A stretch of DNA of 64,000 bases, from the NCBI GenBank assembly GCA_017505525.1, contig JAFVPB010000056.1, positions 1 to 64,000 of the forward strand, given 5' to 3'. The first letter of the stretch is position 1. The number at the start of each line of letters is the position of its first letter. The stretch is from Clostridia bacterium. GTDB taxonomy: Bacteria; Bacillota; Clostridia; UMGS1883. Below are positions 1 to 64,000 of this stretch, piece by piece. Both the position numbers and the translations under genes were made by a program. Below the pieces are notes generated by a model, which worked only from the letters and a program-made list of their open reading frames with translations, did not search any database and had not been told where the DNA came from.

Positions 1-1
1 T

Positions 2-262
2 ATTGAAACGGAAGTAAACCCCATTGTGGGAAGCGAAAAGCAATCGGAAGAGCTTGTGCATTATCTATTGGAAGAATTCGAAACCGACCCCACAAAAATA
101 TGGGAATCGAATATTTTTGGAAAATCACTTCACGACCTTGTAAATGAAGGTCTGCAGACCAAACTTAACAAGATGCCTGAAGATGCTCGCGGCAAGCTTC
201 AGGAAACACTGCAAAGAATAATCAACGAAGGCAGCGGCGGACTTATTTGTATTATACTTTAA
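2..262 (+). CDS. spoIVA: SpoIVA, stage IV sporulation protein A (C-terminal part only)
   Basis: This is the last 86 codons of a gene that enters from the left edge; the frame is open from base 2, so no start is visible. SpoIVA is the ATP-hydrolysing morphogenetic protein that polymerises on the forespore surface and anchors the spore coat. The tail is highly characteristic of the family: a stretch reading EVNPIVGSEKQSEELV, then KIWESNIFGKSLHDLV, and the terminal GSGGLICIIL used in forespore membrane targeting. The GTG at 26 is an internal valine, not a start. A strong terminator follows directly. The gene implies an endospore-forming Firmicute. Confidence 0.95.
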   Translation: METEVNPIVGSEKQSEELVHYLLEEFETDPTKIWESNIFGKSLHDLVNEGLQTKLNKMPEDARGKLQETLQRIINEGSGGLICIIL

Positions 263-264
263 AT

Positions 265-301
265 AAAAGGGACTGTAAATTTTATTTACAGTCCCTTTTA
301 T
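265..301 (+). terminator. Rho-independent terminator of spoIVA
   Basis: A perfect 16-bp stem (265-280 with 284-299) with a 3-nt loop starts three bases after the spoIVA stop and ends in a T-run. It is symmetrical enough to work in both directions. Confidence 0.9.
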
Positions 302-521
302 TGGGAATAGGAAAAAATGTTTCAGAACGTACAAACTGAGCTTAGAAAGCCTATATTAGGCTTTCTAAGGTTACCCGAAGCGACGTCAAAACAAAGCAGA
401 CGATGCTTCGTTTTGCTTAAAAGCAAAACATACGCATTATGCTTTTACATTTACAAATTCTTTTAAATCGTATTATTATCGCCTTTTTGCACTCTGGACT
501 TTTTTTACATTCCATTTATGT
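301..521. other. Intergenic region with two perfect hairpins
   Basis: No gene is seen here. Two perfect hairpins are present: a 12-bp stem (341-352 with 358-369, 5-nt loop) and a 9-bp stem (410-418 with 421-429). The convergent genes on either side (spoIVA rightward, the transglutaminase-like gene leftward) make transcription termination the simplest role. Confidence 0.5.
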
Positions 522-1895
522 TTATCTTATATACTTGTGATTATATGAGAAGAAGACATCTGAAATATCAAAATATAAATGGTTTTCTATTCCTTCATAT
601 AAAAATTCACCATTCTCGTATTTGTTTCCAGAATCCCATGTTGCATCAATGTTAATCCACCTGTTATCAACATATGCCTGATTCCATGCATGATTGCTAA
701 TTTCCTTGTTTGCAGTTTCTTCGGTCCAATATCTCAGGTTAGAGCTTAAACCTAAGGAATAACCGCTGACTTTTCTGCAGGGAATACCCTGGGCATTAAT
801 AAGTGCCTGTGTTAAATTTGCATATCCTTCACATACTGAACGCTTAGATTGGTATACTGAAAGTGCATCAAGTGAAATATCGGCGGAATCGCGGTTGTAA
901 TAATAATCAAAGTCGTAATATATATTGTCTGCAACCCAATCATGAATCAGCAGGATTTTTTCGTAATCGTTATCTGCTTTTTTACATATCTTGTTTGATA
1001 AAGCTACTATTTCAGCATCAATATCAGGATTTATATATGCAATCGGGTTTTCCCATTTTGTCATATAGTCTTTGTTGTTTTCCCATACTAAAGGTTTTTT
1101 GAATGAATATTTGTTTTTGTTTTTCTCTATAAAAACTGTTCCGTATATGTACGACCAGAAAAAATCGTCATTTTCTTTTTTTGTGTAAACGCTTAAAACA
1201 GCTTCATCAGAAGGTATTTGCTCTGTTAAGTCTACGGATAATTCAAATTCTTTATTTGGTTTTACAGATGTAATATTATCCAATAAGCCATTGTTAAATT
1301 TTATTGCAACTTCCTCAATACTTTTATCTTGCGAATATCCTGTAACAGTTAAAACGTCATCTTCAATTAATAAATCGAAATATTCAAAATCACCATATGA
1401 TGTTGTGATATGGTATTTATCAAATTTTTCGTCATACATATAGTCGCTTTTAGGATAAGGCGTTTCGATGTTTACTTTTCTTTCGCTGCTTTCCCATTTG
1501 ACTTTTGCGGAAAACGCTTCAGCAACGGCTCTTAATGGAACAAGCGTTCTGCCATCTTTTATAACAGGTGGGGAATCGAGCTCTATACTGTTGTCATTTA
1601 TAAACATATTTTTGTTGTCTACCTGAAGTATTATTCTCAAATATCCGCAAGTTGCCCATATTTTCCGGCTGCTAGAGTACCAAGTTACATCGGCACCTAA
1701 ATATTCAAATATTTTTCTCATAGGAACCATTGTTCTGCCGTTAATTATTTCAGGCTCAACATCGAAAGGGATTAATTCACCATCGATATAAACTGAAACA
1801 GAATCATTTGCGGCACTTGCGCTGAGTGATAGAGTTCCAAATATACCTGTTAATATAGCAAGCGTTAATATAAAGCTTATAATTTTATTTTTCAT
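522..1895 (-). CDS. Secreted copper-amine-oxidase-N-domain / transglutaminase-like protein
   Basis: This 457-residue protein has a signal peptide (about 1-28, ending SASA). It is followed by a copper-amine-oxidase-like N-terminal domain (about 30-146), recognisable by the repeated NGRTMVPMR and DGRTLVPLRAVAEAF motifs, a wall-associated stalk module rather than an oxidase. The C-terminal half (about 300-440) is a transglutaminase-like cysteine hydrolase fold with a full candidate triad: Cys355 in SVCEGYA, His402 in NHAWN and Asp417 in NIDATWD. Such proteins act outside the cell on proteins or peptides; the substrate is unknown. A GAAGG ribosome-binding site precedes the ATG. It lies 40 bp downstream of a lipoprotein gene on the same strand, so the two are probably co-transcribed. 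Confidence 0.85.
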   Translation of the reverse strand: MKNKIISFILTLAILTGIFGTLSLSASAANDSVSVYIDGELIPFDVEPEIINGRTMVPMRKIFEYLGADVTWYSSSRKIWATCGYLRIILQVDNKNMFINDNSIELDSPPVIKDGRTLVPLRAVAEAFSAKVKWESSERKVNIETPYPKSDYMYDEKFDKYHITTSYGDFEYFDLLIEDDVLTVTGYSQDKSIEEVAIKFNNGLLDNITSVKPNKEFELSVDLTEQIPSDEAVLSVYTKKENDDFFWSYIYGTVFIEKNKNKYSFKKPLVWENNKDYMTKWENPIAYINPDIDAEIVALSNKICKKADNDYEKILLIHDWVADNIYYDFDYYYNRDSADISLDALSVYQSKRSVCEGYANLTQALINAQGIPCRKVSGYSLGLSSNLRYWTEETANKEISNHAWNQAYVDNRWINIDATWDSGNKYENGEFLYEGIENHLYFDISDVFFSYNHKYIR

Positions 1896-1935
1896 AATTA
1901 AACCTTCTTTTCAATTGTATTATTAAGCATATAGT

Positions 1936-2670
1936 TTAGAATGTTGTATAAGATACTATTTCATAAGTTGAGCCTTTTTGCTTTAATATTGCTTCACCAT
2001 TGTATTCATGACTGTATTGAGGATTTGACACAGCTTCGTCATATGATAGTGAATACCAGCTTTGAAGCATATCTTGTGCATTTTCTGCATCAAAAAATAC
2101 TGAAAATTTAACAAGGAAATTACCATCTGAACGCTTTTGCATATCTGAAGCAACAGAAAAATATGCATAGGATTCTCCGCTTGCTGCGGGCATCATAAAG
2201 TAACCATTTTTATAGGTGATATCTTTGCTTCCGTCAGGTGTTTTGTGGGGAATAGTGCTCCCAAAAAATCTGTTTAGAATTGTATCGGTCTCACTTGCTG
2301 AAATGCCCATTTCCATATCTTCATATTTAATAGTTGAGGAATCGCTGTTGATAAGAGAGTGAATAAAAGCAAAGTGAATTTTAGCTTCGGCTCCGCTATA
2401 ATAACGACCGTAAAAAGCTTCGCTGAAATTGCTTAAAAATTTATTTACTTCAGTTTTTTCTGACTGAGACATTTTCTCAAGTAAATTCTCGGCAGTATGA
2501 ACCTGAGGAGTTGAAGGTGTATTTTGTTTTACTTGTGGTGTTTGTTGCTCAGCTGGCGTTTCGATTAAATTTTTTTCATCAGCGGGGGTGTCAATCGATA
2601 CATTAATTGAACAACCTGCCATTAGAATAGCTAGTATTCCAATTAGAGAGAGTGATAATAATTTTTTCAT
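1936..2670 (-). CDS. Predicted lipoprotein of unknown function
   Basis: A 244-residue protein with a lipoprotein signal peptide and the lipobox LMAGC, predicting lipidation at Cys20. A Pro/Thr/Gln-rich linker (about 30-60) leads to a mixed globular domain (about 62-244). I do not recognise the domain. It contains no catalytic motif I can name and could be a binding or stalk domain. It is the first gene of a two-gene leftward unit with the transglutaminase-like protein, so the two may act together at the cell surface. Its promoter must lie in the 141-bp divergent gap shared with the alcohol dehydrogenase gene. Confidence 0.7.
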   Translation of the reverse strand: MKKLLSLSLIGILAILMAGCSINVSIDTPADEKNLIETPAEQQTPQVKQNTPSTPQVHTAENLLEKMSQSEKTEVNKFLSNFSEAFYGRYYSGAEAKIHFAFIHSLINSDSSTIKYEDMEMGISASETDTILNRFFGSTIPHKTPDGSKDITYKNGYFMMPAASGESYAYFSVASDMQKRSDGNFLVKFSVFFDAENAQDMLQSWYSLSYDEAVSNPQYSHEYNGEAILKQKGSTYEIVSYTTF

Positions 2671-2754
2671 TTGTTTACCTTCTTTCTATTATAATGAGTA
2701 CACTATATCATAAGTAATCCAAAATTACAAGAGAGTTGATTGATAATACTTTCA

Positions 2755-2783
2755 TTGACTTTTTCTTTTGAATGATATATTAT
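2755..2783 (+). promoter_or_regulatory. Sigma-A-type promoter for the alcohol dehydrogenase
   Basis: TTGACT (2755-2760) and TATTAT (2778-2783) are separated by 17 bp, and the -10 box lies 28 bp upstream of the ATG at 2812. Confidence 0.65.
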
Positions 2784-2811
2784 TAAGAAAATATTATTTA
2801 GGAGAATTATT

Positions 2812-3990
2812 ATGCAGAATTTTATTTTTCATACGCCAACAAAGGTTTATTTCGGCAAGAACGAGGAATTAAAAGTTGGAAAAATAATAAAGGAATACGG
2901 CGCAAAAAAAGTGCTTATTCACTTTGGCAGTAAGTCGGCAAAGGAAAGTGGACTTTTAGAAAGAGTTGAAAACTGCCTTCGCGAAGAAAACATTGAATAT
3001 GTTGAGTTCGGTGGAGTAAAACCTAATCCCGAGCTTAAGCTTGTGAGAAAGGGAATAGAGCTCTGTATAAAAGAAAATGTTGATTTTATTCTTGCTGTAG
3101 GAGGCGGAAGCGTTATTGACTCGGCAAAGGATATTGCTAACGGTGCGGCAAATCCCGAAGTTGATGTGTGGGAGTTTTCCAAAAAGAAGCTCAGCCCTGA
3201 AAAGTCGATAAGAAAAGGTGTGATATTAACGCTTTCTGCGGCAGGCTCGGAAATGAGCGCTTCGTGCGTTATAACAAACGAAGAAACAGGGGAGAAACGC
3301 GGATACAACAGTGTGTTTAACAGAGTTGACTTTGCGATAGAAAACCCAGAATTAACCTATAGCGTAAGTGCTTATCAAACTGCGTGCGGAACTGTGGATA
3401 TAGGTATGCACACAATGGAAAGATACTTCTGTGCTGGAGAGGGAACATACGTTACCGATGCCGTTGCCGAGGCAGTTATGAAAACTGTGATGAAAGCGGG
3501 AAGCGATGCAATAAAAAACCCGAAAGATTACAATGCAAGGGCAAATATGATGTGGGCATCTTCAATCAGCCACAACGATTTGACTCATGTGGGAAAAACA
3601 CTTCAGCTTGCAGTTCATCAGCTTGAACACGAACTTTCGGGAATGTATCCTGAAATAGCGCATGGAGCAGGTCTTGCGGCTCTTTGGGCAAGCTGGGCAA
3701 GATTTATGTATAAGGCTGATTTGAATAAGTTTTTACAGTTTGCAACTAACGTTTGGAATCTTGATATTAATTTTGAAAATCCCGAAGAAACTGTTCTTAA
3801 AGCAATAAAGCTTCAGGAAGATTTTTATAAGTCAATCGGTATGCCGATTAGTCTTCGTGAGCTTGATGTTAAGGAAGACGACCTCGAAACGCTTGCATTT
3901 AATTGCAGCTTTAAAAAGGGAAGAGAGCTCACCGGCGCTAAAAAGATAGGTTGCGACGAGATGCTTGAGATTTACCGTATGGCGTATTAA
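2812..3990 (+). CDS. Iron-containing alcohol dehydrogenase (butanol dehydrogenase/YqhD type)
   Basis: The 392-residue length and sequence fit the group III iron-dependent alcohol dehydrogenases that reduce aldehydes to alcohols with NAD(P)H in the cytoplasm. The nucleotide-binding signature GGGSVIDSAKDIA lies near residue 97. The expected metal ligands are visible as Asp196 and His200 (VDIGMHTMERY), His273 (LEHELSG) and His284 (IAHGAGLA). The start is supported by AGGAGA upstream and by the N-terminus MQNFIFHTPTKVYFG, typical of the butanol dehydrogenase (BdhA/YqhD) branch. The substrate cannot be told from sequence; fermentation end-product formation or aldehyde detoxification are both possible. 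A transposase gene starts 10 bp after its stop with no terminator between them. Confidence 0.92.
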   Translation: MQNFIFHTPTKVYFGKNEELKVGKIIKEYGAKKVLIHFGSKSAKESGLLERVENCLREENIEYVEFGGVKPNPELKLVRKGIELCIKENVDFILAVGGGSVIDSAKDIANGAANPEVDVWEFSKKKLSPEKSIRKGVILTLSAAGSEMSASCVITNEETGEKRGYNSVFNRVDFAIENPELTYSVSAYQTACGTVDIGMHTMERYFCAGEGTYVTDAVAEAVMKTVMKAGSDAIKNPKDYNARANMMWASSISHNDLTHVGKTLQLAVHQLEHELSGMYPEIAHGAGLAALWASWARFMYKADLNKFLQFATNVWNLDINFENPEETVLKAIKLQEDFYKSIGMPISLRELDVKEDDLETLAFNCSFKKGRELTGAKKIGCDEMLEIYRMAY

Positions 3991-4000
3991 AAATAATAAT

Positions 4001-4516
4001 ATGAATTTACAAGAACGTAAGAGAACAAGATTAAAAGGGTACAATTATTCTCACATTGGTGCATATTTTATTACGATATGCGTGAAAGACAGAGAAGAGA
4101 TATTATCTGAAATAATTGTAGGGGATGGCGTCCTCGACATCCCGAAAAATATATTAACACAGTATGGAGAAACGGCAACGAGGATTATAAATCAAATGGG
4201 CAGTTTTTATGATAATATTAGTATTGATAAGTATGTTGTTATGCCTAATCATATACATTTCATATTAAGAGTTTCAGAGAAACAAACAGAAAATGGGACG
4301 TCGGGGACGCCGTCCCCTACAAATTTCGTTGTATCAAAATTTGTATCTTCATATAAAAGATTTTGCAATAAAGAATATGGCAGAAATATATGGCAGAGGT
4401 CATATCACGACCATATAATCAGAAATGAAAAAGATTATATGAAGATATGGGAATATATTGATACTAATATTAATAAATGGGAAAAGGATTGTTTCTATAC
4501 TAAAAAGCCACAGTGA
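4001..4516 (+). CDS. REP-associated tyrosine transposase (RAYT, Y1_Tnp family)
   Basis: A 171-residue HUH-superfamily single-strand nuclease. The metal-binding His-x-His is in VMPNHIHFIL, and the C-terminal WQRSYHDHIIRNEKDY block is diagnostic of RAYTs. These domesticated single-copy transposases recognise small palindromic repeats scattered in their genome. The start at 4001 (MNLQERKR) fits the family better than an upstream in-frame ATG inside the dehydrogenase gene. The coding sequence itself holds two oppositely oriented copies of a structured repeat, read in frame as residues about 39-48 (VGDGVLDIP) and 99-108 (GTSGTPSPTN). A third copy sits 40 kb away. The stop codon lies within a terminator hairpin. 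Confidence 0.88.
   Translation: MNLQERKRTRLKGYNYSHIGAYFITICVKDREEILSEIIVGDGVLDIPKNILTQYGETATRIINQMGSFYDNISIDKYVVMPNHIHFILRVSEKQTENGTSGTPSPTNFVVSKFVSSYKRFCNKEYGRNIWQRSYHDHIIRNEKDYMKIWEYIDTNINKWEKDCFYTKKPQ
4116..4144 (+). repeat. REP-like structured repeat, copy 1 (inside the RAYT gene)
   Basis: This 29-bp element begins TTGTAGGGGATG and ends CATCCCG, forming a hairpin around a GGCGTCCTCGA core. It matches copies at 4295-4323 (inverted) and 44803-44831. Stem bases differ between copies but remain paired. Confidence 0.75.
4295..4323 (-). repeat. REP-like structured repeat, copy 2 (inside the RAYT gene, inverted)
   Basis: On the minus strand this reads TTGTAGGGGACGG then CGTCCCCGACGTCCC. It is the inverted partner of copy 1, about 150 bp away, so the two could fold into a longer REPIN-like hairpin in single-stranded DNA or RNA. 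Confidence 0.75.
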
Positions 4517-4534
4517 TTTCACTGTGACTTTTTT
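4504..4534. terminator. Bidirectional terminator between the RAYT and SCIFF maturase genes
   Basis: A short stem built on CACAGTGA / TCACTGTG is flanked by A-rich and T-rich runs. It lies between convergent genes and includes the RAYT stop codon. Confidence 0.75.
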
Positions 4535-4543
4535 ATGTGCTGT

Positions 4544-5905
4544 TTATTCTTCGTTTAATGCAATTTTCATCATTAATGCACATTCAATTCTCTTTTTAAA
4601 GAGCTCGCATCCGTATTTATAAACGCCTTTTATATCGCCTGTGGCGTTAAAAGCATTGGCACTGCATCCGCCAGCACAATAAAGCTTAGCCCAGCAGTTT
4701 TCGCAATCGGGGCGTGTGTAGGCATTACAGGAAGCAAATTTATCGCGCAGAGCTGTGTTTGTAACTCCGTCGTAAATGTTTCCCATGCTATATTCATCAT
4801 TTCCTACAAACTGATGGCAGGGGAAAAGCTCGCCCCAGGGGGTAACTGCCATATATTCAGTTCCCGAGCCACATCCCGCAACACGTTTGTAAATACAAGG
4901 ACCACCCGTTAAATCTATCATATAGTGATAAAACGTGAAACCATTACCTGCTTTTTTACGCTTAATCATCTCGATAGCAAGCTTTTCATACTGATCAAAA
5001 AGTGTGGGGAGGTCTTCTTCCGTAAGGGCGCAAGGGTCGCCTGGAGGGCACACCACAGGCTCCATACTAAGCTCGGTAAATCCCATATCTGCCATGTGCA
5101 GAATATCGGTTAAGAAATCGGTGTTGTGATGCGTGAATGTTCCGCGCATATAATAACTCTTATTTCCGCGCTTTTCCACAAATTTTTTGAAGTTGGGAAG
5201 AATTTTATCGTAGCTTCCCGCACCGTTATAATCCTTGCGAAAACGATCGTGAACTTCTTTTCTTCCGTCGAGGCTTAAAACAACGTTGTGCATTTCTCGG
5301 TTGCAGAATTCAATAACCTCGTCGTCAAGCAACACACCGTTTGTTGTGAGGGTGAATCGGATGTTTTTATTGTGTATTTTCTCCTGCTCTCTTGCATAAG
5401 CTACAATTTCTTTCACAACATCCCAGTTCATAAGAGGCTCGCCACCGAAGAAATCCACGTCAAGATTCTTGTGATTCTGCGAGTTTTCTATGAGAAAATC
5501 GATTGCTCTTTTTCCCGTTTCAAGGCTCATAATCGCGCGGTCGCCGTGATATTTTCCCTGTGATGCAAAACAGTAAGAGCAGTTGAGATTGCAAATATGA
5601 GCAACGTGGAGGCAGAGGGCTTTTACCGCGATGTTTTCACGGCGATAGTTTTTAGCTATTTCCTTAAAAGTATCCTCGGAAAAGAGCTTGCCGCTTTTTT
5701 CGAGTTCTTTGATATCTTCTAAGCATTCAGCTATTTCTGCTTCGCTCACACTGTGCTTTTTTGAGATTTTCTTTGTTATTTCCTCAAATGAGTGCGATTT
5801 AAACATAGCTATAATATCATAGGCAACTTCATCAACAAGATGAACAGAACCGCTGAATATATCGAGCACGATATTATAACCGTTGAGTTTATATTGATGT
5901 ATCAT
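4544..5905 (-). CDS. scfB: SCIFF peptide radical SAM maturase
   Basis: A 453-residue radical SAM/SPASM enzyme that installs a Cys-derived thioether crosslink in the SCIFF (ranthipeptide) precursor encoded just upstream. The N-terminal block MIHQYKLNGYNIVLD is the peptide-recognition (RiPP-recognition-like) region typical of this family. The radical SAM cluster ligands are Cys106, Cys110 and Cys113 (CNLNCSYC). The C-terminal SPASM region carries the auxiliary-cluster cysteines (for example GCGSGTEY, FPCHQF, PDCENCWAKLYCAGGC). I chose the ATG at 5905 because AAAGG precedes it and the family begins there; an upstream in-frame ATG at 5920 would add five residues. Enzyme and peptide are separated by a hairpin that may set their ratio. 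Confidence 0.93.
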   Translation of the reverse strand: MIHQYKLNGYNIVLDIFSGSVHLVDEVAYDIIAMFKSHSFEEITKKISKKHSVSEAEIAECLEDIKELEKSGKLFSEDTFKEIAKNYRRENIAVKALCLHVAHICNLNCSYCFASQGKYHGDRAIMSLETGKRAIDFLIENSQNHKNLDVDFFGGEPLMNWDVVKEIVAYAREQEKIHNKNIRFTLTTNGVLLDDEVIEFCNREMHNVVLSLDGRKEVHDRFRKDYNGAGSYDKILPNFKKFVEKRGNKSYYMRGTFTHHNTDFLTDILHMADMGFTELSMEPVVCPPGDPCALTEEDLPTLFDQYEKLAIEMIKRKKAGNGFTFYHYMIDLTGGPCIYKRVAGCGSGTEYMAVTPWGELFPCHQFVGNDEYSMGNIYDGVTNTALRDKFASCNAYTRPDCENCWAKLYCAGGCSANAFNATGDIKGVYKYGCELFKKRIECALMMKIALNEE

Positions 5906-5925
5906 ATTAAAACCTTTCATAAATA

Positions 5926-5950
5926 AACTGCTCCGTAAACCGGAGCAGTT
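5926..5950 (-). terminator. Hairpin between SCIFF peptide and maturase genes (likely attenuator)
   Basis: A perfect 10-bp stem (5926-5935 with 5941-5950) with a 5-nt loop is followed on the minus strand by TTTATTT. It lies in the short gap between a small abundant peptide gene and its enzyme, so partial termination or mRNA end stabilisation that favours the peptide is the likely role. Confidence 0.65.
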
Positions 5951-5965
5951 TTAATAAGCATTAAC

Positions 5966-6112
5966 TTATTTGCTTTCCTTTTCGCAAGCCTGATTAGCTA
6001 CGCCGCAAGATGTTTTGCAAGCTGACTGGCATGATGTCTGGCATTCACCGCATCCGCCTGTTTTAACTGACTTGTTAAGGTCGCGTGTTTCAAGTGTTAC
6101 AATTCTTTTCAT
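5966..6112 (-). CDS. scfA: SCIFF ranthipeptide precursor (six cysteines in forty-five)
   Basis: A 48-residue peptide starting MKRIVTLETRDLNKSV with an AAGGAG ribosome-binding site upstream. It has exactly six cysteines at 21, 24, 28, 32, 36 and 43, in the strongly conserved pattern GGCGECQTSCQSACKTSC. This is the near-universal clostridial ribosomal peptide of unknown biological role that is modified by the adjacent radical SAM enzyme. The residue after the fifth cysteine is Gly37. In the characterised Clostridium thermocellum homologue CteA the crosslink was, as I recall, between Cys32 and Thr37, so the acceptor may be missing or displaced here. Confidence 0.95.
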   Translation of the reverse strand: MKRIVTLETRDLNKSVKTGGCGECQTSCQSACKTSCGVANQACEKESK

Positions 6113-6253
6113 AATATGTATCTCCTTTTTATTGAGCCGTATTACGGCACTTAATAATCTTTAACTATAGTAGCATAAATTCAGGCGAATGTCAACATTT
6201 AAATGAAGGCTTTCTTGCTTAATTTTATATTCCTTATTCCCCAAAATGAGCGT

Positions 6254-7447
6254 CTATCGTTTTGCTTTCAATTTCACCTTCCTGTTAAGAAAAATCAATC
6301 CAAATGTTAAAATTATCGGAAATATAGTAGCAATAAGCAATCCTGTTTTGAGATTGCCCTCTGCCATTTCTGAAAATTTGCCTACCATAGCAGGACTTAC
6401 AGTTGCGCCTAAATCACCCGCTAAAGCTAAAAAAGCAAACATAGCGGTTCCCCCTCGGGGGCATTTTTGCGAAGAGATGCTGATTGTTCCCGGCCACATA
6501 ATTCCAACAGCCAATCCACAAAGAGCACACCCTGCCAGCCCTAATGCTGATGAAGCCGATAACGATGCAAGCAAGTAGCAGAATGCACACATTGCTGCGC
6601 ATAAAAGCATGGTTTTTGTAAGGTCAACCTTTTCACTCATTTTTCCGTACAACACACGGGATACGCCCATAAACGCAGCAAACAAACACGGTCCTAATAA
6701 ATCGCCTGCGATTTTAGAAACACCGAGTGCAGATTCTGTGAATGCAGATGCCCATTGGGTCATAGTTGCTTCAGATGCACCGGCACATATCATAAGAATT
6801 ATCATCAGCCAAAATACAGGCACTCCAAGTAATTGCTTGATACGCATACTTTCTCCATCTTCGGACAATCTTTCGATAGGACAGCTTATAAAATTAAATG
6901 CATTATATAGCGGAATCAATGCCCAAATAAAAGCAAGCGATTTCCAGTTCTCTATGCCAAATAAGGCGAAAAAGACAGTTGAACCCAAAATCACACCCAT
7001 CGAACCCCAACAGAAAAATGAGTGCACAAGGCTCATTATCCCGTCTTTGTTTTCAAAGGGACATGCTTCAACAATCGGACTTACCAAAACCTCAACAAGA
7101 CCGCTGCCTATTGCATAACAAACAACCGAAATAAGAATTCCGATAAAGGGCATAGGCACAATCTCCGGCAAAATTGCCATCATGATCAGTCCTAACGATG
7201 ATAACAACTGCGATGCAACCACACAAGTGCGATAGCCTATTTTATCGGCAAATTTTGTAGCAGCAAAATCAACCAAAAGTTGCGTCAAATAAAAGACTAC
7301 AGGAATCAGGGCTATTTCTTCAAGTGAAGTTCCGTAGGTTTCTTTGAAGGTTAAGAATAGTAATGGTGAAAAATTTGCTGATATAGCTTGTGTTACGAAA
7401 CCGAGATAACACGCTGTCAGTGTTTTTTTGTAGTTCTTCTGCTTCAT
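6254..7447 (-). CDS. MFS permease, substrate unknown
   Basis: A 397-residue, roughly 12-helix major facilitator protein of the cytoplasmic membrane, with the first helix bundle up to about residue 200 and the second from about 208 on. The N-terminus KKTLTACYLGFVTQAISANFSPLLFLTF resembles the FucP/YfkF-like branch rather than drug exporters, but no substrate-specific motif is clear. It lies 90 bp downstream of an AraC regulator on the same strand and divergent from a GH36 alpha-galactosidase, so uptake of an oligosaccharide or galactoside released by that enzyme is a reasonable guess. The SCIFF gene follows after a 141-bp gap. Confidence 0.85.
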   Translation of the reverse strand: MKQKNYKKTLTACYLGFVTQAISANFSPLLFLTFKETYGTSLEEIALIPVVFYLTQLLVDFAATKFADKIGYRTCVVASQLLSSLGLIMMAILPEIVPMPFIGILISVVCYAIGSGLVEVLVSPIVEACPFENKDGIMSLVHSFFCWGSMGVILGSTVFFALFGIENWKSLAFIWALIPLYNAFNFISCPIERLSEDGESMRIKQLLGVPVFWLMIILMICAGASEATMTQWASAFTESALGVSKIAGDLLGPCLFAAFMGVSRVLYGKMSEKVDLTKTMLLCAAMCAFCYLLASLSASSALGLAGCALCGLAVGIMWPGTISISSQKCPRGGTAMFAFLALAGDLGATVSPAMVGKFSEMAEGNLKTGLLIATIFPIILTFGLIFLNRKVKLKAKR

Positions 7448-7537
7448 CTTAAAAACTCCTTATATGTAGACAAGAATAATCATATTATATCACCATACAA
7501 GAAAAGCTCCAAGGCACATAATAACCAATTTTATGCA

Positions 7538-8428
7538 TTATTTACCCAGCTTGTTGTTTTGACCGGGAGCGTATCCGTAATTCTTCTTAAATTGTCGGCT
7601 AAAATAATTGGCAGAGTTAAATCCACAAGCACAACTAATTTCCTGAAGCGTATATATTTTTTCATTCAACATTCTGTGTGCCACTTGAAGCCTATACTTA
7701 ATAAGTGCGTCTACAGGAGAAATTCCCATATATGAATTGAAGCATCTGCCCGCCTCGCTTCTGCTGATATTGGCTGAATTAGCAATGTCCTCAAGAGTGA
7801 TAGTTTCGGAATAATGCTCATAAATAAACGAAAGCATTTTTTGTATCCGTATCTGATTGTTGATTTGTATGCGCGTGGCAATATTTTTTGGCAATTTATC
7901 AAAGTTGCAAAAAATATATTCAAAGATACTGCTTAAAGCTCTTTGCACAATCATTTCATAGCATTGATTTTTCTCGCGCAAACAATTATAAATATCTTTG
8001 ATTAATCGGTTTACCTCTTTATGGCAACTGTTTTCGTGCCGAAAAACGATAAATGGCAAAGCGTTGCATTGTTTGATGGGCAAAATATATTTTTGATATA
8101 TCTCACTTGTATCAGTTGAAACAATTGTACCAGAAAATACTATGTTGGGCATCGGTTCAGGAGTATTGCCGGATATTTGCTTTATTGAATGTAATATATT
8201 TCCGTTTACAAAAATACTGTCTCCCGGTTTTAAGGTTATATGCTGTTGCTCCACCTGATAGTCAAGAGTGCTGTTTATAGCAGTAGCAATTTCGAAATCA
8301 GGATGCCAATGTAAGGGACCCGTCCAATTGGGCAAAGAAGCAAGCTCATCATGAAAATATGTAATAGGAAATGCTGTAATATCGTGCAATATTTGTTCTC
8401 GAAATTGATTGTCTATAATAATTGGCAT
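7538..8428 (-). CDS. AraC-family transcriptional regulator
   Basis: A 296-residue regulator with an N-terminal cupin-like effector domain (about 10-150; WTGPLHWHPDFEIATA and KPGDSIFVNGNILH are typical) and a C-terminal double helix-turn-helix domain (about 195-290). The second HTH motif is CGFNSANYFSRQFKKNYGYAPG. A strong GGAGG lies 10 bp upstream of the ATG. It is transcribed divergently from the GH36 gene and just upstream of the MFS permease gene, which suggests it is the local sugar-responsive activator of both; the effector is unknown. Confidence 0.9.
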   Translation of the reverse strand: MPIIIDNQFREQILHDITAFPITYFHDELASLPNWTGPLHWHPDFEIATAINSTLDYQVEQQHITLKPGDSIFVNGNILHSIKQISGNTPEPMPNIVFSGTIVSTDTSEIYQKYILPIKQCNALPFIVFRHENSCHKEVNRLIKDIYNCLREKNQCYEMIVQRALSSIFEYIFCNFDKLPKNIATRIQINNQIRIQKMLSFIYEHYSETITLEDIANSANISRSEAGRCFNSYMGISPVDALIKYRLQVAHRMLNEKIYTLQEISCACGFNSANYFSRQFKKNYGYAPGQNNKLGK

Positions 8429-8774
8429 GATATACCCGCCTCCAAAAAACTAATCTTTTTCCTCTTGTGTAATAATCTTACAACGCATAGCGTTTATGGT
8501 TTGCCTCGATTATATTGAAATTTATACCGTAAAGCTCTTAATTTCTTTGCTTTATATTATATATAAGCAGGAATCTCCTGTCAATCGACAAAATAGACAG
8601 GAGAGAGAAGGCCTGAACTGATAAGTGGAATAATTTTTGTTTTTATTTAGACAAATACACGAAAAGAACAACAGTGGTACAAAATTACCAAAAATGATAT
8701 AAATTTTACTTTACTTATATATGGTTACAATGATAAAATAATTAAAGAAATAACTACAGAAAAGAGGTAAATAA
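8429..8774. promoter_or_regulatory. Divergent AraC/GH36 regulatory region
   Basis: This 346-bp gap has no gene. It contains an 8-bp perfect inverted repeat (CTCCTGTC at 8575-8582, GACAGGAG at 8596-8603) and an AT-rich stretch with a TACAAT box near 8727-8732 preceded by TTTTAC about 16 bp upstream. It must hold promoters for both directions and probably the AraC operator; I cannot assign the operator itself. Confidence 0.5.
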
Positions 8775-10664
8775 ATGAATATAAGAAAATTATATGCAAA
8801 TGAACTTACCGAATTTGGTAATGGTCCCGGAATCTGCGGTGTGTTTGCTGCGTGGGGAAGCTTTGGGCTTGCCGACGGAACGAAAGATGATATAAAAAGA
8901 ATAAAAGAAACCGAAAATGGTTTTTTATGTGATTACGATAAATTTACGGTTAAATGCGAATATGAAGACCTTGGCACAGATGTTCTTTCAAGAAAAGACT
9001 ATTTTACCTGTAAGGAAGATATGGTTTTAAACGGATATATTTCACGTTTCCTGCTTGAGGGAGGAGAATATGAGGTTTATACTCAGTATAGCTCGTGGCA
9101 GCACGAAAGCCTTGGTGGATGGAACGACCTTATAAGCAGTGTTGAAATCTCTAACCGCGGAAACAGACTGACAGACAGTGCAACCCCTATGATTGCTCTG
9201 CGCAATAAGGCAAACGGAAGAATTTTAGTTATGCATCTTCTTCCGAACGCACAGTGGAAAATATCTGTTTCTAAGGTTCAGCTCGACGGAAAGGCTGATG
9301 TTGTTTTAATTGAATGCGGAATTAACGAAAGAAATCTTGCGATAAATTGCAAAAAAGGCGAAACAATCGATATGCCTGAAATGTATATATACGAAACAGA
9401 AAACAAAATGGATTTCGATGCGTGGAAGATTCACAGAATATTTAACCGCCTTTATCCAAGAAAGCGTTTACCGATTATATACAATACATGGCTTCTTGAT
9501 TTCGACCATCTCGATATTGATAATATTTACCGCCAGGCAGATACGGCAGCGGAAATCGGATGCGAATATTTTGCGATAGACGCAGGTTGGTTCGGCGTTA
9601 CCGACGATTGGACATTTGATATAGGAAACTGGGTGGAGAGCACCAATGGCGGGTTCTTCGGAAGAATGAAAGAGGTTTCCGATTATGTTCGAAATAAAGG
9701 AATGAAATTCGGTTTGTGGCTTGAGCCTGAAAGAGCACTTTCTAACACTGAAAATGTTAAGGCGCATCCCGAAATGTATTTGGGACGCGATGATCAGCGC
9801 TTCCTTGATTTTTCAAAAAAAGAGGCGCAGGATTACATATTTGATGTTATAAGCAACCTGGTTGATACATACAGCATCGAATATATGAAATACGATTTTA
9901 ACGCAACACTTGTGTATGACGATTCAAGAAATGGATATTACCGCTATTTTAAGGGGCATAAAGAGCTTATGCAGAGAATACGCGACAAGTATCCAAATCT
10001 TCATATAGAAAACTGCGGCTCGGGCGGCGCAAGAATGGACATGAGTCAGCAAACAGTGTTCGACAGTATTTGGATAAGCGATAATCAGTGTCCAATTGAT
10101 GCACTAAGAATTTATAAAGATACTGCACTTCGTCTTCCTCCATCATCAATGGATAAATACGATGTAAGAATCTACAGCGGTATGTTTCCGCAGTACAGAA
10201 ACCCTGAAAAAGCAGTGCTTCCGATGAGTTGTCATGGTGCTTCGTGGGAATATGTGATAAACGTTCACGAAAGCTTTACACACGCATTTTTGCAGGGCGG
10301 TGGAATTGGTTTTTCGTGTGATATTGCAAGCTATCCCGAGGCTGAAAAAGCTGCTCTTCGTGAAATGATTGCTGAGTATAAGAAAAACGAGGAATTCTTT
10401 AAAAATGCTGAAATGAGAATTCTGCACGATAATCAGAATATAACAATTCTGCAGTATTCAGATGAAAATCTTGATAAAAATATTATTCACGTATTTACTA
10501 AGGGCATATTCCAGCACAAGGTTACAGTTTATCCGTTTGTTTGCGAAAAGGAAAACTATAAGTGCGGAGAAATGGTGCTTTCAGGCGCTTCTCTCAGAAA
10601 GAACGGTATAGAAATTGAAGTGCGGGAAAACAGATGCTATACTATAGAATGTGAAAAAGCATAA
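8775..10664 (+). CDS. GH36-type alpha-galactosidase
   Basis: A 629-residue cytoplasmic glycoside hydrolase (no signal peptide) of clan GH-D, cleaving terminal alpha-galactosides. The N-terminal beta-sandwich (about 1-230) is followed by the catalytic barrel (about 240-520). The nucleophile is Asp374 in YMKYDFN, the acid/base is Asp436 in WISDNQCP, and the substrate loop ENCGSGGARMD matches the family CxxGGGRxD motif. FGLWLEPE is also typical. The protein is about 100 residues shorter than classical AgaA/RafA enzymes. It is controlled from the divergent region with an AraC regulator and is followed by a terminator, so it is probably monocistronic. Confidence 0.88.
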   Translation: MNIRKLYANELTEFGNGPGICGVFAAWGSFGLADGTKDDIKRIKETENGFLCDYDKFTVKCEYEDLGTDVLSRKDYFTCKEDMVLNGYISRFLLEGGEYEVYTQYSSWQHESLGGWNDLISSVEISNRGNRLTDSATPMIALRNKANGRILVMHLLPNAQWKISVSKVQLDGKADVVLIECGINERNLAINCKKGETIDMPEMYIYETENKMDFDAWKIHRIFNRLYPRKRLPIIYNTWLLDFDHLDIDNIYRQADTAAEIGCEYFAIDAGWFGVTDDWTFDIGNWVESTNGGFFGRMKEVSDYVRNKGMKFGLWLEPERALSNTENVKAHPEMYLGRDDQRFLDFSKKEAQDYIFDVISNLVDTYSIEYMKYDFNATLVYDDSRNGYYRYFKGHKELMQRIRDKYPNLHIENCGSGGARMDMSQQTVFDSIWISDNQCPIDALRIYKDTALRLPPSSMDKYDVRIYSGMFPQYRNPEKAVLPMSCHGASWEYVINVHESFTHAFLQGGGIGFSCDIASYPEAEKAALREMIAEYKKNEEFFKNAEMRILHDNQNITILQYSDENLDKNIIHVFTKGIFQHKVTVYPFVCEKENYKCGEMVLSGASLRKNGIEIEVRENRCYTIECEKA

Positions 10665-10672
10665 AAATTTGC

Positions 10673-10712
10673 AAAACAGACATATTTCCTTGAAATGTGT
10701 CTGTTTTTATGT
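10673..10712 (+). terminator. Terminator of the GH36 gene
   Basis: A 16-bp stem with one G-T pair (10673-10688 with 10692-10707) and a T-run lies 9 bp after the stop codon. Confidence 0.85.
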
Positions 10713-10751
10713 TAGAATTAAAATGTAACCAATAAACAAGGAGGAAATAAT

Positions 10752-12569
10752 ATGAAAAAATTGGTATCTATGCTTTTAGTTGTTATGTTTTGCTTTGCTT
10801 CTCTTGGAGCAGCGGCAGCAGAAGTGCCTTCTTTTATGGAGAAGAGATATAACAACTACACAGCAGATTACAAGATTTCGATGAAGATTAATAATGCTCA
10901 GGAAATTGCAGGGTTTCTTAAGGAACTGGATACAGAGCAGATTGATAGGTTTATAGATATAAGGGCGCTCATAGAGTCGCTTTTTGAGGTGAACTCTGTG
11001 TTGAATGTTGAGGCAGAAATTTCAGAGGACTTCAGAAAAGTTGCTATTGGTGTTACAACGGAAACAAATCAGAGCATTGTTCTTAACAGAAATTACACAA
11101 ATTCATATTGTGCTAAAACGGGATTATGGCTGAAAATGGATGTAGATAAAAAAGAACTTATTTTTGTTTATTCAACCCCATTTAATGAAAAGTATGCTGT
11201 GATAGATTTTACTAAAAATGCTCCGCAGAAAGTAAAAGATGAAATCTTTGGAATGTATGACAAAACGTTTAGCCGTGATTTTATGGAAAAACATAATAAT
11301 GAAATTATTAAGCTTGCTGCACAGCATGCAGATGTTTCAGTAAATGGAAAAACAGCTACACTTCATTATGATAATGATTCTTTCATAGCATTTATTGAAG
11401 CTACTGTAGAATATATGAAAAAATTATATGGGGAAATGGCACTTACTGTTGAAGGTGAAGCTATGGAATTTCCCGAAATTCCTTCTCTTGATGGAATAAA
11501 GCTTCTTGGAAAAGAAGGCATAACATGCACTTTCAATCTTTCAGAAGATACCATAACAGGCTATAGCGAAAAATGCGACATTTCAATTGGACTTGCGGAA
11601 ATCTATACAAGAATCAGTGGACAGCCTTGGGAGTTTATTTCCAGCGGGGATATTAATTTAACTGTTGAAACAAGTGGTACCGTGAGCAAAGTAGGAACAA
11701 CAAAGGTTGAATTTCCTGCACTTACAGAGGAAAACAGCTTTGAAATAATTGAAGAGAACGACGAATATTACGATGAAGAAGATGACGAGCCATATATATA
11801 CTACGATGTTTATGGGGAAACTGATATCGACACATTTGACGGAGAGAGATACTATATACCAATAAGAGATTGCATAGAGTATGCATATGAGGATTACTCT
11901 GTTATTACATACGATAAAGGAGCGGTTACGATTACCACCAACACAGGTATAGAAGGCAGAGATATAAACGCGTCTTTTAAAGTTGGCGAAGATGTGGCTA
12001 TAGTAAACGGAGTTACATATAGCGATTTCGGTGCATTTAAAATGATAGACGGAAAAGTGCATGCAAGTGCAGAATTCTATGAAAAATGCCTGGGATGGAA
12101 ACTCGTATCTCTTGATAAGGACCTTATTAATGGAACAATTTACTATGAATTCTATACTTCTGAGAATGAACCGTATGATCCTTATATATCCTATGGAGTT
12201 TATGGGGAAATTGATATCGACACATTTGACGGAGAGAGATACTATTTACCAATAAGAGATTGCATAGAGTATGCATATGAGGATTGCTCTGTTATTACAT
12301 ACGATAAAGGAGCGGTTACGATTACCACCAACACAGGTATAGAAGGCAGAGATATAAACGCGTCTTTTAAAGTTGGCGAAGATGTGGCTATAGTAAACGG
12401 AGTTACATATAGCGGTTTCGGTACATTTAAAATGATAGACGGAAAAGTGTATGCCAGCGTAGAATTTTATAAAGAATGTTTGGGATGGACTCTCGGATAT
12501 CTTGAAAAAGACCTTATTAACGGAGGAATGTACTACGAACTCTATACTTCAGAGGATTATTCGTATTAA
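10752..12569 (+). CDS. Secreted protein with duplicated copper-amine-oxidase-like modules
   Basis: A 605-residue exported protein: signal peptide (about 1-23, ending AAAAE), an N-terminal region of about 300 residues that I do not recognise, an acidic linker (DEYYDEEDDEP near 338), and two nearly identical 130-residue modules. Each module contains GERYYxPIRDCIEYAYED, NGVTYS and KMIDGKV, which resemble the stalk-like copper-amine-oxidase N-terminal domain. The modules are encoded by a 390-bp tandem DNA duplication. No catalytic residue set is visible, so a cell-surface structural or binding role is most likely. It is preceded by AAGGAGG and followed, 70 bp on, by a sodium symporter gene. Confidence 0.75.
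   Translation: MKKLVSMLLVVMFCFASLGAAAAEVPSFMEKRYNNYTADYKISMKINNAQEIAGFLKELDTEQIDRFIDIRALIESLFEVNSVLNVEAEISEDFRKVAIGVTTETNQSIVLNRNYTNSYCAKTGLWLKMDVDKKELIFVYSTPFNEKYAVIDFTKNAPQKVKDEIFGMYDKTFSRDFMEKHNNEIIKLAAQHADVSVNGKTATLHYDNDSFIAFIEATVEYMKKLYGEMALTVEGEAMEFPEIPSLDGIKLLGKEGITCTFNLSEDTITGYSEKCDISIGLAEIYTRISGQPWEFISSGDINLTVETSGTVSKVGTTKVEFPALTEENSFEIIEENDEYYDEEDDEPYIYYDVYGETDIDTFDGERYYIPIRDCIEYAYEDYSVITYDKGAVTITTNTGIEGRDINASFKVGEDVAIVNGVTYSDFGAFKMIDGKVHASAEFYEKCLGWKLVSLDKDLINGTIYYEFYTSENEPYDPYISYGVYGEIDIDTFDGERYYLPIRDCIEYAYEDCSVITYDKGAVTITTNTGIEGRDINASFKVGEDVAIVNGVTYSGFGTFKMIDGKVYASVEFYKECLGWTLGYLEKDLINGGMYYELYTSEDYSY
11811..12569 (+). repeat. 390-bp in-frame tandem duplication
   Basis: The unit at 11811-12200 is repeated at 12201-12569. 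The first ~260 bp of the two units differ at only a handful of positions, while the ends have diverged more. The period is a multiple of three, so the reading frame is kept. Confidence 0.9.
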
Positions 12570-12639
12570 TTTTATACGCTGTTGGAATATCGGATAATTC
12601 TAAAGTAATAAAGTATTTTAAAGCAAAGGATGAAATTTT

Positions 12640-13998
12640 ATGAACAACGAAAAACGAAGCAACTTTACAGGCAAAATCGGATTTGTCCTTGCTGCTGCCG
12701 GATCAGCGGTCGGCCTTGGAAACTTATGGAGGTTTCCTTACCTCGCAGCAAAATATGGTGGCGGTATATTCCTTTTAGTGTATATACTTCTTGCAGTAAG
12801 CTTTGGTTTTGCGCTTATGACGGCTGAAATTGCAATAGGAAGAAAAACAGGGCTTAGCGCTATAGGGGCTTTTAAGGCGCTTAATAAAAAATATTCGTTT
12901 ATCGGATATGTTGCAGCACTTATTCCTGCTATTATACTTCCGTACTACTCAGTTATCGGCGGTTGGGTTACAAAGTATTTATATGCTTTTATCAGCGGCG
13001 GTGCAAAAGCAGCGGCTGATGATGCATATTTTGGCGGTTTTATATCGCAGACAGCGCAACCTGTTTTATGGTTTGTGATATTCCTTGGCGCTACTGCACT
13101 TATCGTTCTTGGCGGCGTAGAAAAAGGCGTTGAAAAAGTTAGCAAGCTTATGATGCCCGTTTTAGTAGTTCTTTCAATTTTTATTGCTATATATTCTGTG
13201 TGTATGCCGGGTGCTATAGAGGGTGTTAAGTATTATATAATGCCTGATTTCAGTAAGTTTTCGGTAACAACAGTGCTTGCAGCTATGGGGCAGCTTTTCT
13301 ATTCAATGTCGCTTGCTATGGGCATTATGATTACATACGGTTCATATATGAAGAAAGACGTTAATCTTGAGTCTTCCGTTACACAGATAGAATTATTCGA
13401 CACAGGTATTGCTTTCCTTGCAGGTCTTATGATTATTCCTGCAGTGTTTGTATTTTCGGGCGGTACTCCCGAAGCACTCGGAAAGGGACCAAGCCTTATG
13501 TTTGTTACTCTTCCAAAGGTTTTTGAAAGTATGGCAGGTGGTACATATATAGGAATTTTATTCTTCCTGCTTGTGCTTTTTGCTGCGCTTACATCGTCGA
13601 TTTCGCTTATGGAAACAGTTGTTTCTATTTTGTGTGATAAATTAAAGATTGGAAGAAAGCTTTCGTGCTTACTTGTGTTTGTTTTTTCAGTTGTACTTGG
13701 GCTTCTTTCTTCTCTTGGATACGGAGTGTGGGCAGAGGTTAAGATTATAGGGCTTCAGTTCCTCGATTTCTTTGATTTCATCAGCAACAGTGTTCTTATG
13801 CCTGTGGTTGCATTCTTTACCTGCGTGTTTGTAGGTTATGTTATCAAGCCTGAGGCGATTTCTGAGGAAGTGGAGCTTTCAGGAAAATTCAGAAGAAAAG
13901 CACTATTTAATGTTGTTATCAAGTATATTGCACCTGTGTGCATCGTTCTTATACTTATATCATCAGTGCTTGAAGCTTTTGGTGTGTTTAAAATATAA
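12640..13998 (+). CDS. Sodium-dependent transporter, neurotransmitter:sodium symporter family
   Basis: A 452-residue, about 11-12-helix LeuT-fold symporter that takes up an amino acid or related amine with sodium. The N-terminal signature GFVLAAAGSAVGLGNLWRFP with the unwound TM1 glycines is diagnostic of the SNF/NSS family, and KYGGGIFLLVY follows. The length is slightly below the roughly 500 residues of eukaryotic members and usual for bacteria. An AAAGGATG ribosome-binding site precedes the ATG, and a terminator follows. Substrate cannot be predicted with confidence; tryptophan, tyrosine and branched-chain amino acid carriers all occur in this family. Confidence 0.92.
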   Translation: MNNEKRSNFTGKIGFVLAAAGSAVGLGNLWRFPYLAAKYGGGIFLLVYILLAVSFGFALMTAEIAIGRKTGLSAIGAFKALNKKYSFIGYVAALIPAIILPYYSVIGGWVTKYLYAFISGGAKAAADDAYFGGFISQTAQPVLWFVIFLGATALIVLGGVEKGVEKVSKLMMPVLVVLSIFIAIYSVCMPGAIEGVKYYIMPDFSKFSVTTVLAAMGQLFYSMSLAMGIMITYGSYMKKDVNLESSVTQIELFDTGIAFLAGLMIIPAVFVFSGGTPEALGKGPSLMFVTLPKVFESMAGGTYIGILFFLLVLFAALTSSISLMETVVSILCDKLKIGRKLSCLLVFVFSVVLGLLSSLGYGVWAEVKIIGLQFLDFFDFISNSVLMPVVAFFTCVFVGYVIKPEAISEEVELSGKFRRKALFNVVIKYIAPVCIVLILISSVLEAFGVFKI

Positions 13999-14000
13999 TA

Positions 14001-14040
14001 AAGAAAAGGCAATACCATTATGGGTGTTGTCTTTTCTTGG
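14001..14040 (+). terminator. Terminator after the sodium symporter gene
   Basis: A 16-bp stem with two G-T pairs (14001-14016 with 14023-14038) begins just after the stop codon and ends in a T-rich arm. Confidence 0.75.
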
Positions 14041-14070
14041 TGTTATAATAAAATTAAAGGAGAATAAAAA

Positions 14071-14511
14071 ATGCTTAAAGGAATTCCATCAATACTTTCA
14101 CCCGAACTTTTAAAGGTGCTCTGCGAAATGGGGCATAGCGATACAATAGTTATTGCAGACGGCAATTTTCCTTCTGAAACAATAGGAAAAAACGCAATAG
14201 TAATCAGAGCTGACGGCCACGGTGTGCCCGAGCTTCTTGAAGCAATATTAAAGGTTTTCCCGCTTGATACATATGTGGAAAATCCTGTATCTTTAATGCA
14301 GGTTATGCCAGGAGATAAAGTGGAAACACCGATATGGGATGTTTATAAAGAAATTGTTTCAAAGGAAGATGCGCGTGGTGAAAAAGCATTTTGCGAGGTT
14401 GAACGTTTTGAATTTTATGAAAGAGCGAAAAAAGCTTATGCAGTTATCGCTACGGGAGAAACAGCAATTTACGCAAATATTATGCTTCAAAAAGGTGTTG
14501 TAACAAAATAA
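14071..14511 (+). CDS. fucU: RbsD/FucU-family sugar mutarotase (L-fucose type)
   Basis: A 146-residue cytoplasmic mutarotase that interconverts the anomers of a sugar, most likely L-fucose, so that kinases or isomerases receive the right form. The family signature MLKGIPSILSPELLKVLCEMGHSDTIVIADGNFP places the conserved His22 and Asp30 as expected, and the C-terminal ETAIYANIMLQKGVV closes the active site. The length and the GHGVPELLEAIL segment point to FucU rather than RbsD. No fucose catabolic genes are adjacent; a DMT permease starts 9 bp later and is probably co-transcribed, which may make it the partner transporter. Confidence 0.9.
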   Translation: MLKGIPSILSPELLKVLCEMGHSDTIVIADGNFPSETIGKNAIVIRADGHGVPELLEAILKVFPLDTYVENPVSLMQVMPGDKVETPIWDVYKEIVSKEDARGEKAFCEVERFEFYERAKKAYAVIATGETAIYANIMLQKGVVTK

Positions 14512-14520
14512 GGTGGCAAT

Positions 14521-15384
14521 ATGGGAGCAGGAATGATACTTATATGCATTGGACTGGCGGTGCATCAGCTTGAGGCGATGATTGTACGGTTCTACGGGAA
14601 AAAGTATAAAAAAGGCGGTATGTTTTTTAATGCTGTTATATGCCTTTTTGCAATGATTTACTTTTTTCTAAGCGACGAGGGAACGCTTGAGTTTCCTAAA
14701 GGGGTATGCTTATACGGAGCACTAAATTCAATTATGTATGCAACAGGGTTTTACAGTGCCTATGCAGCATTTAAACTTGGTTCGTTTGGATTGAGTCGTC
14801 TTTTCACTTCCTTTGGTGTTATAGTTCCCACATTTTATGGTATTGTTTTCTTAAAAGAACCTACAACACTATTTACATATATAGCATTTGTACTGATTTT
14901 GCTTTCACTTTTTTTGATGAACTATCAGGGAAAAGAAAGTTCTTCGCAGAAGATTTCTTTTAGATGGATACTCAGTATTTTATTTATTGTGATTTCAAAT
15001 GCGGCAATAGCTATTATAGGAAGAGTGCAGTATGGAGTGTACGGCAACACCTATAAAAATGAATTTTTAATAATTTCACTTGCCGGGGCAACAATAGCAC
15101 TTTTAATATTTGGCTTTATATTTGAACGCGATTCATTCAAGGTGGAAATAAAGCATTGCCTGGTTTTTGGGGCGTTGGCCGGAATATTTAACGGAATAGG
15201 TAACCTTTTAACGCTTATAACTTATGAATATCTTCCCATATCATTTATATCGCCGGTTAAATCAGGTGCGGGCATTGTTATTAGCTTTTTAGTATCAATA
15301 ATTCTATATAAAGAAAGCTTTACAAAGCGCCAGCTTATCAGCGTTGGAATAGGTGCTTTGGCTGTAGTTTTAATGAACTTTTAA
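14521..15384 (+). CDS. DMT/EamA-family permease
   Basis: A 287-residue membrane protein with about ten predicted helices in two EamA-like repeats, typical of the drug/metabolite transporter superfamily. The second repeat shows the usual glycine-rich helix and the ending VSIILYKESFTKRQLISVGIGALAVVLMN. AAGGTGG lies just upstream of the ATG. Its 9-bp distance from fucU suggests a shared transcript and perhaps transport of a sugar or related metabolite. The substrate is otherwise unknown. Confidence 0.8.
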   Translation: MGAGMILICIGLAVHQLEAMIVRFYGKKYKKGGMFFNAVICLFAMIYFFLSDEGTLEFPKGVCLYGALNSIMYATGFYSAYAAFKLGSFGLSRLFTSFGVIVPTFYGIVFLKEPTTLFTYIAFVLILLSLFLMNYQGKESSSQKISFRWILSILFIVISNAAIAIIGRVQYGVYGNTYKNEFLIISLAGATIALLIFGFIFERDSFKVEIKHCLVFGALAGIFNGIGNLLTLITYEYLPISFISPVKSGAGIVISFLVSIILYKESFTKRQLISVGIGALAVVLMNF

Positions 15385-15397
15385 AGGAGCACATATA

Positions 15398-15599
15398 ATG
15401 AAAAAACGTCTTTATAAATCAACAGTGGATGAAAAAACTCTGCGGAGTTTGCGCAGGAATTGCAGAATATTTTGAAATAGACCCAACGCTTGTGCGCCTT
15501 GCTTGGGTGGCTTTTACTCTTCTTGGCGGATCGGGCGTTATTGCTTATATAGTTGCGGCAATAGTTATGCCTAAAAATAATGGTAATATTGAAGGTTAA
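15398..15599 (+). pseudogene. PspC-domain membrane protein gene, frameshifted
   Basis: The start (MKKRLYKSTVD) and the rest (KLCGVCAGIAEYFEIDPTLVRLAWVAFTLLGGSGV..., then a membrane helix) together form a complete ~66-residue PspC-domain protein, but lie in two frames. One extra A in the A-tract at 15432-15437 puts the ribosome into a stop at 15473. A good AAGGAG site precedes the ATG at 15398 and the coding sequence is otherwise intact, so the lesion is recent, variable, or an assembly error. PspC proteins sit in the membrane and sense envelope stress. It lies directly before the kinase/helicase cluster and might have been its first gene. Confidence 0.85.
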
Positions 15600-15622
15600 A
15601 TTTATTTAAGTAGGTGGAAGAA

Positions 15623-16954
15623 TTGTTTTCTGATATAGTTTTAAAAACACAATTTTTCAATACAAATACAATACATGAAAAGCTTCTTTCCTGTGAAACA
15701 AGGATAAGAACAAAGCCTACCGAAAGTATTTCAGATGCGAGAAGTGCGGCTGAAGAATTTATCAAGGGTGTATTGGATTCCAAAGGGATAAAGATTCCCA
15801 AAGGTATCAAAGCAAAGCTTTTAAAGCTCTCCTCGGCAGAAGAAAGGCAGCTTAGATGTTTAAGCGAGGGTTTTATAACAGAAGCACAGAGTGAGATATT
15901 AACCAAAATCCGCCGAAGCGGAAACATTTCTGTTCACGAGCCGGGGATTAAAAGCAACACTCAGAAAGCGGCAGATGTTTTTGAATTACTCTATAAATTT
16001 ATTGCTGAATACATAACAAAGCAAGAGGTGAAATTTATATCTCCGCTTGAAGAAAAGTATCCTTTGTTCGAGCTTTTACCTATAGGAAATTACGAGGTTA
16101 TAAAGCCTCTTTTTGAAAAATTCAGCTTTGATATTATTCCGTCTTATTTATGCAGACGAGTTAAAAAAGACGGAGATATTGAAATGGCTATCATCAGGCG
16201 CTTCCGTCTGGAAGAAAAAGAGGATATGCGCCACGAACGTGAAATTTTAGCCTCGAACGAGGTGCGGAAGAATTACACAGATGTAAGCTTCGAGCCTATA
16301 AAAACAGAAGAAATCGAATCGAGTAAGGATTGCAGGCACAGATATTTATGCTATATTCTTGGGAAAAACACTTTTCTTATGAGCGAGCGTGAAAAGCTTA
16401 AAGGATTAAATCTTCCCATATGGCAAAAATTAAACATTGTGTATGAAATTGCAGAAACGCTTTATTCCCTTATTGATATAGAAGAGGGTGTTTCAATCCA
16501 TCATCGTCAGCTTTCTCCGCAATCGGTTTTTATCACTGTGGGAAGAAAAAATGTTCATGCAAGAGTTGGCTTTTTTGAGTATGCAAAAATAAAACGCGAA
16601 AATGAAGATGGTGCTAACCCAACAGTTATGAGAACAAAGTGCTTTAACGAGCACAAAGACGATTACTACAAGCCACCCGAATTCCGCGATCAGACTATAC
16701 GCGGAAACGAAAATATAGATTGGGAGCAGGTGGATGTGTATTCGTGCGCGATGCTTGTTTTCTATGTTCTTTTTGGCGAGCCTGTAGTAAATGCTGATAA
16801 AGAAGAAAAGTATCTTGACTATATTGAAGATAAAATATCGTATGAGTTAAGGGATGTTTTAGAAAAAATTATAACTATGCCTTATGGCAACCGTGCAGGT
16901 ATTAACGAACTCAGAAAAGTTCTTAAAAGGGAGGTAGCACGTTTTGAAGAATAA
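15623..16954 (+). CDS. Pseudokinase-domain protein of the kinase/helicase cluster
   Basis: A 443-residue cytoplasmic protein starting with TTG at 15623, placed 6 bp after GGTGG; a GTG at 15614 is possible but has no ribosome-binding site. The N-terminal ~150 residues are not recognised. The C-terminal ~280 residues follow the protein kinase fold, with a hydrophobic helix (VDVYSCAMLVFYVLFGEPV) matching subdomain IX and PPEF at the APE position. The catalytic Asp of the HRD loop is Gln296 (HHRQLSPQSVF) and the DFG Asp is Gly316 (GFFEYA), so it should not phosphorylate. It overlaps the active kinase gene by 11 bp and probably acts as its scaffold or allosteric partner. Confidence 0.7.
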   Translation: MFSDIVLKTQFFNTNTIHEKLLSCETRIRTKPTESISDARSAAEEFIKGVLDSKGIKIPKGIKAKLLKLSSAEERQLRCLSEGFITEAQSEILTKIRRSGNISVHEPGIKSNTQKAADVFELLYKFIAEYITKQEVKFISPLEEKYPLFELLPIGNYEVIKPLFEKFSFDIIPSYLCRRVKKDGDIEMAIIRRFRLEEKEDMRHEREILASNEVRKNYTDVSFEPIKTEEIESSKDCRHRYLCYILGKNTFLMSEREKLKGLNLPIWQKLNIVYEIAETLYSLIDIEEGVSIHHRQLSPQSVFITVGRKNVHARVGFFEYAKIKRENEDGANPTVMRTKCFNEHKDDYYKPPEFRDQTIRGNENIDWEQVDVYSCAMLVFYVLFGEPVVNADKEEKYLDYIEDKISYELRDVLEKIITMPYGNRAGINELRKVLKREVARFEE

Positions 16955-17774
16955 TATGCTTCGTTATAATAACGATTGTTTGTATCTTGTGAAAAAAACT
17001 ATATACACCTCCGAAGAAAACGGCACAAGCTTTTTTAAGGCAATTGATAATCGCACAAAAAGAATTGTGGGCATAAAAGAAATAGTTGCTCCTGATAAAA
17101 AGAGTGCAGATGAGCTTAAAAAAGAAATTAATATGCTTATAACACTTGAAAAATATTCAAGGAACATTCCTGTTTTATACGATTTTCATATAAGCGGAAA
17201 TACAATTTATATGATAATGCAATACATAGAGGGCGAATCACTGAGAGATGTTTTTAGCCGAGAAAAGAGTGCCGTGCTTACAGAAAAAACAACAAAGAAA
17301 AATTTAATGCGCCTTAAAAAGCTTGGCTATGCTCTTAGTGAAATTCACAGGTGCAACGGTATTCAGCACAAGGATTTAAAACCCGAAAATATTATTTTAT
17401 CAGATAATGAAATGAATTTAAGCGTAATCGATTTCGGGCTTACGGGAATAGGAGCACTTCGCGGAACGGGAACTCCTTTTTACAGAGCACCCGAGCAAAG
17501 CAAAAGCTTCCGCGGCGTGCAAAGATGCGACAGAATAGATATATTCAGCTTTGGGCTTATAATGTATGAGGCGTTAACGGGCGAAAGAATGGAATTTATG
17601 AAAGACCTTATTCTTTCTTCCGATGGAAAACACTGGAGAGAGATTAAAGAGATTAATAATCCTTTTGTTCCTAAAAAGCTTAACGATGTTTTGAAAAAAT
17701 GCCTTGCTTTTGACCCCGAAGAACGTTATGAAAACGGAGGAAGATTGGTATGCGACCTCAGGAAACTGATATAA
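16944..17774 (+). CDS. Eukaryotic-like Ser/Thr protein kinase
   Basis: A 276-residue soluble protein kinase with no transmembrane or PASTA region, unlike the housekeeping PrkC kinases. All catalytic elements are present: Lys45 (VGIKE), Glu61 in helix C, HKD at 142-144 with DLKPEN following, DFG at 163-165, and the RAPEQ activation-segment end. The start is TTG at 16944 with GGGAGG upstream. It overlaps the pseudokinase gene at its 5' end and a 51-codon gene at its 3' end, so translation of all three is likely coupled. Its natural substrates may be the neighbouring helicase or membrane proteins; this is inference. Confidence 0.88.
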   Translation: MKNNMLRYNNDCLYLVKKTIYTSEENGTSFFKAIDNRTKRIVGIKEIVAPDKKSADELKKEINMLITLEKYSRNIPVLYDFHISGNTIYMIMQYIEGESLRDVFSREKSAVLTEKTTKKNLMRLKKLGYALSEIHRCNGIQHKDLKPENIILSDNEMNLSVIDFGLTGIGALRGTGTPFYRAPEQSKSFRGVQRCDRIDIFSFGLIMYEALTGERMEFMKDLILSSDGKHWREIKEINNPFVPKKLNDVLKKCLAFDPEERYENGGRLVCDLRKLI

Positions 17775-17905
17775 AGAAAGAAAAACTTGCCGTGTTTGAC
17801 GAAACTGACGCTTCTTTTCTTTCGGAAAACACGGAATTTTACGAAGTATTAGATAAGCTTGATTTAGAGGAGACGGTTTTCGATGGAGAACAGAGAGAAT
17901 CTTAA
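17750..17905 (+). CDS. Small acidic protein (51 aa) bridging kinase and helicase genes
   Basis: A short gene starting MRPQETDIKKEKLAVFDE and ending FDGEQRES. It overlaps the kinase stop by 25 bp and the helicase start by 23 bp, in a different frame from both. GGAGG lies 9 bp upstream of its ATG. The region between the kinase stop and helicase start has no other coding explanation, and the peptide is rich in Asp and Glu (about one third) with several Ser/Thr, which could suit a kinase substrate or adaptor. I do not recognise it. Confidence 0.6.
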   Translation: MRPQETDIKKEKLAVFDETDASFLSENTEFYEVLDKLDLEETVFDGEQRES

Positions 17906-20900
17906 ATTATACGATACCCCTCAAAAACTTAATCTTACTGAAACGCTCTGGTATGTTCCCGAGGAGCCGCTTATCTTTTTCGCCTATGATAATAAGGTGG
18001 AAAAAATGGAGTGCTCTTTTGAAGATGCGGTTGAAAATTTATGCTTTAGCGATATTCTCGAGCTTGGAGATATTTATCAGGACGATAAGGGTAATATAAA
18101 CTTTAAAATTATGAAGAAAGATTACCTTTTTTACTGCAGATTAAGCACCGACTATAACAATATCGTTATTAACACAATAAAAAAAGATGCTTTGGCATTT
18201 GAGAAAAAGAGATTTATCAAAAGCGACAGAAAAGCGGTAAGGCTTAAGGAGTGCGGGGCAGATTGCTATGTCAGAGAGGGTAATACAAATAATCTTATTA
18301 CCGGTTGCGGAATCGATCCCAAGACTAAAAGTATGTATAGCCCCGAAAGAATGAGTGCAAACTCTTTTAACGCATTAAAGGAGTTTATACTTGAAGATGA
18401 TAATTTCCATATAGATGGGACAGGCTTTTTCTCGCAAAGAATACTGAAAACAGTTAAGGATTATACAAATATTGAATACGATATCGAGAGAGAAAAAGCA
18501 CTTAACGACCCCGGTATAGCTTATGTATCCCGAAAAAGCCTTAAAGGGCAGATGGACGAGAATCAGAAATATATTTACGAATTCATTTGTCTTCCTTTCG
18601 AGGCAGAGGACTACCGCGCGGGCAGTGAAATATTTGTTCAGGTAGAGCGCGACGATGGAAGAGAAGACATTGAATACGGAAATATTATTTTAATAGACGA
18701 ATATGAGGACGACCTTAAGAGAGTTGTTGTTTCGTTCAAGGATCAATTTAACGAGCGTGAACTCCCCGAAAGCGGTGGGGAAATCAAAAAAACAGCTAAT
18801 GCTACGCAAAAAAGAGTGCGCCTTGAAGTTATAAATCAGTTCAAGAGAAAACAGGTTAAAGCTCAGTATATGTATAAAACCTTTGAAACTTTTGAAACCG
18901 ATGGATTTGACGAAAATATTGATACAGATCCTGTTTTTGAAAGCATGAAACAAAGAGGAGCTATGAGTAATCCTAGTCAGCGTGAAGCAATAAAAGCCGG
19001 TATGCAGACAAAGGATATTGCGCTTGTGCTTGGCCCTCCCGGAACAGGTAAAACAACGGTTATTGTAGAATGGGTGCTCCATTTTATAAAGGAAAAGAAG
19101 AAGGTGCTTATTTCCTCGAAAAACAATAAAGCGGTAGACAATGTTTTTGAAAGAATTGCTCAGTTCCGCCAGCAGGAGGAATATAAAGACCTTGGAATGA
19201 TAAGAATAGGAAATTCCGATAAGGTACAGGCAAATGTGCGCGAATTTTTGCCTGAAAATCAGCACGCACAAATTTTTTCAATAATAACGGGAAGTACCAC
19301 AAAAAGCACTTCAAAGACAAAAGAAGATATTAATACAATAAATTCTGTTAAAGCTCAGCTTCAGAAAATTACAGACCACAGTAAAGAATTTTTCACAGTT
19401 AAAAGAAATCTCGGTGCTAAATATTCTTCTCTCAGGAAAATGGGAGAGGAGCTTGTAGCTCTTAAAAAAATTATAGATACGTTAAAAAGCGAACGTATAC
19501 AACTTCTTACTGATATCAACAGCAAGAAAATATATCTTGAAGAGGCAGAGAAAAAAGGCTTTATTATGAAGCTTTTAACAAGCTTTATCACAAAGAGAGT
19601 GAAAAAGCAGTATGAAGAGCTTAAGGTTCGTGCAGAGGATATTTCTATCTATAAAGCAAAGGTTGAAGAATACAACCAGAAGGCACTGAAATTCAGGAAT
19701 GAATATGAAAACGAAGACCTTAAAAAGCTTAAGGAAGAATTTTTAAGTGCGCGCGAGAAAACATTTAAGGAAGAAATGGGTATCGAGGCAAAATTTTCTC
19801 TTCCTATGGGCGATATAAGCTACATATTAAACGAAAGCGAAGAAGAATTTATTTCGCTTACAGAAAAAGTAAAGGATACCGACAGAAAGCTTAACAACAT
19901 AAAAGATATTATTACAGAATGGGAAGATATGGTGCGTGATAAGGATAACAACGTGCTTTCTGAAATTCTTATCGGTAATGCTTCGATTGTTGGGGCAACG
20001 TGTATCGGTATAAATTCCAACAGAGTTTTCAGAAATGTTGATTTCGACGTTGCAATTATCGACGAGGCAGGCCAGATTCAGATTCACGATGTTATTGTGC
20101 CTATGTCGAGAGCTGAAAAAACTCTTATGCTTGGCGACCATAAGCAGATTCCTCCAAGTGTTGATGAGGAAATGCTTGAACGCTGTAATAATGCCCACAT
20201 AAAAACAGAGCTTCTTAAAAAGAGCTTCTTTGAATATGTGTTTGAAAGAAACCGTTTTCCCGAGGAAAACAAGTTTATGCTTGATACACAATTCCGTATG
20301 CCTGCGGAAATTGCAGATATTCTTTCAAAGAAATTTTACGATGGAAAGTATCTTTCCTTTGAAAAGAAAGTGGGACTTCCATCTCTTTGTCCCGAAATTT
20401 TCAAGCGTCCCTTTGTAATTATCGACACATCGGATAATCCACCATCATACCGCCACGAACACACGGTTGACGGAAAATGCTATAACAAGTGCGAAATTGA
20501 TATGGTAACAGCTCTTCTTGAAAAGATGAAGGTGGGAGAGGGCAATCCCATTGTTTCACTTGACGAAATTGGCATTATAACGCCATATAAAAGACAAGCT
20601 GAAATGATGCGTGAAAACGTTCACAAGCATTTCAATCTGCTTTCAAAAACACAGGTTGAATCAATGATAGCCACTCTCGACAGTTTCCAGGGACAAGAGC
20701 GTGAGATGATTATTTACAGCTGTACACGAAGCAACGAATGGAATTCAATCGGATTTTTATCGGAGCTCAGAAGAATTAATGTTGCTATGTCGAGGTGTAA
20801 AAAGCAGCTTGTTCTGGTAGGCGATTTTAATTTCCTTACTAACTGTTCAAGTATGTCGGAAGATGATTTTGGTCCAATGGAACAGCAGGAAAATGCAGAT

Positions 20901-21056
20901 GCAGAAAATATTGAAGAAATTCAGGAAGATGAAAAGGTTATGAAAGAAAGGCAGAAGATGGAATTTGCCCTTTTCATGCGGGACATTGTAGATGCTGTTA
21001 AAGGCGGAAGCGGAGAATACATAATGTCGAAGGAGTTTAGCCATGGCAGAGAATAA
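17883..21056 (+). CDS. UPF1/DNA2-NAM7-like superfamily 1 helicase
   Basis: A 1057-residue AAA/SF1 helicase predicted to translocate on DNA or RNA using ATP. Motif I is GPPGTGKT at 384-391, motif II DEAG from Asp727, motif III GDHKQIPPS, motif IV region with Gln803 (TQFRMPAEI), motif V SFQGQE at Gln936 and motif VI NVAMSRCK near 970. Residues about 480-640 form a long Lys/Glu-rich coiled coil inserted between motifs I and II, like the stalk of UPF1-type enzymes. The first ~340 residues are an unrecognised accessory domain. No nuclease motif is seen. It lies in the middle of the eight-gene cluster, overlapping the genes on both sides. Confidence 0.88.
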   Translation: MENRENLKLYDTPQKLNLTETLWYVPEEPLIFFAYDNKVEKMECSFEDAVENLCFSDILELGDIYQDDKGNINFKIMKKDYLFYCRLSTDYNNIVINTIKKDALAFEKKRFIKSDRKAVRLKECGADCYVREGNTNNLITGCGIDPKTKSMYSPERMSANSFNALKEFILEDDNFHIDGTGFFSQRILKTVKDYTNIEYDIEREKALNDPGIAYVSRKSLKGQMDENQKYIYEFICLPFEAEDYRAGSEIFVQVERDDGREDIEYGNIILIDEYEDDLKRVVVSFKDQFNERELPESGGEIKKTANATQKRVRLEVINQFKRKQVKAQYMYKTFETFETDGFDENIDTDPVFESMKQRGAMSNPSQREAIKAGMQTKDIALVLGPPGTGKTTVIVEWVLHFIKEKKKVLISSKNNKAVDNVFERIAQFRQQEEYKDLGMIRIGNSDKVQANVREFLPENQHAQIFSIITGSTTKSTSKTKEDINTINSVKAQLQKITDHSKEFFTVKRNLGAKYSSLRKMGEELVALKKIIDTLKSERIQLLTDINSKKIYLEEAEKKGFIMKLLTSFITKRVKKQYEELKVRAEDISIYKAKVEEYNQKALKFRNEYENEDLKKLKEEFLSAREKTFKEEMGIEAKFSLPMGDISYILNESEEEFISLTEKVKDTDRKLNNIKDIITEWEDMVRDKDNNVLSEILIGNASIVGATCIGINSNRVFRNVDFDVAIIDEAGQIQIHDVIVPMSRAEKTLMLGDHKQIPPSVDEEMLERCNNAHIKTELLKKSFFEYVFERNRFPEENKFMLDTQFRMPAEIADILSKKFYDGKYLSFEKKVGLPSLCPEIFKRPFVIIDTSDNPPSYRHEHTVDGKCYNKCEIDMVTALLEKMKVGEGNPIVSLDEIGIITPYKRQAEMMRENVHKHFNLLSKTQVESMIATLDSFQGQEREMIIYSCTRSNEWNSIGFLSELRRINVAMSRCKKQLVLVGDFNFLTNCSSMSEDDFGPMEQQENADAENIEEIQEDEKVMKERQKMEFALFMRDIVDAVKGGSGEYIMSKEFSHGRE

Positions 21057-22092
21057 AGACGAAAAAAGAACCTTTAATTTCAGATACATAGATAATCCCG
21101 ATAAAACGCTGCAAAAATGGGATAAACTTAATGAATCATTCAGGGAATTCGGAAAAATTGATTTTTTCTTTGGTTTTCTTTGCCCGATATGTATTGCTGA
21201 AATAGACATTGAAGAACGTGTGCGCGGAGAGTATTCAACAATAGAAAAGCTGATTTTAAAGCTTTATTATAACGGTCTTACCGAAGCGGAAGTGCTTTCC
21301 GATGTTACAGGGCTGAATATTGAAATGGTAAAGAATATTCTATCAGTGCTTGAAAACGGCTATGGGCATATTAAAGACGGCGTGCTCACTGAGGACGGAC
21401 TAAATTCCCTTGAAACCGATATTAATATTCAGCGCTATGAAACTACAAGGCAGATTCAGATAGAAGCTCTTACGGGATGTGTGCTTGTGCCCGAGCTTTC
21501 GCAAACAATATCGGGTGAAAACCCCTATTATGATTCAGGCGAGCCGTACAACATAAAAAAGTATCCGCCATCCGAGAGTGTTATAGTTAATCTTAAACGC
21601 GATTTTGCCGATATACTAAACGAATATCAGGAATATGAATCGGGAATATTCGATAGAAATATTGAAATGATTAACTCAATAGAGATAGAGGGAAGCATAA
21701 GTGTTGAATGCTTTATGGTTAAGTATTCATTTCTTCCTCATCCTTTTATTGTTCTTCCGTCGCAGGCGGCAAGGTTTGTAAAATGGGTGCCTGTTGCAAT
21801 TTCACAGTCAAATAAAGAAGCAATGGATAAGCTTGGAATTAAATTCGACCGCGAGGTTGTTGTGTGCAGCGATGAGAAAATAGAAAAGATAGTTGAAATC
21901 TATAAAACAATAATTGAAGAGGATGAGAAAAAGATAACTAGGTTTGAAAATACGAAACCTGATCAGTTTACTAAAAGAAATCCTGAAACAAAAAGCTTTG
22001 ATACATACCGTATTAAAGAAGATTATAAAAATGCAACTCCCATTGTGCGAGACTGGTGCTTTGGAAAAGTTGAGTATTGCGAAAAGATATAG
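21043..22092 (+). CDS. Unknown protein of the kinase/helicase cluster (349 aa)
   Basis: A 349-residue soluble protein that I do not recognise. It has an isolated CPIC pair near residue 47, a likely winged-helix segment at about 65-125 (IEKLILKLYYNGLTEAEVLSDVTGL followed by a beta hairpin and EDGLNSL), and a mixed alpha/beta C-terminal region. The helical-turn-winged segment suggests nucleic acid or protein binding. It overlaps the helicase gene by 14 bp and is followed 11 bp later by the zinc-finger membrane protein gene, so it belongs to the same transcript. Confidence 0.6.
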   Translation: MAENKDEKRTFNFRYIDNPDKTLQKWDKLNESFREFGKIDFFFGFLCPICIAEIDIEERVRGEYSTIEKLILKLYYNGLTEAEVLSDVTGLNIEMVKNILSVLENGYGHIKDGVLTEDGLNSLETDINIQRYETTRQIQIEALTGCVLVPELSQTISGENPYYDSGEPYNIKKYPPSESVIVNLKRDFADILNEYQEYESGIFDRNIEMINSIEIEGSISVECFMVKYSFLPHPFIVLPSQAARFVKWVPVAISQSNKEAMDKLGIKFDREVVVCSDEKIEKIVEIYKTIIEEDEKKITRFENTKPDQFTKRNPETKSFDTYRIKEDYKNATPIVRDWCFGKVEYCEKI

Positions 22093-22103
22093 GAGGCGGT
22101 TAA

Positions 22104-22688
22104 ATGGCGTGGAAATGTACTTGCGGCACGCAGAATGAATTATATAATTTAATTTGCCATAGCTGCGCAGAAGAAATACCACAGCGTGAACGAAATAAAA
22201 TATACCGCCGCGAGCTTATGCACCAGATTGAAGAGTGTATAGTTTTAGCAAAAAACTCAAAGGCGGTAAGATTTGTTAAAGCACTTCTCATAGCACTGAA
22301 AAAGAAAATAACAGAAGTTCTGAGCGGAACAAGTAAAGAAGATTTAAAATTTGCAATTATTCCTGTTATCTTTATGTGTATTGTTATATTTAATATAATA
22401 ATTCAGGTAACAGGAAGAACGATAAGCCATTCACGGTTTATAAGAGAAGAAAGAAACCGATATTCTATTGAAAGAAGAACGGCTTTAAACGAAAATATCA
22501 GGCTTAAAATTAATTATGCTATAGCAGAAAGCGGATTTGCGGATGTTGATACACCGCAAAATGCCCCTGTGAAAGAGCATATCGAAGCTAAAAAGAGCCA
22601 TCTTCTTGAAAAAACGAAGATTGCAGTGAGCAATATTATAGAATACGTAGAAAGAGGGTATGAAAAATGTCGTTCATATTTCGAATAA
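22104..22688 (+). CDS. RanBP2-like zinc-finger membrane protein
   Basis: A 194-residue protein beginning with a compact zinc finger: Trp3, Cys5, Cys7, Asn11, Cys18 and Cys21, close to the RanBP2-type pattern W-x-C-x(n)-C-x3-N-x6-C-x2-C except that the first cysteine spacing is one. A single membrane helix follows at about 89-110 (IIPVIFMCIVIFNIIIQV). The remainder is helical and charged. The finger would face the cytoplasm, where the kinase and helicase are. AGGAGG precedes the start; the 3' end overlaps the next gene by 22 bp. Confidence 0.65.
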   Translation: MAWKCTCGTQNELYNLICHSCAEEIPQRERNKIYRRELMHQIEECIVLAKNSKAVRFVKALLIALKKKITEVLSGTSKEDLKFAIIPVIFMCIVIFNIIIQVTGRTISHSRFIREERNRYSIERRTALNENIRLKINYAIAESGFADVDTPQNAPVKEHIEAKKSHLLEKTKIAVSNIIEYVERGYEKCRSYFE

Positions 22689-23095
22689 TTTTTATTCTTT
22701 TGGATTTTGGAGTTAGTTTGTATCTTGTTTTTAACTCGGTTAAGGCAATGCACCAGGTTAAGGTGCAGGCTTCAAATATGCAGGACTTTTTGAATGCAAA
22801 AAAGGGATTTTATAACTGCGCAAAAATAAGTGTTGTTATAAAGCTTCTTTATTGGTTTATTATTCCCAAGGTTGACAATGTGATGCAGGTTTTAATTGCA
22901 GCCAGCCTTATATCGTATGCTCTTGTATTTATAGCAGCAATTATATATACTCTTCCGCTTCATATTTTCTCAAAAAAATTTCAGAAAACAAAATCGGGAT
23001 TATATTTTCATTTTATTAAACCACCGATTGTGATGGCAATTGCGATGTTTGTGCTTGCATGGTTTACAGTAGCACCCATTGTGCCTGTAAACTAA
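22667..23095 (+). CDS. Small integral membrane protein of the kinase/helicase cluster
   Basis: A 142-residue protein with four predicted hydrophobic segments (about 4-22, 55-70, 73-97 and 118-139). I do not recognise the family. Its start lies inside the zinc-finger membrane protein gene in another frame, so their translation is probably coupled and the two may form one membrane complex. No catalytic motif is visible. Confidence 0.6.
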   Translation: MSFIFRIIFILLDFGVSLYLVFNSVKAMHQVKVQASNMQDFLNAKKGFYNCAKISVVIKLLYWFIIPKVDNVMQVLIAASLISYALVFIAAIIYTLPLHIFSKKFQKTKSGLYFHFIKPPIVMAIAMFVLAWFTVAPIVPVN

Positions 23096-23110
23096 GCCGG
23101 GGAGGACAAA

Positions 23111-24457
23111 ATGAACAGGATATACAGCTATCATACTTTTTATTTTCCATTTGTGTGGAACATGGAAAGCATTGAATATGAAGATTACGTTAAAAGCTTT
23201 TCTTCCTCTCTGTGGAAATGCACAAATGATGATTACAAAGGAACTATAAGTTCCAACGCAGATTCTGATATTGACCTTGAGAAAAAATACAGGAAGTATC
23301 ATTATTTCAGCCGCTCTGCACGCGAAATTATAGGGGGAATGGGCGGAGGATTTGTTACAAACTTAACTTATGATTCGAAAAATGTGCATAATAAAGCCAA
23401 ATACGTAATTACAACAAAGGATAAAACATACGAGCTTTTGTTAAATGCAATAAGGCTTAAAATTTATAATACGGGAATAGCTATATTTATTTTTGAATGC
23501 AAAAATTCTCTTTATACTACAATCGACGATGTGAAGTGCATTAATGAATACGGCAGAAGAGTTTTTGCTCCGTTTTTAGGCGCAAGTTCTGTTATGTGTG
23601 CCGATAAGATGGGAATAAAATATCAGGACAGGGAAAGCTTTGCTGACCTTGAGAGTAAGTTCCGCCTTAAAACAGAGGGTGCAGTGGATTTAAACTATAT
23701 CCCCGAATTTATAACGGAACTGTTACCGCTTGATGTAAGAAAAAACATAGTGCCCGCAATAGATGACAGAATGTTTATAGCTTGCCTTGTAAACGATGAA
23801 AAGTATGCTGAAAGAGTTACGGATTATCAGCAAAGGGAGGATGTTTCAGAAGATTTATATGAATTTATCTTTGTGAACAAGCCTGCATTTTGCGGATGCA
23901 TAAATGAAAGCGAGAGGCTTAATCAGCTTGAAGGAGCAATCTATAAACGCTGGCTTGGCAAAAAGGGAGAGGGAGTAACGCTTTGGGGGATTACTCACAA
24001 TTCATTTATGGGTGTAACTTCTGTTGAGGCAGATTATCTTGTTGAACTTCCGTTTTTATGCTTGTATACTGAAATTCTGGCTCTTTGTATATGTCAGCGT
24101 GCTTCAATTTTAAGATTTGATTATCTTGCAAGTGAACTTTCACGTGGGTTTGAGAAAAAGGGAAGAAACTTAAGAACAAGAAAAATCAGAGATTTGATTT
24201 TCCTGCAGGAAAAGTATATAGCATTTTTAAACCAGTTTATGAACTGTGAAATAACAAGTCAGGAGCAGGGAATAGAAATATATAATTTGATACAGGAAAA
24301 AACCGATATAGACAGGGCTCTTTCACATCTTAGCGAGGAGATAAGAGTTATGTATGAAGAAGCAGGTGTAATACAGAATTTTAATCTTGGTAAATACGGT
24401 GCAGTTGTTGCAGTAGCTGCACTTTTGCTTCAAGCAGCCGAGTGGATTTTAGGATAA
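23111..24457 (+). CDS. Unknown protein with C-terminal membrane anchor (448 aa)
   Basis: A 448-residue protein with no recognised domain until a helical region (about 355-420) and a final hydrophobic helix, GAVVAVAALLLQAAEWILG. The long N-terminal part begins MNRIYSYHTFYFPFVW and is mixed alpha/beta. The architecture (large cytosolic head, helical stalk, C-terminal membrane tail) loosely resembles CorA-like or effector membrane proteins, but I see no GMN motif and make no such assignment. It is the last gene of the cluster, 15 bp after the previous one, with GGGGAGGA upstream. nadE starts 43 bp later. Confidence 0.6.
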   Translation: MNRIYSYHTFYFPFVWNMESIEYEDYVKSFSSSLWKCTNDDYKGTISSNADSDIDLEKKYRKYHYFSRSAREIIGGMGGGFVTNLTYDSKNVHNKAKYVITTKDKTYELLLNAIRLKIYNTGIAIFIFECKNSLYTTIDDVKCINEYGRRVFAPFLGASSVMCADKMGIKYQDRESFADLESKFRLKTEGAVDLNYIPEFITELLPLDVRKNIVPAIDDRMFIACLVNDEKYAERVTDYQQREDVSEDLYEFIFVNKPAFCGCINESERLNQLEGAIYKRWLGKKGEGVTLWGITHNSFMGVTSVEADYLVELPFLCLYTEILALCICQRASILRFDYLASELSRGFEKKGRNLRTRKIRDLIFLQEKYIAFLNQFMNCEITSQEQGIEIYNLIQEKTDIDRALSHLSEEIRVMYEEAGVIQNFNLGKYGAVVAVAALLLQAAEWILG

Positions 24458-24500
24458 TGGGAATACTTTATAGCAAATGTAAAAATGATGGAGAGATTTT

Positions 24501-25241
24501 ATGTTTAATGCAGAAAAAGTTAAAAACGAGTGTGTAGAGTGGATAAAAAAATTTTTTGAAGAAAACGGCAAAGGCTGTAACGCAGTTGTCGGAATATCGG
24601 GAGGTAAGGATTCCTCGGTTGTTGCTGCACTTTGCGCAGAAGCTCTTGGAAAAGAACGCGTAATTGGAGTTCTTATGCCAAACGGAGAACAGGCAGATAT
24701 TGATTGTGCAATAAAGCTTGTAGAGCACCTTGGTATAAAATACTATATTGTGAATATAAAAGACTGCGTTGAGGGAATGCTTAAAAGCTTTCCTGAAGGA
24801 ATTGAGATTTCACAACAGACCATTCAGAATATACCGCCAAGAATAAGAATGGCAACGCTTTATGCAATAAGTCAGTCAAACAACGGGCGCGTTGCAAACA
24901 CGTGTAATCTTTCGGAAGATTGGGTTGGCTATTCAACTCGCTACGGCGATGCGGCAGGCGATTTTTCGCCTTGTTCGAATTTAACTGTTGCCGAGGTTAA
25001 AGAAATCGGGCACTTATTAAAGCTTCCGTATGACCTTGTTGAAAAAACACCGATTGACGGATTGTGCGGAAAAACAGACGAAGAAAATCTTGGCTTCACC
25101 TATGCTATGCTCGACAGATATATCCGTACAGGAGAAATCGAGGATATGGAAAAGAAGAAGCTTATCGATACAAAGCATAAAAATAATTTGTTTAAGCTTG
25201 AGATGATGCCAAGCTTTAAACCAACAAAAGAGGATGTTTAA
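24501..25241 (+). CDS. nadE: NAD+ synthetase, ammonia-dependent
   Basis: A 246-residue enzyme that converts deamido-NAD+ to NAD+ with ATP and ammonia, the last step of NAD biosynthesis. The PP-loop SGGKDSS is at 33-39, and the deamido-NAD binding stretch NTCNLSEDWVGYSTRYGDAAGDFSP is intact. The short form lacks a glutaminase domain, so it depends on free ammonia or a partner. AGAGATTTT precedes the ATG. The last codons of the gene repeat the sequence of the terminator arm that follows 42 bp downstream. Confidence 0.95.
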   Translation: MFNAEKVKNECVEWIKKFFEENGKGCNAVVGISGGKDSSVVAALCAEALGKERVIGVLMPNGEQADIDCAIKLVEHLGIKYYIVNIKDCVEGMLKSFPEGIEISQQTIQNIPPRIRMATLYAISQSNNGRVANTCNLSEDWVGYSTRYGDAAGDFSPCSNLTVAEVKEIGHLLKLPYDLVEKTPIDGLCGKTDEENLGFTYAMLDRYIRTGEIEDMEKKKLIDTKHKNNLFKLEMMPSFKPTKEDV

Positions 25242-25282
25242 ATTCTCCAGAGCGCAAATCTGAAAATTTCTTCTATCCCCTG

Positions 25283-25332
25283 AAAAAAGAGGATGTTTAA
25301 AAACTTTTTTGTTTTTAAACATCCTCTTTTTT
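25283..25332. terminator. Bidirectional terminator between nadE and the acyl-CoA ligase gene
   Basis: A perfect 22-bp stem (25283-25304 with 25311-25332) with a T6 loop and flanking A/T runs separates two convergent genes. Seventeen bases of its left arm are also found at the end of nadE (25226-25242). Confidence 0.9.
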
Positions 25333-27007
25333 ATCTCTTTATCTTTTTTGTGGTTGTTTTCGGAAATTCCGTATCGCGGATAATAATTTCGCTGATTTGC
25401 TTATAATTGGGGAATTTAGCAAAGGTTTCATTAATGTCGGCACGGAGCTTTGCTTTTATATCGTTTGTTCCGAGCTTTTGTGTTTTTTCTTCATCAAGGT
25501 AAACCTCGGCACGAAGTCCATCTTCATCGTTATTTTTATTTCTTATAGATGAAACAACAACCTCATTAACATATGGAATATTCATAATGTAATCTTCAAG
25601 CTCTTCGGGGAAAACATTTTTTCCGTTTCTGAGTACAATAAGATTTTTCTTTCTGCCTGTGATAAGAAGCTGGCCTTTATCGTTGAGCTTACCATAGTCG
25701 CCTGTGTAGAACCAACCATCTTTTAATACTTCGTCGGTGCGTTCCTTATCCTTGTAGTATCCCATCATAACATTTTCGCCTTTAACGCATATTTCGCCTT
25801 CGCCGTCGTCTGTGAGGTTTTCAAACTTCAACTCAAGTGATGGCATAAGCACACCTACAGTTCTATAGTCGTTAAAACCATCGCGGTTAGCACTAATTAA
25901 GGGAGCACATTCGGTTATTCCGTAGCCGTTTATAAGGTTAATCCCTATATCATCGAAAAATTTTCCAAGTTCCGGGCGAAGCGGTGCACCGCCTGAAACA
26001 AATTTAAGCATATTTCCGCCGAATACTTCGTGGATTGAGCCAAACAGCTTTTTTCTTAAATCAATATTAAAGAAGCGTAAAAATCTGCTCACTTTGATTA
26101 AAGCTTTCAAAAGAAATTTCTTGTGATTTTCCTCTGCGTTTGCCCATATACGGCTGTAAAAAAGTTCTACAAATGCAGGAACAACAAGCATATAGTCGGG
26201 CTTATAAAACTTAAGGTTTTTAAGCACTGATTTCATATTTTCATTAATACACATACAAGCATGCTTGTGAATAGTGAATAAAAGACCTGCTGCTTCATAA
26301 GTGTGGTGAAGGGGAAGAACACTTAAACATCTTGTATACACATCTGAAATCTGAAGTCCGTAGTAAGGAATTGCAACAAGACTTTTTTCAGCAATCATAA
26401 CGCCTTTGGATCTTCCTGTTGTTCCCGAAGTGTATACAATTACGCGCATTTCGTCGGGATTTGGAATGATTGATGTATATGATGTATCTCCCTCTTTTAA
26501 AAGTTCTTTGCCTTTAGCTAAGAGCTTGTCGTAAGAAAGAACTCTATCACTTTCTTCGTCTTTATCAAAAGCAATAAAATATTTTACATCAGGAAGATTT
26601 TCTTTGAAATAATCTAATTGCTTTTCGTATTTTTTTGAATAGAAAAGAATATGTGTGTCGCTGTGGGTAAGTACGTTTATAATTTCTTCGGGAGGAAGCT
26701 CCTTATCAACAGGAACACATACGCCTCTGCTTTGAAGTATAGTAATATAAACAGTTATCCATTTATAGCTGTTATCACCAATAACGGCTATATGTCTGTC
26801 AAAACCGCCAATAGAATTTAAAGCTGTGCCTAAAGCATCTAAATCATCTGAAAACTGCTGATAGGTTTTCGTTTCAATTTCTTTTTTATTATTCTTAAAC
26901 ATAAATGCAGGCTTATCTTTTGCGTCGCGAAGAGCCTTGCTAATCATTTCTTTAATGCTTTCAATTTTTTCAACTTTATAAAGCGGGTAGTTTTCTTGTT
27001 TTTTCAT
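25331..27007 (-). CDS. Long-chain acyl-CoA synthetase (AMP-forming)
   Basis: A 558-residue ANL-superfamily enzyme that activates a fatty acid via an acyl-adenylate and loads it on CoA. The P-loop YTSGTTGRSKGV lies near residue 190, followed by NGYGITECAPL, YTGDYGKLNDKGQLLITGRKKN and a C-terminal lysine-rich end with PKTTTKKIKR, where the catalytic lysine is expected. It has an extra-short N-terminus and no membrane helix, and fits the FadD/AMP-ligase group found in Firmicutes. A TetR-family gene is divergently transcribed 133 bp away and probably represses it. Confidence 0.88.
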   Translation of the reverse strand: MKKQENYPLYKVEKIESIKEMISKALRDAKDKPAFMFKNNKKEIETKTYQQFSDDLDALGTALNSIGGFDRHIAVIGDNSYKWITVYITILQSRGVCVPVDKELPPEEIINVLTHSDTHILFYSKKYEKQLDYFKENLPDVKYFIAFDKDEESDRVLSYDKLLAKGKELLKEGDTSYTSIIPNPDEMRVIVYTSGTTGRSKGVMIAEKSLVAIPYYGLQISDVYTRCLSVLPLHHTYEAAGLLFTIHKHACMCINENMKSVLKNLKFYKPDYMLVVPAFVELFYSRIWANAEENHKKFLLKALIKVSRFLRFFNIDLRKKLFGSIHEVFGGNMLKFVSGGAPLRPELGKFFDDIGINLINGYGITECAPLISANRDGFNDYRTVGVLMPSLELKFENLTDDGEGEICVKGENVMMGYYKDKERTDEVLKDGWFYTGDYGKLNDKGQLLITGRKKNLIVLRNGKNVFPEELEDYIMNIPYVNEVVVSSIRNKNNDEDGLRAEVYLDEEKTQKLGTNDIKAKLRADINETFAKFPNYKQISEIIIRDTEFPKTTTKKIKR

Positions 27008-27051
27008 ATTTTATCCCTCTATTCTTGACAAATTTTAATCTTTACGATAAG

Positions 27052-27081
27052 ATTATATCGACACAGTGTTGTGAAAACAAC
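27052..27081 (-). promoter_or_regulatory. Promoter of the acyl-CoA ligase gene with overlapping inverted repeat
   Basis: On the minus strand TTGTTT (27080-27075) and TATAAT (27057-27052) are 17 bp apart. An inverted repeat, GTTGT-4-ACAAC at 27068-27081, covers the -35 box. It is a plausible site for the divergent TetR protein. Confidence 0.55.
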
Positions 27082-27140
27082 CATTAATATTTAAAAATAT
27101 GATGTGAAATCAACACAAAAAGGAAAAGTGTGGTAGTAAT

Positions 27141-27680
27141 ATGAATATAAAAGATAACAGACGAGTGAAAATGACAAAAAAAATGATAAAAGATGCACTT
27201 GTAGACTTAATGGAAAAGAACAATATATCAAGAATTACAGTTAAAGAAATATGCTCGCTTGCAGATATTAATCGTTCGACATTTTATTTGCATTTTTGTG
27301 ATCAATATGCCTTGCTTGAAGAGGTAGAAAATGATATAATAAATCAGACACCAAGAATTAATCTTTACGAAAAAAAAGATGTTTATCCAGTTTTGGTGGA
27401 ATTTTTTAAATTTATACAGGAAAATAAGAGAATATATCTTATTCTTTTTAAAAGTTCAAACGGTAACAGCTTCAGAAACAAGCTGATTGATAAAGTTTTT
27501 GGAAAAGACGAAAATAAAAAGGAATGGATAAGCAATATGGAGCTTTCAAATGCTCTTCATTTTAAAATGCTTATGAGTGCTTTCGGTGGTGCTACACTTG
27601 TTGAAAAATGGATTTTCAATGAAATTAAAAGCACTCCGGAGGAGCTTGCAAAAACTCTTAGTGAGTTTGTGAAAAAATAA
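27141..27680 (+). CDS. TetR-family transcriptional regulator
   Basis: A 179-residue repressor. The N-terminal helix-turn-helix (about 10-55) is clear: KMIKDALVDLMEKNNISRITVKEICSLADINRSTFYLHFCDQ ends in the usual recognition helix RSTFYLHF. The C-terminal ligand-binding domain belongs to the TetR_C_7/DhaS-like group with the typical FGGATLVEKWI. It is divergent from the acyl-CoA ligase gene, so it probably senses a fatty acid or acyl-CoA, and is followed 18 bp later by ppa, so it may be co-transcribed with the downstream genes. Confidence 0.88.
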   Translation: MNIKDNRRVKMTKKMIKDALVDLMEKNNISRITVKEICSLADINRSTFYLHFCDQYALLEEVENDIINQTPRINLYEKKDVYPVLVEFFKFIQENKRIYLILFKSSNGNSFRNKLIDKVFGKDENKKEWISNMELSNALHFKMLMSAFGGATLVEKWIFNEIKSTPEELAKTLSEFVKK

Positions 27681-27698
27681 TAGATAGGAGAGTTTATA

Positions 27699-28235
27699 AT
27701 GTTTAATGTCTGGCATGGGGTAAGCCCTGAAAGAATTAGAAAAGATGACTTTCTTGCTGTGATTGAAATTGCAGCAGGGGGCAAGAATAAATACGAGCTT
27801 GATAAGGAAACGGGTATGATAATTCTCGACAGAGTTTTATATACATCAACGCATTATCCTGCAAACTATGGCTTTATTCCACGCACTTATGCTGACGACG
27901 GAGACCCTCTTGATGTTCTTGTTCTTTGTCAGGAGAGAATTGACAGCCTTGTTTTAGTAAGATGCTACCCGATAGGCGTTATAAAAATGATTGATAATGG
28001 AGCTGTCGATGAAAAAATAATAGCTCTTCCGTTTAACGATCCGACTTATTCGGTGTACAAAGATTTGTCGGAGCTTCCTGAACATATTTTCAAAGAAATA
28101 TCACATTTTTTTGAAGTTTATAAATTCCTCGAGAACAAGGAAACAGCAGTAAATGAGATACTGGGAAGAAAAGAAGCGGAAAAAATTATCGAAAAATGTT
28201 TGAAATCTTATGATGACAAATTTGTAAAGGAATGA
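27699..28235 (+). CDS. ppa: Family I inorganic pyrophosphatase
   Basis: A 178-residue soluble enzyme that hydrolyses pyrophosphate and so drives biosynthetic reactions. The family I signature DDGDPLDVLVL is intact, with the upstream YPANYGFIPRT loop and the RCYPIGVIKMIDNG segment around the metal-binding aspartates. The length matches bacterial soluble pyrophosphatases. The start has TAGGAG upstream. It lies between the TetR gene and maf with only 4 bp to the latter, so an operon is likely. It is unusual in a Clostridium-like organism only in that many use membrane or family II enzymes. Confidence 0.93.
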   Translation: MFNVWHGVSPERIRKDDFLAVIEIAAGGKNKYELDKETGMIILDRVLYTSTHYPANYGFIPRTYADDGDPLDVLVLCQERIDSLVLVRCYPIGVIKMIDNGAVDEKIIALPFNDPTYSVYKDLSELPEHIFKEISHFFEVYKFLENKETAVNEILGRKEAEKIIEKCLKSYDDKFVKE

Positions 28236-28239
28236 TATA

Positions 28240-28827
28240 ATGAGTAGAACATTGTTTGTTCTGGCATCTAAGTCTCCAAGGAGAAAAGAGCTTTTAAATA
28301 AAATTGGAATAAACGCACAGGTAATTCCCTCTAATGTGGATGAAGATGCTTATAAAACGCTTGAAGCCGATAAAATGGTAATGCAGCTCAGTTTTGTTAA
28401 AGCAGCTGATGTGGCACGTTCTTTCAGAAAAAATACAATAGTTATTGGTGCAGATACCTGCGTTTGTCTTAATGGCAAGATTTATGGAAAACCCGAATCA
28501 AAAGAAGATGCAAAGAGTATGCTTAAAGAACTAAGCGGAAAAACGCATCAGGTATATACAGGCTACTGCGTTATAGACTGCAGCAGTGGAAAATCTGTTT
28601 CAAGATGCGCTGTAACAGATGTTACTTTTAAAGAACTTACTGATAAAGAGATAGATGACTATGTAGCTACGGGTGAGCCTCTTGACAAAGCAGGTGCCTA
28701 TGGCATTCAGGAAAAAGGGGCAATGTTTGTAGAGAAAATCGACGGAGATTATTCAAATGTTGTGGGACTGCCTCTTTGTCCGCTTTACAAACTTTTTAAG
28801 GAAGAATTTGAGATAGACCTTTTATAA
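28240..28827 (+). CDS. maf: Maf-family nucleoside triphosphate pyrophosphatase
   Basis: A 195-residue house-cleaning pyrophosphatase that hydrolyses dTTP/UTP or modified nucleotides; in Bacillus it inhibits septum formation. The N-terminal ASKSPRRKELLNKIG and the central GADTCVCLNGKIYGKP are the family nucleotide-binding motifs, and DKAGAYGIQEKG is also conserved. It opens the cell-shape and division region (mreC, mreD, PBP2, minCDE), its classical neighbourhood. Confidence 0.93.
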   Translation: MSRTLFVLASKSPRRKELLNKIGINAQVIPSNVDEDAYKTLEADKMVMQLSFVKAADVARSFRKNTIVIGADTCVCLNGKIYGKPESKEDAKSMLKELSGKTHQVYTGYCVIDCSSGKSVSRCAVTDVTFKELTDKEIDDYVATGEPLDKAGAYGIQEKGAMFVEKIDGDYSNVVGLPLCPLYKLFKEEFEIDLL

Positions 28828-28874
28828 ACAGTATTAAAAAACAATCATTGGCTTGAAAGGACTAAAGATATATT

Positions 28875-29687
28875 ATGAAAAAATTTACGAAAGCTTTTAT
28901 CATAAGCATTTGTGTTGTAATTGTGTTTGTGGTTTCGGTTGCGATAATATCTTTTAATACTGGAAACACTTCTGTTACATCAGGGTTTGCAAGAGTTTTT
29001 ATGCCTGTGCAAAAAGGAGCATCGTTTATAGTTAACGGAACAAAAAACACTTTTGGTGATATTATTAATTCAAAGAAAAATGCCCGTGAGAATAAAAAGC
29101 TTAAAAAAGAAATAAACGAGCTTCGCGATGAACTGAGAATGGTGGAGGGATATAAGCTTGAAAATGAAAGCCTTAGAAAATCACTTGAACTCAGAGATAT
29201 GTATGCACATGAAAGCGGAGTTGCCGCCAATGTTATTGGCAGAGATACGGGAGATTTATATAATACTCTTACAATTGACAAGGGCTCAAAAGACGGTATC
29301 AGGATAAATTCAGTTGCAGTTGTTCCTGAAGGGCTTGTGGGAGTTGTTTGTGAGGTTGGAAAAAACTATGCCAAAATAAAAACAATAGTTGATGCATCAT
29401 CATCTGTTTCCGCTCTTTGTTTAAGAAGCGGAGATATGGGTGTTATAGAGGGTAATTCAAAGCTTTCAAAATCGGGAAAGTGTGTTATGAATTATATCGA
29501 CAAAGATGCAAAAACTGTTGTGGGCGACAGCATAGAAACCTCGGGTACAGGAGGTATTTTCCCAAGAGGAATTCTTATTGGAAAAATAACGGAAATAAAA
29601 GAAGACGAGCGTAAGCTTACTCTTACAGCAACAGTTAAGACAAGTGTTAATATAAATAATCTTACCAGCGTTATTATTTACCGATAA
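28875..29687 (+). CDS. mreC: Rod shape-determining protein MreC
   Basis: A 270-residue elongasome protein with one N-terminal membrane helix (about 6-30), a coiled-coil (about 68-108, KKNARENKKLKKEINELRDEL) and an extracytoplasmic beta-rich region. The motifs TIDKGSKDGI and GLVGVV are typical. It links the cytoplasmic shape machinery to penicillin-binding proteins. It is followed by mreD 18 bp later. No mreB precedes it in this window: maf takes that place. Confidence 0.92.
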   Translation: MKKFTKAFIISICVVIVFVVSVAIISFNTGNTSVTSGFARVFMPVQKGASFIVNGTKNTFGDIINSKKNARENKKLKKEINELRDELRMVEGYKLENESLRKSLELRDMYAHESGVAANVIGRDTGDLYNTLTIDKGSKDGIRINSVAVVPEGLVGVVCEVGKNYAKIKTIVDASSSVSALCLRSGDMGVIEGNSKLSKSGKCVMNYIDKDAKTVVGDSIETSGTGGIFPRGILIGKITEIKEDERKLTLTATVKTSVNINNLTSVIIYR

Positions 29688-29705
29688 ATTACGGAGTGGT
29701 TTTAA

Positions 29706-30209
29706 TTGAAATACGTTAAGAAAATTGCAATAATATATGGTGTGTTTTTATTGCAATCGCTTATTTTTGAAAAAATAAATATTTTTTCTGTTACACTCAA
29801 TATTATGCCCGCAGTGCTTATTATTATTGCGCTTTATTCAAATCCTACCGAATCAGCTCTTTTGGGAGCTTTCAGCGGACTTTTAACAGATGTTGTGTGT
29901 TCAAGAGTTTTTGGTGTGCATATTGTTATTTATATGCTTCTTGCTGGACTGGTATCAAATTTTATAAATAAGAACAATAATAATTCTCCGCTTATAATGG
30001 GAGGAGTTTGTTTCACATACACAGCCGTGTATATTGTGGTGTATTCTCTTATTCCAACAGTGTTTGGTTATTCACTGAATGTTGGAGGAATTGCATCAGA
30101 TGTGATAGTTAATGGAATATTGGCGTTTATTATCGGCCTTTTGATTACATACTTTATTACTGTCAGAAGTAAACGCTTGGAAGAAAAGGCGGTAGAGAGC
30201 GATGAATAA
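29706..30209 (+). CDS. mreD: Rod shape-determining protein MreD
   Basis: A 167-residue polytopic membrane protein with about five or six helices, of the MreD family, an elongasome partner of MreC and PBP2. The characteristic GAFSGLLTDVVCSRVFGVHIVIYML segment is present. Translation starts at TTG (29706), supported by a GGAGTGG site upstream. The 3' end overlaps the PBP2 gene by 8 bp, a standard arrangement for coupled synthesis. Confidence 0.9.
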   Translation: MKYVKKIAIIYGVFLLQSLIFEKINIFSVTLNIMPAVLIIIALYSNPTESALLGAFSGLLTDVVCSRVFGVHIVIYMLLAGLVSNFINKNNNNSPLIMGGVCFTYTAVYIVVYSLIPTVFGYSLNVGGIASDVIVNGILAFIIGLLITYFITVRSKRLEEKAVESDE

Positions 30210-32232
30210 AAGAAGATATACCTTTTTATATATCGTTTTAACGGCTGTTATTGTAGTAATTGTGGGGCGGCTTGTCAATTTGCAGGTGGCAAACGGAAAA
30301 TACTACAGAGAAAAAAGCGATATAAGAACAACAAGAACTGTTGAATTAATAGCCCCAAGAGGTGAAATACTTGACAGGTTTGGCAGAAGTATTGTGAAAA
30401 ACAGAACAGGCTATAACCTTTATATCCAGGAAAATTCGCAAAGAAGTCAGGAAGAACTTAATTCTCTTGTGATGAGCTTGCTTCGAGATGTGGTAAGCTA
30501 TGATAACGATTTGGGAGACATTCTTCCTGTACGTAACGATAAGGGAAATTATCTTTTTACAGGTACAAATAAAGAAATAAAAAAATGGAAAAGCGATAAT
30601 GGGTTTGATGTGAAAGCTTCTGCAAATGATGTGATGAAATCACTATGTGAAAGATACAGTATAAGTGATAATCATTTTAAAGACGACAGAATAAAAATTG
30701 CCGCAATTCGCCTGGATATGCGAAATAAAGGATTTTCTATGGCTCAGCCGTATCTTTTTGAAGAAGATGTTCCGATAAGCGAAATTGCTTCGGTTAAAGA
30801 AAAAAATTCAGGTTCCGATGACATCTGCGTTGTAACCCAGCCTGTACGCGACTATCCTTATATAGGGCTTGGAGCACATATGCTTGGAAGAGTAGGGGTT
30901 GTGAATCAGGAAGAATATGAAAAAAATAAAGATAATGGCTATAGCATTAACTCGCCAATAGGAAAAGACGGGCTTGAAAAATATCTTGAAGAATATTTGA
31001 AAGGTGAAAACGGCATAGGAAGTATTGAGCAATCCTCGGGTGGTGTTAATATAAGTGAAACAATCGAAAAAGCACCAATAGCAGGAACTAATGTAAGCTT
31101 AACAATCGACCTTGATATGCAGCTTGCATGTGAAACGGCACTGAAGGAAACGATTAATGATATAGCAAGCTCGGCAGGAAGTGTAGAGGGCGGAAGTAAT
31201 GCCGATGCGGGAAGTGCCGTTGTTATAGATGTTAACACAGGTGAAGTTCTTGCTATGGCTTCGTATCCATCGTACGATATCAAAAACTTCAGCCGCGATT
31301 ATGATGAACTTTTAAATAATCCATCGAAGCCACTTTTTAACCGTGCGCTTTCGGGAAATTATTCGCCCGCATCCACCTTTAAACTTCTTGTTGGTGCAGC
31401 GGCACTTGAAGAGGGAATAATAGGTGCTGACGAGGAAATTCTCGATACAGGTAAATACACTTTCTTCAAAGACTATCAACCTGCTTGCTGGATATTTAAC
31501 CAAACAGGAGGTACACACGGATATCTTAATGTAACTGAGGCTATCCGCGATTCGTGCAACGTATTCTTTTACGATGTTGGTAGAAGATTAACGATTGAAA
31601 AGATAAATGAATATGCTAAAAAATTTGGATTTGGCAAAAAAAGTGGAATTGAACTTTCAGATGAAGAGGGGACAGGCGTTGTTGCAGGCCCTGAAAACAG
31701 AAAGAAAAATGGGGGAATATGGTATCCCGGAGATGTTTGTCAGACTGCAATAGGGCAATCAGATACGCTTGTAACTCCGCTTCAGCTTGCAAACTATATT
31801 GCAACTATTGCAAATGGCGGAACGCGATACAGACCACACTTAATTAAATCTGTTAAAGCAAGTGATACTTCGATGAAAAATGAGGTAGTTCCTGAAGTGT
31901 TGTCAAAAGTGAAGCTTAGCAAAAAAAATCAGAGAGCAATAGTGGAGGGATTAAGAAAAGTTGTTACAGAAGGTACTGCATTCACTGCATTTCAGGGATG
32001 TAAGACAAAGGTTGCGGCTAAAACAGGAAGTGCTCAGACATCACAGGTGTTTACAAATGGCATTTGTGTTGCCTATGCGCCTTATGATGACCCACAGATT
32101 GCCATAGCATGTGTTATAGAAAAGGCAGGAAGCGGAAGTAATGTTGCTGCGGCAGTAAGAAAAATTGTAGACAGCTACTATGATAATTATAATAAGGAAA
32201 ACGATTCGAAAGTAAATATGCTTATGAAGTAG
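30202..32232 (+). CDS. mrdA: Penicillin-binding protein 2 (elongation transpeptidase)
   Basis: A 676-residue class B PBP that crosslinks peptidoglycan during cell elongation. It has an N-terminal membrane helix (about 6-24), the dimerisation domain starting RGEILDRFGR, and a transpeptidase domain with the three active-site motifs: Ser391-x-x-Lys (STFK), SCN in RDSCNVFF, and KTGSAQT near 615. The domain layout and position after mreCD identify it. The C-terminus ends in a short polar tail. Confidence 0.93.
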   Translation: MNKRRYTFLYIVLTAVIVVIVGRLVNLQVANGKYYREKSDIRTTRTVELIAPRGEILDRFGRSIVKNRTGYNLYIQENSQRSQEELNSLVMSLLRDVVSYDNDLGDILPVRNDKGNYLFTGTNKEIKKWKSDNGFDVKASANDVMKSLCERYSISDNHFKDDRIKIAAIRLDMRNKGFSMAQPYLFEEDVPISEIASVKEKNSGSDDICVVTQPVRDYPYIGLGAHMLGRVGVVNQEEYEKNKDNGYSINSPIGKDGLEKYLEEYLKGENGIGSIEQSSGGVNISETIEKAPIAGTNVSLTIDLDMQLACETALKETINDIASSAGSVEGGSNADAGSAVVIDVNTGEVLAMASYPSYDIKNFSRDYDELLNNPSKPLFNRALSGNYSPASTFKLLVGAAALEEGIIGADEEILDTGKYTFFKDYQPACWIFNQTGGTHGYLNVTEAIRDSCNVFFYDVGRRLTIEKINEYAKKFGFGKKSGIELSDEEGTGVVAGPENRKKNGGIWYPGDVCQTAIGQSDTLVTPLQLANYIATIANGGTRYRPHLIKSVKASDTSMKNEVVPEVLSKVKLSKKNQRAIVEGLRKVVTEGTAFTAFQGCKTKVAAKTGSAQTSQVFTNGICVAYAPYDDPQIAIACVIEKAGSGSNVAAAVRKIVDSYYDNYNKENDSKVNMLMK

Positions 32233-32243
32233 AGGTATTGTGC

Positions 32244-32825
32244 GTGAGTTTAAAAGTAAAAGGAAACAATGGAAAAATAGAGCTTTTGTTTGATGAAGAT
32301 ATAAGTATAGAAAAAGCTCTTTGTGAAATTGATGCACTAAAGAACAATTCATTTTTTGCCATTTCCGAAGGGGAGATAGCATATAATGGATTAAACCTTA
32401 CTTATGATGAAGAAATGGCTCTTTTCAGAAGGGTGAAAAAGATTTTCGGAAAAAACATAAAGTTTAATAAAAGGCATACCCTTTCAAACGAAGAGATACT
32501 CTACAGTCTCAGTGAAAATGAAGCGATATTAAAGGTTATAAATAAAAGTCTGCGAAGTGGAGAAAGCGTTGTTTCGCGTGGAGATGTTATCGTTTACGGA
32601 GATGTAAATGCAGGTGCACGGGTAGAGGCAGACGGAAATGTAACGGTTGTCGGTGCATTGCGCGGAAGCATATATATTAAAAATAAAGGCTGTGTTTATG
32701 CAACATACATGGAGCCTTCGCAAATAAGAATAGGCAATGTAATTTCTTACAAGAAAAGAGCAAAAAAAGTTGGAGCAGCTCTTTGTAGGGCGGAAAATGG
32801 CGAAATAATCTTGGAATGTTTGTAA
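32244..32825 (+). CDS. minC: Septum site-determining protein MinC
   Basis: A 193-residue division inhibitor that blocks FtsZ away from mid-cell when recruited by MinD. The C-terminal beta-helix domain (about 100-193) shows VVSRGDVIVYGDVNAGARVEADGNVTVVGALRGSIY, the classical MinC repeat. I chose GTG at 32244 because AGAGG lies 8 bp upstream of it; the TTG at 32238 would be too close to that site. minD follows after 55 bp. Confidence 0.92.
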   Translation: MSLKVKGNNGKIELLFDEDISIEKALCEIDALKNNSFFAISEGEIAYNGLNLTYDEEMALFRRVKKIFGKNIKFNKRHTLSNEEILYSLSENEAILKVINKSLRSGESVVSRGDVIVYGDVNAGARVEADGNVTVVGALRGSIYIKNKGCVYATYMEPSQIRIGNVISYKKRAKKVGAALCRAENGEIILECL

Positions 32826-32880
32826 AAACACTATAGACTATTCTTTGCTTTTATGATAAAATAACTGTGGGTGATGATTG

Positions 32881-33675
32881 ATGAGCGAAGTTATAGTTAT
32901 CACAAGCGGAAAAGGCGGAGTTGGAAAAACAACCACAACCGCGAATATTGGAGCGGCACTTAGTCTTTCCGGCAAAAAAGTTGTGATGATAGATACAGAT
33001 ATCGGCCTTAGAAATCTTGATGTGATTATGGGCCTGGAAAACAGAATAGTATATGATATAGTTGATGTTGTTGAAAATAAGTGTACATATTCAAAAGCAA
33101 TTATAAGGGACAAGCGTTTTGAAGGACTTTACCTTTTGCCTGCAGCGCAGACGAGGGACAAAAGTGCTGTTACAACAACTCAGATGAAGCATCTTATACA
33201 CAAGATGGAAGAGGATTTCGATTATATTTTAATCGATTGTCCTGCAGGTATTGAACAAGGCTTTGAAAACGCGGTGGCAGCGGCTAAAAAGGCAATTGTT
33301 GTTGCAATTCCTGAGGTTTCAAGTGTGCGCGATGCCGATAGAATTATAGGGCTTCTTGAAAAGCACGATATTAAGGATATCCGTCTTGTGATTAATAAGG
33401 CGCGTCCTAAGATGATGGAAAACGGCAATATGCTTGGAATAGAAGATATGCTCGATATTTTAAGCATTGATTTGCTTGGAGTTGTGCCCGACGATGAGGA
33501 TATTATTATCGCGGCAAATAAGGGAGAATACGTTTCTTCACTTGTGAAATCTCTTTCAGGACAAGCCTACAGAAATATAGCTTTAAGGCTTAACGGAGAA
33601 AATGTTGAACTGCTTAATCTTAAACAATCCTTTTGGCAGAAGCTTTTTAAGAATAAAAAAGGAGAGAGATTATGA
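32881..33675 (+). CDS. minD: Septum site-determining ATPase MinD
   Basis: A 264-residue ParA/MinD-type ATPase that cycles on the membrane and recruits MinC. The deviant Walker A is GKGGVGKTT near residue 10. The C-terminal amphipathic membrane-targeting helix (QSFWQKLFKNKK) is clear. The ATG at 32881 gives the usual N-terminus MSEVIVITSGKGG; the TTG one codon upstream is unlikely. It overlaps minE by 4 bp. Confidence 0.95.
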   Translation: MSEVIVITSGKGGVGKTTTTANIGAALSLSGKKVVMIDTDIGLRNLDVIMGLENRIVYDIVDVVENKCTYSKAIIRDKRFEGLYLLPAAQTRDKSAVTTTQMKHLIHKMEEDFDYILIDCPAGIEQGFENAVAAAKKAIVVAIPEVSSVRDADRIIGLLEKHDIKDIRLVINKARPKMMENGNMLGIEDMLDILSIDLLGVVPDDEDIIIAANKGEYVSSLVKSLSGQAYRNIALRLNGENVELLNLKQSFWQKLFKNKKGERL

Positions 33676-33908
33676 GAATGTTTTTCCTTAATCTTAAGAT
33701 AAAAAGCAAAAACGTTGCAAAAGAAAGGCTCTCGACCGTTATAAAGAGCGACAGAATTAATTTAAAAGAGAGTGCCATTATTGAAAAAATGAGAAAAGAA
33801 ATATCAGGCGTGCTTTCAAAATACACTGACGACACTACCCCTGAGGTTAAAATATTATGTGCAGGCGGGCAGTGCGTGCTCAGTGCACAGATGCCGTTTA
33901 AAGAATAA
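33672..33908 (+). CDS. minE: Cell division topological specificity factor MinE
   Basis: A 78-residue MinE with an N-terminal MinD-activating segment (KERLSTVIKSDRINL is the equivalent of the conserved contact helix) and a C-terminal dimerisation domain. Its presence implies an oscillating Min system rather than the DivIVA-anchored type used in Bacillus, as is usual in many Clostridia. It overlaps minD, so the three proteins should be made in fixed proportion. Confidence 0.9.
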   Translation: MRMFFLNLKIKSKNVAKERLSTVIKSDRINLKESAIIEKMRKEISGVLSKYTDDTTPEVKILCAGGQCVLSAQMPFKE

Positions 33909-33936
33909 ACCTACTATACAAAGGAGAAGAGAATAA

Positions 33937-34350
33937 ATGAATATAGCACTTATAGCACACGACAAGAAAAAAGAATTAATGGTACAGTTTTGCATTGCTT
34001 ATAAAGGCATTCTTTCAAAACACAACCTTTGTGCGACAGGTACAACAGGCGGACTTATTATGGAAGCAACAGGGCTTGATGTTCACAGATTTCTTTCAGG
34101 TCCGCAGGGTGGAGATCAGCAGATAGGAGCAAGAATTGCATATGACGAAATCGACCTTGTGCTTTTCTTCCGCGACCCGCTTACGGCTCAGCCACACGAA
34201 CCTGATGTAAGTGCTCTTTTCAGGCTTTGCGACGTACATAATATTCCTCTTGCAACAAATATTGCAACTGCAGAAGTTCTTATACGCGGACTCGACAGGG
34301 GCGACCTTGATTGGCGTGATATTGTTAATCCTAAAAAAGAGGTATATTAA
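33937..34350 (+). CDS. mgsA: Methylglyoxal synthase
   Basis: A 137-residue enzyme converting dihydroxyacetone phosphate to methylglyoxal and phosphate, an overflow bypass of glycolysis. The N-terminal [10 protein letters not shown] and the [10 protein letters not shown] motif with Asp60, Asp80 in FFRDPL, His87 and Asp90 cover the family active site. The gene has AAAGGAGA upstream and lies at the end of the division cluster, where it is commonly found in Clostridia. A TM1266-like gene starts 4 bp later. Confidence 0.95.
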
Positions 34351-34353
34351 AAT

Positions 34354-34599
34354 ATGGAAACAAGGGTTGCTTCAATATCAATAATTGTTGAAAAAGGTGC
34401 ATCGGTAACAAAACTTAACGACCTTTTGCATGAATACGGTGAATATATAATAGGCAGAATGGGAATTCCATATAGGGAAAAAGGGATAAATATTATCTCT
34501 GTTGCAATAGATGCTCCGCAGGATGTGATAAACACTCTTTCAGGAAAAATTGGCAGACTTGAAAACATCACATCGAAAACAGTTTACTCAAATAATTAA
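34354..34599 (+). CDS. TM1266-family iron-only hydrogenase system regulator
   Basis: An 81-residue ACT-like protein. The stretch LLHEYGEYIIGRMGIPYREKGINIISVAIDAPQDVINTLSGKIGRL is nearly invariant in the TM1266 family, which is usually found with [FeFe]-hydrogenase genes and is named for that association. Its mechanism is not established. No hydrogenase gene is next to it here. It may share the mgsA transcript. The cobalamin riboswitch starts 20 bp after its stop with no terminator visible between. Confidence 0.88.
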   Translation: METRVASISIIVEKGASVTKLNDLLHEYGEYIIGRMGIPYREKGINIISVAIDAPQDVINTLSGKIGRLENITSKTVYSNN

Positions 34600-34619
34600 A
34601 ATTTAATATATTCACACAG

Positions 34620-34808
34620 AGTGTCGGTTATGCTGAGTTGGTATAATCGGTGAAAAGGGAACGAGGTGAGAATCCTCGGCGATAACTGTCGGTGTATGCA
34701 TCGAAGTTTTTATATCCGTTGGTGAAAGCCAGTCATTGGGAAACTGAGAAGGCAGGATATAAAAATGCAGATTTTATAATCTATATGGTGCGAGCCACAA
34801 GACCTGCT
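34620..34808 (+). ncRNA. Cobalamin (adenosylcobalamin-type) riboswitch
   Basis: The core elements are recognisable in order: GGTGAAAAGGGAAC near 34649, GGTGAGAATCC near 34665, GCCAGTCATTGGGAAACTGAG with AAGGC at 34728-34753, and the B12 box AGCCACAAGACCTGC at 34793-34807. A long stem (TTTTATATCC near 34709 with GGATATAAAA near 34756) brings the parts together. The B12 box differs at two positions from the consensus as I recall it. It controls the downstream five-gene corrinoid operon. Confidence 0.9.
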
Positions 34809-34914
34809 TTGATATTATTCTGTAAGTGCTTTTGCATAGGGGTAATGTTTTTGTTGCGCTTTGAAAAGTGCTTGTTTTGGTGCGCGCAAATTGTGATTAA
34901 TCACAGGAAAACTC

Positions 34915-34956
34915 AGCTGTGGTAATTTTTTAAAGAAAATTACCACAGCTTTTTAT
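34915..34956 (+). terminator. Riboswitch-controlled terminator
   Basis: A perfect 15-bp stem (34915-34929 with 34936-34950) followed by TTTTATTTT. An upstream CACAG (34902-34906) can pair with CTGTG at 34917-34921 to form a competing antiterminator. Termination is expected when cobalamin is plentiful. Confidence 0.85.
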
Positions 34957-34994
34957 TTTATAAATTTAGATAAAAAAGAAAGGATTGATTTAAA

Positions 34995-37900
34995 GTGAAA
35001 TCAAAAAAATTTTTAAGTTTATTGATGTCGATAGTTGTTTTGTTTTCTATGATGGTCAGCACAACTCTTGCAGAAGATGAGGCTGTTGTAACGGAGAAAA
35101 CGGACGTTTATGCTGTTATCAGCACGGGTATAGCATCTTCGGAGGCTTATATTAATCAGCAGCTTTCTGAAATACACGATACCACCGGAGTTTCATACGG
35201 CTTTGAGTGGTATGTTATAACTATGCTTCGTGCACAAAAAGCGATTGATGAAGATATTCTTGATGAATATTATGGTTCGTTAGTCAAAAAAGTAAAAGAA
35301 TTTGATGTGAATACAAAACCTACAGATTTAGCAAGAACCGCTCTGGCGCTGCTTGTTATGAATAAAGATATAACAAATATTGACGGGGTAAATCTTATAG
35401 AGCTGATCTATAACAATGAATACTCAGAAACAGGCTCTAACGATCTGGCGTATGCTTTGATTGTTTTTAATGCAACAGAATTACAAATACCTGAAAATGC
35501 AAAATGGAATGAACATAAGATAATTACAGAGCTTTTAAAATATCAGGCAGAAAACGGAGGCTTTGGTTTAACCGGTAATGCCATAGCGGATATTGATGTA
35601 ACTGCAATATGCATACAAGCTCTTAGTTCGTATCAGGAAAATACTGATGTTAATAATGCAGTCAGCAGGGCTCTTGAATATTTAAAGGGAATTATTTCGA
35701 GTGATTATAATTATTCAGATAATCCAAATTCCACTGCACAGGTTTTAATGGCACTATCTTCTCTTAAAATAGATGTAACAGATATAAATAACGGGTTTGG
35801 CAGTGAAACTGAAAACATTATTACGGCTCTTGGTAAATATAGCAATAATGAGGGAAGCGGATATCTCTATGAAAATGCTGTTAATTCTATGGCTACCGTT
35901 CAGGTAATGCAGGCGTATGATGCCTACAGAAAAGCACATAAGGAAAACCTTTTGTATTGGGACTTTACATCTGATGGAGAAGCATACGATGATAAATATA
36001 GCCAAGAGGGAAATATGCCTGATGCAGATGCGGCTGAAAGTGCAGAAATATACGTAACAATCGCTTCTGATGGAAATATTGTTACGAATAAAAACGGGGA
36101 ATATGTAGCACATTCGAAAATAACAGTTACAGATATTAATACAGATGGAAAACTTACTGTTGATGAAGCTTTGTATGCTGCGCATGAAGAACACTATGAG
36201 GGTGGAGCAGAAGAGGGATACAGCACGTTTTACGGGGCATACGGGTTATCTCTTAGTGTGCTTTGGGGCAAAGGCACAAAAGGCGAAACGGCAGCGGCAG
36301 GCTATTACCTGAATAACGAAAGCTGCTGGAGTATGGAAGACGTTGTAAAGGATGGAGATTATCTTACTGCATTCAATTATTACGATACAACATACTGGAG
36401 CGATGCCTACTCATATTTTAGCGAAAACGACATCGAGGTAGAAAAAGGTAAATCCGTTACGCTTCAATTGAATTCTCTTGGATATGATTCAAACTATAGT
36501 CTTGTTGTTTCGCCATGCAGTGATGCAAAAGTTGTTTTCCTTGGAAGCAATAACAGCTCAATGAAAACGCAGATTACGGATAAGAGCGGTAATGTTAAAA
36601 TCAGCTTTAAAAACAATTCTGCTATCGGCAGCTACTATGTAATGGCTTATAAAGAAGATTCCTCCATAGTGCCTGCTATATCCAGAATAAAAGTTGTTGA
36701 TGATGAAAATTCTTCTGGCAATTCAAAAACTATTTCTGTGAATATAAAGGTTGCAGACCCGAAAGGCAACACATATTTGAAAAAAACATCTTACAAGGTT
36801 GAAAAAGGAACAACTGTTTTTGAACTTTTAGAAAAAACAGGATTAGATATTGATGCAACGCACAGTGCTTACGGAGATTACGTGAATGGAATTGAAGGAC
36901 TAGCTGAATTTGATGAAGGCACAGAAAGCGGTTGGATGTATAGCGTAAATAATAAATTCCCTAATTATTCTGCATCTTTGCACACTCTTTCAAACGGAGA
37001 TTATGTTGAATGGCTCTACACAAGAAATTTTGGAAAGGATATAGGAAAATCATCTTTATCGGTTTCATCGGGCGGAGTGTATAGACCAAAAGACAATAAG
37101 GAGGAACAATCAGATAAATCGATTGATAAAGTTTTATATGATACAGCACTTCACTTATATAAAACTGTAAAGGAGCCTCAGATTGGTTCAACAGGCGGAG
37201 AGTGGACAATTATTGCTCTTGCCCGAAGCGGCATGGAAATTCCCGATGAGTATTACCTTGATTATTATAAAAGGGCAGAAGAGTATGTGAAATTGCACGA
37301 GGGGAAGCTTCACAATAAAAAATATACAGAGTATTCAAGGCTGATTCTTGCGCTTACAGCGATTGGGAAAAATCCTTCGGATGTGGCAGGCTATAACCTT
37401 TTGATGCCTCTTGGAGATTATGAAAAAACAGTTTCTCAGGGACTGAATGGAGCTATATGGGCACTTATTGCTCTCGATAGCGGAAATTATGATATGCCGC
37501 AAAATCCCGAGGCAAATGTTCAGGCAACAAGAGAAATGTATATAAATCACATTCTCGAAAAGCAAACAGCAGACGGTGGATGGGCATTATCAGGCGAGCC
37601 AGCAGATATTGATGTTACCGCAATGGCTCTTCAGGCGCTTTCAAATTATCAGGATAATCCAAAAGTAAAATCAGCAACAGATATAGCACTGAATGCAATC
37701 TCCCGAAAACAGGATGAAAAAGGTGGCTTTTCAAGTTGGGGAACTGAAACCTCAGAAAACTGCGTGCAGACGATTGTTGCATTGTGCGAACTTGGTATTT
37801 CGCTTGATGACGAGAGATTTGTAAAAAACAAAAACACAATTCTTGATAGGCTGATTTGTTATTATACAGAGGTTAACGGATTTAAGCATAGTGAAAAAGA

Positions 37901-38651
37901 CGAAAATTCAAATCTTATGGCAACAGAACAGGCACTTTACGGACTGGTTTCCATAAAAAGATTGGCTGAGGGCAAGAATAGCCTTTATGATATGAGTGAC
38001 GCGATTTCACTTGTCGAAACAACCAAAGAAGAATTTGGGCTTGCAGGCAAGCATTCTGATGTTAAAAAGACGAATATAGTGGATAAAGAAAAAACTTTTG
38101 CTGATATTTTGGGTCATAAAAACCAAACTGCAATTGAAGCTCTGGTAAGCCGTGGCATAATTAATGGAAAAACAATAAATAGCTACGAGCCAAACTCCAC
38201 TATGACAAGAGCTGAATTTACGGCAATTGTTACAAGAGGATTGGGGCTTTCCGGAAAGAATAATTCAGTATTTAGTGATGTAGATGCGAGCAAATGGTAT
38301 TATGATAATGTTAACACTGCCCGATTTTACGGAATAATAAAAGGTTTATCCGAAAATACATTTAATCCAAACGGAAAAATCACACGTGAAGAGGCTGCCG
38401 TTATGATAAGCCGTGCATCAGAGCTTTGCGGAATTGAAACAGAAATTGAAGATGCCGCAGAAATCGATATTTTGGCAGGCTTTGGCGACTATACAAAATC
38501 TTCCGTGTGGGCAAGGGAGAGCCTTGCTTTCTGCTATGATAATGGAATATTATCAAGCGAATTATTGGAAATAAAACCGAAAGAGTATGTTACAAGAGCA
38601 GAAATAGCCGATATGTTTTATAATATGCTGCTTGTTGCAAAACTCTTGTAA
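34995..38651 (+). CDS. SLH-anchored intrinsic-factor-like surface protein (DUF4430, two alpha/alpha barrels)
   Basis: A 1218-residue exported protein, starting at GTG with AAAGGA upstream. In order: signal peptide (1-27), a prenyltransferase-like alpha/alpha-barrel region (about 35-320) with ENGGFGL and DIDVTA motifs, an unassigned beta-rich module (about 335-570; VTDINTDGKLTVDEALYAAHEEHY), a DUF4430 domain (about 580-690; ESGWMYSVNNKFPNY), a second barrel region (about 708-1000) with ADGGWAL and DIDVTAMALQAL, and three SLH repeats (about 1033-1218) that bind secondary cell wall polymer. Barrel plus DUF4430 mirrors the alpha and beta domains of intrinsic factor/transcobalamin. With a B12 riboswitch in front, a role in extracellular corrinoid capture is likely. 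Confidence 0.8.
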   Translation: MKSKKFLSLLMSIVVLFSMMVSTTLAEDEAVVTEKTDVYAVISTGIASSEAYINQQLSEIHDTTGVSYGFEWYVITMLRAQKAIDEDILDEYYGSLVKKVKEFDVNTKPTDLARTALALLVMNKDITNIDGVNLIELIYNNEYSETGSNDLAYALIVFNATELQIPENAKWNEHKIITELLKYQAENGGFGLTGNAIADIDVTAICIQALSSYQENTDVNNAVSRALEYLKGIISSDYNYSDNPNSTAQVLMALSSLKIDVTDINNGFGSETENIITALGKYSNNEGSGYLYENAVNSMATVQVMQAYDAYRKAHKENLLYWDFTSDGEAYDDKYSQEGNMPDADAAESAEIYVTIASDGNIVTNKNGEYVAHSKITVTDINTDGKLTVDEALYAAHEEHYEGGAEEGYSTFYGAYGLSLSVLWGKGTKGETAAAGYYLNNESCWSMEDVVKDGDYLTAFNYYDTTYWSDAYSYFSENDIEVEKGKSVTLQLNSLGYDSNYSLVVSPCSDAKVVFLGSNNSSMKTQITDKSGNVKISFKNNSAIGSYYVMAYKEDSSIVPAISRIKVVDDENSSGNSKTISVNIKVADPKGNTYLKKTSYKVEKGTTVFELLEKTGLDIDATHSAYGDYVNGIEGLAEFDEGTESGWMYSVNNKFPNYSASLHTLSNGDYVEWLYTRNFGKDIGKSSLSVSSGGVYRPKDNKEEQSDKSIDKVLYDTALHLYKTVKEPQIGSTGGEWTIIALARSGMEIPDEYYLDYYKRAEEYVKLHEGKLHNKKYTEYSRLILALTAIGKNPSDVAGYNLLMPLGDYEKTVSQGLNGAIWALIALDSGNYDMPQNPEANVQATREMYINHILEKQTADGGWALSGEPADIDVTAMALQALSNYQDNPKVKSATDIALNAISRKQDEKGGFSSWGTETSENCVQTIVALCELGISLDDERFVKNKNTILDRLICYYTEVNGFKHSEKDENSNLMATEQALYGLVSIKRLAEGKNSLYDMSDAISLVETTKEEFGLAGKHSDVKKTNIVDKEKTFADILGHKNQTAIEALVSRGIINGKTINSYEPNSTMTRAEFTAIVTRGLGLSGKNNSVFSDVDASKWYYDNVNTARFYGIIKGLSENTFNPNGKITREEAAVMISRASELCGIETEIEDAAEIDILAGFGDYTKSSVWARESLAFCYDNGILSSELLEIKPKEYVTRAEIADMFYNMLLVAKLL

Positions 38652-38662
38652 GGAGGAATTTT

Positions 38663-39556
38663 GTGAACAAGCAAAGAAACAAGGTGTTAGCTGGAGTTAT
38701 TATAGCTTTAATATTAACAATTGCATTTTGGTGCGGAGGGAATAATCAGTGTGTTACCAAGCGTACAGATACTGTTCAAAGGAATGATGTTTCAGAAAAG
38801 AATCATGAATTAAATAAGGAAATTCTGCCTAAACAAGAAAAACGCACTGAAATAAAAGAGATACTTCAATCGAAACAAGATAAAAGTTCTGAAAGGAATG
38901 AGATAGTTCAACCTGAACAAGAAAATAGTATTGAAACAAAGGAGATAGTTAAACACGAGCCTAAGATTGATAATGTTAAGCAGGGAGATAAGTTTCAGCA
39001 GGAGAAAAATAAAGAGGAAAATATTCATGATATTCCTGAGACTTTGCCAGAAGAAATTTTTGATAATGAAATCGGAGAGGTTTTATCAGACGATAATTCT
39101 AAAACAACCATAGTAAACACTGCAAACCCAGAAAATGATTGTCTAAGATGCACTTTATCGGTACGGTGCGACACTATTCTAAACAATATTACATCGTTTA
39201 ATAAAGAAAAGGTTGACATAGTGCCTCAAAATGGTGTAGTATTTGCAGAAAAGAGTGTTGTATTCTACGAGGGAGAAAGCGTTTTTAATCTGCTTGTAAG
39301 AGAGATGAAACAAAACAAAATTCATCTTGAATTTGAAAGAACACCGATTGAAAACGGTGCATATATTGAGGGAATTGCAAATCTTTATGAATTTGATTGC
39401 GGAGAACTTTCGGGCTGGATGTATAAGGTTAACGGCAATTTCCCGAATTACGGATGTTCGCAATACAAGCTGAAAACGGGAGATAAGGTTGAATGGGTGT
39501 ATACCTGCGATTTGGGAAGAGATGTTGGAAAGTATTACGCATCGGAAAATAATTGA
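38663..39556 (+). CDS. Membrane-tethered DUF4430 protein
   Basis: A 297-residue protein with an N-terminal signal/anchor helix (about 8-26), a charged flexible stalk (about 40-140) built from repeats rich in Lys, Glu, Gln and Ile, and a C-terminal DUF4430 domain (about 180-297). That domain contains SGWMYKVNGNFPNYG, closely similar to the DUF4430 segment of the preceding surface protein. The GTG start has AGGAGG upstream and lies 11 bp after the previous stop. I infer that it receives corrinoid from the SLH protein and passes it to the ECF transporter across the wall. Confidence 0.78.
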   Translation: MNKQRNKVLAGVIIALILTIAFWCGGNNQCVTKRTDTVQRNDVSEKNHELNKEILPKQEKRTEIKEILQSKQDKSSERNEIVQPEQENSIETKEIVKHEPKIDNVKQGDKFQQEKNKEENIHDIPETLPEEIFDNEIGEVLSDDNSKTTIVNTANPENDCLRCTLSVRCDTILNNITSFNKEKVDIVPQNGVVFAEKSVVFYEGESVFNLLVREMKQNKIHLEFERTPIENGAYIEGIANLYEFDCGELSGWMYKVNGNFPNYGCSQYKLKTGDKVEWVYTCDLGRDVGKYYASENN

Positions 39557-39571
39557 CAGTGAGGGCAGATT

Positions 39572-40084
39572 ATGATACAAAGTTATTATGGAAATGGAAA
39601 AGGTAAAACCACTGCTGCAGTAGGATGTGCAATACGTTCTCTTGGCAGCGGACAGAGAGTGCTCTTTGTTCAGCTTCTAAAAAACAATGAATCTTCGGAA
39701 TTTCGTATCTTAAAAAATTTAGATAATCTTGATGTTTTAAAGCCTGATGAACGTTACGAATTATTCGATAATTTAAAAAAGGAACGTACAGAACTTTTAT
39801 CGGAAGCATATAATAAGTTGCTTTTTGAAGAATTAACAAAAAACAACGAGTGCTATCAAATGATTATACTCGACGAGATATTTGACATAATTGAGTTTGA
39901 ATACGTTAGCGAAGATAAGCTTTTAGAATTGCTTAATCTTTTGAAAGAACATTCCGAAATTATTCTTACGGGGCATATTTTGCCCGATAAAATAGCTTTA
40001 GTATCAGATTACATATCTGAAATCAGAGAGATAAACCACCCATACAAGAAAGGTGTTCCTTCACGAAAAGGAATAGAATACTGA
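39572..40084 (+). CDS. Corrinoid adenosyltransferase, CobA/CobO/BtuR type
   Basis: A 170-residue ATP:cob(I)alamin (or cobyrinic acid a,c-diamide) adenosyltransferase of the P-loop CobA class. The Walker A loop YGNGKGKTTAAVGCA is at about residues 6-20 and FVQLLKN follows. A Walker B-like IILDEIFD is near residue 95. It adds the adenosyl upper ligand to imported corrinoid. It lies between surface-binding and transport genes, with only 1 bp to ecfT, so it should be co-produced with the transporter. Confidence 0.88.
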   Translation: MIQSYYGNGKGKTTAAVGCAIRSLGSGQRVLFVQLLKNNESSEFRILKNLDNLDVLKPDERYELFDNLKKERTELLSEAYNKLLFEELTKNNECYQMIILDEIFDIIEFEYVSEDKLLELLNLLKEHSEIILTGHILPDKIALVSDYISEIREINHPYKKGVPSRKGIEY

Positions 40085-40085
40085 A

Positions 40086-40973
40086 ATGAATGAATTTAAA
40101 ACGTATCACCCGATTGTTAATTTCGTATATTTTGTGCTTGTAATCGGGTTTTCATGCTTTTTTATGCATCCGGTATGTCTGGCAATTTCGCTTGTTTGTG
40201 CTTTTACATATTCTGTGATGATAAAAGGCAGAAGAGCTATAAAAACAAATTTAATATATATGGTGCCGATGCTTCTTTTGATGGCTATAATAAATCCTTT
40301 ATTTAACCACGAGGGAGTTACCGTTATAACGCATTTTCCAGGCGGCAACCCTCTTACGTTGGAAGCAATTATATACGGGCTTTGCGCAGCCGCAATGATA
40401 GTGAGCGTTATTCTTCATTTTTCCTCTTATAACAAGATTATGACAAGTGATAAGTTTATCTATCTTTTTGGAAAAATTATTCCTGCACTTTCGCTTATTA
40501 TATCGATGACACTTCGATTTGTGCCAAGGTTTGCATCGCAGCTTAAGGTGGTAGTGAATTCCCAGAAATGTATGGGGAGGGATATGAGTAGCGGCAATAT
40601 TATAAAGCGTGCAAAAAATGGACTCAGCATTTTATCTGTGATGACCACATGGGCACTTGAAAATTCGGTAGAAACGGCAGACAGTATGAAAGCGCGTGGC
40701 TATGGTATGCCCGGAAGAACAGCGTATTCAATATATAAATTTGATAAAAGGGATAAAAAAGCACTTGCTTGTATTTTAATTTTGGGGATATACACGCTTG
40801 CGGGAAAAATATTGGGAATGGTGGATTTTAGCTATTTTCCATCACTGAAAGATGAAAATATGTCGGCATTAAGTTTAAGCGTATTTGCGGCATATTTATT
40901 ACTATGTTTATTTCCTGTAATAATTGAACTTTGGGAGGTGAGAAGATGGAAAGCTTTAAGGTCGAAAATTTAA
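40086..40973 (+). CDS. ECF transporter T component (EcfT)
   Basis: A 295-residue membrane protein with about six helices, belonging to the EcfT/CbiQ family that couples ATPases to the substrate-binding S component. The coupling-helix region VETADSMKARGYGMPGRTAYS carries the conserved A-R-G signature expected for these proteins. It starts one base after the adenosyltransferase stop and its end overlaps the fused ATPase gene by 28 bp, so all three are translationally coupled. Confidence 0.88.
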   Translation: MNEFKTYHPIVNFVYFVLVIGFSCFFMHPVCLAISLVCAFTYSVMIKGRRAIKTNLIYMVPMLLLMAIINPLFNHEGVTVITHFPGGNPLTLEAIIYGLCAAAMIVSVILHFSSYNKIMTSDKFIYLFGKIIPALSLIISMTLRFVPRFASQLKVVVNSQKCMGRDMSSGNIIKRAKNGLSILSVMTTWALENSVETADSMKARGYGMPGRTAYSIYKFDKRDKKALACILILGIYTLAGKILGMVDFSYFPSLKDENMSALSLSVFAAYLLLCLFPVIIELWEVRRWKALRSKI

Positions 40974-43609
40974 GTTTTACTTATCCGTCAAGACGCGATA
41001 AAGCCCTTGAAGATATAAATTTTAAAGTTAATCAGGGCGAGTTCGTTTTGATTTGTGGCAAATCGGGGTGTGGTAAAACCACTCTTTTAAGACTTTTAAA
41101 ACCATCTCTTGCTCCCTATGGAAAAGCAGAGGGAACAATAATTTTTAATGGGAAAGAGCTTAATTCTTTAAGTGAAAGGGAGAAAACATCGCATATTGGT
41201 TTTGTGATGCAAAACCCCGACAATCAGATTGTTACTGATAAAGTGTGGCACGAGCTTGCATTCGGGCTTGAAAGCCTTGGATATAAGCAAGCTGAAATCA
41301 GGGCAAGGGTATCGGAAATGGCATCATTCTTTGGAATACAGAACTGGTTTTATAAAAACACAAATGAGCTTTCAGGAGGGCAGAAGCAATTATTGAATCT
41401 TGCAGCTGTTATGGTAAGCGCGCCATCGGTTTTAATACTTGACGAACCCACAAGTCAGCTCGACCCGATTGCTGCAAACGAATTTTTAAATACTCTTAAA
41501 AAAATAAACCAGGAGCTTGGAACAACCATTATTCTCACAGAGCATCGTATGGAAGATGCTTTCGCTTTAGCCGACAGAGTAATCGTAATGGGCGAAGGCA
41601 AATTTATTGCAGATGGGAAACCGAAAGAGATTTCGAGTATTCTTAAAGAAAAAAATCACGATATGTATAAGGCTCTTCCCACTCCTGTAAGAGTGTATGG
41701 AGAAGTACCAAATAAACTTCTGTGCCCTTTAACCGTGCGGGAGGGGAGAGTGTGGCTTGAAGAATTTTCAAGGGAAAACACATTGAATAATGATTTAATT
41801 CCAAAAGACAAAACAAAATCAAATGCTGAAACAGTAATTGAAATTAAAGATGCGTGGTTCAGATATGATAAAAACTTGCCCGATATTATTAAAGGATTTA
41901 ATTTAAGTGTTAAAAAGGGCGAATTATTCTGTTTGCTTGGCGGGAATGGTACGGGGAAAACAACGGCTCTTTCACTTGTGGCAGGGCTTAACACTCCATA
42001 CAGAGGAGATGTGGAGCTAAATGGTAAAAGCATTTCTAAAATAAAAAATTTATACAATGGCTTTATTGGATTTCTTCCCCAGAGTCCGCAAAGCTTATTC
42101 GTTAAGAAAACCGTTTTTCTTGACTTGATGGATGTTTTATCTGAAAAAGATTTAACCAAAGAAGAAAAAGAACAAAAAATACATGAAGCATCTGTCCTTT
42201 GCAGAATTGAAAATCTTCTGGAAATCCACCCTTATGATTTATCGGGAGGCGAGCAACAAAGGGCAGCACTTTGTAAAATACTTCTTATGGAGCCTGAAAT
42301 ACTGCTTCTTGATGAGCCGACAAAGGGAATGGATGCTGATTTTAAAGAGGAATTTGCAGATATCCTTATGGAGCTTAAAACAAATGGGGTTACAATTCTT
42401 ATGGTATCGCACGATATTGAGTTCTGTGCTGAATTTGCCGACAGTTGCGCGCTTGTTTTCGATGGAAGCATAGCATCCGAAAGCGCGCCGAGAGAGTTCT
42501 TTAAAGGAAAGAATTTCTATACAACATCGGCAAACCGTATGGCAAGAGGCGTTGTACCCGATGCCATTTTAGCCGAAGATATAATTTTAGCGTGCGGTGG
42601 TAATTTAAATGAGAAGAAAAAGAGAGATATAACTACCGAATTTTACAAGGTTGAAAACAAGATTGAGCTGCAAGAAGAACGAAAGCAAAGAGTAAATCCC
42701 ATACGGATTATCATTGGATGTATTTTCACTTTGCTTTTTGTGCTTATTCAATTTTCGTTTATTACAGATACCGATATTCTTTGTATTGGCAAATTGGGTT
42801 TGCCCGGTGTTTACGCGCTGCAGATTATAAGTGTGGCAGTTTTGCTTTATTGTTTCTTTCCCTCAAAAGAAACGGGCTTTATAGTAATGGAAACAACTCT
42901 TAAAGATAAAAAACTGACAAAAAGAACTTTATTTGCAATGCTTTCAATACTTATATTAATTCCGCTTACAATATATATTGGAATAGCTTTTTTAGGCGAC
43001 AGAAAGTATTACTTTATAAGTTTGCTTATCATTTTTGAAACGATTGTGCCGTTTTGTATGGTTTTTGAATCGAGAAAACCAAAGGCGAGGGAGCTTATTA
43101 TAATAAGCGTTTTATGTGCTATAGCTGTAGTGGGAAGAGCGGCATTTTTTACGCTTCCGCAGTTTAAACCCGTTATTGCGCTTGTTATTATTGCAGGCAT
43201 AACCTTTGGCGGAGAAACAGGATTTCTTGTTGGAACAGTTACGGGATTTGTTTCAAACTTTTTCTTCGGGCAAGGCCCGTGGACACCCTGGCAGATGTTT
43301 TGCTTCGGGATTATCGGCTTTATTTCAGGTGTACTTTTCAGGAAAGGCTTTCTCAAAAAAACAAGAGTATCACTTTGCATATTCGGATTTTTAGCAACTC
43401 TTATAATTTACGGCGGAATTATGAATCCATCGTCGGTGATTCAGATGCAATTAAAACCAAATCTTGATATGATGCTGGCATCTTATATAAGCGGAGCACC
43501 GCTTGATATAATTCACGCTGTTTCGACCGCGTTTTTCCTTTGGTTTATTGCAGAACCGATGATAGATAAACTTGAAAGAGTCAAAGCTAAATACGGGTTA
43601 TATGTTTGA
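40946..43609 (+). CDS. ECF transporter fusion: two ATPases plus S component
   Basis: An 887-residue polypeptide that joins three ECF parts normally made separately. ATPase 1 (about 1-260) has GKSGCGKTT, LSGGQKQ and LILDEPTSQLD. ATPase 2 (about 295-550) has GGNGTGKTT, LSGGEQQ and LLLDEPTKGMD. The membrane region (about 586-887) has roughly eight helices and ends in a typical ECF S-component block (GRAAFFTLPQFKP, SNFFFGQGPWTPWQM) seen in cobalamin-type S proteins. The ATG at 40946 follows GGGAGGTGAG. With the separate T component this would be a complete corrinoid importer; the cobalamin specificity rests on the riboswitch and neighbours. Confidence 0.87.
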   Translation: MESFKVENLSFTYPSRRDKALEDINFKVNQGEFVLICGKSGCGKTTLLRLLKPSLAPYGKAEGTIIFNGKELNSLSEREKTSHIGFVMQNPDNQIVTDKVWHELAFGLESLGYKQAEIRARVSEMASFFGIQNWFYKNTNELSGGQKQLLNLAAVMVSAPSVLILDEPTSQLDPIAANEFLNTLKKINQELGTTIILTEHRMEDAFALADRVIVMGEGKFIADGKPKEISSILKEKNHDMYKALPTPVRVYGEVPNKLLCPLTVREGRVWLEEFSRENTLNNDLIPKDKTKSNAETVIEIKDAWFRYDKNLPDIIKGFNLSVKKGELFCLLGGNGTGKTTALSLVAGLNTPYRGDVELNGKSISKIKNLYNGFIGFLPQSPQSLFVKKTVFLDLMDVLSEKDLTKEEKEQKIHEASVLCRIENLLEIHPYDLSGGEQQRAALCKILLMEPEILLLDEPTKGMDADFKEEFADILMELKTNGVTILMVSHDIEFCAEFADSCALVFDGSIASESAPREFFKGKNFYTTSANRMARGVVPDAILAEDIILACGGNLNEKKKRDITTEFYKVENKIELQEERKQRVNPIRIIIGCIFTLLFVLIQFSFITDTDILCIGKLGLPGVYALQIISVAVLLYCFFPSKETGFIVMETTLKDKKLTKRTLFAMLSILILIPLTIYIGIAFLGDRKYYFISLLIIFETIVPFCMVFESRKPKARELIIISVLCAIAVVGRAAFFTLPQFKPVIALVIIAGITFGGETGFLVGTVTGFVSNFFFGQGPWTPWQMFCFGIIGFISGVLFRKGFLKKTRVSLCIFGFLATLIIYGGIMNPSSVIQMQLKPNLDMMLASYISGAPLDIIHAVSTAFFLWFIAEPMIDKLERVKAKYGLYV

Positions 43610-43749
43610 AAAGAATGTAGAGTGCAACTTGTTTTGTGCTGGGAGCGTCTTTTAGGATGTTCCGGAAATATAAAAAAATGCCGAAAATCCCCCATCATTA
43701 TACTGCGATGATGAGGGATGGTTCTGCTTAGAATTTTAATGTCATTTGC

Positions 43750-43778
43750 TTGACAAAATTATTAAAAAAACATATAAT
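43750..43778 (+). promoter_or_regulatory. Consensus sigma-A promoter for the 43807 gene
   Basis: TTGACA (43750-43755) and TATAAT (43773-43778) are both perfect and 17 bp apart, 28 bp upstream of the ATG. Confidence 0.85.
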
Positions 43779-43806
43779 ATTTATGAAATAACTAAGGAGG
43801 GATTAT

Positions 43807-44697
43807 ATGAGAAAACTGAAAATGATTATTTCAATGCTGATTATATTTGTTATTGTTGCGGGAATGATGTCAAGCACGGTTTCAGCTCAGATTATAAATC
43901 ATTATTTGTACACAGATATCATTGCGACTATTGATGGGTATGAAATAAGAACATTTAACATTGATGGATACACAAATGTAGTGGCTGAAGATTTAAGAAA
44001 TTACGGGTTTATAGTTAACTGGGATCCTTTAAGAAGAAGGCTTGATATATCAAGATCGCCTTATCCTACTGTTACAAGCTATTACGCAGGTGCGAGAATT
44101 CCGAACTATATGGTAGGGCAAGTAGCAGGTAATGTGCTGAAAACTGATATCAAAACATATGTTGAAGGCAAACTTATTGATAGCCACAATATAGATGGAT
44201 TAACTTGTGTTAATATAGAGGAAGTGGCAAAGAGGCTTAATTGTCAGAACGTGTATAACAACTATGAAAGGCGTTTATACATAACACGTAGTCCTTTCCC
44301 TGATTTTAATTCTATAAGTGGTGTGGAGTGGAAGCATTTTGCTAGTCATTTAGCTACTTACAGAGAACTGGACTTACAAGTGATAAGTGCTGATGCATAT
44401 GGCGTATCGTTAAATTATAGATTATATAACGAATACGATAATAATACAATATCGTCGGGGTCAGTATATGTTCCATATCATCCTGAAATTTTTAAATATA
44501 GTTTTCAGGTAAATTCCTACAGGTGGGACGAAGTTTTCAAGGTAGGATTGGTAACAGATATGTTTACTATTCCATTTGGCGATGGAAGGGAATTCAGTAA
44601 AATCCGATTGGTATTAGGTGAAGACGGAATGTTGTATTGTACAACTAACAGAAGCACATTATCTTTTTCGACTTTTGAAGAATGTGAACGTAAATAA
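43807..44697 (+). CDS. Secreted protein with two copper-amine-oxidase-like modules
   Basis: A 296-residue exported protein: signal peptide (about 1-27, ending VSAQ), then two similar modules of about 60 residues each (around 38-80 and 115-158). Both end in a hairpin of the form RRLDISRSPYP or RRLYITRSPFP. They resemble half-modules of the copper-amine-oxidase N-terminal stalk domain. The last ~125 residues form a beta-rich domain I do not recognise. A perfect promoter and an AAGGAGGG site indicate strong constitutive expression from its own unit, separate from the corrinoid operon. Confidence 0.7.
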   Translation: MRKLKMIISMLIIFVIVAGMMSSTVSAQIINHYLYTDIIATIDGYEIRTFNIDGYTNVVAEDLRNYGFIVNWDPLRRRLDISRSPYPTVTSYYAGARIPNYMVGQVAGNVLKTDIKTYVEGKLIDSHNIDGLTCVNIEEVAKRLNCQNVYNNYERRLYITRSPFPDFNSISGVEWKHFASHLATYRELDLQVISADAYGVSLNYRLYNEYDNNTISSGSVYVPYHPEIFKYSFQVNSYRWDEVFKVGLVTDMFTIPFGDGREFSKIRLVLGEDGMLYCTTNRSTLSFSTFEECERK

Positions 44698-44716
44698 ATA
44701 TTAGATACGGTATAAT

Positions 44717-44753
44717 AATAACAAAGGTGTGGGTATATACCCACACCTTTCAG
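44717..44753 (+). repeat. Palindrome A, left copy
   Basis: A 28-bp perfect palindrome (44723-44750) centred on GTATATAC, with flanking bases shared with the inverted right copy at 45022-45058. Confidence 0.85.
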
Positions 44754-44802
44754 ACCGTCGAAAAAGTCGGTCAACCACAAGCAAAATTATAATTTTATAA
44801 AT

Positions 44803-44831
44803 TTGTAGGGTTCGGCGTCCTCGACGAACCG
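44803..44831 (+). repeat. REP-like structured repeat, copy 3
   Basis: Begins TTGTAGGGTTCGG and ends CGACGAACCG. It matches the two copies inside the RAYT gene, with compensating changes in both arms of the stem. Confidence 0.75.
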
Positions 44832-44870
44832 TTAACAATATAATTTTTATCAAAAAAATTAAAAGTTAAG

Positions 44871-44904
44871 AAAGTCCCTGAAAACCACGTTTTCAGGGAC
44901 TTTT
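44871..44904 (+). terminator. Perfect 15-bp hairpin
   Basis: Arms 44871-44885 and 44889-44903 pair perfectly around a CAC loop, followed by TTTT. Terminator-like. Confidence 0.6.
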
Positions 44905-44911
44905 GCTTGCT

Positions 44912-44969
44912 TCTGTTCAATACAATCTCTACCGTACCATCGTACGCCGACGAGATTGTATTGAACAGA
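44912..44969. repeat. 18-bp inverted repeat
   Basis: TCTGTTCAATACAATCTC at 44912-44929 is exactly inverted at 44952-44969. The 22-nt loop also contains short self-complementary CGTAC segments. Confidence 0.8.
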
Positions 44970-44990
44970 TTTACCTTCCTTTTTCCCAGT

Positions 44991-45028
44991 CTTTCAGCGT
45001 GTCGATAGGTTTATCGACACGCTGAAAG
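44991..45028. repeat. 17-bp hairpin overlapping palindrome A'
   Basis: CTTTCAGCGTGTCGATA (44991-45007) pairs with 45012-45028 around a GGTT loop. Its right arm runs into the right-hand palindrome, so the two structures exclude each other. Confidence 0.75.
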
Positions 45029-45058
45029 GTGTGGGTATATACCCACACCTTTGTTATT
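45022..45058 (-). repeat. Palindrome A', right (inverted) copy
   Basis: The same 28-bp palindrome as at 44723-44750 (here 45025-45052), with shared flanks in inverted orientation. It abuts the stop codon of the creatininase-family gene. Confidence 0.85.
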
Positions 45059-45800
45059 TCATAAGCTTAACAAATTCATCTGTAAGAGCTTCAATTTTTT
45101 CTTTTGATTTTTCAACATCCATTTCAATAGCATTCTGCGCGAACCAATCGTCGGTTTCTTTAAGCCTTTCAAGCTTGATTGTGCCGGGATATAAATGTTC
45201 AAGGCTTCCGCATTCATACTTTCCTGCATGATCCCCGGGATATTTTTTGTAAAATTCGGGAGAAACGGTTTTTGAACCGCTTAAGCAGCGCACCCAGTTC
45301 CAGGGGTTATCAATTCCTTTAAGATTTTCATAAAAATCTTTGTTTTCATTGTTGCCCCACCAGCCATATCCATCGTTTTCCTCAAGATATTCAAATATAA
45401 GCTTTCTTGCAGCCTTCATACAAGCAAGCTCCATAGGATTGTAATCTTCTGTTTGATGGGAAATTATAAAATAAATGTTTTTATGAATTCCTGCTCTGAA
45501 AAGAGATTTTAAAACGCAGTAAATATAAGCTTCAAAAGTATCGCAATCAACATGGATAGAGCCTTTTTCGGGCCCTGCAACTGCATAGCTTGCCACACCG
45601 TACCAAACAGGCGGAAGAACTACTGCATCAATTTTTTCAGCAATTCTATCGGCTATTCCTATAGATACCAAAGAATCGCAGCCGAATGGGCAGTGCGCAC
45701 TGTGATACTCCATTGTTCCAATGGGGATAAGGAAAGGCCAGTTTTCTTTTTTTGCTTTTTCTAATTCCTTTGGATAAGTAAATGCCATATTAATACTCAT
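45054..45800 (-). CDS. Creatininase-family amidohydrolase
   Basis: A 248-residue cytoplasmic protein of the creatininase/formamide hydrolase family, dinuclear metal enzymes that open cyclic amides. The metal-binding motif near residue 25 reads IPIGTMEYHSAHCPFGCDS, with Glu, His and Asp ligands in place, and SHQTEDYNPME near 110-120 supplies further conserved polar residues. The substrate is unknown: family members act on creatinine, a mycofactocin precursor or pyrimidine intermediates. It is a single-gene unit, with a palindrome just after the stop and a terminator-containing gap upstream. Confidence 0.82.
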   Translation of the reverse strand: MSINMAFTYPKELEKAKKENWPFLIPIGTMEYHSAHCPFGCDSLVSIGIADRIAEKIDAVVLPPVWYGVASYAVAGPEKGSIHVDCDTFEAYIYCVLKSLFRAGIHKNIYFIISHQTEDYNPMELACMKAARKLIFEYLEENDGYGWWGNNENKDFYENLKGIDNPWNWVRCLSGSKTVSPEFYKKYPGDHAGKYECGSLEHLYPGTIKLERLKETDDWFAQNAIEMDVEKSKEKIEALTDEFVKLMK

Positions 45801-45905
45801 AATATATACCTCCTAAAAAGTTTATAGATTTAGCATACATTTGAGCGAGAACAATGTAAATGGAAGCAACAAGCATTCGCTTGTATAAAATTAGCATAGT
45901 GGATT

Positions 45906-45946
45906 AAAAAGGGGTGTGGAAAACACTGTTTCCACATCCCTTTTTC
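45906..45946 (-). terminator. Terminator of the phosphoglucomutase gene
   Basis: A 17-bp stem with a single G-T pair (45906-45922 with 45929-45945) with flanking A/T runs directly follows the stop codon of the minus-strand gene. Confidence 0.88.
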
Positions 45947-47669
45947 AGCTTTTTATAATTTTCATTGTTTCTTCCATAAGCTTAGAAAGAGTTTCTTTAG
46001 AAGACTCTTTATCCTTATGTGTATATCCGAAATAAAGCTTAAGCTTTGGCTCTGTTCCACTTGGGCGGATTGCTATCCAGCCGTTTGAATTATCAAGTTC
46101 AAGATAAAGCATATTGTTTATAGGCATATTGGTTGGAGCCGTTGTTTTATCGGAATATGTTATAACGCCAGTTTTGTAATCCCTTATGGCATCTACTTTC
46201 AAATCTGCAATCTGAGTGGGGCAGTTTTCGCGGAATTTATTAATCATAGAAGCAATTCTTTCAGGTCCGTCGATACCTTCTTCAAAGATATTTACAACGC
46301 CTTCAAGATAGTAACCGTATTTTTTATAAAGAGCTTCTATAGCATCAAAAAGAGTCATATTCTTTGCACTGTAGTATGCTGCCATTTCAACTATAAGCAT
46401 AGAAGCAACAACGGCATCTTTATCGCGCGCATATGTTCCGCTTAAGTATCCGTAGCTTTCTTCAAAACCGAATATATAAGAATTGGAATTTGTTTTTTCA
46501 AATTCTTTTATCTTTTCTCCTATGAATTTAAAGCCCGTAAGAACTTCCATCATTTCCACACCGTAATATTTTGTTATGGCGCGAATCATTTCAGTTGTAA
46601 CAACAGTTTTTATAACAACACCGTTTTGGGGCATTGTTCCTTTTTCAGCATGCTGTGAAAGGATATAATCGGTTAAAAGAGCACCTGTCTGATTGCCTGT
46701 GAGGGTAACGTATTCGCCATCGCTGTTTTTCACAACAATGCCAACTCTGTCGCAATCAGGGTCGGTGCCGATAATTAAATCGGTGTTGTGTTTTTTAGCA
46801 AGTTCTATTGCGATGTTGAAGCCTTCTTTATCCTCAGGATTAGGACTTTTAACGGTTGGGAAATTGCCATCGGGTGCTTCCTGCTCTTTTACAACGATAA
46901 GATTTTTTAGCCCCGACATTGCAAGAATTTTCTGTACTAAAACGTTTCCACTGCCGTGAAATGGAGTGTAGATAACGCTGAAATCATCGGGAAGATTTTC
47001 GATAACGTTTTTATTCACTCTGCGTGAGAAAACATTTTCAAGGTATACCTTATCAACATCTTCACCAATGTAGGTGAGAAGACCTTTTTCCAAAGCCTCT
47101 TTTTCCGTTATCATAAGAGGTCCTGTAAGTAAATCAATATTTTGTATTTCATTTGTTACAATTTCTGCGCCCTCGGGAGCAAGCTGAGCACCATCCTCGC
47201 CGTAAACCTTATACCCATTATACTTTGAGGGATTATGGCTTGCAGTTATCACAATGCCTGAAAAGCATCCAAGATGACGAACTGCAAAGCTTAATTCAGG
47301 CGTGGGACGGAGGGCATCGAAAAGATATGTTTTAATATTGTTGGCGCAAAGCACCAAAGCTGATTCGAGTGCAAATTCCGGGCTGAAATTTCTTGAATCG
47401 TATGCGATAACAACGCCTTTTTTTTCTTTTTTTGCTTTTTTTACGTATTCAGCCAATCCCTGAGTTGCCTGCCTTACGGTGAAAACATTCATTCTGTTTG
47501 TTCCTGCGCCAAGAATTCCGCGCAGACCAGCAGTACCAAAGCTTAAAGATTTATGAAATCTATCTTCAATTTCCTTTTCATCGTTTTTTATATTAAACAA
47601 TTCTTCTTTTAAATAACTGTCAAGCTTTTCAAAATTAATCCACTCGTTGTACTTTTCAATGTAGTTCAT
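45945..47669 (-). CDS. pgcA: Phosphoglucomutase/phosphomannomutase (PgcA type)
   Basis: A 574-residue alpha-D-phosphohexomutase that interconverts glucose-1-phosphate and glucose-6-phosphate, supplying UDP-glucose and wall polymers. The phosphoserine loop is TASHNP with Ser144, the magnesium loop GTDPDCDRVG has Asp303, Asp305 and Asp307, the sugar-binding loop is FGFEESYGYL, and the phosphate-binding C-terminal loop is RPSGTEPKLK. Length and the N-terminal FGTAGLRGILGAGTNRMN match the Bacillus PgcA group. It overlaps the upstream VanZ-like gene by 14 bp. Confidence 0.93.
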   Translation of the reverse strand: MNYIEKYNEWINFEKLDSYLKEELFNIKNDEKEIEDRFHKSLSFGTAGLRGILGAGTNRMNVFTVRQATQGLAEYVKKAKKEKKGVVIAYDSRNFSPEFALESALVLCANNIKTYLFDALRPTPELSFAVRHLGCFSGIVITASHNPSKYNGYKVYGEDGAQLAPEGAEIVTNEIQNIDLLTGPLMITEKEALEKGLLTYIGEDVDKVYLENVFSRRVNKNVIENLPDDFSVIYTPFHGSGNVLVQKILAMSGLKNLIVVKEQEAPDGNFPTVKSPNPEDKEGFNIAIELAKKHNTDLIIGTDPDCDRVGIVVKNSDGEYVTLTGNQTGALLTDYILSQHAEKGTMPQNGVVIKTVVTTEMIRAITKYYGVEMMEVLTGFKFIGEKIKEFEKTNSNSYIFGFEESYGYLSGTYARDKDAVVASMLIVEMAAYYSAKNMTLFDAIEALYKKYGYYLEGVVNIFEEGIDGPERIASMINKFRENCPTQIADLKVDAIRDYKTGVITYSDKTTAPTNMPINNMLYLELDNSNGWIAIRPSGTEPKLKLYFGYTHKDKESSKETLSKLMEETMKIIKS

Positions 47670-48123
47670 TTTTTTCTCTCCTGATTGATAATATTTTTAT
47701 AATCCCGCTTCCAAAGGCACCGCCAAGGGTGTCGAGAAGCACATCTTTAATTTCACCTGACCTGCCGGGAACAAATAGTTGATGAATTTCATCGCTGCAG
47801 GCATATAAAAAGCAGAATAGAAGTGCAAATAAAAATTGCCGCTTTCCATATATTTTATACTGGGAAAGAATAAGAGTAAAGATTAGTGTGAGTACGGCAT
47901 ATATTGAAAAATGTGCCGTTTTTCTTACTAAGGTGCTAACCTTTTCTGAAAGAGCATCAATTTCCTCTTCCGTTAGATTATCGTTGAAATCAATGATTTT
48001 TACAATTGTTTTTATAAAGCGCGAGCTTGTGCCTTTCGATACAGTTGCTTCCTGCGATGAGAAATAGAATATTAAACTCATACAAGAGATAAGCGCACAC
48101 CATAAAATAATTTTCTTAAACAT
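47656..48123 (-). CDS. VanZ-like membrane protein
   Basis: A 155-residue integral membrane protein with four predicted helices and the VanZ signatures FYFSSQEATVSKGTSS near the first helix, RKTAHFSIYAVLTL and SDEIHQLFVPGRSGEIKDVLLDTLGGAFG. VanZ-family proteins occur widely and their function is mostly unknown; one member gives low-level teicoplanin tolerance, which cannot be assumed here. It is co-transcribed with pgcA, which it overlaps. Confidence 0.88.
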   Translation of the reverse strand: MFKKIILWCALISCMSLIFYFSSQEATVSKGTSSRFIKTIVKIIDFNDNLTEEEIDALSEKVSTLVRKTAHFSIYAVLTLIFTLILSQYKIYGKRQFLFALLFCFLYACSDEIHQLFVPGRSGEIKDVLLDTLGGAFGSGIIKILSIRREKNELH

Positions 48124-48187
48124 TATATGCTCCTATAAATTATAATATGATTATAATACACTTTTTTCTATTAAAAGTCAAATTAAA

Positions 48188-48217
48188 TTGACATATTCAG
48201 GTTTGAACTGATATAAT
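48188..48217 (+). promoter_or_regulatory. Sigma-A promoter for the AraC/AAC(3)-like pair
   Basis: TTGACA (48188-48193) and TATAAT (48212-48217) are both perfect and 18 bp apart, 17 bp upstream of the ATG at 48235. Confidence 0.8.
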
Positions 48218-48234
48218 TGTCTGGAGGTGGAATT

Positions 48235-49065
48235 ATGGAATATTTACACGATATTTTTCTTGCAAATCTGAATGTGGTAGAGCGATTGGGAGGATTCTTT
48301 TCTCTTGGAAAGGGAGGAAATTGGGAGAACGGGGATCATGTTTTTGAACAGAATAAATTTTACTATGTAACGGGCGGAGAATGCTCAATTACTGTAGAGG
48401 GAAAAACGTACAATGCAAAAAAAGGTATGTGGTTTTTTATTCCGGCAGGAACAGTTCATAAATATCACAATTATTCCAATAAGACTATGGAAAAATACTG
48501 GATACATTTTGATTTATATCCCGATTCAAGCTTATTAAAGTCGCTTTCACTTAGTCATTATGTTAATGTTAGTGAGGATTCCGCTGTTACAAGGCTTTTT
48601 GATGAATATATAAAGCTAAAAAGAAATGATAGCCTGACAGACAAAATAGAAATTAAGGCGCTGCTTTTAAGGCTTGTAAGCGAATATATAAAGCTTTCTA
48701 AAAATTCCGATATTAAGGTGGAAAAGAAAATGGAAGACAGAATAGAAAAGGTGCTTTCTTATATAAATACTAATCTTAAAAAAGAGCTTACGAATGAAGA
48801 ACTTGCAAAAATCTGCTTTTTGCATCCTAATCATTTTATTCGTTTTTTTAAGCAAAAAATGGGTTCAACACCGCAACAGTATATAATGCAGAAAAGAATG
48901 GAATCTGCAAAAAGACTTATTGAGCAAACTGATTTAAATATGGCAGAAATAGCTGAAAAAACAGGGTTTTACGATATGGCACATCTTTCAAAAGCGTTTA
49001 AAAAATTTTATTCCATGGCACCAACACAGTATAAAGTATATGCAAGGAGAGAAGTGGGCAGATGA
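48235..49065 (+). CDS. AraC-family transcriptional regulator
   Basis: A 276-residue regulator with an N-terminal cupin (about 10-110; AKKGMWFFIPAGTVHKYHN) and a C-terminal AraC helix-turn-helix pair (about 175-272; LTNEELAKICFLHPNHFIRFFKQKMG and MAEIAEKTGFYDMAHLSKAFKKF). The ATG at 48235 has GGAGGTGG just upstream; a TTG at 48217 lies within the promoter and is not a likely start. It overlaps the acetyltransferase gene by 4 bp (ATGA), so the two are translated together, which suggests that they respond to the same signal. Confidence 0.9.
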   Translation: MEYLHDIFLANLNVVERLGGFFSLGKGGNWENGDHVFEQNKFYYVTGGECSITVEGKTYNAKKGMWFFIPAGTVHKYHNYSNKTMEKYWIHFDLYPDSSLLKSLSLSHYVNVSEDSAVTRLFDEYIKLKRNDSLTDKIEIKALLLRLVSEYIKLSKNSDIKVEKKMEDRIEKVLSYINTNLKKELTNEELAKICFLHPNHFIRFFKQKMGSTPQQYIMQKRMESAKRLIEQTDLNMAEIAEKTGFYDMAHLSKAFKKFYSMAPTQYKVYARREVGR

Positions 49066-49853
49066 TAAATAAACACGAACTATACAACGCACTTAATGGA
49101 TTGAATATTCCCAAGGGGAAGCCTGTTATAATACATACATCGCTTAAGGCAATAGGAGAAACAGAGGGCGGAGCAGAAGCACTTCTGGAAATGCTTATAA
49201 CATATGCAGAAGAAAACAAAAACCTTATTTGTATTCCCACGCATACATGGAAAACCATGGTTATGGATATGAACAATCCTGATTCGTGCCTTGGTGTGCT
49301 GCCATCTTTAGCTTCGAAGCACCCAAAGGGAATAAGAAGTATGCATCCCACACATTCAATCACAGTTTTTGGCGACAGGAAAAGGGCGGAGGAATTTGTG
49401 AAAAACGAAAAAAATGTTGATACGCCAACAAATCCCGAGGGAGCTTACGGCAACATAATTAAAGAAGACGGATATGTGCTTTTAATTGGAGTTAATCAGA
49501 CGAAAAATACAATTATCCACTGTATTGAAGAAATGCTTTCGGTTAAAAACCGCCTCACAAAAGAGAAGGTTGAAGCAAAAATTATTCATAAAGATGGCAC
49601 AGTTGAAAAAAGATATCTTTATTGGTTCGACGATGCGGCATCAAGTGATGTTTCTTTAAATTTTGGGAAATTTGAAGAAGCTTTCAGGCACTTTAACTGC
49701 ATTCAGGATGGCTTTTTTGGAAATGCAAAAACCCAGCTGTGCAGTGTAACAGGAATTAAAAAAGCACTTGAAATAATCTATAAGAAAGCAGGCGATACTG
49801 AACTTTTAAGCAACGATTTGCCGCTTGATGAATCATTTTATAAAACAAACTAA
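49062..49853 (+). CDS. AAC(3)/YokD-family N-acetyltransferase-like protein
   Basis: A 263-residue protein of the aminoglycoside 3-N-acetyltransferase superfamily. The family blocks HTSLKAIGETEGGAEALLEML, HPTHSITVFG and DTPTNPEGAYGNI with a conserved His near position 107 are present, and GVNQTKNTIIHCIEE also fits. Many chromosomal members of Firmicutes (YokD-like) are not resistance enzymes, so no drug phenotype should be inferred. The natural acceptor is unknown. It overlaps the AraC gene, its probable regulator, by 4 bp. Confidence 0.82.
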   Translation: MINKHELYNALNGLNIPKGKPVIIHTSLKAIGETEGGAEALLEMLITYAEENKNLICIPTHTWKTMVMDMNNPDSCLGVLPSLASKHPKGIRSMHPTHSITVFGDRKRAEEFVKNEKNVDTPTNPEGAYGNIIKEDGYVLLIGVNQTKNTIIHCIEEMLSVKNRLTKEKVEAKIIHKDGTVEKRYLYWFDDAASSDVSLNFGKFEEAFRHFNCIQDGFFGNAKTQLCSVTGIKKALEIIYKKAGDTELLSNDLPLDESFYKTN

Positions 49854-49882
49854 TTCCATCATCTACCAGAAAATGATTACAT

Positions 49883-49940
49883 AAAAACTCCTTTTTTGCG
49901 AACAATAGTTATTGTAAATATCAGCAAAAAAGGAGTTTTT
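49883..49940 (+). promoter_or_regulatory. 17-bp inverted repeat covering the ribosome-binding site of the truncated spoVT copy
   Basis: AAAAACTCCTTTTTTGC (49883-49899) is exactly inverted at 49924-49940, and the right arm contains the AAGGAG of the following reading frame. It could hide the ribosome-binding site or end transcription from the AAC(3) gene. A weaker version precedes the complete spoVT. Confidence 0.65.
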
Positions 49941-49946
49941 TACAAA

Positions 49947-50141
49947 ATGAAAGCAACAGGAATAGTAAGAAGAATAGATGACCTCGGTCGTGTTGTAATA
50001 CCAAAAGAGATAAGAAGAACAATGAGAATCCACGAGGGGGACCCACTATGTACCTTGTTGCTACATAGAAAATACAAAAAAACGAGCACTGAAGAGAATT
50101 TTCGCCCCAATGCCCATATGGTAGATATTTGGTTGATTTGA
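49947..50141 (+). pseudogene. Truncated SpoVT/AbrB copy (64 aa)
   Basis: The first 101 bp of coding sequence match those of the complete spoVT at 52007 with three differences, and the upstream ~70 bp are also related. After GDPL the match ends (50047) and the frame continues with an unrelated tail (CTLLLHRKYKK...). The AbrB-type DNA-binding swapped-hairpin domain is therefore incomplete and the GAF-like C-terminal domain is missing. A short stem (50046-50052 with 50062-50068) lies exactly at the breakpoint. It may be an inactive relic, or could make a small partial DNA-binding peptide. Confidence 0.85.
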
Positions 50142-50176
50142 ATTAGATACTCTGTTTTAGGCAACCTCGTTTTTGG

Positions 50177-50929
50177 TTATGCAAGATTTGATATTTCCTT
50201 GTAATTAATAATATCCATGACCTTGGTAGTGTAATACTTTTTTAAAACAGATAGAACGATAAGTGACACAACTAGAGAACATCTTATGGTTATTATTATA
50301 ACATACAAAAGATTTATTTCATCATCTACAGACTTTGTTTTTGGTGGTTTGCTATATATTTCAAGTATCTTGTGCTGATTTGCATAAGAAATGATTTTTT
50401 CTTTCTTATCAGAGAAATAATCATTTGCAATTTCGGGAATATCTTCAACAGTAGAATCAGAAAAAATTTCAAAATCTGTTGATAGTGTTGTTAACTTTCC
50501 GTATAAAACCAAATCTTCAATTCCAGACATCATACTGTTTTTCAAATAATCTCTGCCATGAGAATTGGCTTGAATAAGAAATTCAAAACCGTTTTTATCA
50601 ACTGCAAGATAATATGCTTTTGTATTTAACCTTTTGCCGTTAACTGTATTAACCAATTCAAAGATTTCAGTACAAGAAACAATCGAATCAATATAGTAAT
50701 TTTCACCGTCGATACTGTTTTCTGAAAGTCGTTCATAATTTATCGGAACGAATTTTTGATTGTATTTATTTGTGCTAAAAAAGAAAGATGCAATTAATAA
50801 AATAATAATGCCAAAAATAAGCATTTGTGTGATTTTGCTTGCTCGATTGTATTTTAATAACATTGATTTTAAATGTTCATCGTATGCTATGTCTAAAACT
50901 GAATGTTGATTTGATTCAAAGTTATTCAT
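50177..50929 (-). CDS. Membrane protein of unknown function (cassette gene)
   Basis: A 250-residue protein with two membrane helices (about 36-54 and 205-228) enclosing a ~150-residue extracytoplasmic domain that I do not recognise. Its base composition is more AT-rich than the neighbours. It lies between a truncated and a complete copy of the spoVT 5' end, together with one other gene, and is transcribed toward the truncated copy. This placement suggests recent acquisition or rearrangement. Confidence 0.6.
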   Translation of the reverse strand: MNNFESNQHSVLDIAYDEHLKSMLLKYNRASKITQMLIFGIIILLIASFFFSTNKYNQKFVPINYERLSENSIDGENYYIDSIVSCTEIFELVNTVNGKRLNTKAYYLAVDKNGFEFLIQANSHGRDYLKNSMMSGIEDLVLYGKLTTLSTDFEIFSDSTVEDIPEIANDYFSDKKEKIISYANQHKILEIYSKPPKTKSVDDEINLLYVIIITIRCSLVVSLIVLSVLKKYYTTKVMDIINYKEISNLA

Positions 50930-51058
50930 AGTATTATCCTCTTCTGATTTGTATAGTATATATCGACAGTATTATACAATACAAAACAAAATAAGTAAAG
51001 TGTATTTTTCTGCTCTTCTTGCACTATTCAAATCATTGATGCAAAAGTTATATTTGTA

Positions 51059-51087
51059 TTGACAATCTTGTATGCCTATGATACAAT
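51059..51087 (+). promoter_or_regulatory. Consensus sigma-A promoter of the zinc-ribbon membrane gene
   Basis: TTGACA (51059-51064) and TACAAT (51082-51087) are 17 bp apart, 57 bp upstream of the ATG at 51144. Confidence 0.75.
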
Positions 51088-51143
51088 CACTCTGGTTAGT
51101 TGTATGCTTTTTTGCGTTGTTCATAAAGCTAGAGGTGATATAA

Positions 51144-51830
51144 ATGGTATATAAAGTCTATAAAAAAACAGCAACAGTGAAATTTCCTGTATTATTTAAA
51201 TGTGAAAATTGCGGAAATTATAATGCGATACTTCATCCATTCAGTGTTAGTACAACATACAACGATAAAGGAGTTCTAACGCAAAAAGGTATTGATAAGC
51301 GCGAGAAAAGGACGGATGAGGATTTAACCAGACAACTTTCAAATTTGTACGCCGAGATTGCAGATGCAACAATGAATGACAACTTTAAAAAAGCAGAATA
51401 TCACTGCATTTGTAATCATTGTAAGGCAAAGCCAATATGGTCTTTTTTTAAAAACACTGTTTTGGAGCATATTTGTAAAATTGCACTATATATCTCAGTC
51501 TTTATCACGATGTTTTTATTACTACCAATTCTTGACGGAGATTATTCCCAAACAAGTAAGCTTCTTATTCCGTTGAGCATACTAATGCTTACATATATTC
51601 CTAGATTTATTTTATATCAAGTAAAACAAGCAAAAATTCTTGCAACAACGAAAGAATACAAGCCGATGATATTTAAAGATCAATCGGATTGCGTGATAAA
51701 ACTAAAACAGTTACAGAATCCCCCAAAAACCGAATATACTCAAACAACACAAAATCTTCATAGATGGCGTTGCAGTAATTGCTATAATCTGAGAAGTCAA
51801 ACTCCTTGTGAACATTGTGGAAATGAATAA
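51144..51830 (+). CDS. Zinc-ribbon membrane protein (cassette gene)
   Basis: A 228-residue protein with an N-terminal CxxC (FKCENCGNY near 19), a second CxxC (CICNHCKAK near 88) that together may form one zinc site, two adjacent membrane helices (about 115-155), and a C-terminal zinc ribbon (RWRCSNCYNLRSQTPCEHCGNE). I do not recognise the family. AGAGGTGA precedes the start, and it has its own consensus promoter and terminator, so it is an independent unit within the spoVT-flanked cassette. Confidence 0.6.
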   Translation: MVYKVYKKTATVKFPVLFKCENCGNYNAILHPFSVSTTYNDKGVLTQKGIDKREKRTDEDLTRQLSNLYAEIADATMNDNFKKAEYHCICNHCKAKPIWSFFKNTVLEHICKIALYISVFITMFLLLPILDGDYSQTSKLLIPLSILMLTYIPRFILYQVKQAKILATTKEYKPMIFKDQSDCVIKLKQLQNPPKTEYTQTTQNLHRWRCSNCYNLRSQTPCEHCGNE

Positions 51831-51837
51831 TATAATA

Positions 51838-51889
51838 ATCCTTGCTTTACATAAAATATCACTACTAATTTGTAAAGCAAGGATTTTTC
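51838..51889 (+). terminator. Terminator of the zinc-ribbon membrane gene
   Basis: A perfect 14-bp stem (51838-51851 with 51871-51884) with a 19-nt loop, followed by a T-run, begins 7 bp after the stop. Confidence 0.8.
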
Positions 51890-52006
51890 ATTTCTAAATT
51901 TCCCTTACATAAAAATTCCTTATAATACTCACAATTTTCCTTACATAAAAATTCCTTGGTTGCACACAATAGTTATGTAAAATAAAGCAAAAGGAGCATT
52001 ATTTAT

Positions 52007-52552
52007 ATGAAAGCAACAGGAATTGTAAGAAGAATAGATGACCTTGGTCGTGTTGTAATACCAAAAGAGATAAGAAGAACAATGAGAATCCGCGAGGGGG
52101 ACCCACTTGAAATTTTCACTGAAAGAAACGGTGAGGTAATATTTAAAAAATATTCGCCTATCGGAGAGCTTGGTGAGTTTGCTGCCGATTATGCTGAAAC
52201 ACTTGCAAAAACAAGCGGTATTGCGGTTGTTATCACAGATAAGGACAACGTGATAGCAGTTTCGGGAGCTCCTAAAAAAGAGCTTGTTGAAAAACGTATC
52301 AGTGAAGATGTGGAAAAGGTACTTGAGAGAAAAAGCGTGTTCGTTACGGAAAATTCAAACAGTGATAAGCTTTTAGTTGTTGACGGTGCAGATAAATACT
52401 TTGCAGGTGTTGTGGCTCCCATAGTGAGCGAAGGTGATGCAATTGGCAGCGTGATAATGGTTTCAGACGATAATAAGGTTAATATGGGAGAAGTTGAAAA
52501 GAAGCTCTGCCAGAGTGCCGCGGGTTTCCTTGGAAAACACATTGAGATATAA
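52007..52552 (+). CDS. spoVT: Stage V sporulation protein T (SpoVT)
   Basis: A 181-residue transcription factor that acts in the forespore to tune sigma-G-dependent genes. The N-terminal AbrB-type swapped-hairpin domain (1-50; MKATGIVRRIDDLGRVVIPKEIRR and GDPLEIFTERNGEVIFKKYSP) binds DNA, and the C-terminal GAF-like domain (about 58-181) mediates dimerisation. The length matches the Bacillus homologue. The ATG has AAAGGAG upstream. A partial copy of its 5' end is found 2 kb upstream. A bidirectional terminator follows. Confidence 0.95.
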   Translation: MKATGIVRRIDDLGRVVIPKEIRRTMRIREGDPLEIFTERNGEVIFKKYSPIGELGEFAADYAETLAKTSGIAVVITDKDNVIAVSGAPKKELVEKRISEDVEKVLERKSVFVTENSNSDKLLVVDGADKYFAGVVAPIVSEGDAIGSVIMVSDDNKVNMGEVEKKLCQSAAGFLGKHIEI

Positions 52553-52554
52553 AT

Positions 52555-52582
52555 AAAAAAAGAGGCTTCAGCCTCTTTTTTT
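52555..52582. terminator. Bidirectional terminator after spoVT
   Basis: A short GC-rich stem (AGAGGC / GCCTCT) extended by paired A and T runs (52555-52566 with 52571-52582) around TTCA separates two convergent genes. Confidence 0.88.
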
Positions 52583-52787
52583 AATGATGATCTCTGACAG
52601 GGATTTTTTCTTTAAACAAAATAGTGATGCACCAAAGTCCTGCAAGACCTACAACAGTGTAGATAATTCTGCTTAAAATTGCAGTCTGACCGCCGCAGAG
52701 TGTTGCTACAAGGTCAACACCGAAAAGTCCGATAGAACCCCAGTTAAGAGCGCCAATAATCGCTATAACTAAAGCAGTATTGTCCAT
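52581..52787 (-). CDS. DUF378 small membrane protein
   Basis: A 68-residue protein with two membrane helices, matching the DUF378 family (IIGALNWGSIGLFGVDLVATL followed by a second helix, VGLAGLW). The function is unknown; homologues are widespread in Firmicutes. The ATG at 52787 has GGAG at the right distance; an in-frame TTG three codons upstream is less likely. It stands alone between spoVT and a DUF1294 gene. Confidence 0.85.
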   Translation of the reverse strand: MDNTALVIAIIGALNWGSIGLFGVDLVATLCGGQTAILSRIIYTVVGLAGLWCITILFKEKIPVRDHH

Positions 52788-52958
52788 ATAATTCAACTCC
52801 TTCGTTATAATTATTATCAGAAATTTATTTGATTATACATTTTATTTTTTGAATTGAATAATTATTTGAAATTTTGTTTTTTTATGGTATAATATTTTTA
52901 TTATGCAGGGAACGTTGTTATAGATGTCCCGCAAGCTTATTTTATTCAAACAGGAGAA

Positions 52959-53243
52959 ATGAAAGTGAAAACTTATTTAATCCTATTATTAATCTGGAAC
53001 ATAATAGTTATGTTTACATATGGAATTGACAAATTAAATGCAAAAAGAGGCAAAAGAAGAATAAGAGAAGCAACTCTTTTGCTAATTGCTTTTTTGTTTG
53101 GCGGCATAGGGGCAATATTTGGAATGGTTTTATTTAATCATAAAACTTCAAAGATAAAATTTCGGATTTGCGTTCCAATTTTCGTTGTGCTCAATGCAAT
53201 TCTGATTTTTTTAATAAATTCTTTTTTTAAACTTGTTTGGTAG
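52959..53243 (+). CDS. DUF1294 membrane protein
   Basis: A 94-residue protein with three predicted helices (about 5-22, 40-60 and 71-89) and the DUF1294 hallmark YGIDKLNAKRGKRRIREATLLLIAFLFGGIGAIFGMVLFNHKT. The role is unknown; the charged loop next to the second helix is conserved in the family. It has CAGGAGAA upstream, and the next gene begins 36 bp later on the same strand. Confidence 0.88.
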   Translation: MKVKTYLILLLIWNIIVMFTYGIDKLNAKRGKRRIREATLLLIAFLFGGIGAIFGMVLFNHKTSKIKFRICVPIFVVLNAILIFLINSFFKLVW

Positions 53244-53279
53244 GTTATAGCAAATACTTAAAGAGTGGGAGAGATACAA

Positions 53280-56200
53280 ATGATTAAAAAATTCCGGGTA
53301 TTTTTACTTCTTATATGTGTTTTATGTGCTGCTGGTATAAATGCTAATGCTTTAGATGTTTTTGTTGATGGAAAAAAAGTTGAGTTTAATAATGATATGG
53401 GTTATCCATATATAGAAAATGGAAGAACTATGTTGCCTTTACGTGCTGTCGCTGAGGCATGCGGCACCCATGTGTGGTGGGATGCAGAGTATAAAACAGC
53501 ATGTGTTCGGAAAAATGAAGTTACTGTTTATTGTACGGCAGGTGATAAAAATATTTATCGTAATAATACGAGAATAGAAAATGATGTTGCTCCAACCGTA
53601 AAAAACGGGCGTATATATTTGCCGATAAGAGCTGTTATAGAAGCGCTTGACGCAAAAATTTACTGGAACGGAAACGTGAATATAACCAGTAATAGTGATA
53701 ATTCTTATGTTTTGGGACTTGAAAATTCTAACTATACTCCTACAAATGTGTGGAGTGAATGGAATAATGCATTAAGCCTGAAAAATAATGGGAATTATTT
53801 AAGAGCAATTGAAGTTCTTGAAAAAATTGCTCCAGGTTTTGTTTCGACAAATGATGCGGTTTCACGTGCAATATTTTATGATGCACTTGCTTTATGTTAT
53901 GCTGAAGAGGATATGTATAATGAAGCTGCCGCATGTTATGAACGAGAGGCTCAGAACTGGTCTTTTGCAGGAAGGGAACAGGAAAAGATTGCAGCGCAGA
54001 GAAAAAGTAAGGCAGTACGTTCAACGGTTCAGATATATGCTAAAACATATCGCAATAATTATAAAACAAGACGCGATTTTGGAGAATTGTATGAGCCGGA
54101 GAACGGCTTGTATAATGGTGTTTATGCTGAATGTGATGAAAAAGTTAACAATCCGTCTTCAATGTCGAAATTTTATATGAATGAGTTTCCTAAAATGGTA
54201 GGAAAAGAAATGTCGTCTTATTTATTATATATGAACGATGGTGTGAATTTTTCGCATTATGCTAATCATTTTACTGTTGCAAAGCAAAAAGATAAGATTA
54301 TGCAAATTGCTCTTGAACCAACAAACATCAGAAGCATCAGGAAAAATGACGAGAGATATATTAATTTCGCAAAGGAAATCAGCAAAAATGGTGTAAGGGT
54401 TTTTATAAGATTTGCATGTGAAATGAACGATGAAACAAGTAATTGGTATGTTGATGGTGAAACATATAAGGAAAAGTTCCGCTATGTTTCAGACATATTC
54501 CATAAATATGCTCCTGCAGCAGTAATGGTATGGTCTCCGAATTTCTATCCGGAAGATAACTATGAAGATTATTATCCGGGAGATGAGTACGTTGATTATG
54601 TTGGAATTTCCTCATATCTTGTTGAACAACCAGAAACAGATCCGTTTGGAGAGAATACCGACAGAGCACGTTGGAGCAGCCAGCTCGATACTATCTATAG
54701 CCTTTACGGCTATAAGAAACCGATTATAATTTCTGAATGTGGTGCTACATATGAAAATTATATTACGGGCAAAGATGCAACAGATTATGCGTCCCGACAA
54801 CTCTATGATTTTTACACATATCTTCCAATAAGATATCCGAATATTAAAGCTATATATTATTTTGACAGTGATAATGGTTCACTGAAATTCAAACTGTCAA
54901 AAAATCAGCAATATCTTAATGCTTATAAAAAGGCAATCAGCAATCAGCTTTATTTAACCGATCCCGATAATGATGAGGACTTGTATCAGTATTATGAATT
55001 GGGTAATAATGTGAATGTGTATCCTGAAGAGATGGAGATTTGCTCTTATTTTACAACCCCTTTTGATAATATAAGCTATGTTGTATACCGCATCGGAACT
55101 AAAGATGTTGGAGTTTCTTATGGAATTCCATATTCTGTTGACATTGATTTTTCTGCATATTCCGGAAAGGCTGTGGAATTAAAAGCTATGGCTTTTGATT
55201 ATTCAGGAAAAATGATTGCGGAAAAATCCTATAATGTTAAAGTGTGGGGCTTTTCAAGTGAAGCACCTGACAATATATACATAGACAAAAACGAAGAAAA
55301 TATAAGCGTTGTTATTAACGGCGACAAGGTTAGATTTGAGAATAATCTTGTTACATACGGCAATAGTGTTATGGTGCCTTTTGCCGAAGTTGCTGAAAGT
55401 GTTGGATACAGGGTAACATATGATGCTGATTCACACAGTATAACTGCAAAACGTGGCGACAGAAAGGTTTCTGTTTATGCCGGCAACAATAAAGTAATAG
55501 TAAACGATGTGAAATTATCAATGGATGCTGCACCTATAGAGCTGGAAGAGGACTTTTTAGTTTCTGTAGATACAGTGGATATAGGATTAAGATGCGACTA
55601 TGAATGGGACAATAGTCGTGGGCGTGTTGAGATTGAAGAACGCGAGAGTGTTTGGTCGGACTGGAGCGAGGACCTTCCTTCAGATGTGAATAAAAAACTC
55701 TATTATATTGAGGAAGCGACTGAATATCGATACCGAGAGCGTGAAAGAGATTATTTTTCACTGGACAGAAAAACTAACAGCGTTAACTATGTGAGGTCAG
55801 AAACAACTTATGGAAGTTGGAGCGATTGGACCGACGATTATATATCAGCATCCAATACAAGAGAGGTTCAGACAAGAACTCAATCATCGCCTAAAAAATA
55901 TTTATATGCTCATTATTGTACGGGAAATGAATCAGATGAGTCAATTCGTTATAAAACATCAAATTCCAAGTTCAGTGATAAGTGTTCGTACCATAGTTTA
56001 GGCTGGTATGATAGTCCTTTACCTGCCGCAGAAGATGGAACAGGATATATTAAGTATAAAGAAGACGGAAATAAGTATCGCTGCGCAAACACCTGTTTCA
56101 GATGGTATGTGGTTGATACTTCTGGTGGAGAATATACAGAGTATAGGTCTCGCCCGATATATACAAAGCATATATACTGGCAGTGGGGCGACTGGTCGAG

Positions 56201-56303
56201 ATGGTCTTCGTGGAGTGAAGAAGAACCCTATATTGATTATTATGATGATGAAACCGATATGGATATCGAAGAACGAACATATTACCGCTATAAGGAAAAA
56301 TAA
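53280..56303 (+). CDS. Secreted GH26-like protein with copper-amine-oxidase and Trp-rich repeat modules
   Basis: A 1007-residue exported protein starting at 53280 after GGGAGAG. In order: signal peptide (1-24), copper-amine-oxidase-like stalk domain (about 25-138; NGRTMLPLRAVAEACG), a helical TPR-like segment (about 155-250), and a GH26-like barrel (about 275-555). In the barrel Glu381 (RFACEMND) is the likely acid/base and Glu486 (ISECGAT) the nucleophile, as in beta-mannanases. A second stalk-like module (about 665-780) is followed by three repeats of about 70 residues with paired WSDW motifs and a YRYRER/YRYKEK end. The Trp-rich repeats resemble carbohydrate- or wall-binding modules, or thrombospondin type 1 repeats. 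The substrate is probably a mannan or a wall polymer. Confidence 0.78.
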   Translation: MIKKFRVFLLLICVLCAAGINANALDVFVDGKKVEFNNDMGYPYIENGRTMLPLRAVAEACGTHVWWDAEYKTACVRKNEVTVYCTAGDKNIYRNNTRIENDVAPTVKNGRIYLPIRAVIEALDAKIYWNGNVNITSNSDNSYVLGLENSNYTPTNVWSEWNNALSLKNNGNYLRAIEVLEKIAPGFVSTNDAVSRAIFYDALALCYAEEDMYNEAAACYEREAQNWSFAGREQEKIAAQRKSKAVRSTVQIYAKTYRNNYKTRRDFGELYEPENGLYNGVYAECDEKVNNPSSMSKFYMNEFPKMVGKEMSSYLLYMNDGVNFSHYANHFTVAKQKDKIMQIALEPTNIRSIRKNDERYINFAKEISKNGVRVFIRFACEMNDETSNWYVDGETYKEKFRYVSDIFHKYAPAAVMVWSPNFYPEDNYEDYYPGDEYVDYVGISSYLVEQPETDPFGENTDRARWSSQLDTIYSLYGYKKPIIISECGATYENYITGKDATDYASRQLYDFYTYLPIRYPNIKAIYYFDSDNGSLKFKLSKNQQYLNAYKKAISNQLYLTDPDNDEDLYQYYELGNNVNVYPEEMEICSYFTTPFDNISYVVYRIGTKDVGVSYGIPYSVDIDFSAYSGKAVELKAMAFDYSGKMIAEKSYNVKVWGFSSEAPDNIYIDKNEENISVVINGDKVRFENNLVTYGNSVMVPFAEVAESVGYRVTYDADSHSITAKRGDRKVSVYAGNNKVIVNDVKLSMDAAPIELEEDFLVSVDTVDIGLRCDYEWDNSRGRVEIEERESVWSDWSEDLPSDVNKKLYYIEEATEYRYRERERDYFSLDRKTNSVNYVRSETTYGSWSDWTDDYISASNTREVQTRTQSSPKKYLYAHYCTGNESDESIRYKTSNSKFSDKCSYHSLGWYDSPLPAAEDGTGYIKYKEDGNKYRCANTCFRWYVVDTSGGEYTEYRSRPIYTKHIYWQWGDWSRWSSWSEEEPYIDYYDDETDMDIEERTYYRYKEK

Positions 56304-56336
56304 AGTCTGAGGTAGTTTTATCAGGTGGTGAACAAA

Positions 56337-56846
56337 ATGTTTTGTTGCTTTACAGGGCACAGGCCACAATCACTTTTGGAAAAAAGTGAAGGTTCTGAAT
56401 ACATAATTAAGTTAAAAAATCAAATTTCTTTGCAAATAGAAAAGGCAATAGAAGACGGGTTTTATGATTTTTATACAGGAATGGCACAGGGAACAGATAC
56501 ATTCGCTGCAGAAGAGGTTTTAAAAAAGCAACAAAATGATAACCGCGTGAAACTGCATGCGGCAATCCCGTGCGAGATGCAGGCCAATTCATGGAATGAA
56601 AAAGAAAAAGAGCGTTATAAAAGAATTCTTGAAAAATGTGAAAGCGTAATATATGTGAGCCGCAATTATTACAGAGGATGTATGCAGCAAAGAAATAAAT
56701 TTATGGTTGACAATTCCGAAAGAGTTATAGCGGTGTGGAATGGAGAAAATGCCGGTGGAACCGCATTTACCATAAAATATGCTTCAAGACAGGGCAAGGA
56801 AATATATCTTATAAGTTCGAACGATTTAACTGTGAAAAAACTATAA
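56337..56846 (+). CDS. SLOG/YpsA-like protein (DUF1273)
   Basis: A 169-residue Rossmann-type protein of the SLOG superfamily. The first strand ends in CCFTGHRPQSL, the signature of the DUF1273/YpsA group, and FYTGMAQGTDTFAAEEVLK is the second nucleotide-binding block. Such proteins are predicted to bind nucleotides or nucleotide-derived signals; YpsA affects cell division in Bacillus. The ATG at 56337 has AGGTGG 8 bp upstream and is preferred over the upstream GTG codons. It is 13 bp from the lipid kinase gene, so they are probably co-transcribed. Confidence 0.82.
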   Translation: MFCCFTGHRPQSLLEKSEGSEYIIKLKNQISLQIEKAIEDGFYDFYTGMAQGTDTFAAEEVLKKQQNDNRVKLHAAIPCEMQANSWNEKEKERYKRILEKCESVIYVSRNYYRGCMQQRNKFMVDNSERVIAVWNGENAGGTAFTIKYASRQGKEIYLISSNDLTVKKL

Positions 56847-56859
56847 TCAGGGGTGTAAT

Positions 56860-57828
56860 ATGAAAACTATATTTGTAGTTAACCCAAAAGCAGGAAGCGG
56901 AAAAAGATTTGATTTAATAATGGGAAAAATCGAAAAGCTTGCCCAAACGAGGGAAAATGTTGGCTATTACATAACAAAAAAAGCACATGATGCAAAGAAA
57001 TTTGTTTGTGAGTATTGCCACACTAATGGTGCTGCACGTTTTATTGCCTGCGGAGGAGATGGAACGCTCAGCGAAATTCTTAACGGCGCAATCGGATATA
57101 GAAATGTTGAAATAGGAGTTGTGCCAATTGGCTCGGGAAATGATTTTTGCCGTAATTTTGATAGTAAGGAAAGCTTTTTCGATTTGGAAAAACAGATTTC
57201 AGGTGCCTGTGTTGATTGCGATGCTATAAAATACAACACACTTATTAGCGGAGAAGAAAAAAGCGGATACTGTGCCAATATGTTTAATATTGGATTTGAC
57301 TGTGCCGTTGCTGATACAACGAATGTGCTTAAAAGTAAAACATTTTTTTCAGGCTCGATGGCATATCTTGTTTCAATATTTATTAACCTTGTAAAGAAAA
57401 AAACTTCGGATCTTGAAATTGAAATTGACGGGATAAACCGTGGCAGAGGAGAACTGCTTTTAACTTCAATAGCAAACGGATGCTACTGCGGCGGAGGATT
57501 AAAGACTAACCCTATAGCACTTATAAACGATGGACTTATTAATATAAATATTGTAAAAAATGTGTTGCGTTTAAAGTTTTTAACGCTTTTGCCAAAGTAT
57601 ATTAACGGTACTTGCCTTGGCGTCAGAAATATTGAAAAAATAATTTCGTCAATAAAATGCTCGAGGATAAAAATTTCTCCGACGGATGGTAAAATCAGAA
57701 TGTCTGTAGACGGAGAGATTTGCGATGCCGGCGAGGTAGAATTCAAAATAGAGCACAATGCTTTTAAATTTGTTGTGCCCTATTTAAGTAATGTTTCAAG
57801 CGAAAATAATATAATTCAAATGGTGTGA
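56860..57828 (+). CDS. Diacylglycerol kinase-family lipid kinase (YegS/BmrU type)
   Basis: A 322-residue kinase of the DagK catalytic superfamily that phosphorylates diacylglycerol or a related lipid. The N-terminal FVVNPKAGSGKR and the ACGGDGTLSEILNG loop are diagnostic. The C-terminal beta-sandwich domain closes with VDGEICDAG and a hydrophobic tail. It lies after the SLOG gene and before a terminator. In many Firmicutes this enzyme recycles diacylglycerol from teichoic acid synthesis; whether that is its role here is unknown. Confidence 0.9.
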   Translation: MKTIFVVNPKAGSGKRFDLIMGKIEKLAQTRENVGYYITKKAHDAKKFVCEYCHTNGAARFIACGGDGTLSEILNGAIGYRNVEIGVVPIGSGNDFCRNFDSKESFFDLEKQISGACVDCDAIKYNTLISGEEKSGYCANMFNIGFDCAVADTTNVLKSKTFFSGSMAYLVSIFINLVKKKTSDLEIEIDGINRGRGELLLTSIANGCYCGGGLKTNPIALINDGLININIVKNVLRLKFLTLLPKYINGTCLGVRNIEKIISSIKCSRIKISPTDGKIRMSVDGEICDAGEVEFKIEHNAFKFVVPYLSNVSSENNIIQMV

Positions 57829-57829
57829 G

Positions 57830-57864
57830 AAAAGGGGGTGTAAATTTTACATCCCCTTTTTCAT
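57830..57864 (+). terminator. Terminator of the lipid kinase gene
   Basis: A 12-15-bp stem (57830-57844 with 57846-57860, the innermost bases probably unpaired, one G-T pair) ends in a T-run just after the stop codon. Confidence 0.85.
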
Positions 57865-57916
57865 AAATTTATAATTTTATTAGGTGATTTTCGAAAAATT
57901 TTCGGTAATAAAGAGG

Positions 57917-57945
57917 TTTACAAAAAGCGGAGAATAGGATAATAT
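57917..57945 (+). promoter_or_regulatory. Possible promoter of the glycan-degradation operon
   Basis: TTTACA (57917-57922) and TAATAT (57940-57945) are 17 bp apart, 50 bp before the ATG at 57996. The match is moderate in an AT-rich region. Confidence 0.45.
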
Positions 57946-57995
57946 TAAATAAAAACAAGAAAACTAAAACATATGGAAATGAAAGGGGAATTCTG

Positions 57996-60900
57996 ATGTA
58001 TCAGATAAATGAAAAATTTGTTTCTTTTGATGACAATTTATTGCCTTATACTCTGAAACCCGAACTTCATACAACAATACGCGATTTTCACGCCGCAACA
58101 GATGAACGCGGTTTTGTAATGAAATCGATAGGAAATCGCTGGATTATCGAGACTCCGGAGATAGAAAACTTTGATTTCAACATCACATTTGCCTATACCT
58201 TTTTAAAAGAATTTAACCCTCGAATCCATATATTCTTTGGATACAATAAAAAATCGCGAACCGGACAGGGATTGCAGCTTATATATCATTTAAATGGTGG
58301 AATGACGGTTAATTATATAACAGTTGACCGTATGAATATAAAGGTGCTGGAAACGATTGAATTTTCCGAAATAAAGCTTGAGGAAGAGGAAAATATTGAG
58401 GTTAAGCTTTCTCTCAAGGATACTAAACTCACAGGTTTCATTGGTGAAAAGCAATTTAGCTTTACAGTTGAATCTGTAAAAGGGCATATTGCTCTTGAAA
58501 GAAAGAACTTTATTGGTGAATGGATTATAAGAAGCTTCTCTGTTTCAACTGATGATGAATTGATAAGTGAAACAATACTTGAAGAAAAAACGGTTGAAAT
58601 TCCGATGCGTGAGGGTGGAGATATCCCGTATGAATTTACCTATGGAGTAGAAAAAACAGGGGAGCAGTATTATCTTAACGTGAAGCTTGGCGGAGGAACG
58701 GCTACACGTAAGCTTAACAGGGAAGACAGACCGGGACAGTATGTAGCGGAAAAAGATACTTTTACAACACCCTTTGTTATACTCAGAAACAATCAAAAAA
58801 CAAAGAAGTTTAACATTTTTAAGGGTGAGAGAAAAATTTGCGACCCCAATATTTTCTGGGAATGCCTTAAGGATTATTTTAATCATCCCGAAATGCCGAT
58901 TTGTATTAAATATCCGATTTCAGAATACGATTTTTCGGAAGAAGCAACAATTTCTTTCGGTTATGAATTTTTATCGTGCACAGGCTACAATGCACAAGCC
59001 GGCGGACCAAGTGAATTTATATACAATGCTGAAGGTGAGCTGTTATATGGCGGTGATGCCCTATGTGAAAGTATGTTTGAACTTTATTCTCCCGAGGATA
59101 AGTATGCAACTACCCTTATACCTGAGGATACATACGAAAGAGAAGCTGTTTTGCACCATCTTGCGGTAAATCACTATTTTCATATTGATGAAAATATAAA
59201 CTTTAAGCTTGCTTTAAGAACCAAACTTAAAAAAGAACTGTTTTCCATAAATGCTGAAATACGCAATATATATGATTCTGAAACACTTGAAGTTTTAAAC
59301 TGTGAAATTTCTGGTTCCAGTTGGAAATTCGGCTACAGTGAAATTTGCGCAAAGGTTACATCAAAACCCCTTCCTCTTGGGGTATATCGCATAGTATATA
59401 TGGTTTATTATGGCGGAATGCTGTATAAGGAATACAATAAGGTTTTCGAGGTTTTTGATAAGGATTCGAATGTTTCTCCTGCAATTGCAAGCGGACTTCC
59501 TTATGTGTTCTCGATGCCCAACGAACAGAAATGGCTGATGAGCAATACCTTTGATTTATGGAATCCCAAGCCATCGTGCGACGAAATTCATTTTATATCC
59601 TGCGTAACGAATACTCCTATTGAAGCAGAAAAGCAGAAAATCTGGGAGATTATTCACATTTTCGGCAGAGAATGGTTTGCATGGCTTAATCGCAGAACTT
59701 GTATAGATTACAGTTTGGAAGGTCGTATTGAAACTGTGAAGCATGCAGATTATCTTAATCATCCAATTGATTTTGAGGTGTTTCCGCTCAGAAATGATTT
59801 GCATTTGGTAAAAACTTACCAAAGCCCTGAAGTTAGAGCGTTGCTTCACGAATTTTTAAGGGAAAATCCTCAATTTGCAGAGAAAATTCTTTATCAGCCG
59901 CCAACAGAGGAGGGAGAATTTGTTCCTGAAAAGCCAATTGACGCATCAGGAATAATTCCTGAATATACAGCCTTTACATACGAGCAGCTTAAGAATTTGC
60001 TTGATGTGTGCTCTGATGAGTGGATTGATTTTGCAGACAGAAAATTACTTGAGCTTTTCAAAAAGCAAAATGAGAAAATAAAAAAGATTAATCCGGAACA
60101 TAAGAGGGCGGCATACGGTCCGTTTAATGCCTATGTGAATGCAACGCTTTCTTACCATACTATCAAAGCTTACGGATTTGTTCCCTATAAAGAACTGGCA
60201 GAAGATATTTACACAGGTTTTGCTGTTTTTGAAGATTATCCTGCATCGTGTGCATATCAGACATACCGCGGAGCTTTTGCAGTAATGACAATTATGCTGC
60301 ATTGTCCGTCGCTTGTTTTATATCCTGAGCAGTATTCAGGAAGCTCTGGCGGATGTATAGATGGAGCTGTTAAATTTTCTCACGCTCCTATGGGCAAATA
60401 CGAGATGCCCCTTTATTACAACAGTACCCATGCATTTGAATTTGTGTTTAACACTCCTTATAAAACAAATGATGGCTACAGATATTGGACAAGCTATGGC
60501 TTTCACAGGGCAGACCACTCGCCCGATATGGCTGACCGCCTTGTTAAAGACTGGAAAGCTGTAGCAAAGTGTAAGCCTGCACGTCCGCTTCGTACAATGG
60601 CTATGATAACTGAGTATTTCAACGCGGAAGACGTTTTTGACGGAGATATTATCAGCTTGCATGGGCATACAACTATGTATAATGTAAGTGAAGAAGGTCA
60701 TGGATATATTTACGAATGTGCAAGAGAAGCAGGACTTAATGCACCGTTTGCATTGAAATTTGAAACTCTTAAAGAGCTTTCAAAGGATGAATGCGATGTG
60801 CTTGTTATTCCGTCTCTTAAGTATGCAGACGAGGATTCAGTTGCCGAGATAAGAAGGCTTTATAATGAGGGCGTTTCGCTTGTGGCGGTAAGTGATGTTT

Positions 60901-61478
60901 GCGGACTTGAAGATATTTTCGGCGTTAGGGAAGAACGCAAGAAACTTTGGATAGAATCACTTCACACAGATGATGATGATGAGCTAATCTATCCTAATGA
61001 AGCCAATTTCAAATATGCTTCTGATGGAGCAGAAATACTTATTTGCGCAGAAAATGGCACACCTGTGGTTCTTAAGAATAAGAATGCACTTTTGATTAAC
61101 GCATCAGTTTCCACATTGGGCCACGAATGCTTTGAGGGGGCAGAGGGAAAAACCCGCAGAAATGTTAGCGAGCTTCTGCGTGATGTTTTAAAAAGAGAAT
61201 TAGTTAATGCTTCAGAGCCTCTTGCCATCGGGCAGAACACAGGTATCACATTGTTTGAGAGTGAAAATGGAAATACTCATTTGCTTTGTATTGATTATTC
61301 TGAATATGATAACCGTAATATCCGTGAACGAGAGGCGGTTGTTAAGCTTGATTTGCCTGTTGCAGAAATTTCTTCGGAAAGAGATTTTGGTGCAGTAAGA
61401 AACAAAGATGGATTGATTGAAGAGATAAGATTTAAAATTTATCCTCATGAGGCAGTGATGTTTACTCTTGAACAATGA
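57996..61478 (+). CDS. Large putative glycoside hydrolase, unclassified
   Basis: A 1160-residue soluble protein with no signal peptide, in an operon with carbohydrate-active genes. The first ~190 residues look like a concanavalin-type beta sandwich (WIIETPEIENFDFNITF, then IALERKNFIGEWIIRSF). The middle (about 200-500) is beta-rich. Residues about 500-850 resemble a glycosidase barrel, and residues about 870-1080 (MAMITEYF..., CDVLVIPSLKYADEDSVAEIRR) look like the glutamine-amidotransferase-like trimerisation domain of GH42-type beta-galactosidases, followed by a small beta domain. I cannot point to the catalytic pair; glutamates in SDEWIDF (near 676) and YPEQYSG (near 780) are candidates. 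AAAGGGG precedes the ATG. Confidence 0.6.
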   Translation: MYQINEKFVSFDDNLLPYTLKPELHTTIRDFHAATDERGFVMKSIGNRWIIETPEIENFDFNITFAYTFLKEFNPRIHIFFGYNKKSRTGQGLQLIYHLNGGMTVNYITVDRMNIKVLETIEFSEIKLEEEENIEVKLSLKDTKLTGFIGEKQFSFTVESVKGHIALERKNFIGEWIIRSFSVSTDDELISETILEEKTVEIPMREGGDIPYEFTYGVEKTGEQYYLNVKLGGGTATRKLNREDRPGQYVAEKDTFTTPFVILRNNQKTKKFNIFKGERKICDPNIFWECLKDYFNHPEMPICIKYPISEYDFSEEATISFGYEFLSCTGYNAQAGGPSEFIYNAEGELLYGGDALCESMFELYSPEDKYATTLIPEDTYEREAVLHHLAVNHYFHIDENINFKLALRTKLKKELFSINAEIRNIYDSETLEVLNCEISGSSWKFGYSEICAKVTSKPLPLGVYRIVYMVYYGGMLYKEYNKVFEVFDKDSNVSPAIASGLPYVFSMPNEQKWLMSNTFDLWNPKPSCDEIHFISCVTNTPIEAEKQKIWEIIHIFGREWFAWLNRRTCIDYSLEGRIETVKHADYLNHPIDFEVFPLRNDLHLVKTYQSPEVRALLHEFLRENPQFAEKILYQPPTEEGEFVPEKPIDASGIIPEYTAFTYEQLKNLLDVCSDEWIDFADRKLLELFKKQNEKIKKINPEHKRAAYGPFNAYVNATLSYHTIKAYGFVPYKELAEDIYTGFAVFEDYPASCAYQTYRGAFAVMTIMLHCPSLVLYPEQYSGSSGGCIDGAVKFSHAPMGKYEMPLYYNSTHAFEFVFNTPYKTNDGYRYWTSYGFHRADHSPDMADRLVKDWKAVAKCKPARPLRTMAMITEYFNAEDVFDGDIISLHGHTTMYNVSEEGHGYIYECAREAGLNAPFALKFETLKELSKDECDVLVIPSLKYADEDSVAEIRRLYNEGVSLVAVSDVCGLEDIFGVREERKKLWIESLHTDDDDELIYPNEANFKYASDGAEILICAENGTPVVLKNKNALLINASVSTLGHECFEGAEGKTRRNVSELLRDVLKRELVNASEPLAIGQNTGITLFESENGNTHLLCIDYSEYDNRNIREREAVVKLDLPVAEISSERDFGAVRNKDGLIEEIRFKIYPHEAVMFTLEQ

Positions 61479-61493
61479 TAAGGAGATGCAGTA

Positions 61494-62501
61494 ATGAAAA
61501 GGAATCAGAATCCGTTAAATACAGTTGTTAAACGTGCAAGCGAAATTTTACCTTCTATGCGCTTTAAAGATGGAGATTTTTCACTCTGGCAACAAAATGC
61601 AAAAGAAAAGCTTGAGGAACTTTTAGGACTTCCGCTTGCAAACTGTGATGATTTATTCTCTGTAGAATATGAAAAAGAGCGTGATGAATATAATGAAATT
61701 CGTTTCACTTTTCAAAGTGAGGACGGATATTTCGTGCCTTGTCATCTGTTAATTCCAAAGGGAGTAGAAAAGCTGCCGCCTTTGGTTATATGCCTGCAGG
61801 GACATTCAACGGGAATGCATATATCTCTTGGCAGACCAAAGCATTCTCCGCGCGATGAAGAATCAATTGCAGGAGAACGTGATTTTGCCGTAGGTGCTTT
61901 AAAAAGAGGGTATTGCGCGCTGACTATAGAGCAACGCGGAATGGGTGAGTGTGGCGGTGCAGAAAACGGAGATACAGCGTGCCACATACATACTATGCCA
62001 AATCTGCTTATCGGGAGAACAACAATCGGCGAACGAGTATGGGATATTATGCGCGCTTTAGATGTGGTAACAGAGCGTTTTTCTGATGTGTTTGATAAGG
62101 ATAATATTATCTGCCTTGGGAATTCTGGCGGAGGAACGGCTGCATTCTACACAGCGTGCCTTGAAGAAAGAATAAAAACTGCCGTTGTAAGCTGCGCTTT
62201 TTGCGGATACGATGCATCTATTATGCCAATAGTACACTGCACGTGTAATTTTGTGCCCGGAATAAGAAAATATTTTGAAATGGGAGATTTGGGCGGACTT
62301 ATAGCACCCCGTAACCTTGTTGTGGTATCGGGAAAGAATGACCCGATTTTCCCGATAGATTCAGCTGTGAAAAATTTTGAAATAACCAAGAAATTGTATT
62401 CTTACACCAACGGTAAATGCATACAGGCTATTGGAGACGGTGGACACCGCTTCTACTACAACACAACATGGCAGGCTTACGACGAGCTTGTGAAATATTG
62501 A
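61494..62501 (+). CDS. Alpha/beta hydrolase, acetyl-xylan-esterase-like
   Basis: A 335-residue cytoplasmic alpha/beta hydrolase of the abhydrolase_7 (dienelactone/acetyl esterase) type. The catalytic triad is visible: Ser211 in LGNSGGG, Asp283 in SGKNDPIFP and His318 in DGGHRFYY. ICLQGHSTGMHISLG supplies the oxyanion-hole region. It begins 15 bp after the large hydrolase and precedes an SGNH hydrolase gene, so it probably removes acyl groups from imported or surface-processed oligosaccharides. The preferred ester is unknown. Confidence 0.85.
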   Translation: MKRNQNPLNTVVKRASEILPSMRFKDGDFSLWQQNAKEKLEELLGLPLANCDDLFSVEYEKERDEYNEIRFTFQSEDGYFVPCHLLIPKGVEKLPPLVICLQGHSTGMHISLGRPKHSPRDEESIAGERDFAVGALKRGYCALTIEQRGMGECGGAENGDTACHIHTMPNLLIGRTTIGERVWDIMRALDVVTERFSDVFDKDNIICLGNSGGGTAAFYTACLEERIKTAVVSCAFCGYDASIMPIVHCTCNFVPGIRKYFEMGDLGGLIAPRNLVVVSGKNDPIFPIDSAVKNFEITKKLYSYTNGKCIQAIGDGGHRFYYNTTWQAYDELVKY

Positions 62502-62517
62502 TTGAGAGGCTTTTAAT

Positions 62518-63298
62518 ATGGATTGGGAAAAGGAACTTTTTAAACAAGATGAAAAACCATTGGATTCTCTTGTTGACGGATACAGTAATACATCGATATT
62601 TCGCACAATGGCGTTTATCGGAGATAGCCTTTCTTCGGGAGAGTTTGAAAAAAAGAGATGAAAACGGAAACAAAGAATATCACGATATGTTCGAATATTC
62701 CTGGGGGCAGTATATTGCAAGAAAAAACGGTCTTAAAGCCTATAATTTTTCGAGAGGCGGTATGTCTACAACCGGCTATATAGAAAATTTTGCAGAGGAA
62801 AAAGGCTACTGGGATAAGGAAAAGGCTTGTCAGGCGTATGTGATTGCAATGGGCTACAATGATATATATAACGGTACCAGAGAAATTGGAACTATTGATG
62901 ATATTTCTGATGACTGGAAGAATAACAAGAAAACTTTTATTGGGAACTATGCAACAATTATAAGCAGGTATAAGGAAATAAGCCCCGATTCCAAATTTTT
63001 CCTGGTTACTCTTTGTGATGATGCTATTGATGATGCTACAAAAAAAGAAAGAGTTAAGGGCATGGTTGATGCTTTATATTCCTTAGGTGATTATTTTGAT
63101 AATTGCTACGTTATAGATTTGTATCATTACGGTCCCATACATAACGAGAAATTCAGGGAAAAATTTTATCTGTATGGGCATATGACGCCCTCGGGATATA
63201 TTTTGACGGCAAGAATTATCGATTCATATATAGATTATATTATCCGTCATAATCCCAAAGATTTTAAAAATGTAGGATTTATCGGAAGAACAGATTGA
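62518..63298 (+). pseudogene. SGNH/GDSL hydrolase gene, frameshifted
   Basis: The first part (MDWEKELFKQDEKPL... MAFIGDSLSSGEFEK) holds the GDS nucleophile block and the second part (RDENGNKEYHDMFEYSWGQYIARKNG... to GHMTPSGYILTARII with the catalytic His) continues the same fold in another frame. One extra A in the A7 tract at 62648-62654 causes a stop at 62659. Removing it would restore a ~259-residue esterase. GAGAGG precedes the ATG at 62518. No other lesion is seen, so the change is very recent, variable or an assembly error. It lies between an alpha/beta esterase and a GH4 gene and would act with them in deacylating glycans. Confidence 0.85.
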
Positions 63299-63312
63299 GA
63301 GGAGATTATAAA

Positions 63313-64000
63313 ATGAATTACTCTAATAACAAAGCGGAAAACGTGAAAATAGCTTATATCGGAGGCGGCTCCAGAGGTTGGGCGTGGGGCCTTATGAGCG
63401 ACCTTGCAACGGCAGAAGATATGAGCGGAGAAGTTTATCTTTATGATATTGATTTCGATGCGGCAAAGGCAAACGAAATTATAGGTAATAAATATAACAA
63501 TGCTGAGGGCGCATTGTCAAAATGGACATATAAGGCAGTAGAGAATATCGGAGATGCACTCGCAGGTGCGGATTTTGTAATCATCTCAATCCTCCCCGGA
63601 ACTTTCGATGAAATGGAATTAGATGTGCATACCCCTGAAAAGTACGGAATTTATCAATCGGTAGGTGATACATCGGGTCCCGGTGGAATTATTCGTGCGA
63701 TGAGAACTGTGCCGATGTATGAAGAAATCGGTAGAAATATTAAAAAGTATTGCCCGAATGCGTGGGTGATTAACTATACCAATCCGATGACTTTGTGCGT
63801 TAAAGCACTCTACAATGTGTTCCCTGAAATTAAGGCATTTGGATGCTGCCATGAGGTTTTCGGTACTCAGAAGTTCTTAATCGAAATGGTAAAGGAATAC
63901 CTTGGCGAGAAGCCAAAGAGAGAAGATATAAAAGTAAATGTAATTGGTGTAAATCACTTTACGTGGCTTACAAGTGTTAAATATAAAAATCATGATTTGT
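63313..64000 (+). CDS. GH4-family glycosidase (N-terminal part, runs off the window)
   Basis: The frame is open from ATG 63313 to the end of the window (229 codons visible). The Rossmann N-terminus KIAYIGGGSRGWAWGLMSDLA binds NAD+, as in all GH4 enzymes, which use an oxidation-elimination mechanism with a divalent metal. INYTNPMTL and GCCHEVFG carry the metal-binding Cys and His, and VNHFTWL follows. Family members cleave alpha-glucosides, alpha-galactosides or galacturonides; the WGL and HEVFG forms resemble the alpha-galacturonidase/alpha-glucosidase groups, but I cannot choose. GGAGA precedes the ATG. It is the last visible gene of the glycan operon. Confidence 0.9.
   Translation, partial: MNYSNNKAENVKIAYIGGGSRGWAWGLMSDLATAEDMSGEVYLYDIDFDAAKANEIIGNKYNNAEGALSKWTYKAVENIGDALAGADFVIISILPGTFDEMELDVHTPEKYGIYQSVGDTSGPGGIIRAMRTVPMYEEIGRNIKKYCPNAWVINYTNPMTLCVKALYNVFPEIKAFGCCHEVFGTQKFLIEMVKEYLGEKPKREDIKVNVIGVNHFTWLTSVKYKNHDL

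What the first reader, a model, noticed from the sequence alone, without database searches (positions are those of the whole stretch)
4116..4323. RAYT transposase gene carrying two inverted copies of its probable target repeat inside the coding sequence
Repeats at 4116-4144 and 4295-4323 are inverted copies of one 29-bp hairpin element; a third lies at 44803-44831. The stem pairs differ between copies (GGGATG/CATCCC, GGGACG/CGTCCC, GGTTCG/CGAACC) yet always stay paired, which is covariation expected for a selected structure. RAYTs are thought to mobilise such REP/REPIN elements. Here the elements are translated in frame as part of the enzyme, so the gene may have been invaded by its own elements or may regulate itself through them.
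Basis: partly seen in the sequence, partly recalled or inferred. Interest (0 to 1): 0.7.

Follow-up and report, generated by a model that had tools for sequence, protein, structure and literature searches.

The report
Transposase gene containing its own hairpin targets
A bacterial transposase-like gene carries, inside its protein-coding sequence, an inverted pair of the DNA hairpins that this kind of enzyme is thought to cut and spread; nearly all of its relatives in gut clostridia do the same at the same two places with different but always matching hairpins, so the DNA structure is being kept and not the peptide it encodes.

Summary
Window 4001-4516 (+) encodes a REP-associated tyrosine transposase (RAYT/TnpA_REP, subclass 2.4 type). 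Two GTAG-tagged REP hairpins lie in frame inside it: e1 4116-4144 (+ strand, before the HuH motif) and e2 4294-4322 (- strand, after it), tags outward. They are not a recent accident. Of 108 distinct full-length relatives (mostly Oscillospiraceae/Clostridia), 102 carry at least one such hairpin and 84 at least two, normally at the same two sites (190 hairpins against 6.7 in synonymous shuffles). Stem sequences and peptides differ, yet stems stay paired (covariation 0.477 against 0.144), the tag codons are invariant (GTA GGG 84/84), and e1 and e2 of one gene share a class (72/87; 17 expected). G.T wobbles fall on the tag strand in both orientations, which points to single-stranded DNA rather than mRNA. 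Some genomes keep the pair with no detectable dispersed REPs. In-frame REPs inside subclass 2.4 RAYT genes were already reported (Quentin 2018, PMC6006769); the conserved inverted pair, its covariation and its maintenance are new. Likely mechanism: the enzyme's own cis targets, co-evolving with it. Self-regulation or seeding is inferred, not shown.

The parts
4001..4516 (+). RAYT / TnpA_REP gene, 171 aa; HuH motif NHIH (residues 83-86), WQ (131-132), catalytic-type YIDTN (152-156)
   Evidence: ORF; Pfam Y1_Tnp 20.3 bits, below the cut-off of 23; profile match to 4er8 TnpA_REP E=1.2e-9; AF2 model pLDDT 86.5; Foldseek 4er8 E=5e-7, TMq 0.59
4116..4144 (+). Embedded REP e1: TTGTAG tag (GTAG at 4118-4121) plus hairpin GGGATG..CATCCC; read in frame as V-G-D-G-V-L-D-I-P; lies in a beta-turn
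   Evidence: same site in 92 of 107 relatives
4294..4322 (-). Embedded REP e2, inverted: tag plus hairpin GGGACG..CGTCCC; read on the + strand as N-G-T-S-G-T-P-S-P-T; lies in a low-confidence loop between the HuH strand and the next helix
   Evidence: same site in 98 of 107 relatives
44803..44831 (+). Dispersed intergenic REP of the same loop class (stem GGTTCG/CGAACC)

Best explanation
The gene is a RAYT (TnpA_REP subclass 2.4 / group 4 type) that carries its own cognate REP as an inverted, tag-outward pair inside the coding sequence, in effect a REPIN-like unit of about 207 bp containing the HuH-coding segment. SHOWN: the pair sits at two fixed positions in most clostridial relatives; it is maintained as DNA (tag, stem pairing, strand-specific mismatch) while the encoded peptides vary freely in surface loops; e1, e2 and the enzyme lineage change class together. 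INFERRED: the folded tag strands are binding/cleavage sites for the enzyme on its own gene when that gene is single-stranded (e.g. at replication), which keeps enzyme and substrate linked and co-evolving. The likely consequences are self-limitation of the enzyme (negative feedback or occasional self-destruction) and carriage of a seed copy of the REP when the gene moves to a new genome. Which of the two is selected is not decided here.
For: 190 GTAGGG hairpins in 108 genes against 6.7 in synonymous-codon shuffles. Density 3.57/kb in RAYT against 0.042/kb in other long ORFs of the same loci. Covariation of e1 elements chosen by tag only: 96.7% of cells paired, score 0.477 against 0.144+-0.017, 59 two-sided changes. 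Where the residues are Val-Gly the codons are GTA GGG in 84/84, against 25% and 18% elsewhere. Stem wobbles are G.T on the tag strand in both e1 (+) and e2 (-): 14 G.T or T.G against 3 A.C. e1 and e2 share a class in 72/87, 17 expected. The class follows the protein tree: 24-25 changes against 50-60 when shuffled. Chakrabartyella piscis: 714 dispersed matches, and RAYTs each with their own e1/e2 class, several of the same loop classes as dispersed copies. Intact pairs in genomes without REP excess: G003, G164, G172. Where e1 is missing, a + strand REP lies just upstream in 8/15 against 12/92, p=0.001. RAYT remnants break or collapse at e1/e2 in several genomes.
Against: No binding, cleavage or expression data exist for this subclass. 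Recurrent copying of REPs into these loops could also keep stems perfect. Palindromes are unstable in themselves, so breakpoints at e1/e2 need no enzyme. Five of the eight upstream-REP cases belong to one clade. A few relatives lack both elements (L150, L152, L096) and still look intact, so the pair is not essential for the protein. Many sources are metagenome assemblies.
Confidence: 0.5

Rival explanations
1. Passive self-homing: two loops of the protein tolerate any 9-10 residue insert; REPs landed there in an ancestor and are continually rewritten by REP-to-REP copying or gene conversion driven by the enzyme, with no cis function.
For: Both elements encode surface loops and are read in different frames in some genes (e1 of L153; e2 in frames 0, 1 and 2). 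Tandem duplications occur: e2 in L103/L084/L110 and an in-frame array of about nine or more units at e1 in L178. Two RAYT paralogues in the window's genome share a near-identical middle with diverged ends.
Against: Intact pairs persist where there is virtually no REP pool to copy from (G003, G164, G172). Only 21 of 80 same-length e1/e2 pairs are identical, and 20 of 27 stem differences are compensated locally. Position and orientation are nearly fixed across the clade.
Confidence: 0.3
2. mRNA-level control: e1 and e2 are near-perfect reverse complements, so the transcript folds into a 28-bp duplex around the HuH-coding segment that limits translation or invites RNase III.
For: The predicted mRNA of the gene pairs e1 with e2, z=-6.4 against shuffles.
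Against: Wobbles in e2 are G.T on the minus strand, i.e. A.C in the mRNA. Local hairpins tolerate e1/e2 differences that would break the long duplex. The G.A mismatch is kept on the tag strand in both orientations.
Confidence: 0.12
3. The peptides encoded by e1/e2 are functional protein loops and the DNA hairpins are a by-product.
For: Within one class the peptide is similar (VGDGVLDVP; GTSGTPSPT).
Against: Peptides differ completely between classes (VGEGLCALP, VGATIGRP, VGRDDPGAP) while the DNA tag and stem persist. Synonymous shuffles destroy the hairpins. The tag codons are invariant.
Confidence: 0.03

Closest known systems
TnpA_REP subclass 2.4 (Quentin et al. 2018, PMC6006769; group 4 of Bertels)
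   Same: NH[IFV]H, WQ and Y-x-x-x-N motifs; GTAG REPs with three G-C pairs at the stem base; [quoted passage not shown]
   Different: Described for Cyanobacteria, Bacteroidetes and scattered phyla; the text read does not mention a second conserved element before the HuH motif (e1), a fixed inverted pair, covariation, or clostridial breadth.
E. coli TnpA_REP (PDB 4er8) and its REPtron
   Same: Same fold; single-stranded, strand-specific GTAG-hairpin recognition reported for E. coli TnpA_REP (PMC8266576).
   Different: E. coli REPs flank the gene (PMC6006769) and have a bulged stem; here they are inside the gene.
REPIN (inverted REP pair; PMC3116915)
   Same: Two inverted REPs of one family with a spacer.
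   Different: Here the spacer is the HuH-coding part of the transposase; mobility of the unit is not shown.
Intragenic GTAG REPs (Di Nocera et al. 2013, PMC3733652)
   Same: GTAG REPs translated within genes.
   Different: Those hit unrelated genes, mostly at different sites; here the enriched host gene is the RAYT itself.

Membership tests
RAYT / TnpA_REP | HUH (Y1) fold with HuH motif and a Y-x-x-x-N catalytic helix, similar to 4er8 | tested here: met
   (Y153 and N157 invariant in A3 numbering)
RAYT / TnpA_REP | Associated with dispersed GTAG-tagged palindromes in the genome | tested here: met
   74 matches against 7 in control for the window's genome
RAYT / TnpA_REP | Cleaves cognate single-stranded REP | not testable with these tools
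   needs biochemistry
TnpA_REP subclass 2.4 | Motifs NH[IFV]H, WQ, YIxNNP | tested here: met
   Window has NHIH, WQ and YIDTNI (Pro absent); the clade consensus is YIDTNP. No subclass HMM was available.
[quoted passage not shown]
   e2 in 98/107 genes
TnpA_REP subclass 2.4 | Places inside subclass 2.4 in a phylogeny with the published subclasses | not tested
   The published alignment was not available
REPIN | Inverted pair of REPs of one family with a short spacer | tested here: met
   e1/e2 orientation; the unit is longer than typical REPINs
REPIN | The unit itself is copied as a mobile element | tested here: inconclusive
   Middle-segment duplications and e1-e2 collapse in G033/G026 contigs, metagenome assemblies only
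IS200/IS605 insertion sequence | Y-x-x-x-Q helix, DH[VI]H, terminal hairpins bounding the whole transposase gene | tested here: not met
   Y-x-x-x-N and NHIH; hairpins lie inside the gene

The most novel reading that the evidence does not exclude
The embedded inverted REP pair is an obligatory cis-acting self-target: the enzyme acts on the folded single strands of its own gene, giving self-limitation and a heritable physical link between enzyme and substrate, so that a horizontally moved gene brings the founder copy of a new REP family.
Probability: 0.35. Interest if true: 0.78.

Novelty: new variant of a known kind. Interest (0 to 1): 0.6.

Why it matters
How REP/REPIN populations start, stay matched to their domesticated transposase and persist is an open question. 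A clade in which nearly every enzyme gene carries its own recognition hairpin gives a ready catalogue of more than 80 enzyme-substrate pairs read from one gene each. That makes recognition codes directly testable and makes self-targeting a concrete hypothesis. It is also a clear case of DNA secondary structure overriding peptide sequence within a coding region.

Tried and rejected
Recent single invasion of one gene: rejected by conservation at the same two sites across the clade. Peptide-level constraint: rejected by the codon and shuffle tests. Rfam: no family matches the hairpins. The first genome-contig scan with the single protein found nothing, so an alignment was used instead. The idea that the Tyr in SYHDH is catalytic was dropped: the published motif places it in YI-x-x-N, invariant here. 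Exact coincidence of gene-conversion borders with e1/e2 in the two paralogues: not seen, the shared tract extends past both.

Full report
CHECK OF THE OBSERVATION. The 29-nt hairpins are present, with the inverted copy in register at 4294-4322. Three matches occur in the window and none in 100 shuffles. All three fold on the GTAG strand into a 6-bp stem, a G.A mismatch, 2 bp and a tetraloop, and the tag strand is the more stable one each time. The third copy lies between convergent ORFs. Genome-wide the window's genome has 74 TGTAGGG...CCG matches against 7 for the reversed control. Among the REP loci fetched from it, almost all copies outside the RAYT are intergenic by a simple ORF test; the exceptions overlap short reverse-strand ORFs of 102-156 aa.

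THE GENE. 4001-4516 encodes 171 aa. Pfam Y1_Tnp scores 20.3 bits, just below its cut-off, but a profile of relatives finds E. coli TnpA_REP 4er8 (E=1.2e-9), and the AlphaFold2 model (pLDDT 86.5) matches 4er8 and IS200-type transposases. The e1 peptide forms the turn between two short strands (model residues 41-49) and the e2 peptide lies in a low-confidence loop (about 93-108) between the HuH strand and the next helix.

THE RELATIVES. Two near-identical paralogues in the same genome, broken at contig ends, carry e1 and e2 at the same places with other stems. Relatives from the genus, family, order and class and 80 loci from named clostridial genomes (found with peptide patterns outside e1/e2) gave 108 distinct full-length genes. 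A strict hairpin scan finds both elements in 67, e2 only in 21, e1 only in 7 and neither in 13. Several of the 'neither' genes have degenerate, G.T-paired or frame-shifted elements on inspection. With a scan that allows G.T pairs, 102 of 108 genes have at least one and 84 at least two hairpins: 190 in all against 6.7 after synonymous shuffling. Density is 85-fold that of other long ORFs in the same loci. A Monoglobus plasmid (L198) and a faecal phage contig (L199) carry the pair too; a Chloroflexota RAYT (L196) has none inside but many flanking REPs.

DNA, NOT PEPTIDE OR mRNA. Elements chosen by the tag alone show 96.7% paired cells and a covariation score of 0.477 against 0.144 shuffled and at most 0.141 for slid registers. 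Where the residues at the e1 start are Val-Gly, the codons are GTA and GGG in 84 of 84 genes, against 25% and 18% elsewhere. Peptides differ between classes, and the same hairpin is read in another frame in L153. Wobble pairs are G.T on the tag strand both for e1 (coding strand) and e2 (template strand), and the G.A mismatch keeps its orientation on the tag strand; for e2 these would be A.C and C.U in the mRNA. The e1:e2 duplex predicted in mRNA is therefore probably a consequence of inversion.

CO-EVOLUTION. In one gene e1 and e2 are 93% identical against 73% when shuffled between genes and of one class in 72 of 87 (17 expected). Class maps onto the protein tree, built without the e1/e2 columns, with 24-25 changes against 50-60 shuffled. 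In Chakrabartyella piscis, a closed genome with 714 pattern matches, the RAYTs carry different classes (GCGTCC, ATTCCATAT, GATTCACGAATC, GTCTCGAC and others), several with the same loops as dispersed copies. Other genomes hold an intact pair but no REP excess: G003 4 hits against 5 in control, G164 1 against 1, G172 4 against 7. The pair therefore does not depend on a standing pool.

ARRANGEMENT. Tags point outward in all genes with both elements. When e1 is missing, a + strand REP lies within 150 nt upstream in 8 of 15 genes against 12 of 92 (p=0.001; not corrected for kinship). Some broken relatives are cut or collapsed at the elements: N-termini lost at the 5' edge of e1 (L208; L218), genes ending at the 3' edge of e1 (L036, L201/L202), and e1-e2 collapsed to a GTAG...CTAC palindrome (L213, L203). 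This is the 'double foot' form that Quentin et al. proposed to arise by central deletion. Other remnants break elsewhere (L204; L200, L209). One contig has an in-frame array of 42-nt REP units at e1 (L178).

PRIOR KNOWLEDGE. Quentin et al. [quoted passage not shown] The key motifs match here. The phenomenon is therefore known. The conserved second site before HuH, the inverted pair, its covariation, the strand evidence, persistence without a pool and the clostridial breadth were not found in the papers read. The library holds only open-access papers.

JUDGEMENT. The anatomy and DNA-level maintenance are well supported (about 0.95). That the elements are the enzyme's own cis targets is the most economical reading (about 0.5). 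Passive self-homing is the main rival.

Noticed in passing
L178 (G033 C53) 1060-1450: RAYT whose e1 site holds an in-frame tandem array of about nine or more 42-nt REP units (VGAIHESSESPAH repeats) on a metagenome contig.
   Followed up: partly
L213 (G026 C38) 545-585: RAYT pseudogene in which e1 and e2 have collapsed to a single double-foot palindrome GTAG...CTAC, a plausible birth of a double-foot REP.
   Followed up: yes
L179/L182 (G033): Two contigs share a fusion of one RAYT into the e1 start of another RAYT class; L182 also has its e1-e2 segment deleted.
   Followed up: partly
G000 contigs C4/C7 and C24/C31 (L032-L035): Two RAYT paralogues with diverged ends and a near-identical middle, suggesting gene conversion (or assembly mixing).
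   Followed up: partly
L201/L202, about 480-800: RAYT remnant ending at e1 directly upstream of a gene that reads like the GTPase Der/EngA, in two genomes of one genus.
   Followed up: no
G258 (Chakrabartyella piscis): 714 GTAG REP pattern matches of many loop classes in one 3.4-Mb chromosome; several classes have no RAYT among those found.
   Followed up: no
window 34602-34825 (+): Cobalamin riboswitch (Rfam RF00174, 57.7 bits).
   Followed up: no
window 4544-5920 (-): Radical-SAM/SPASM-type maturase ORF convergent with the RAYT (read from its cysteine motifs, not searched).
   Followed up: no
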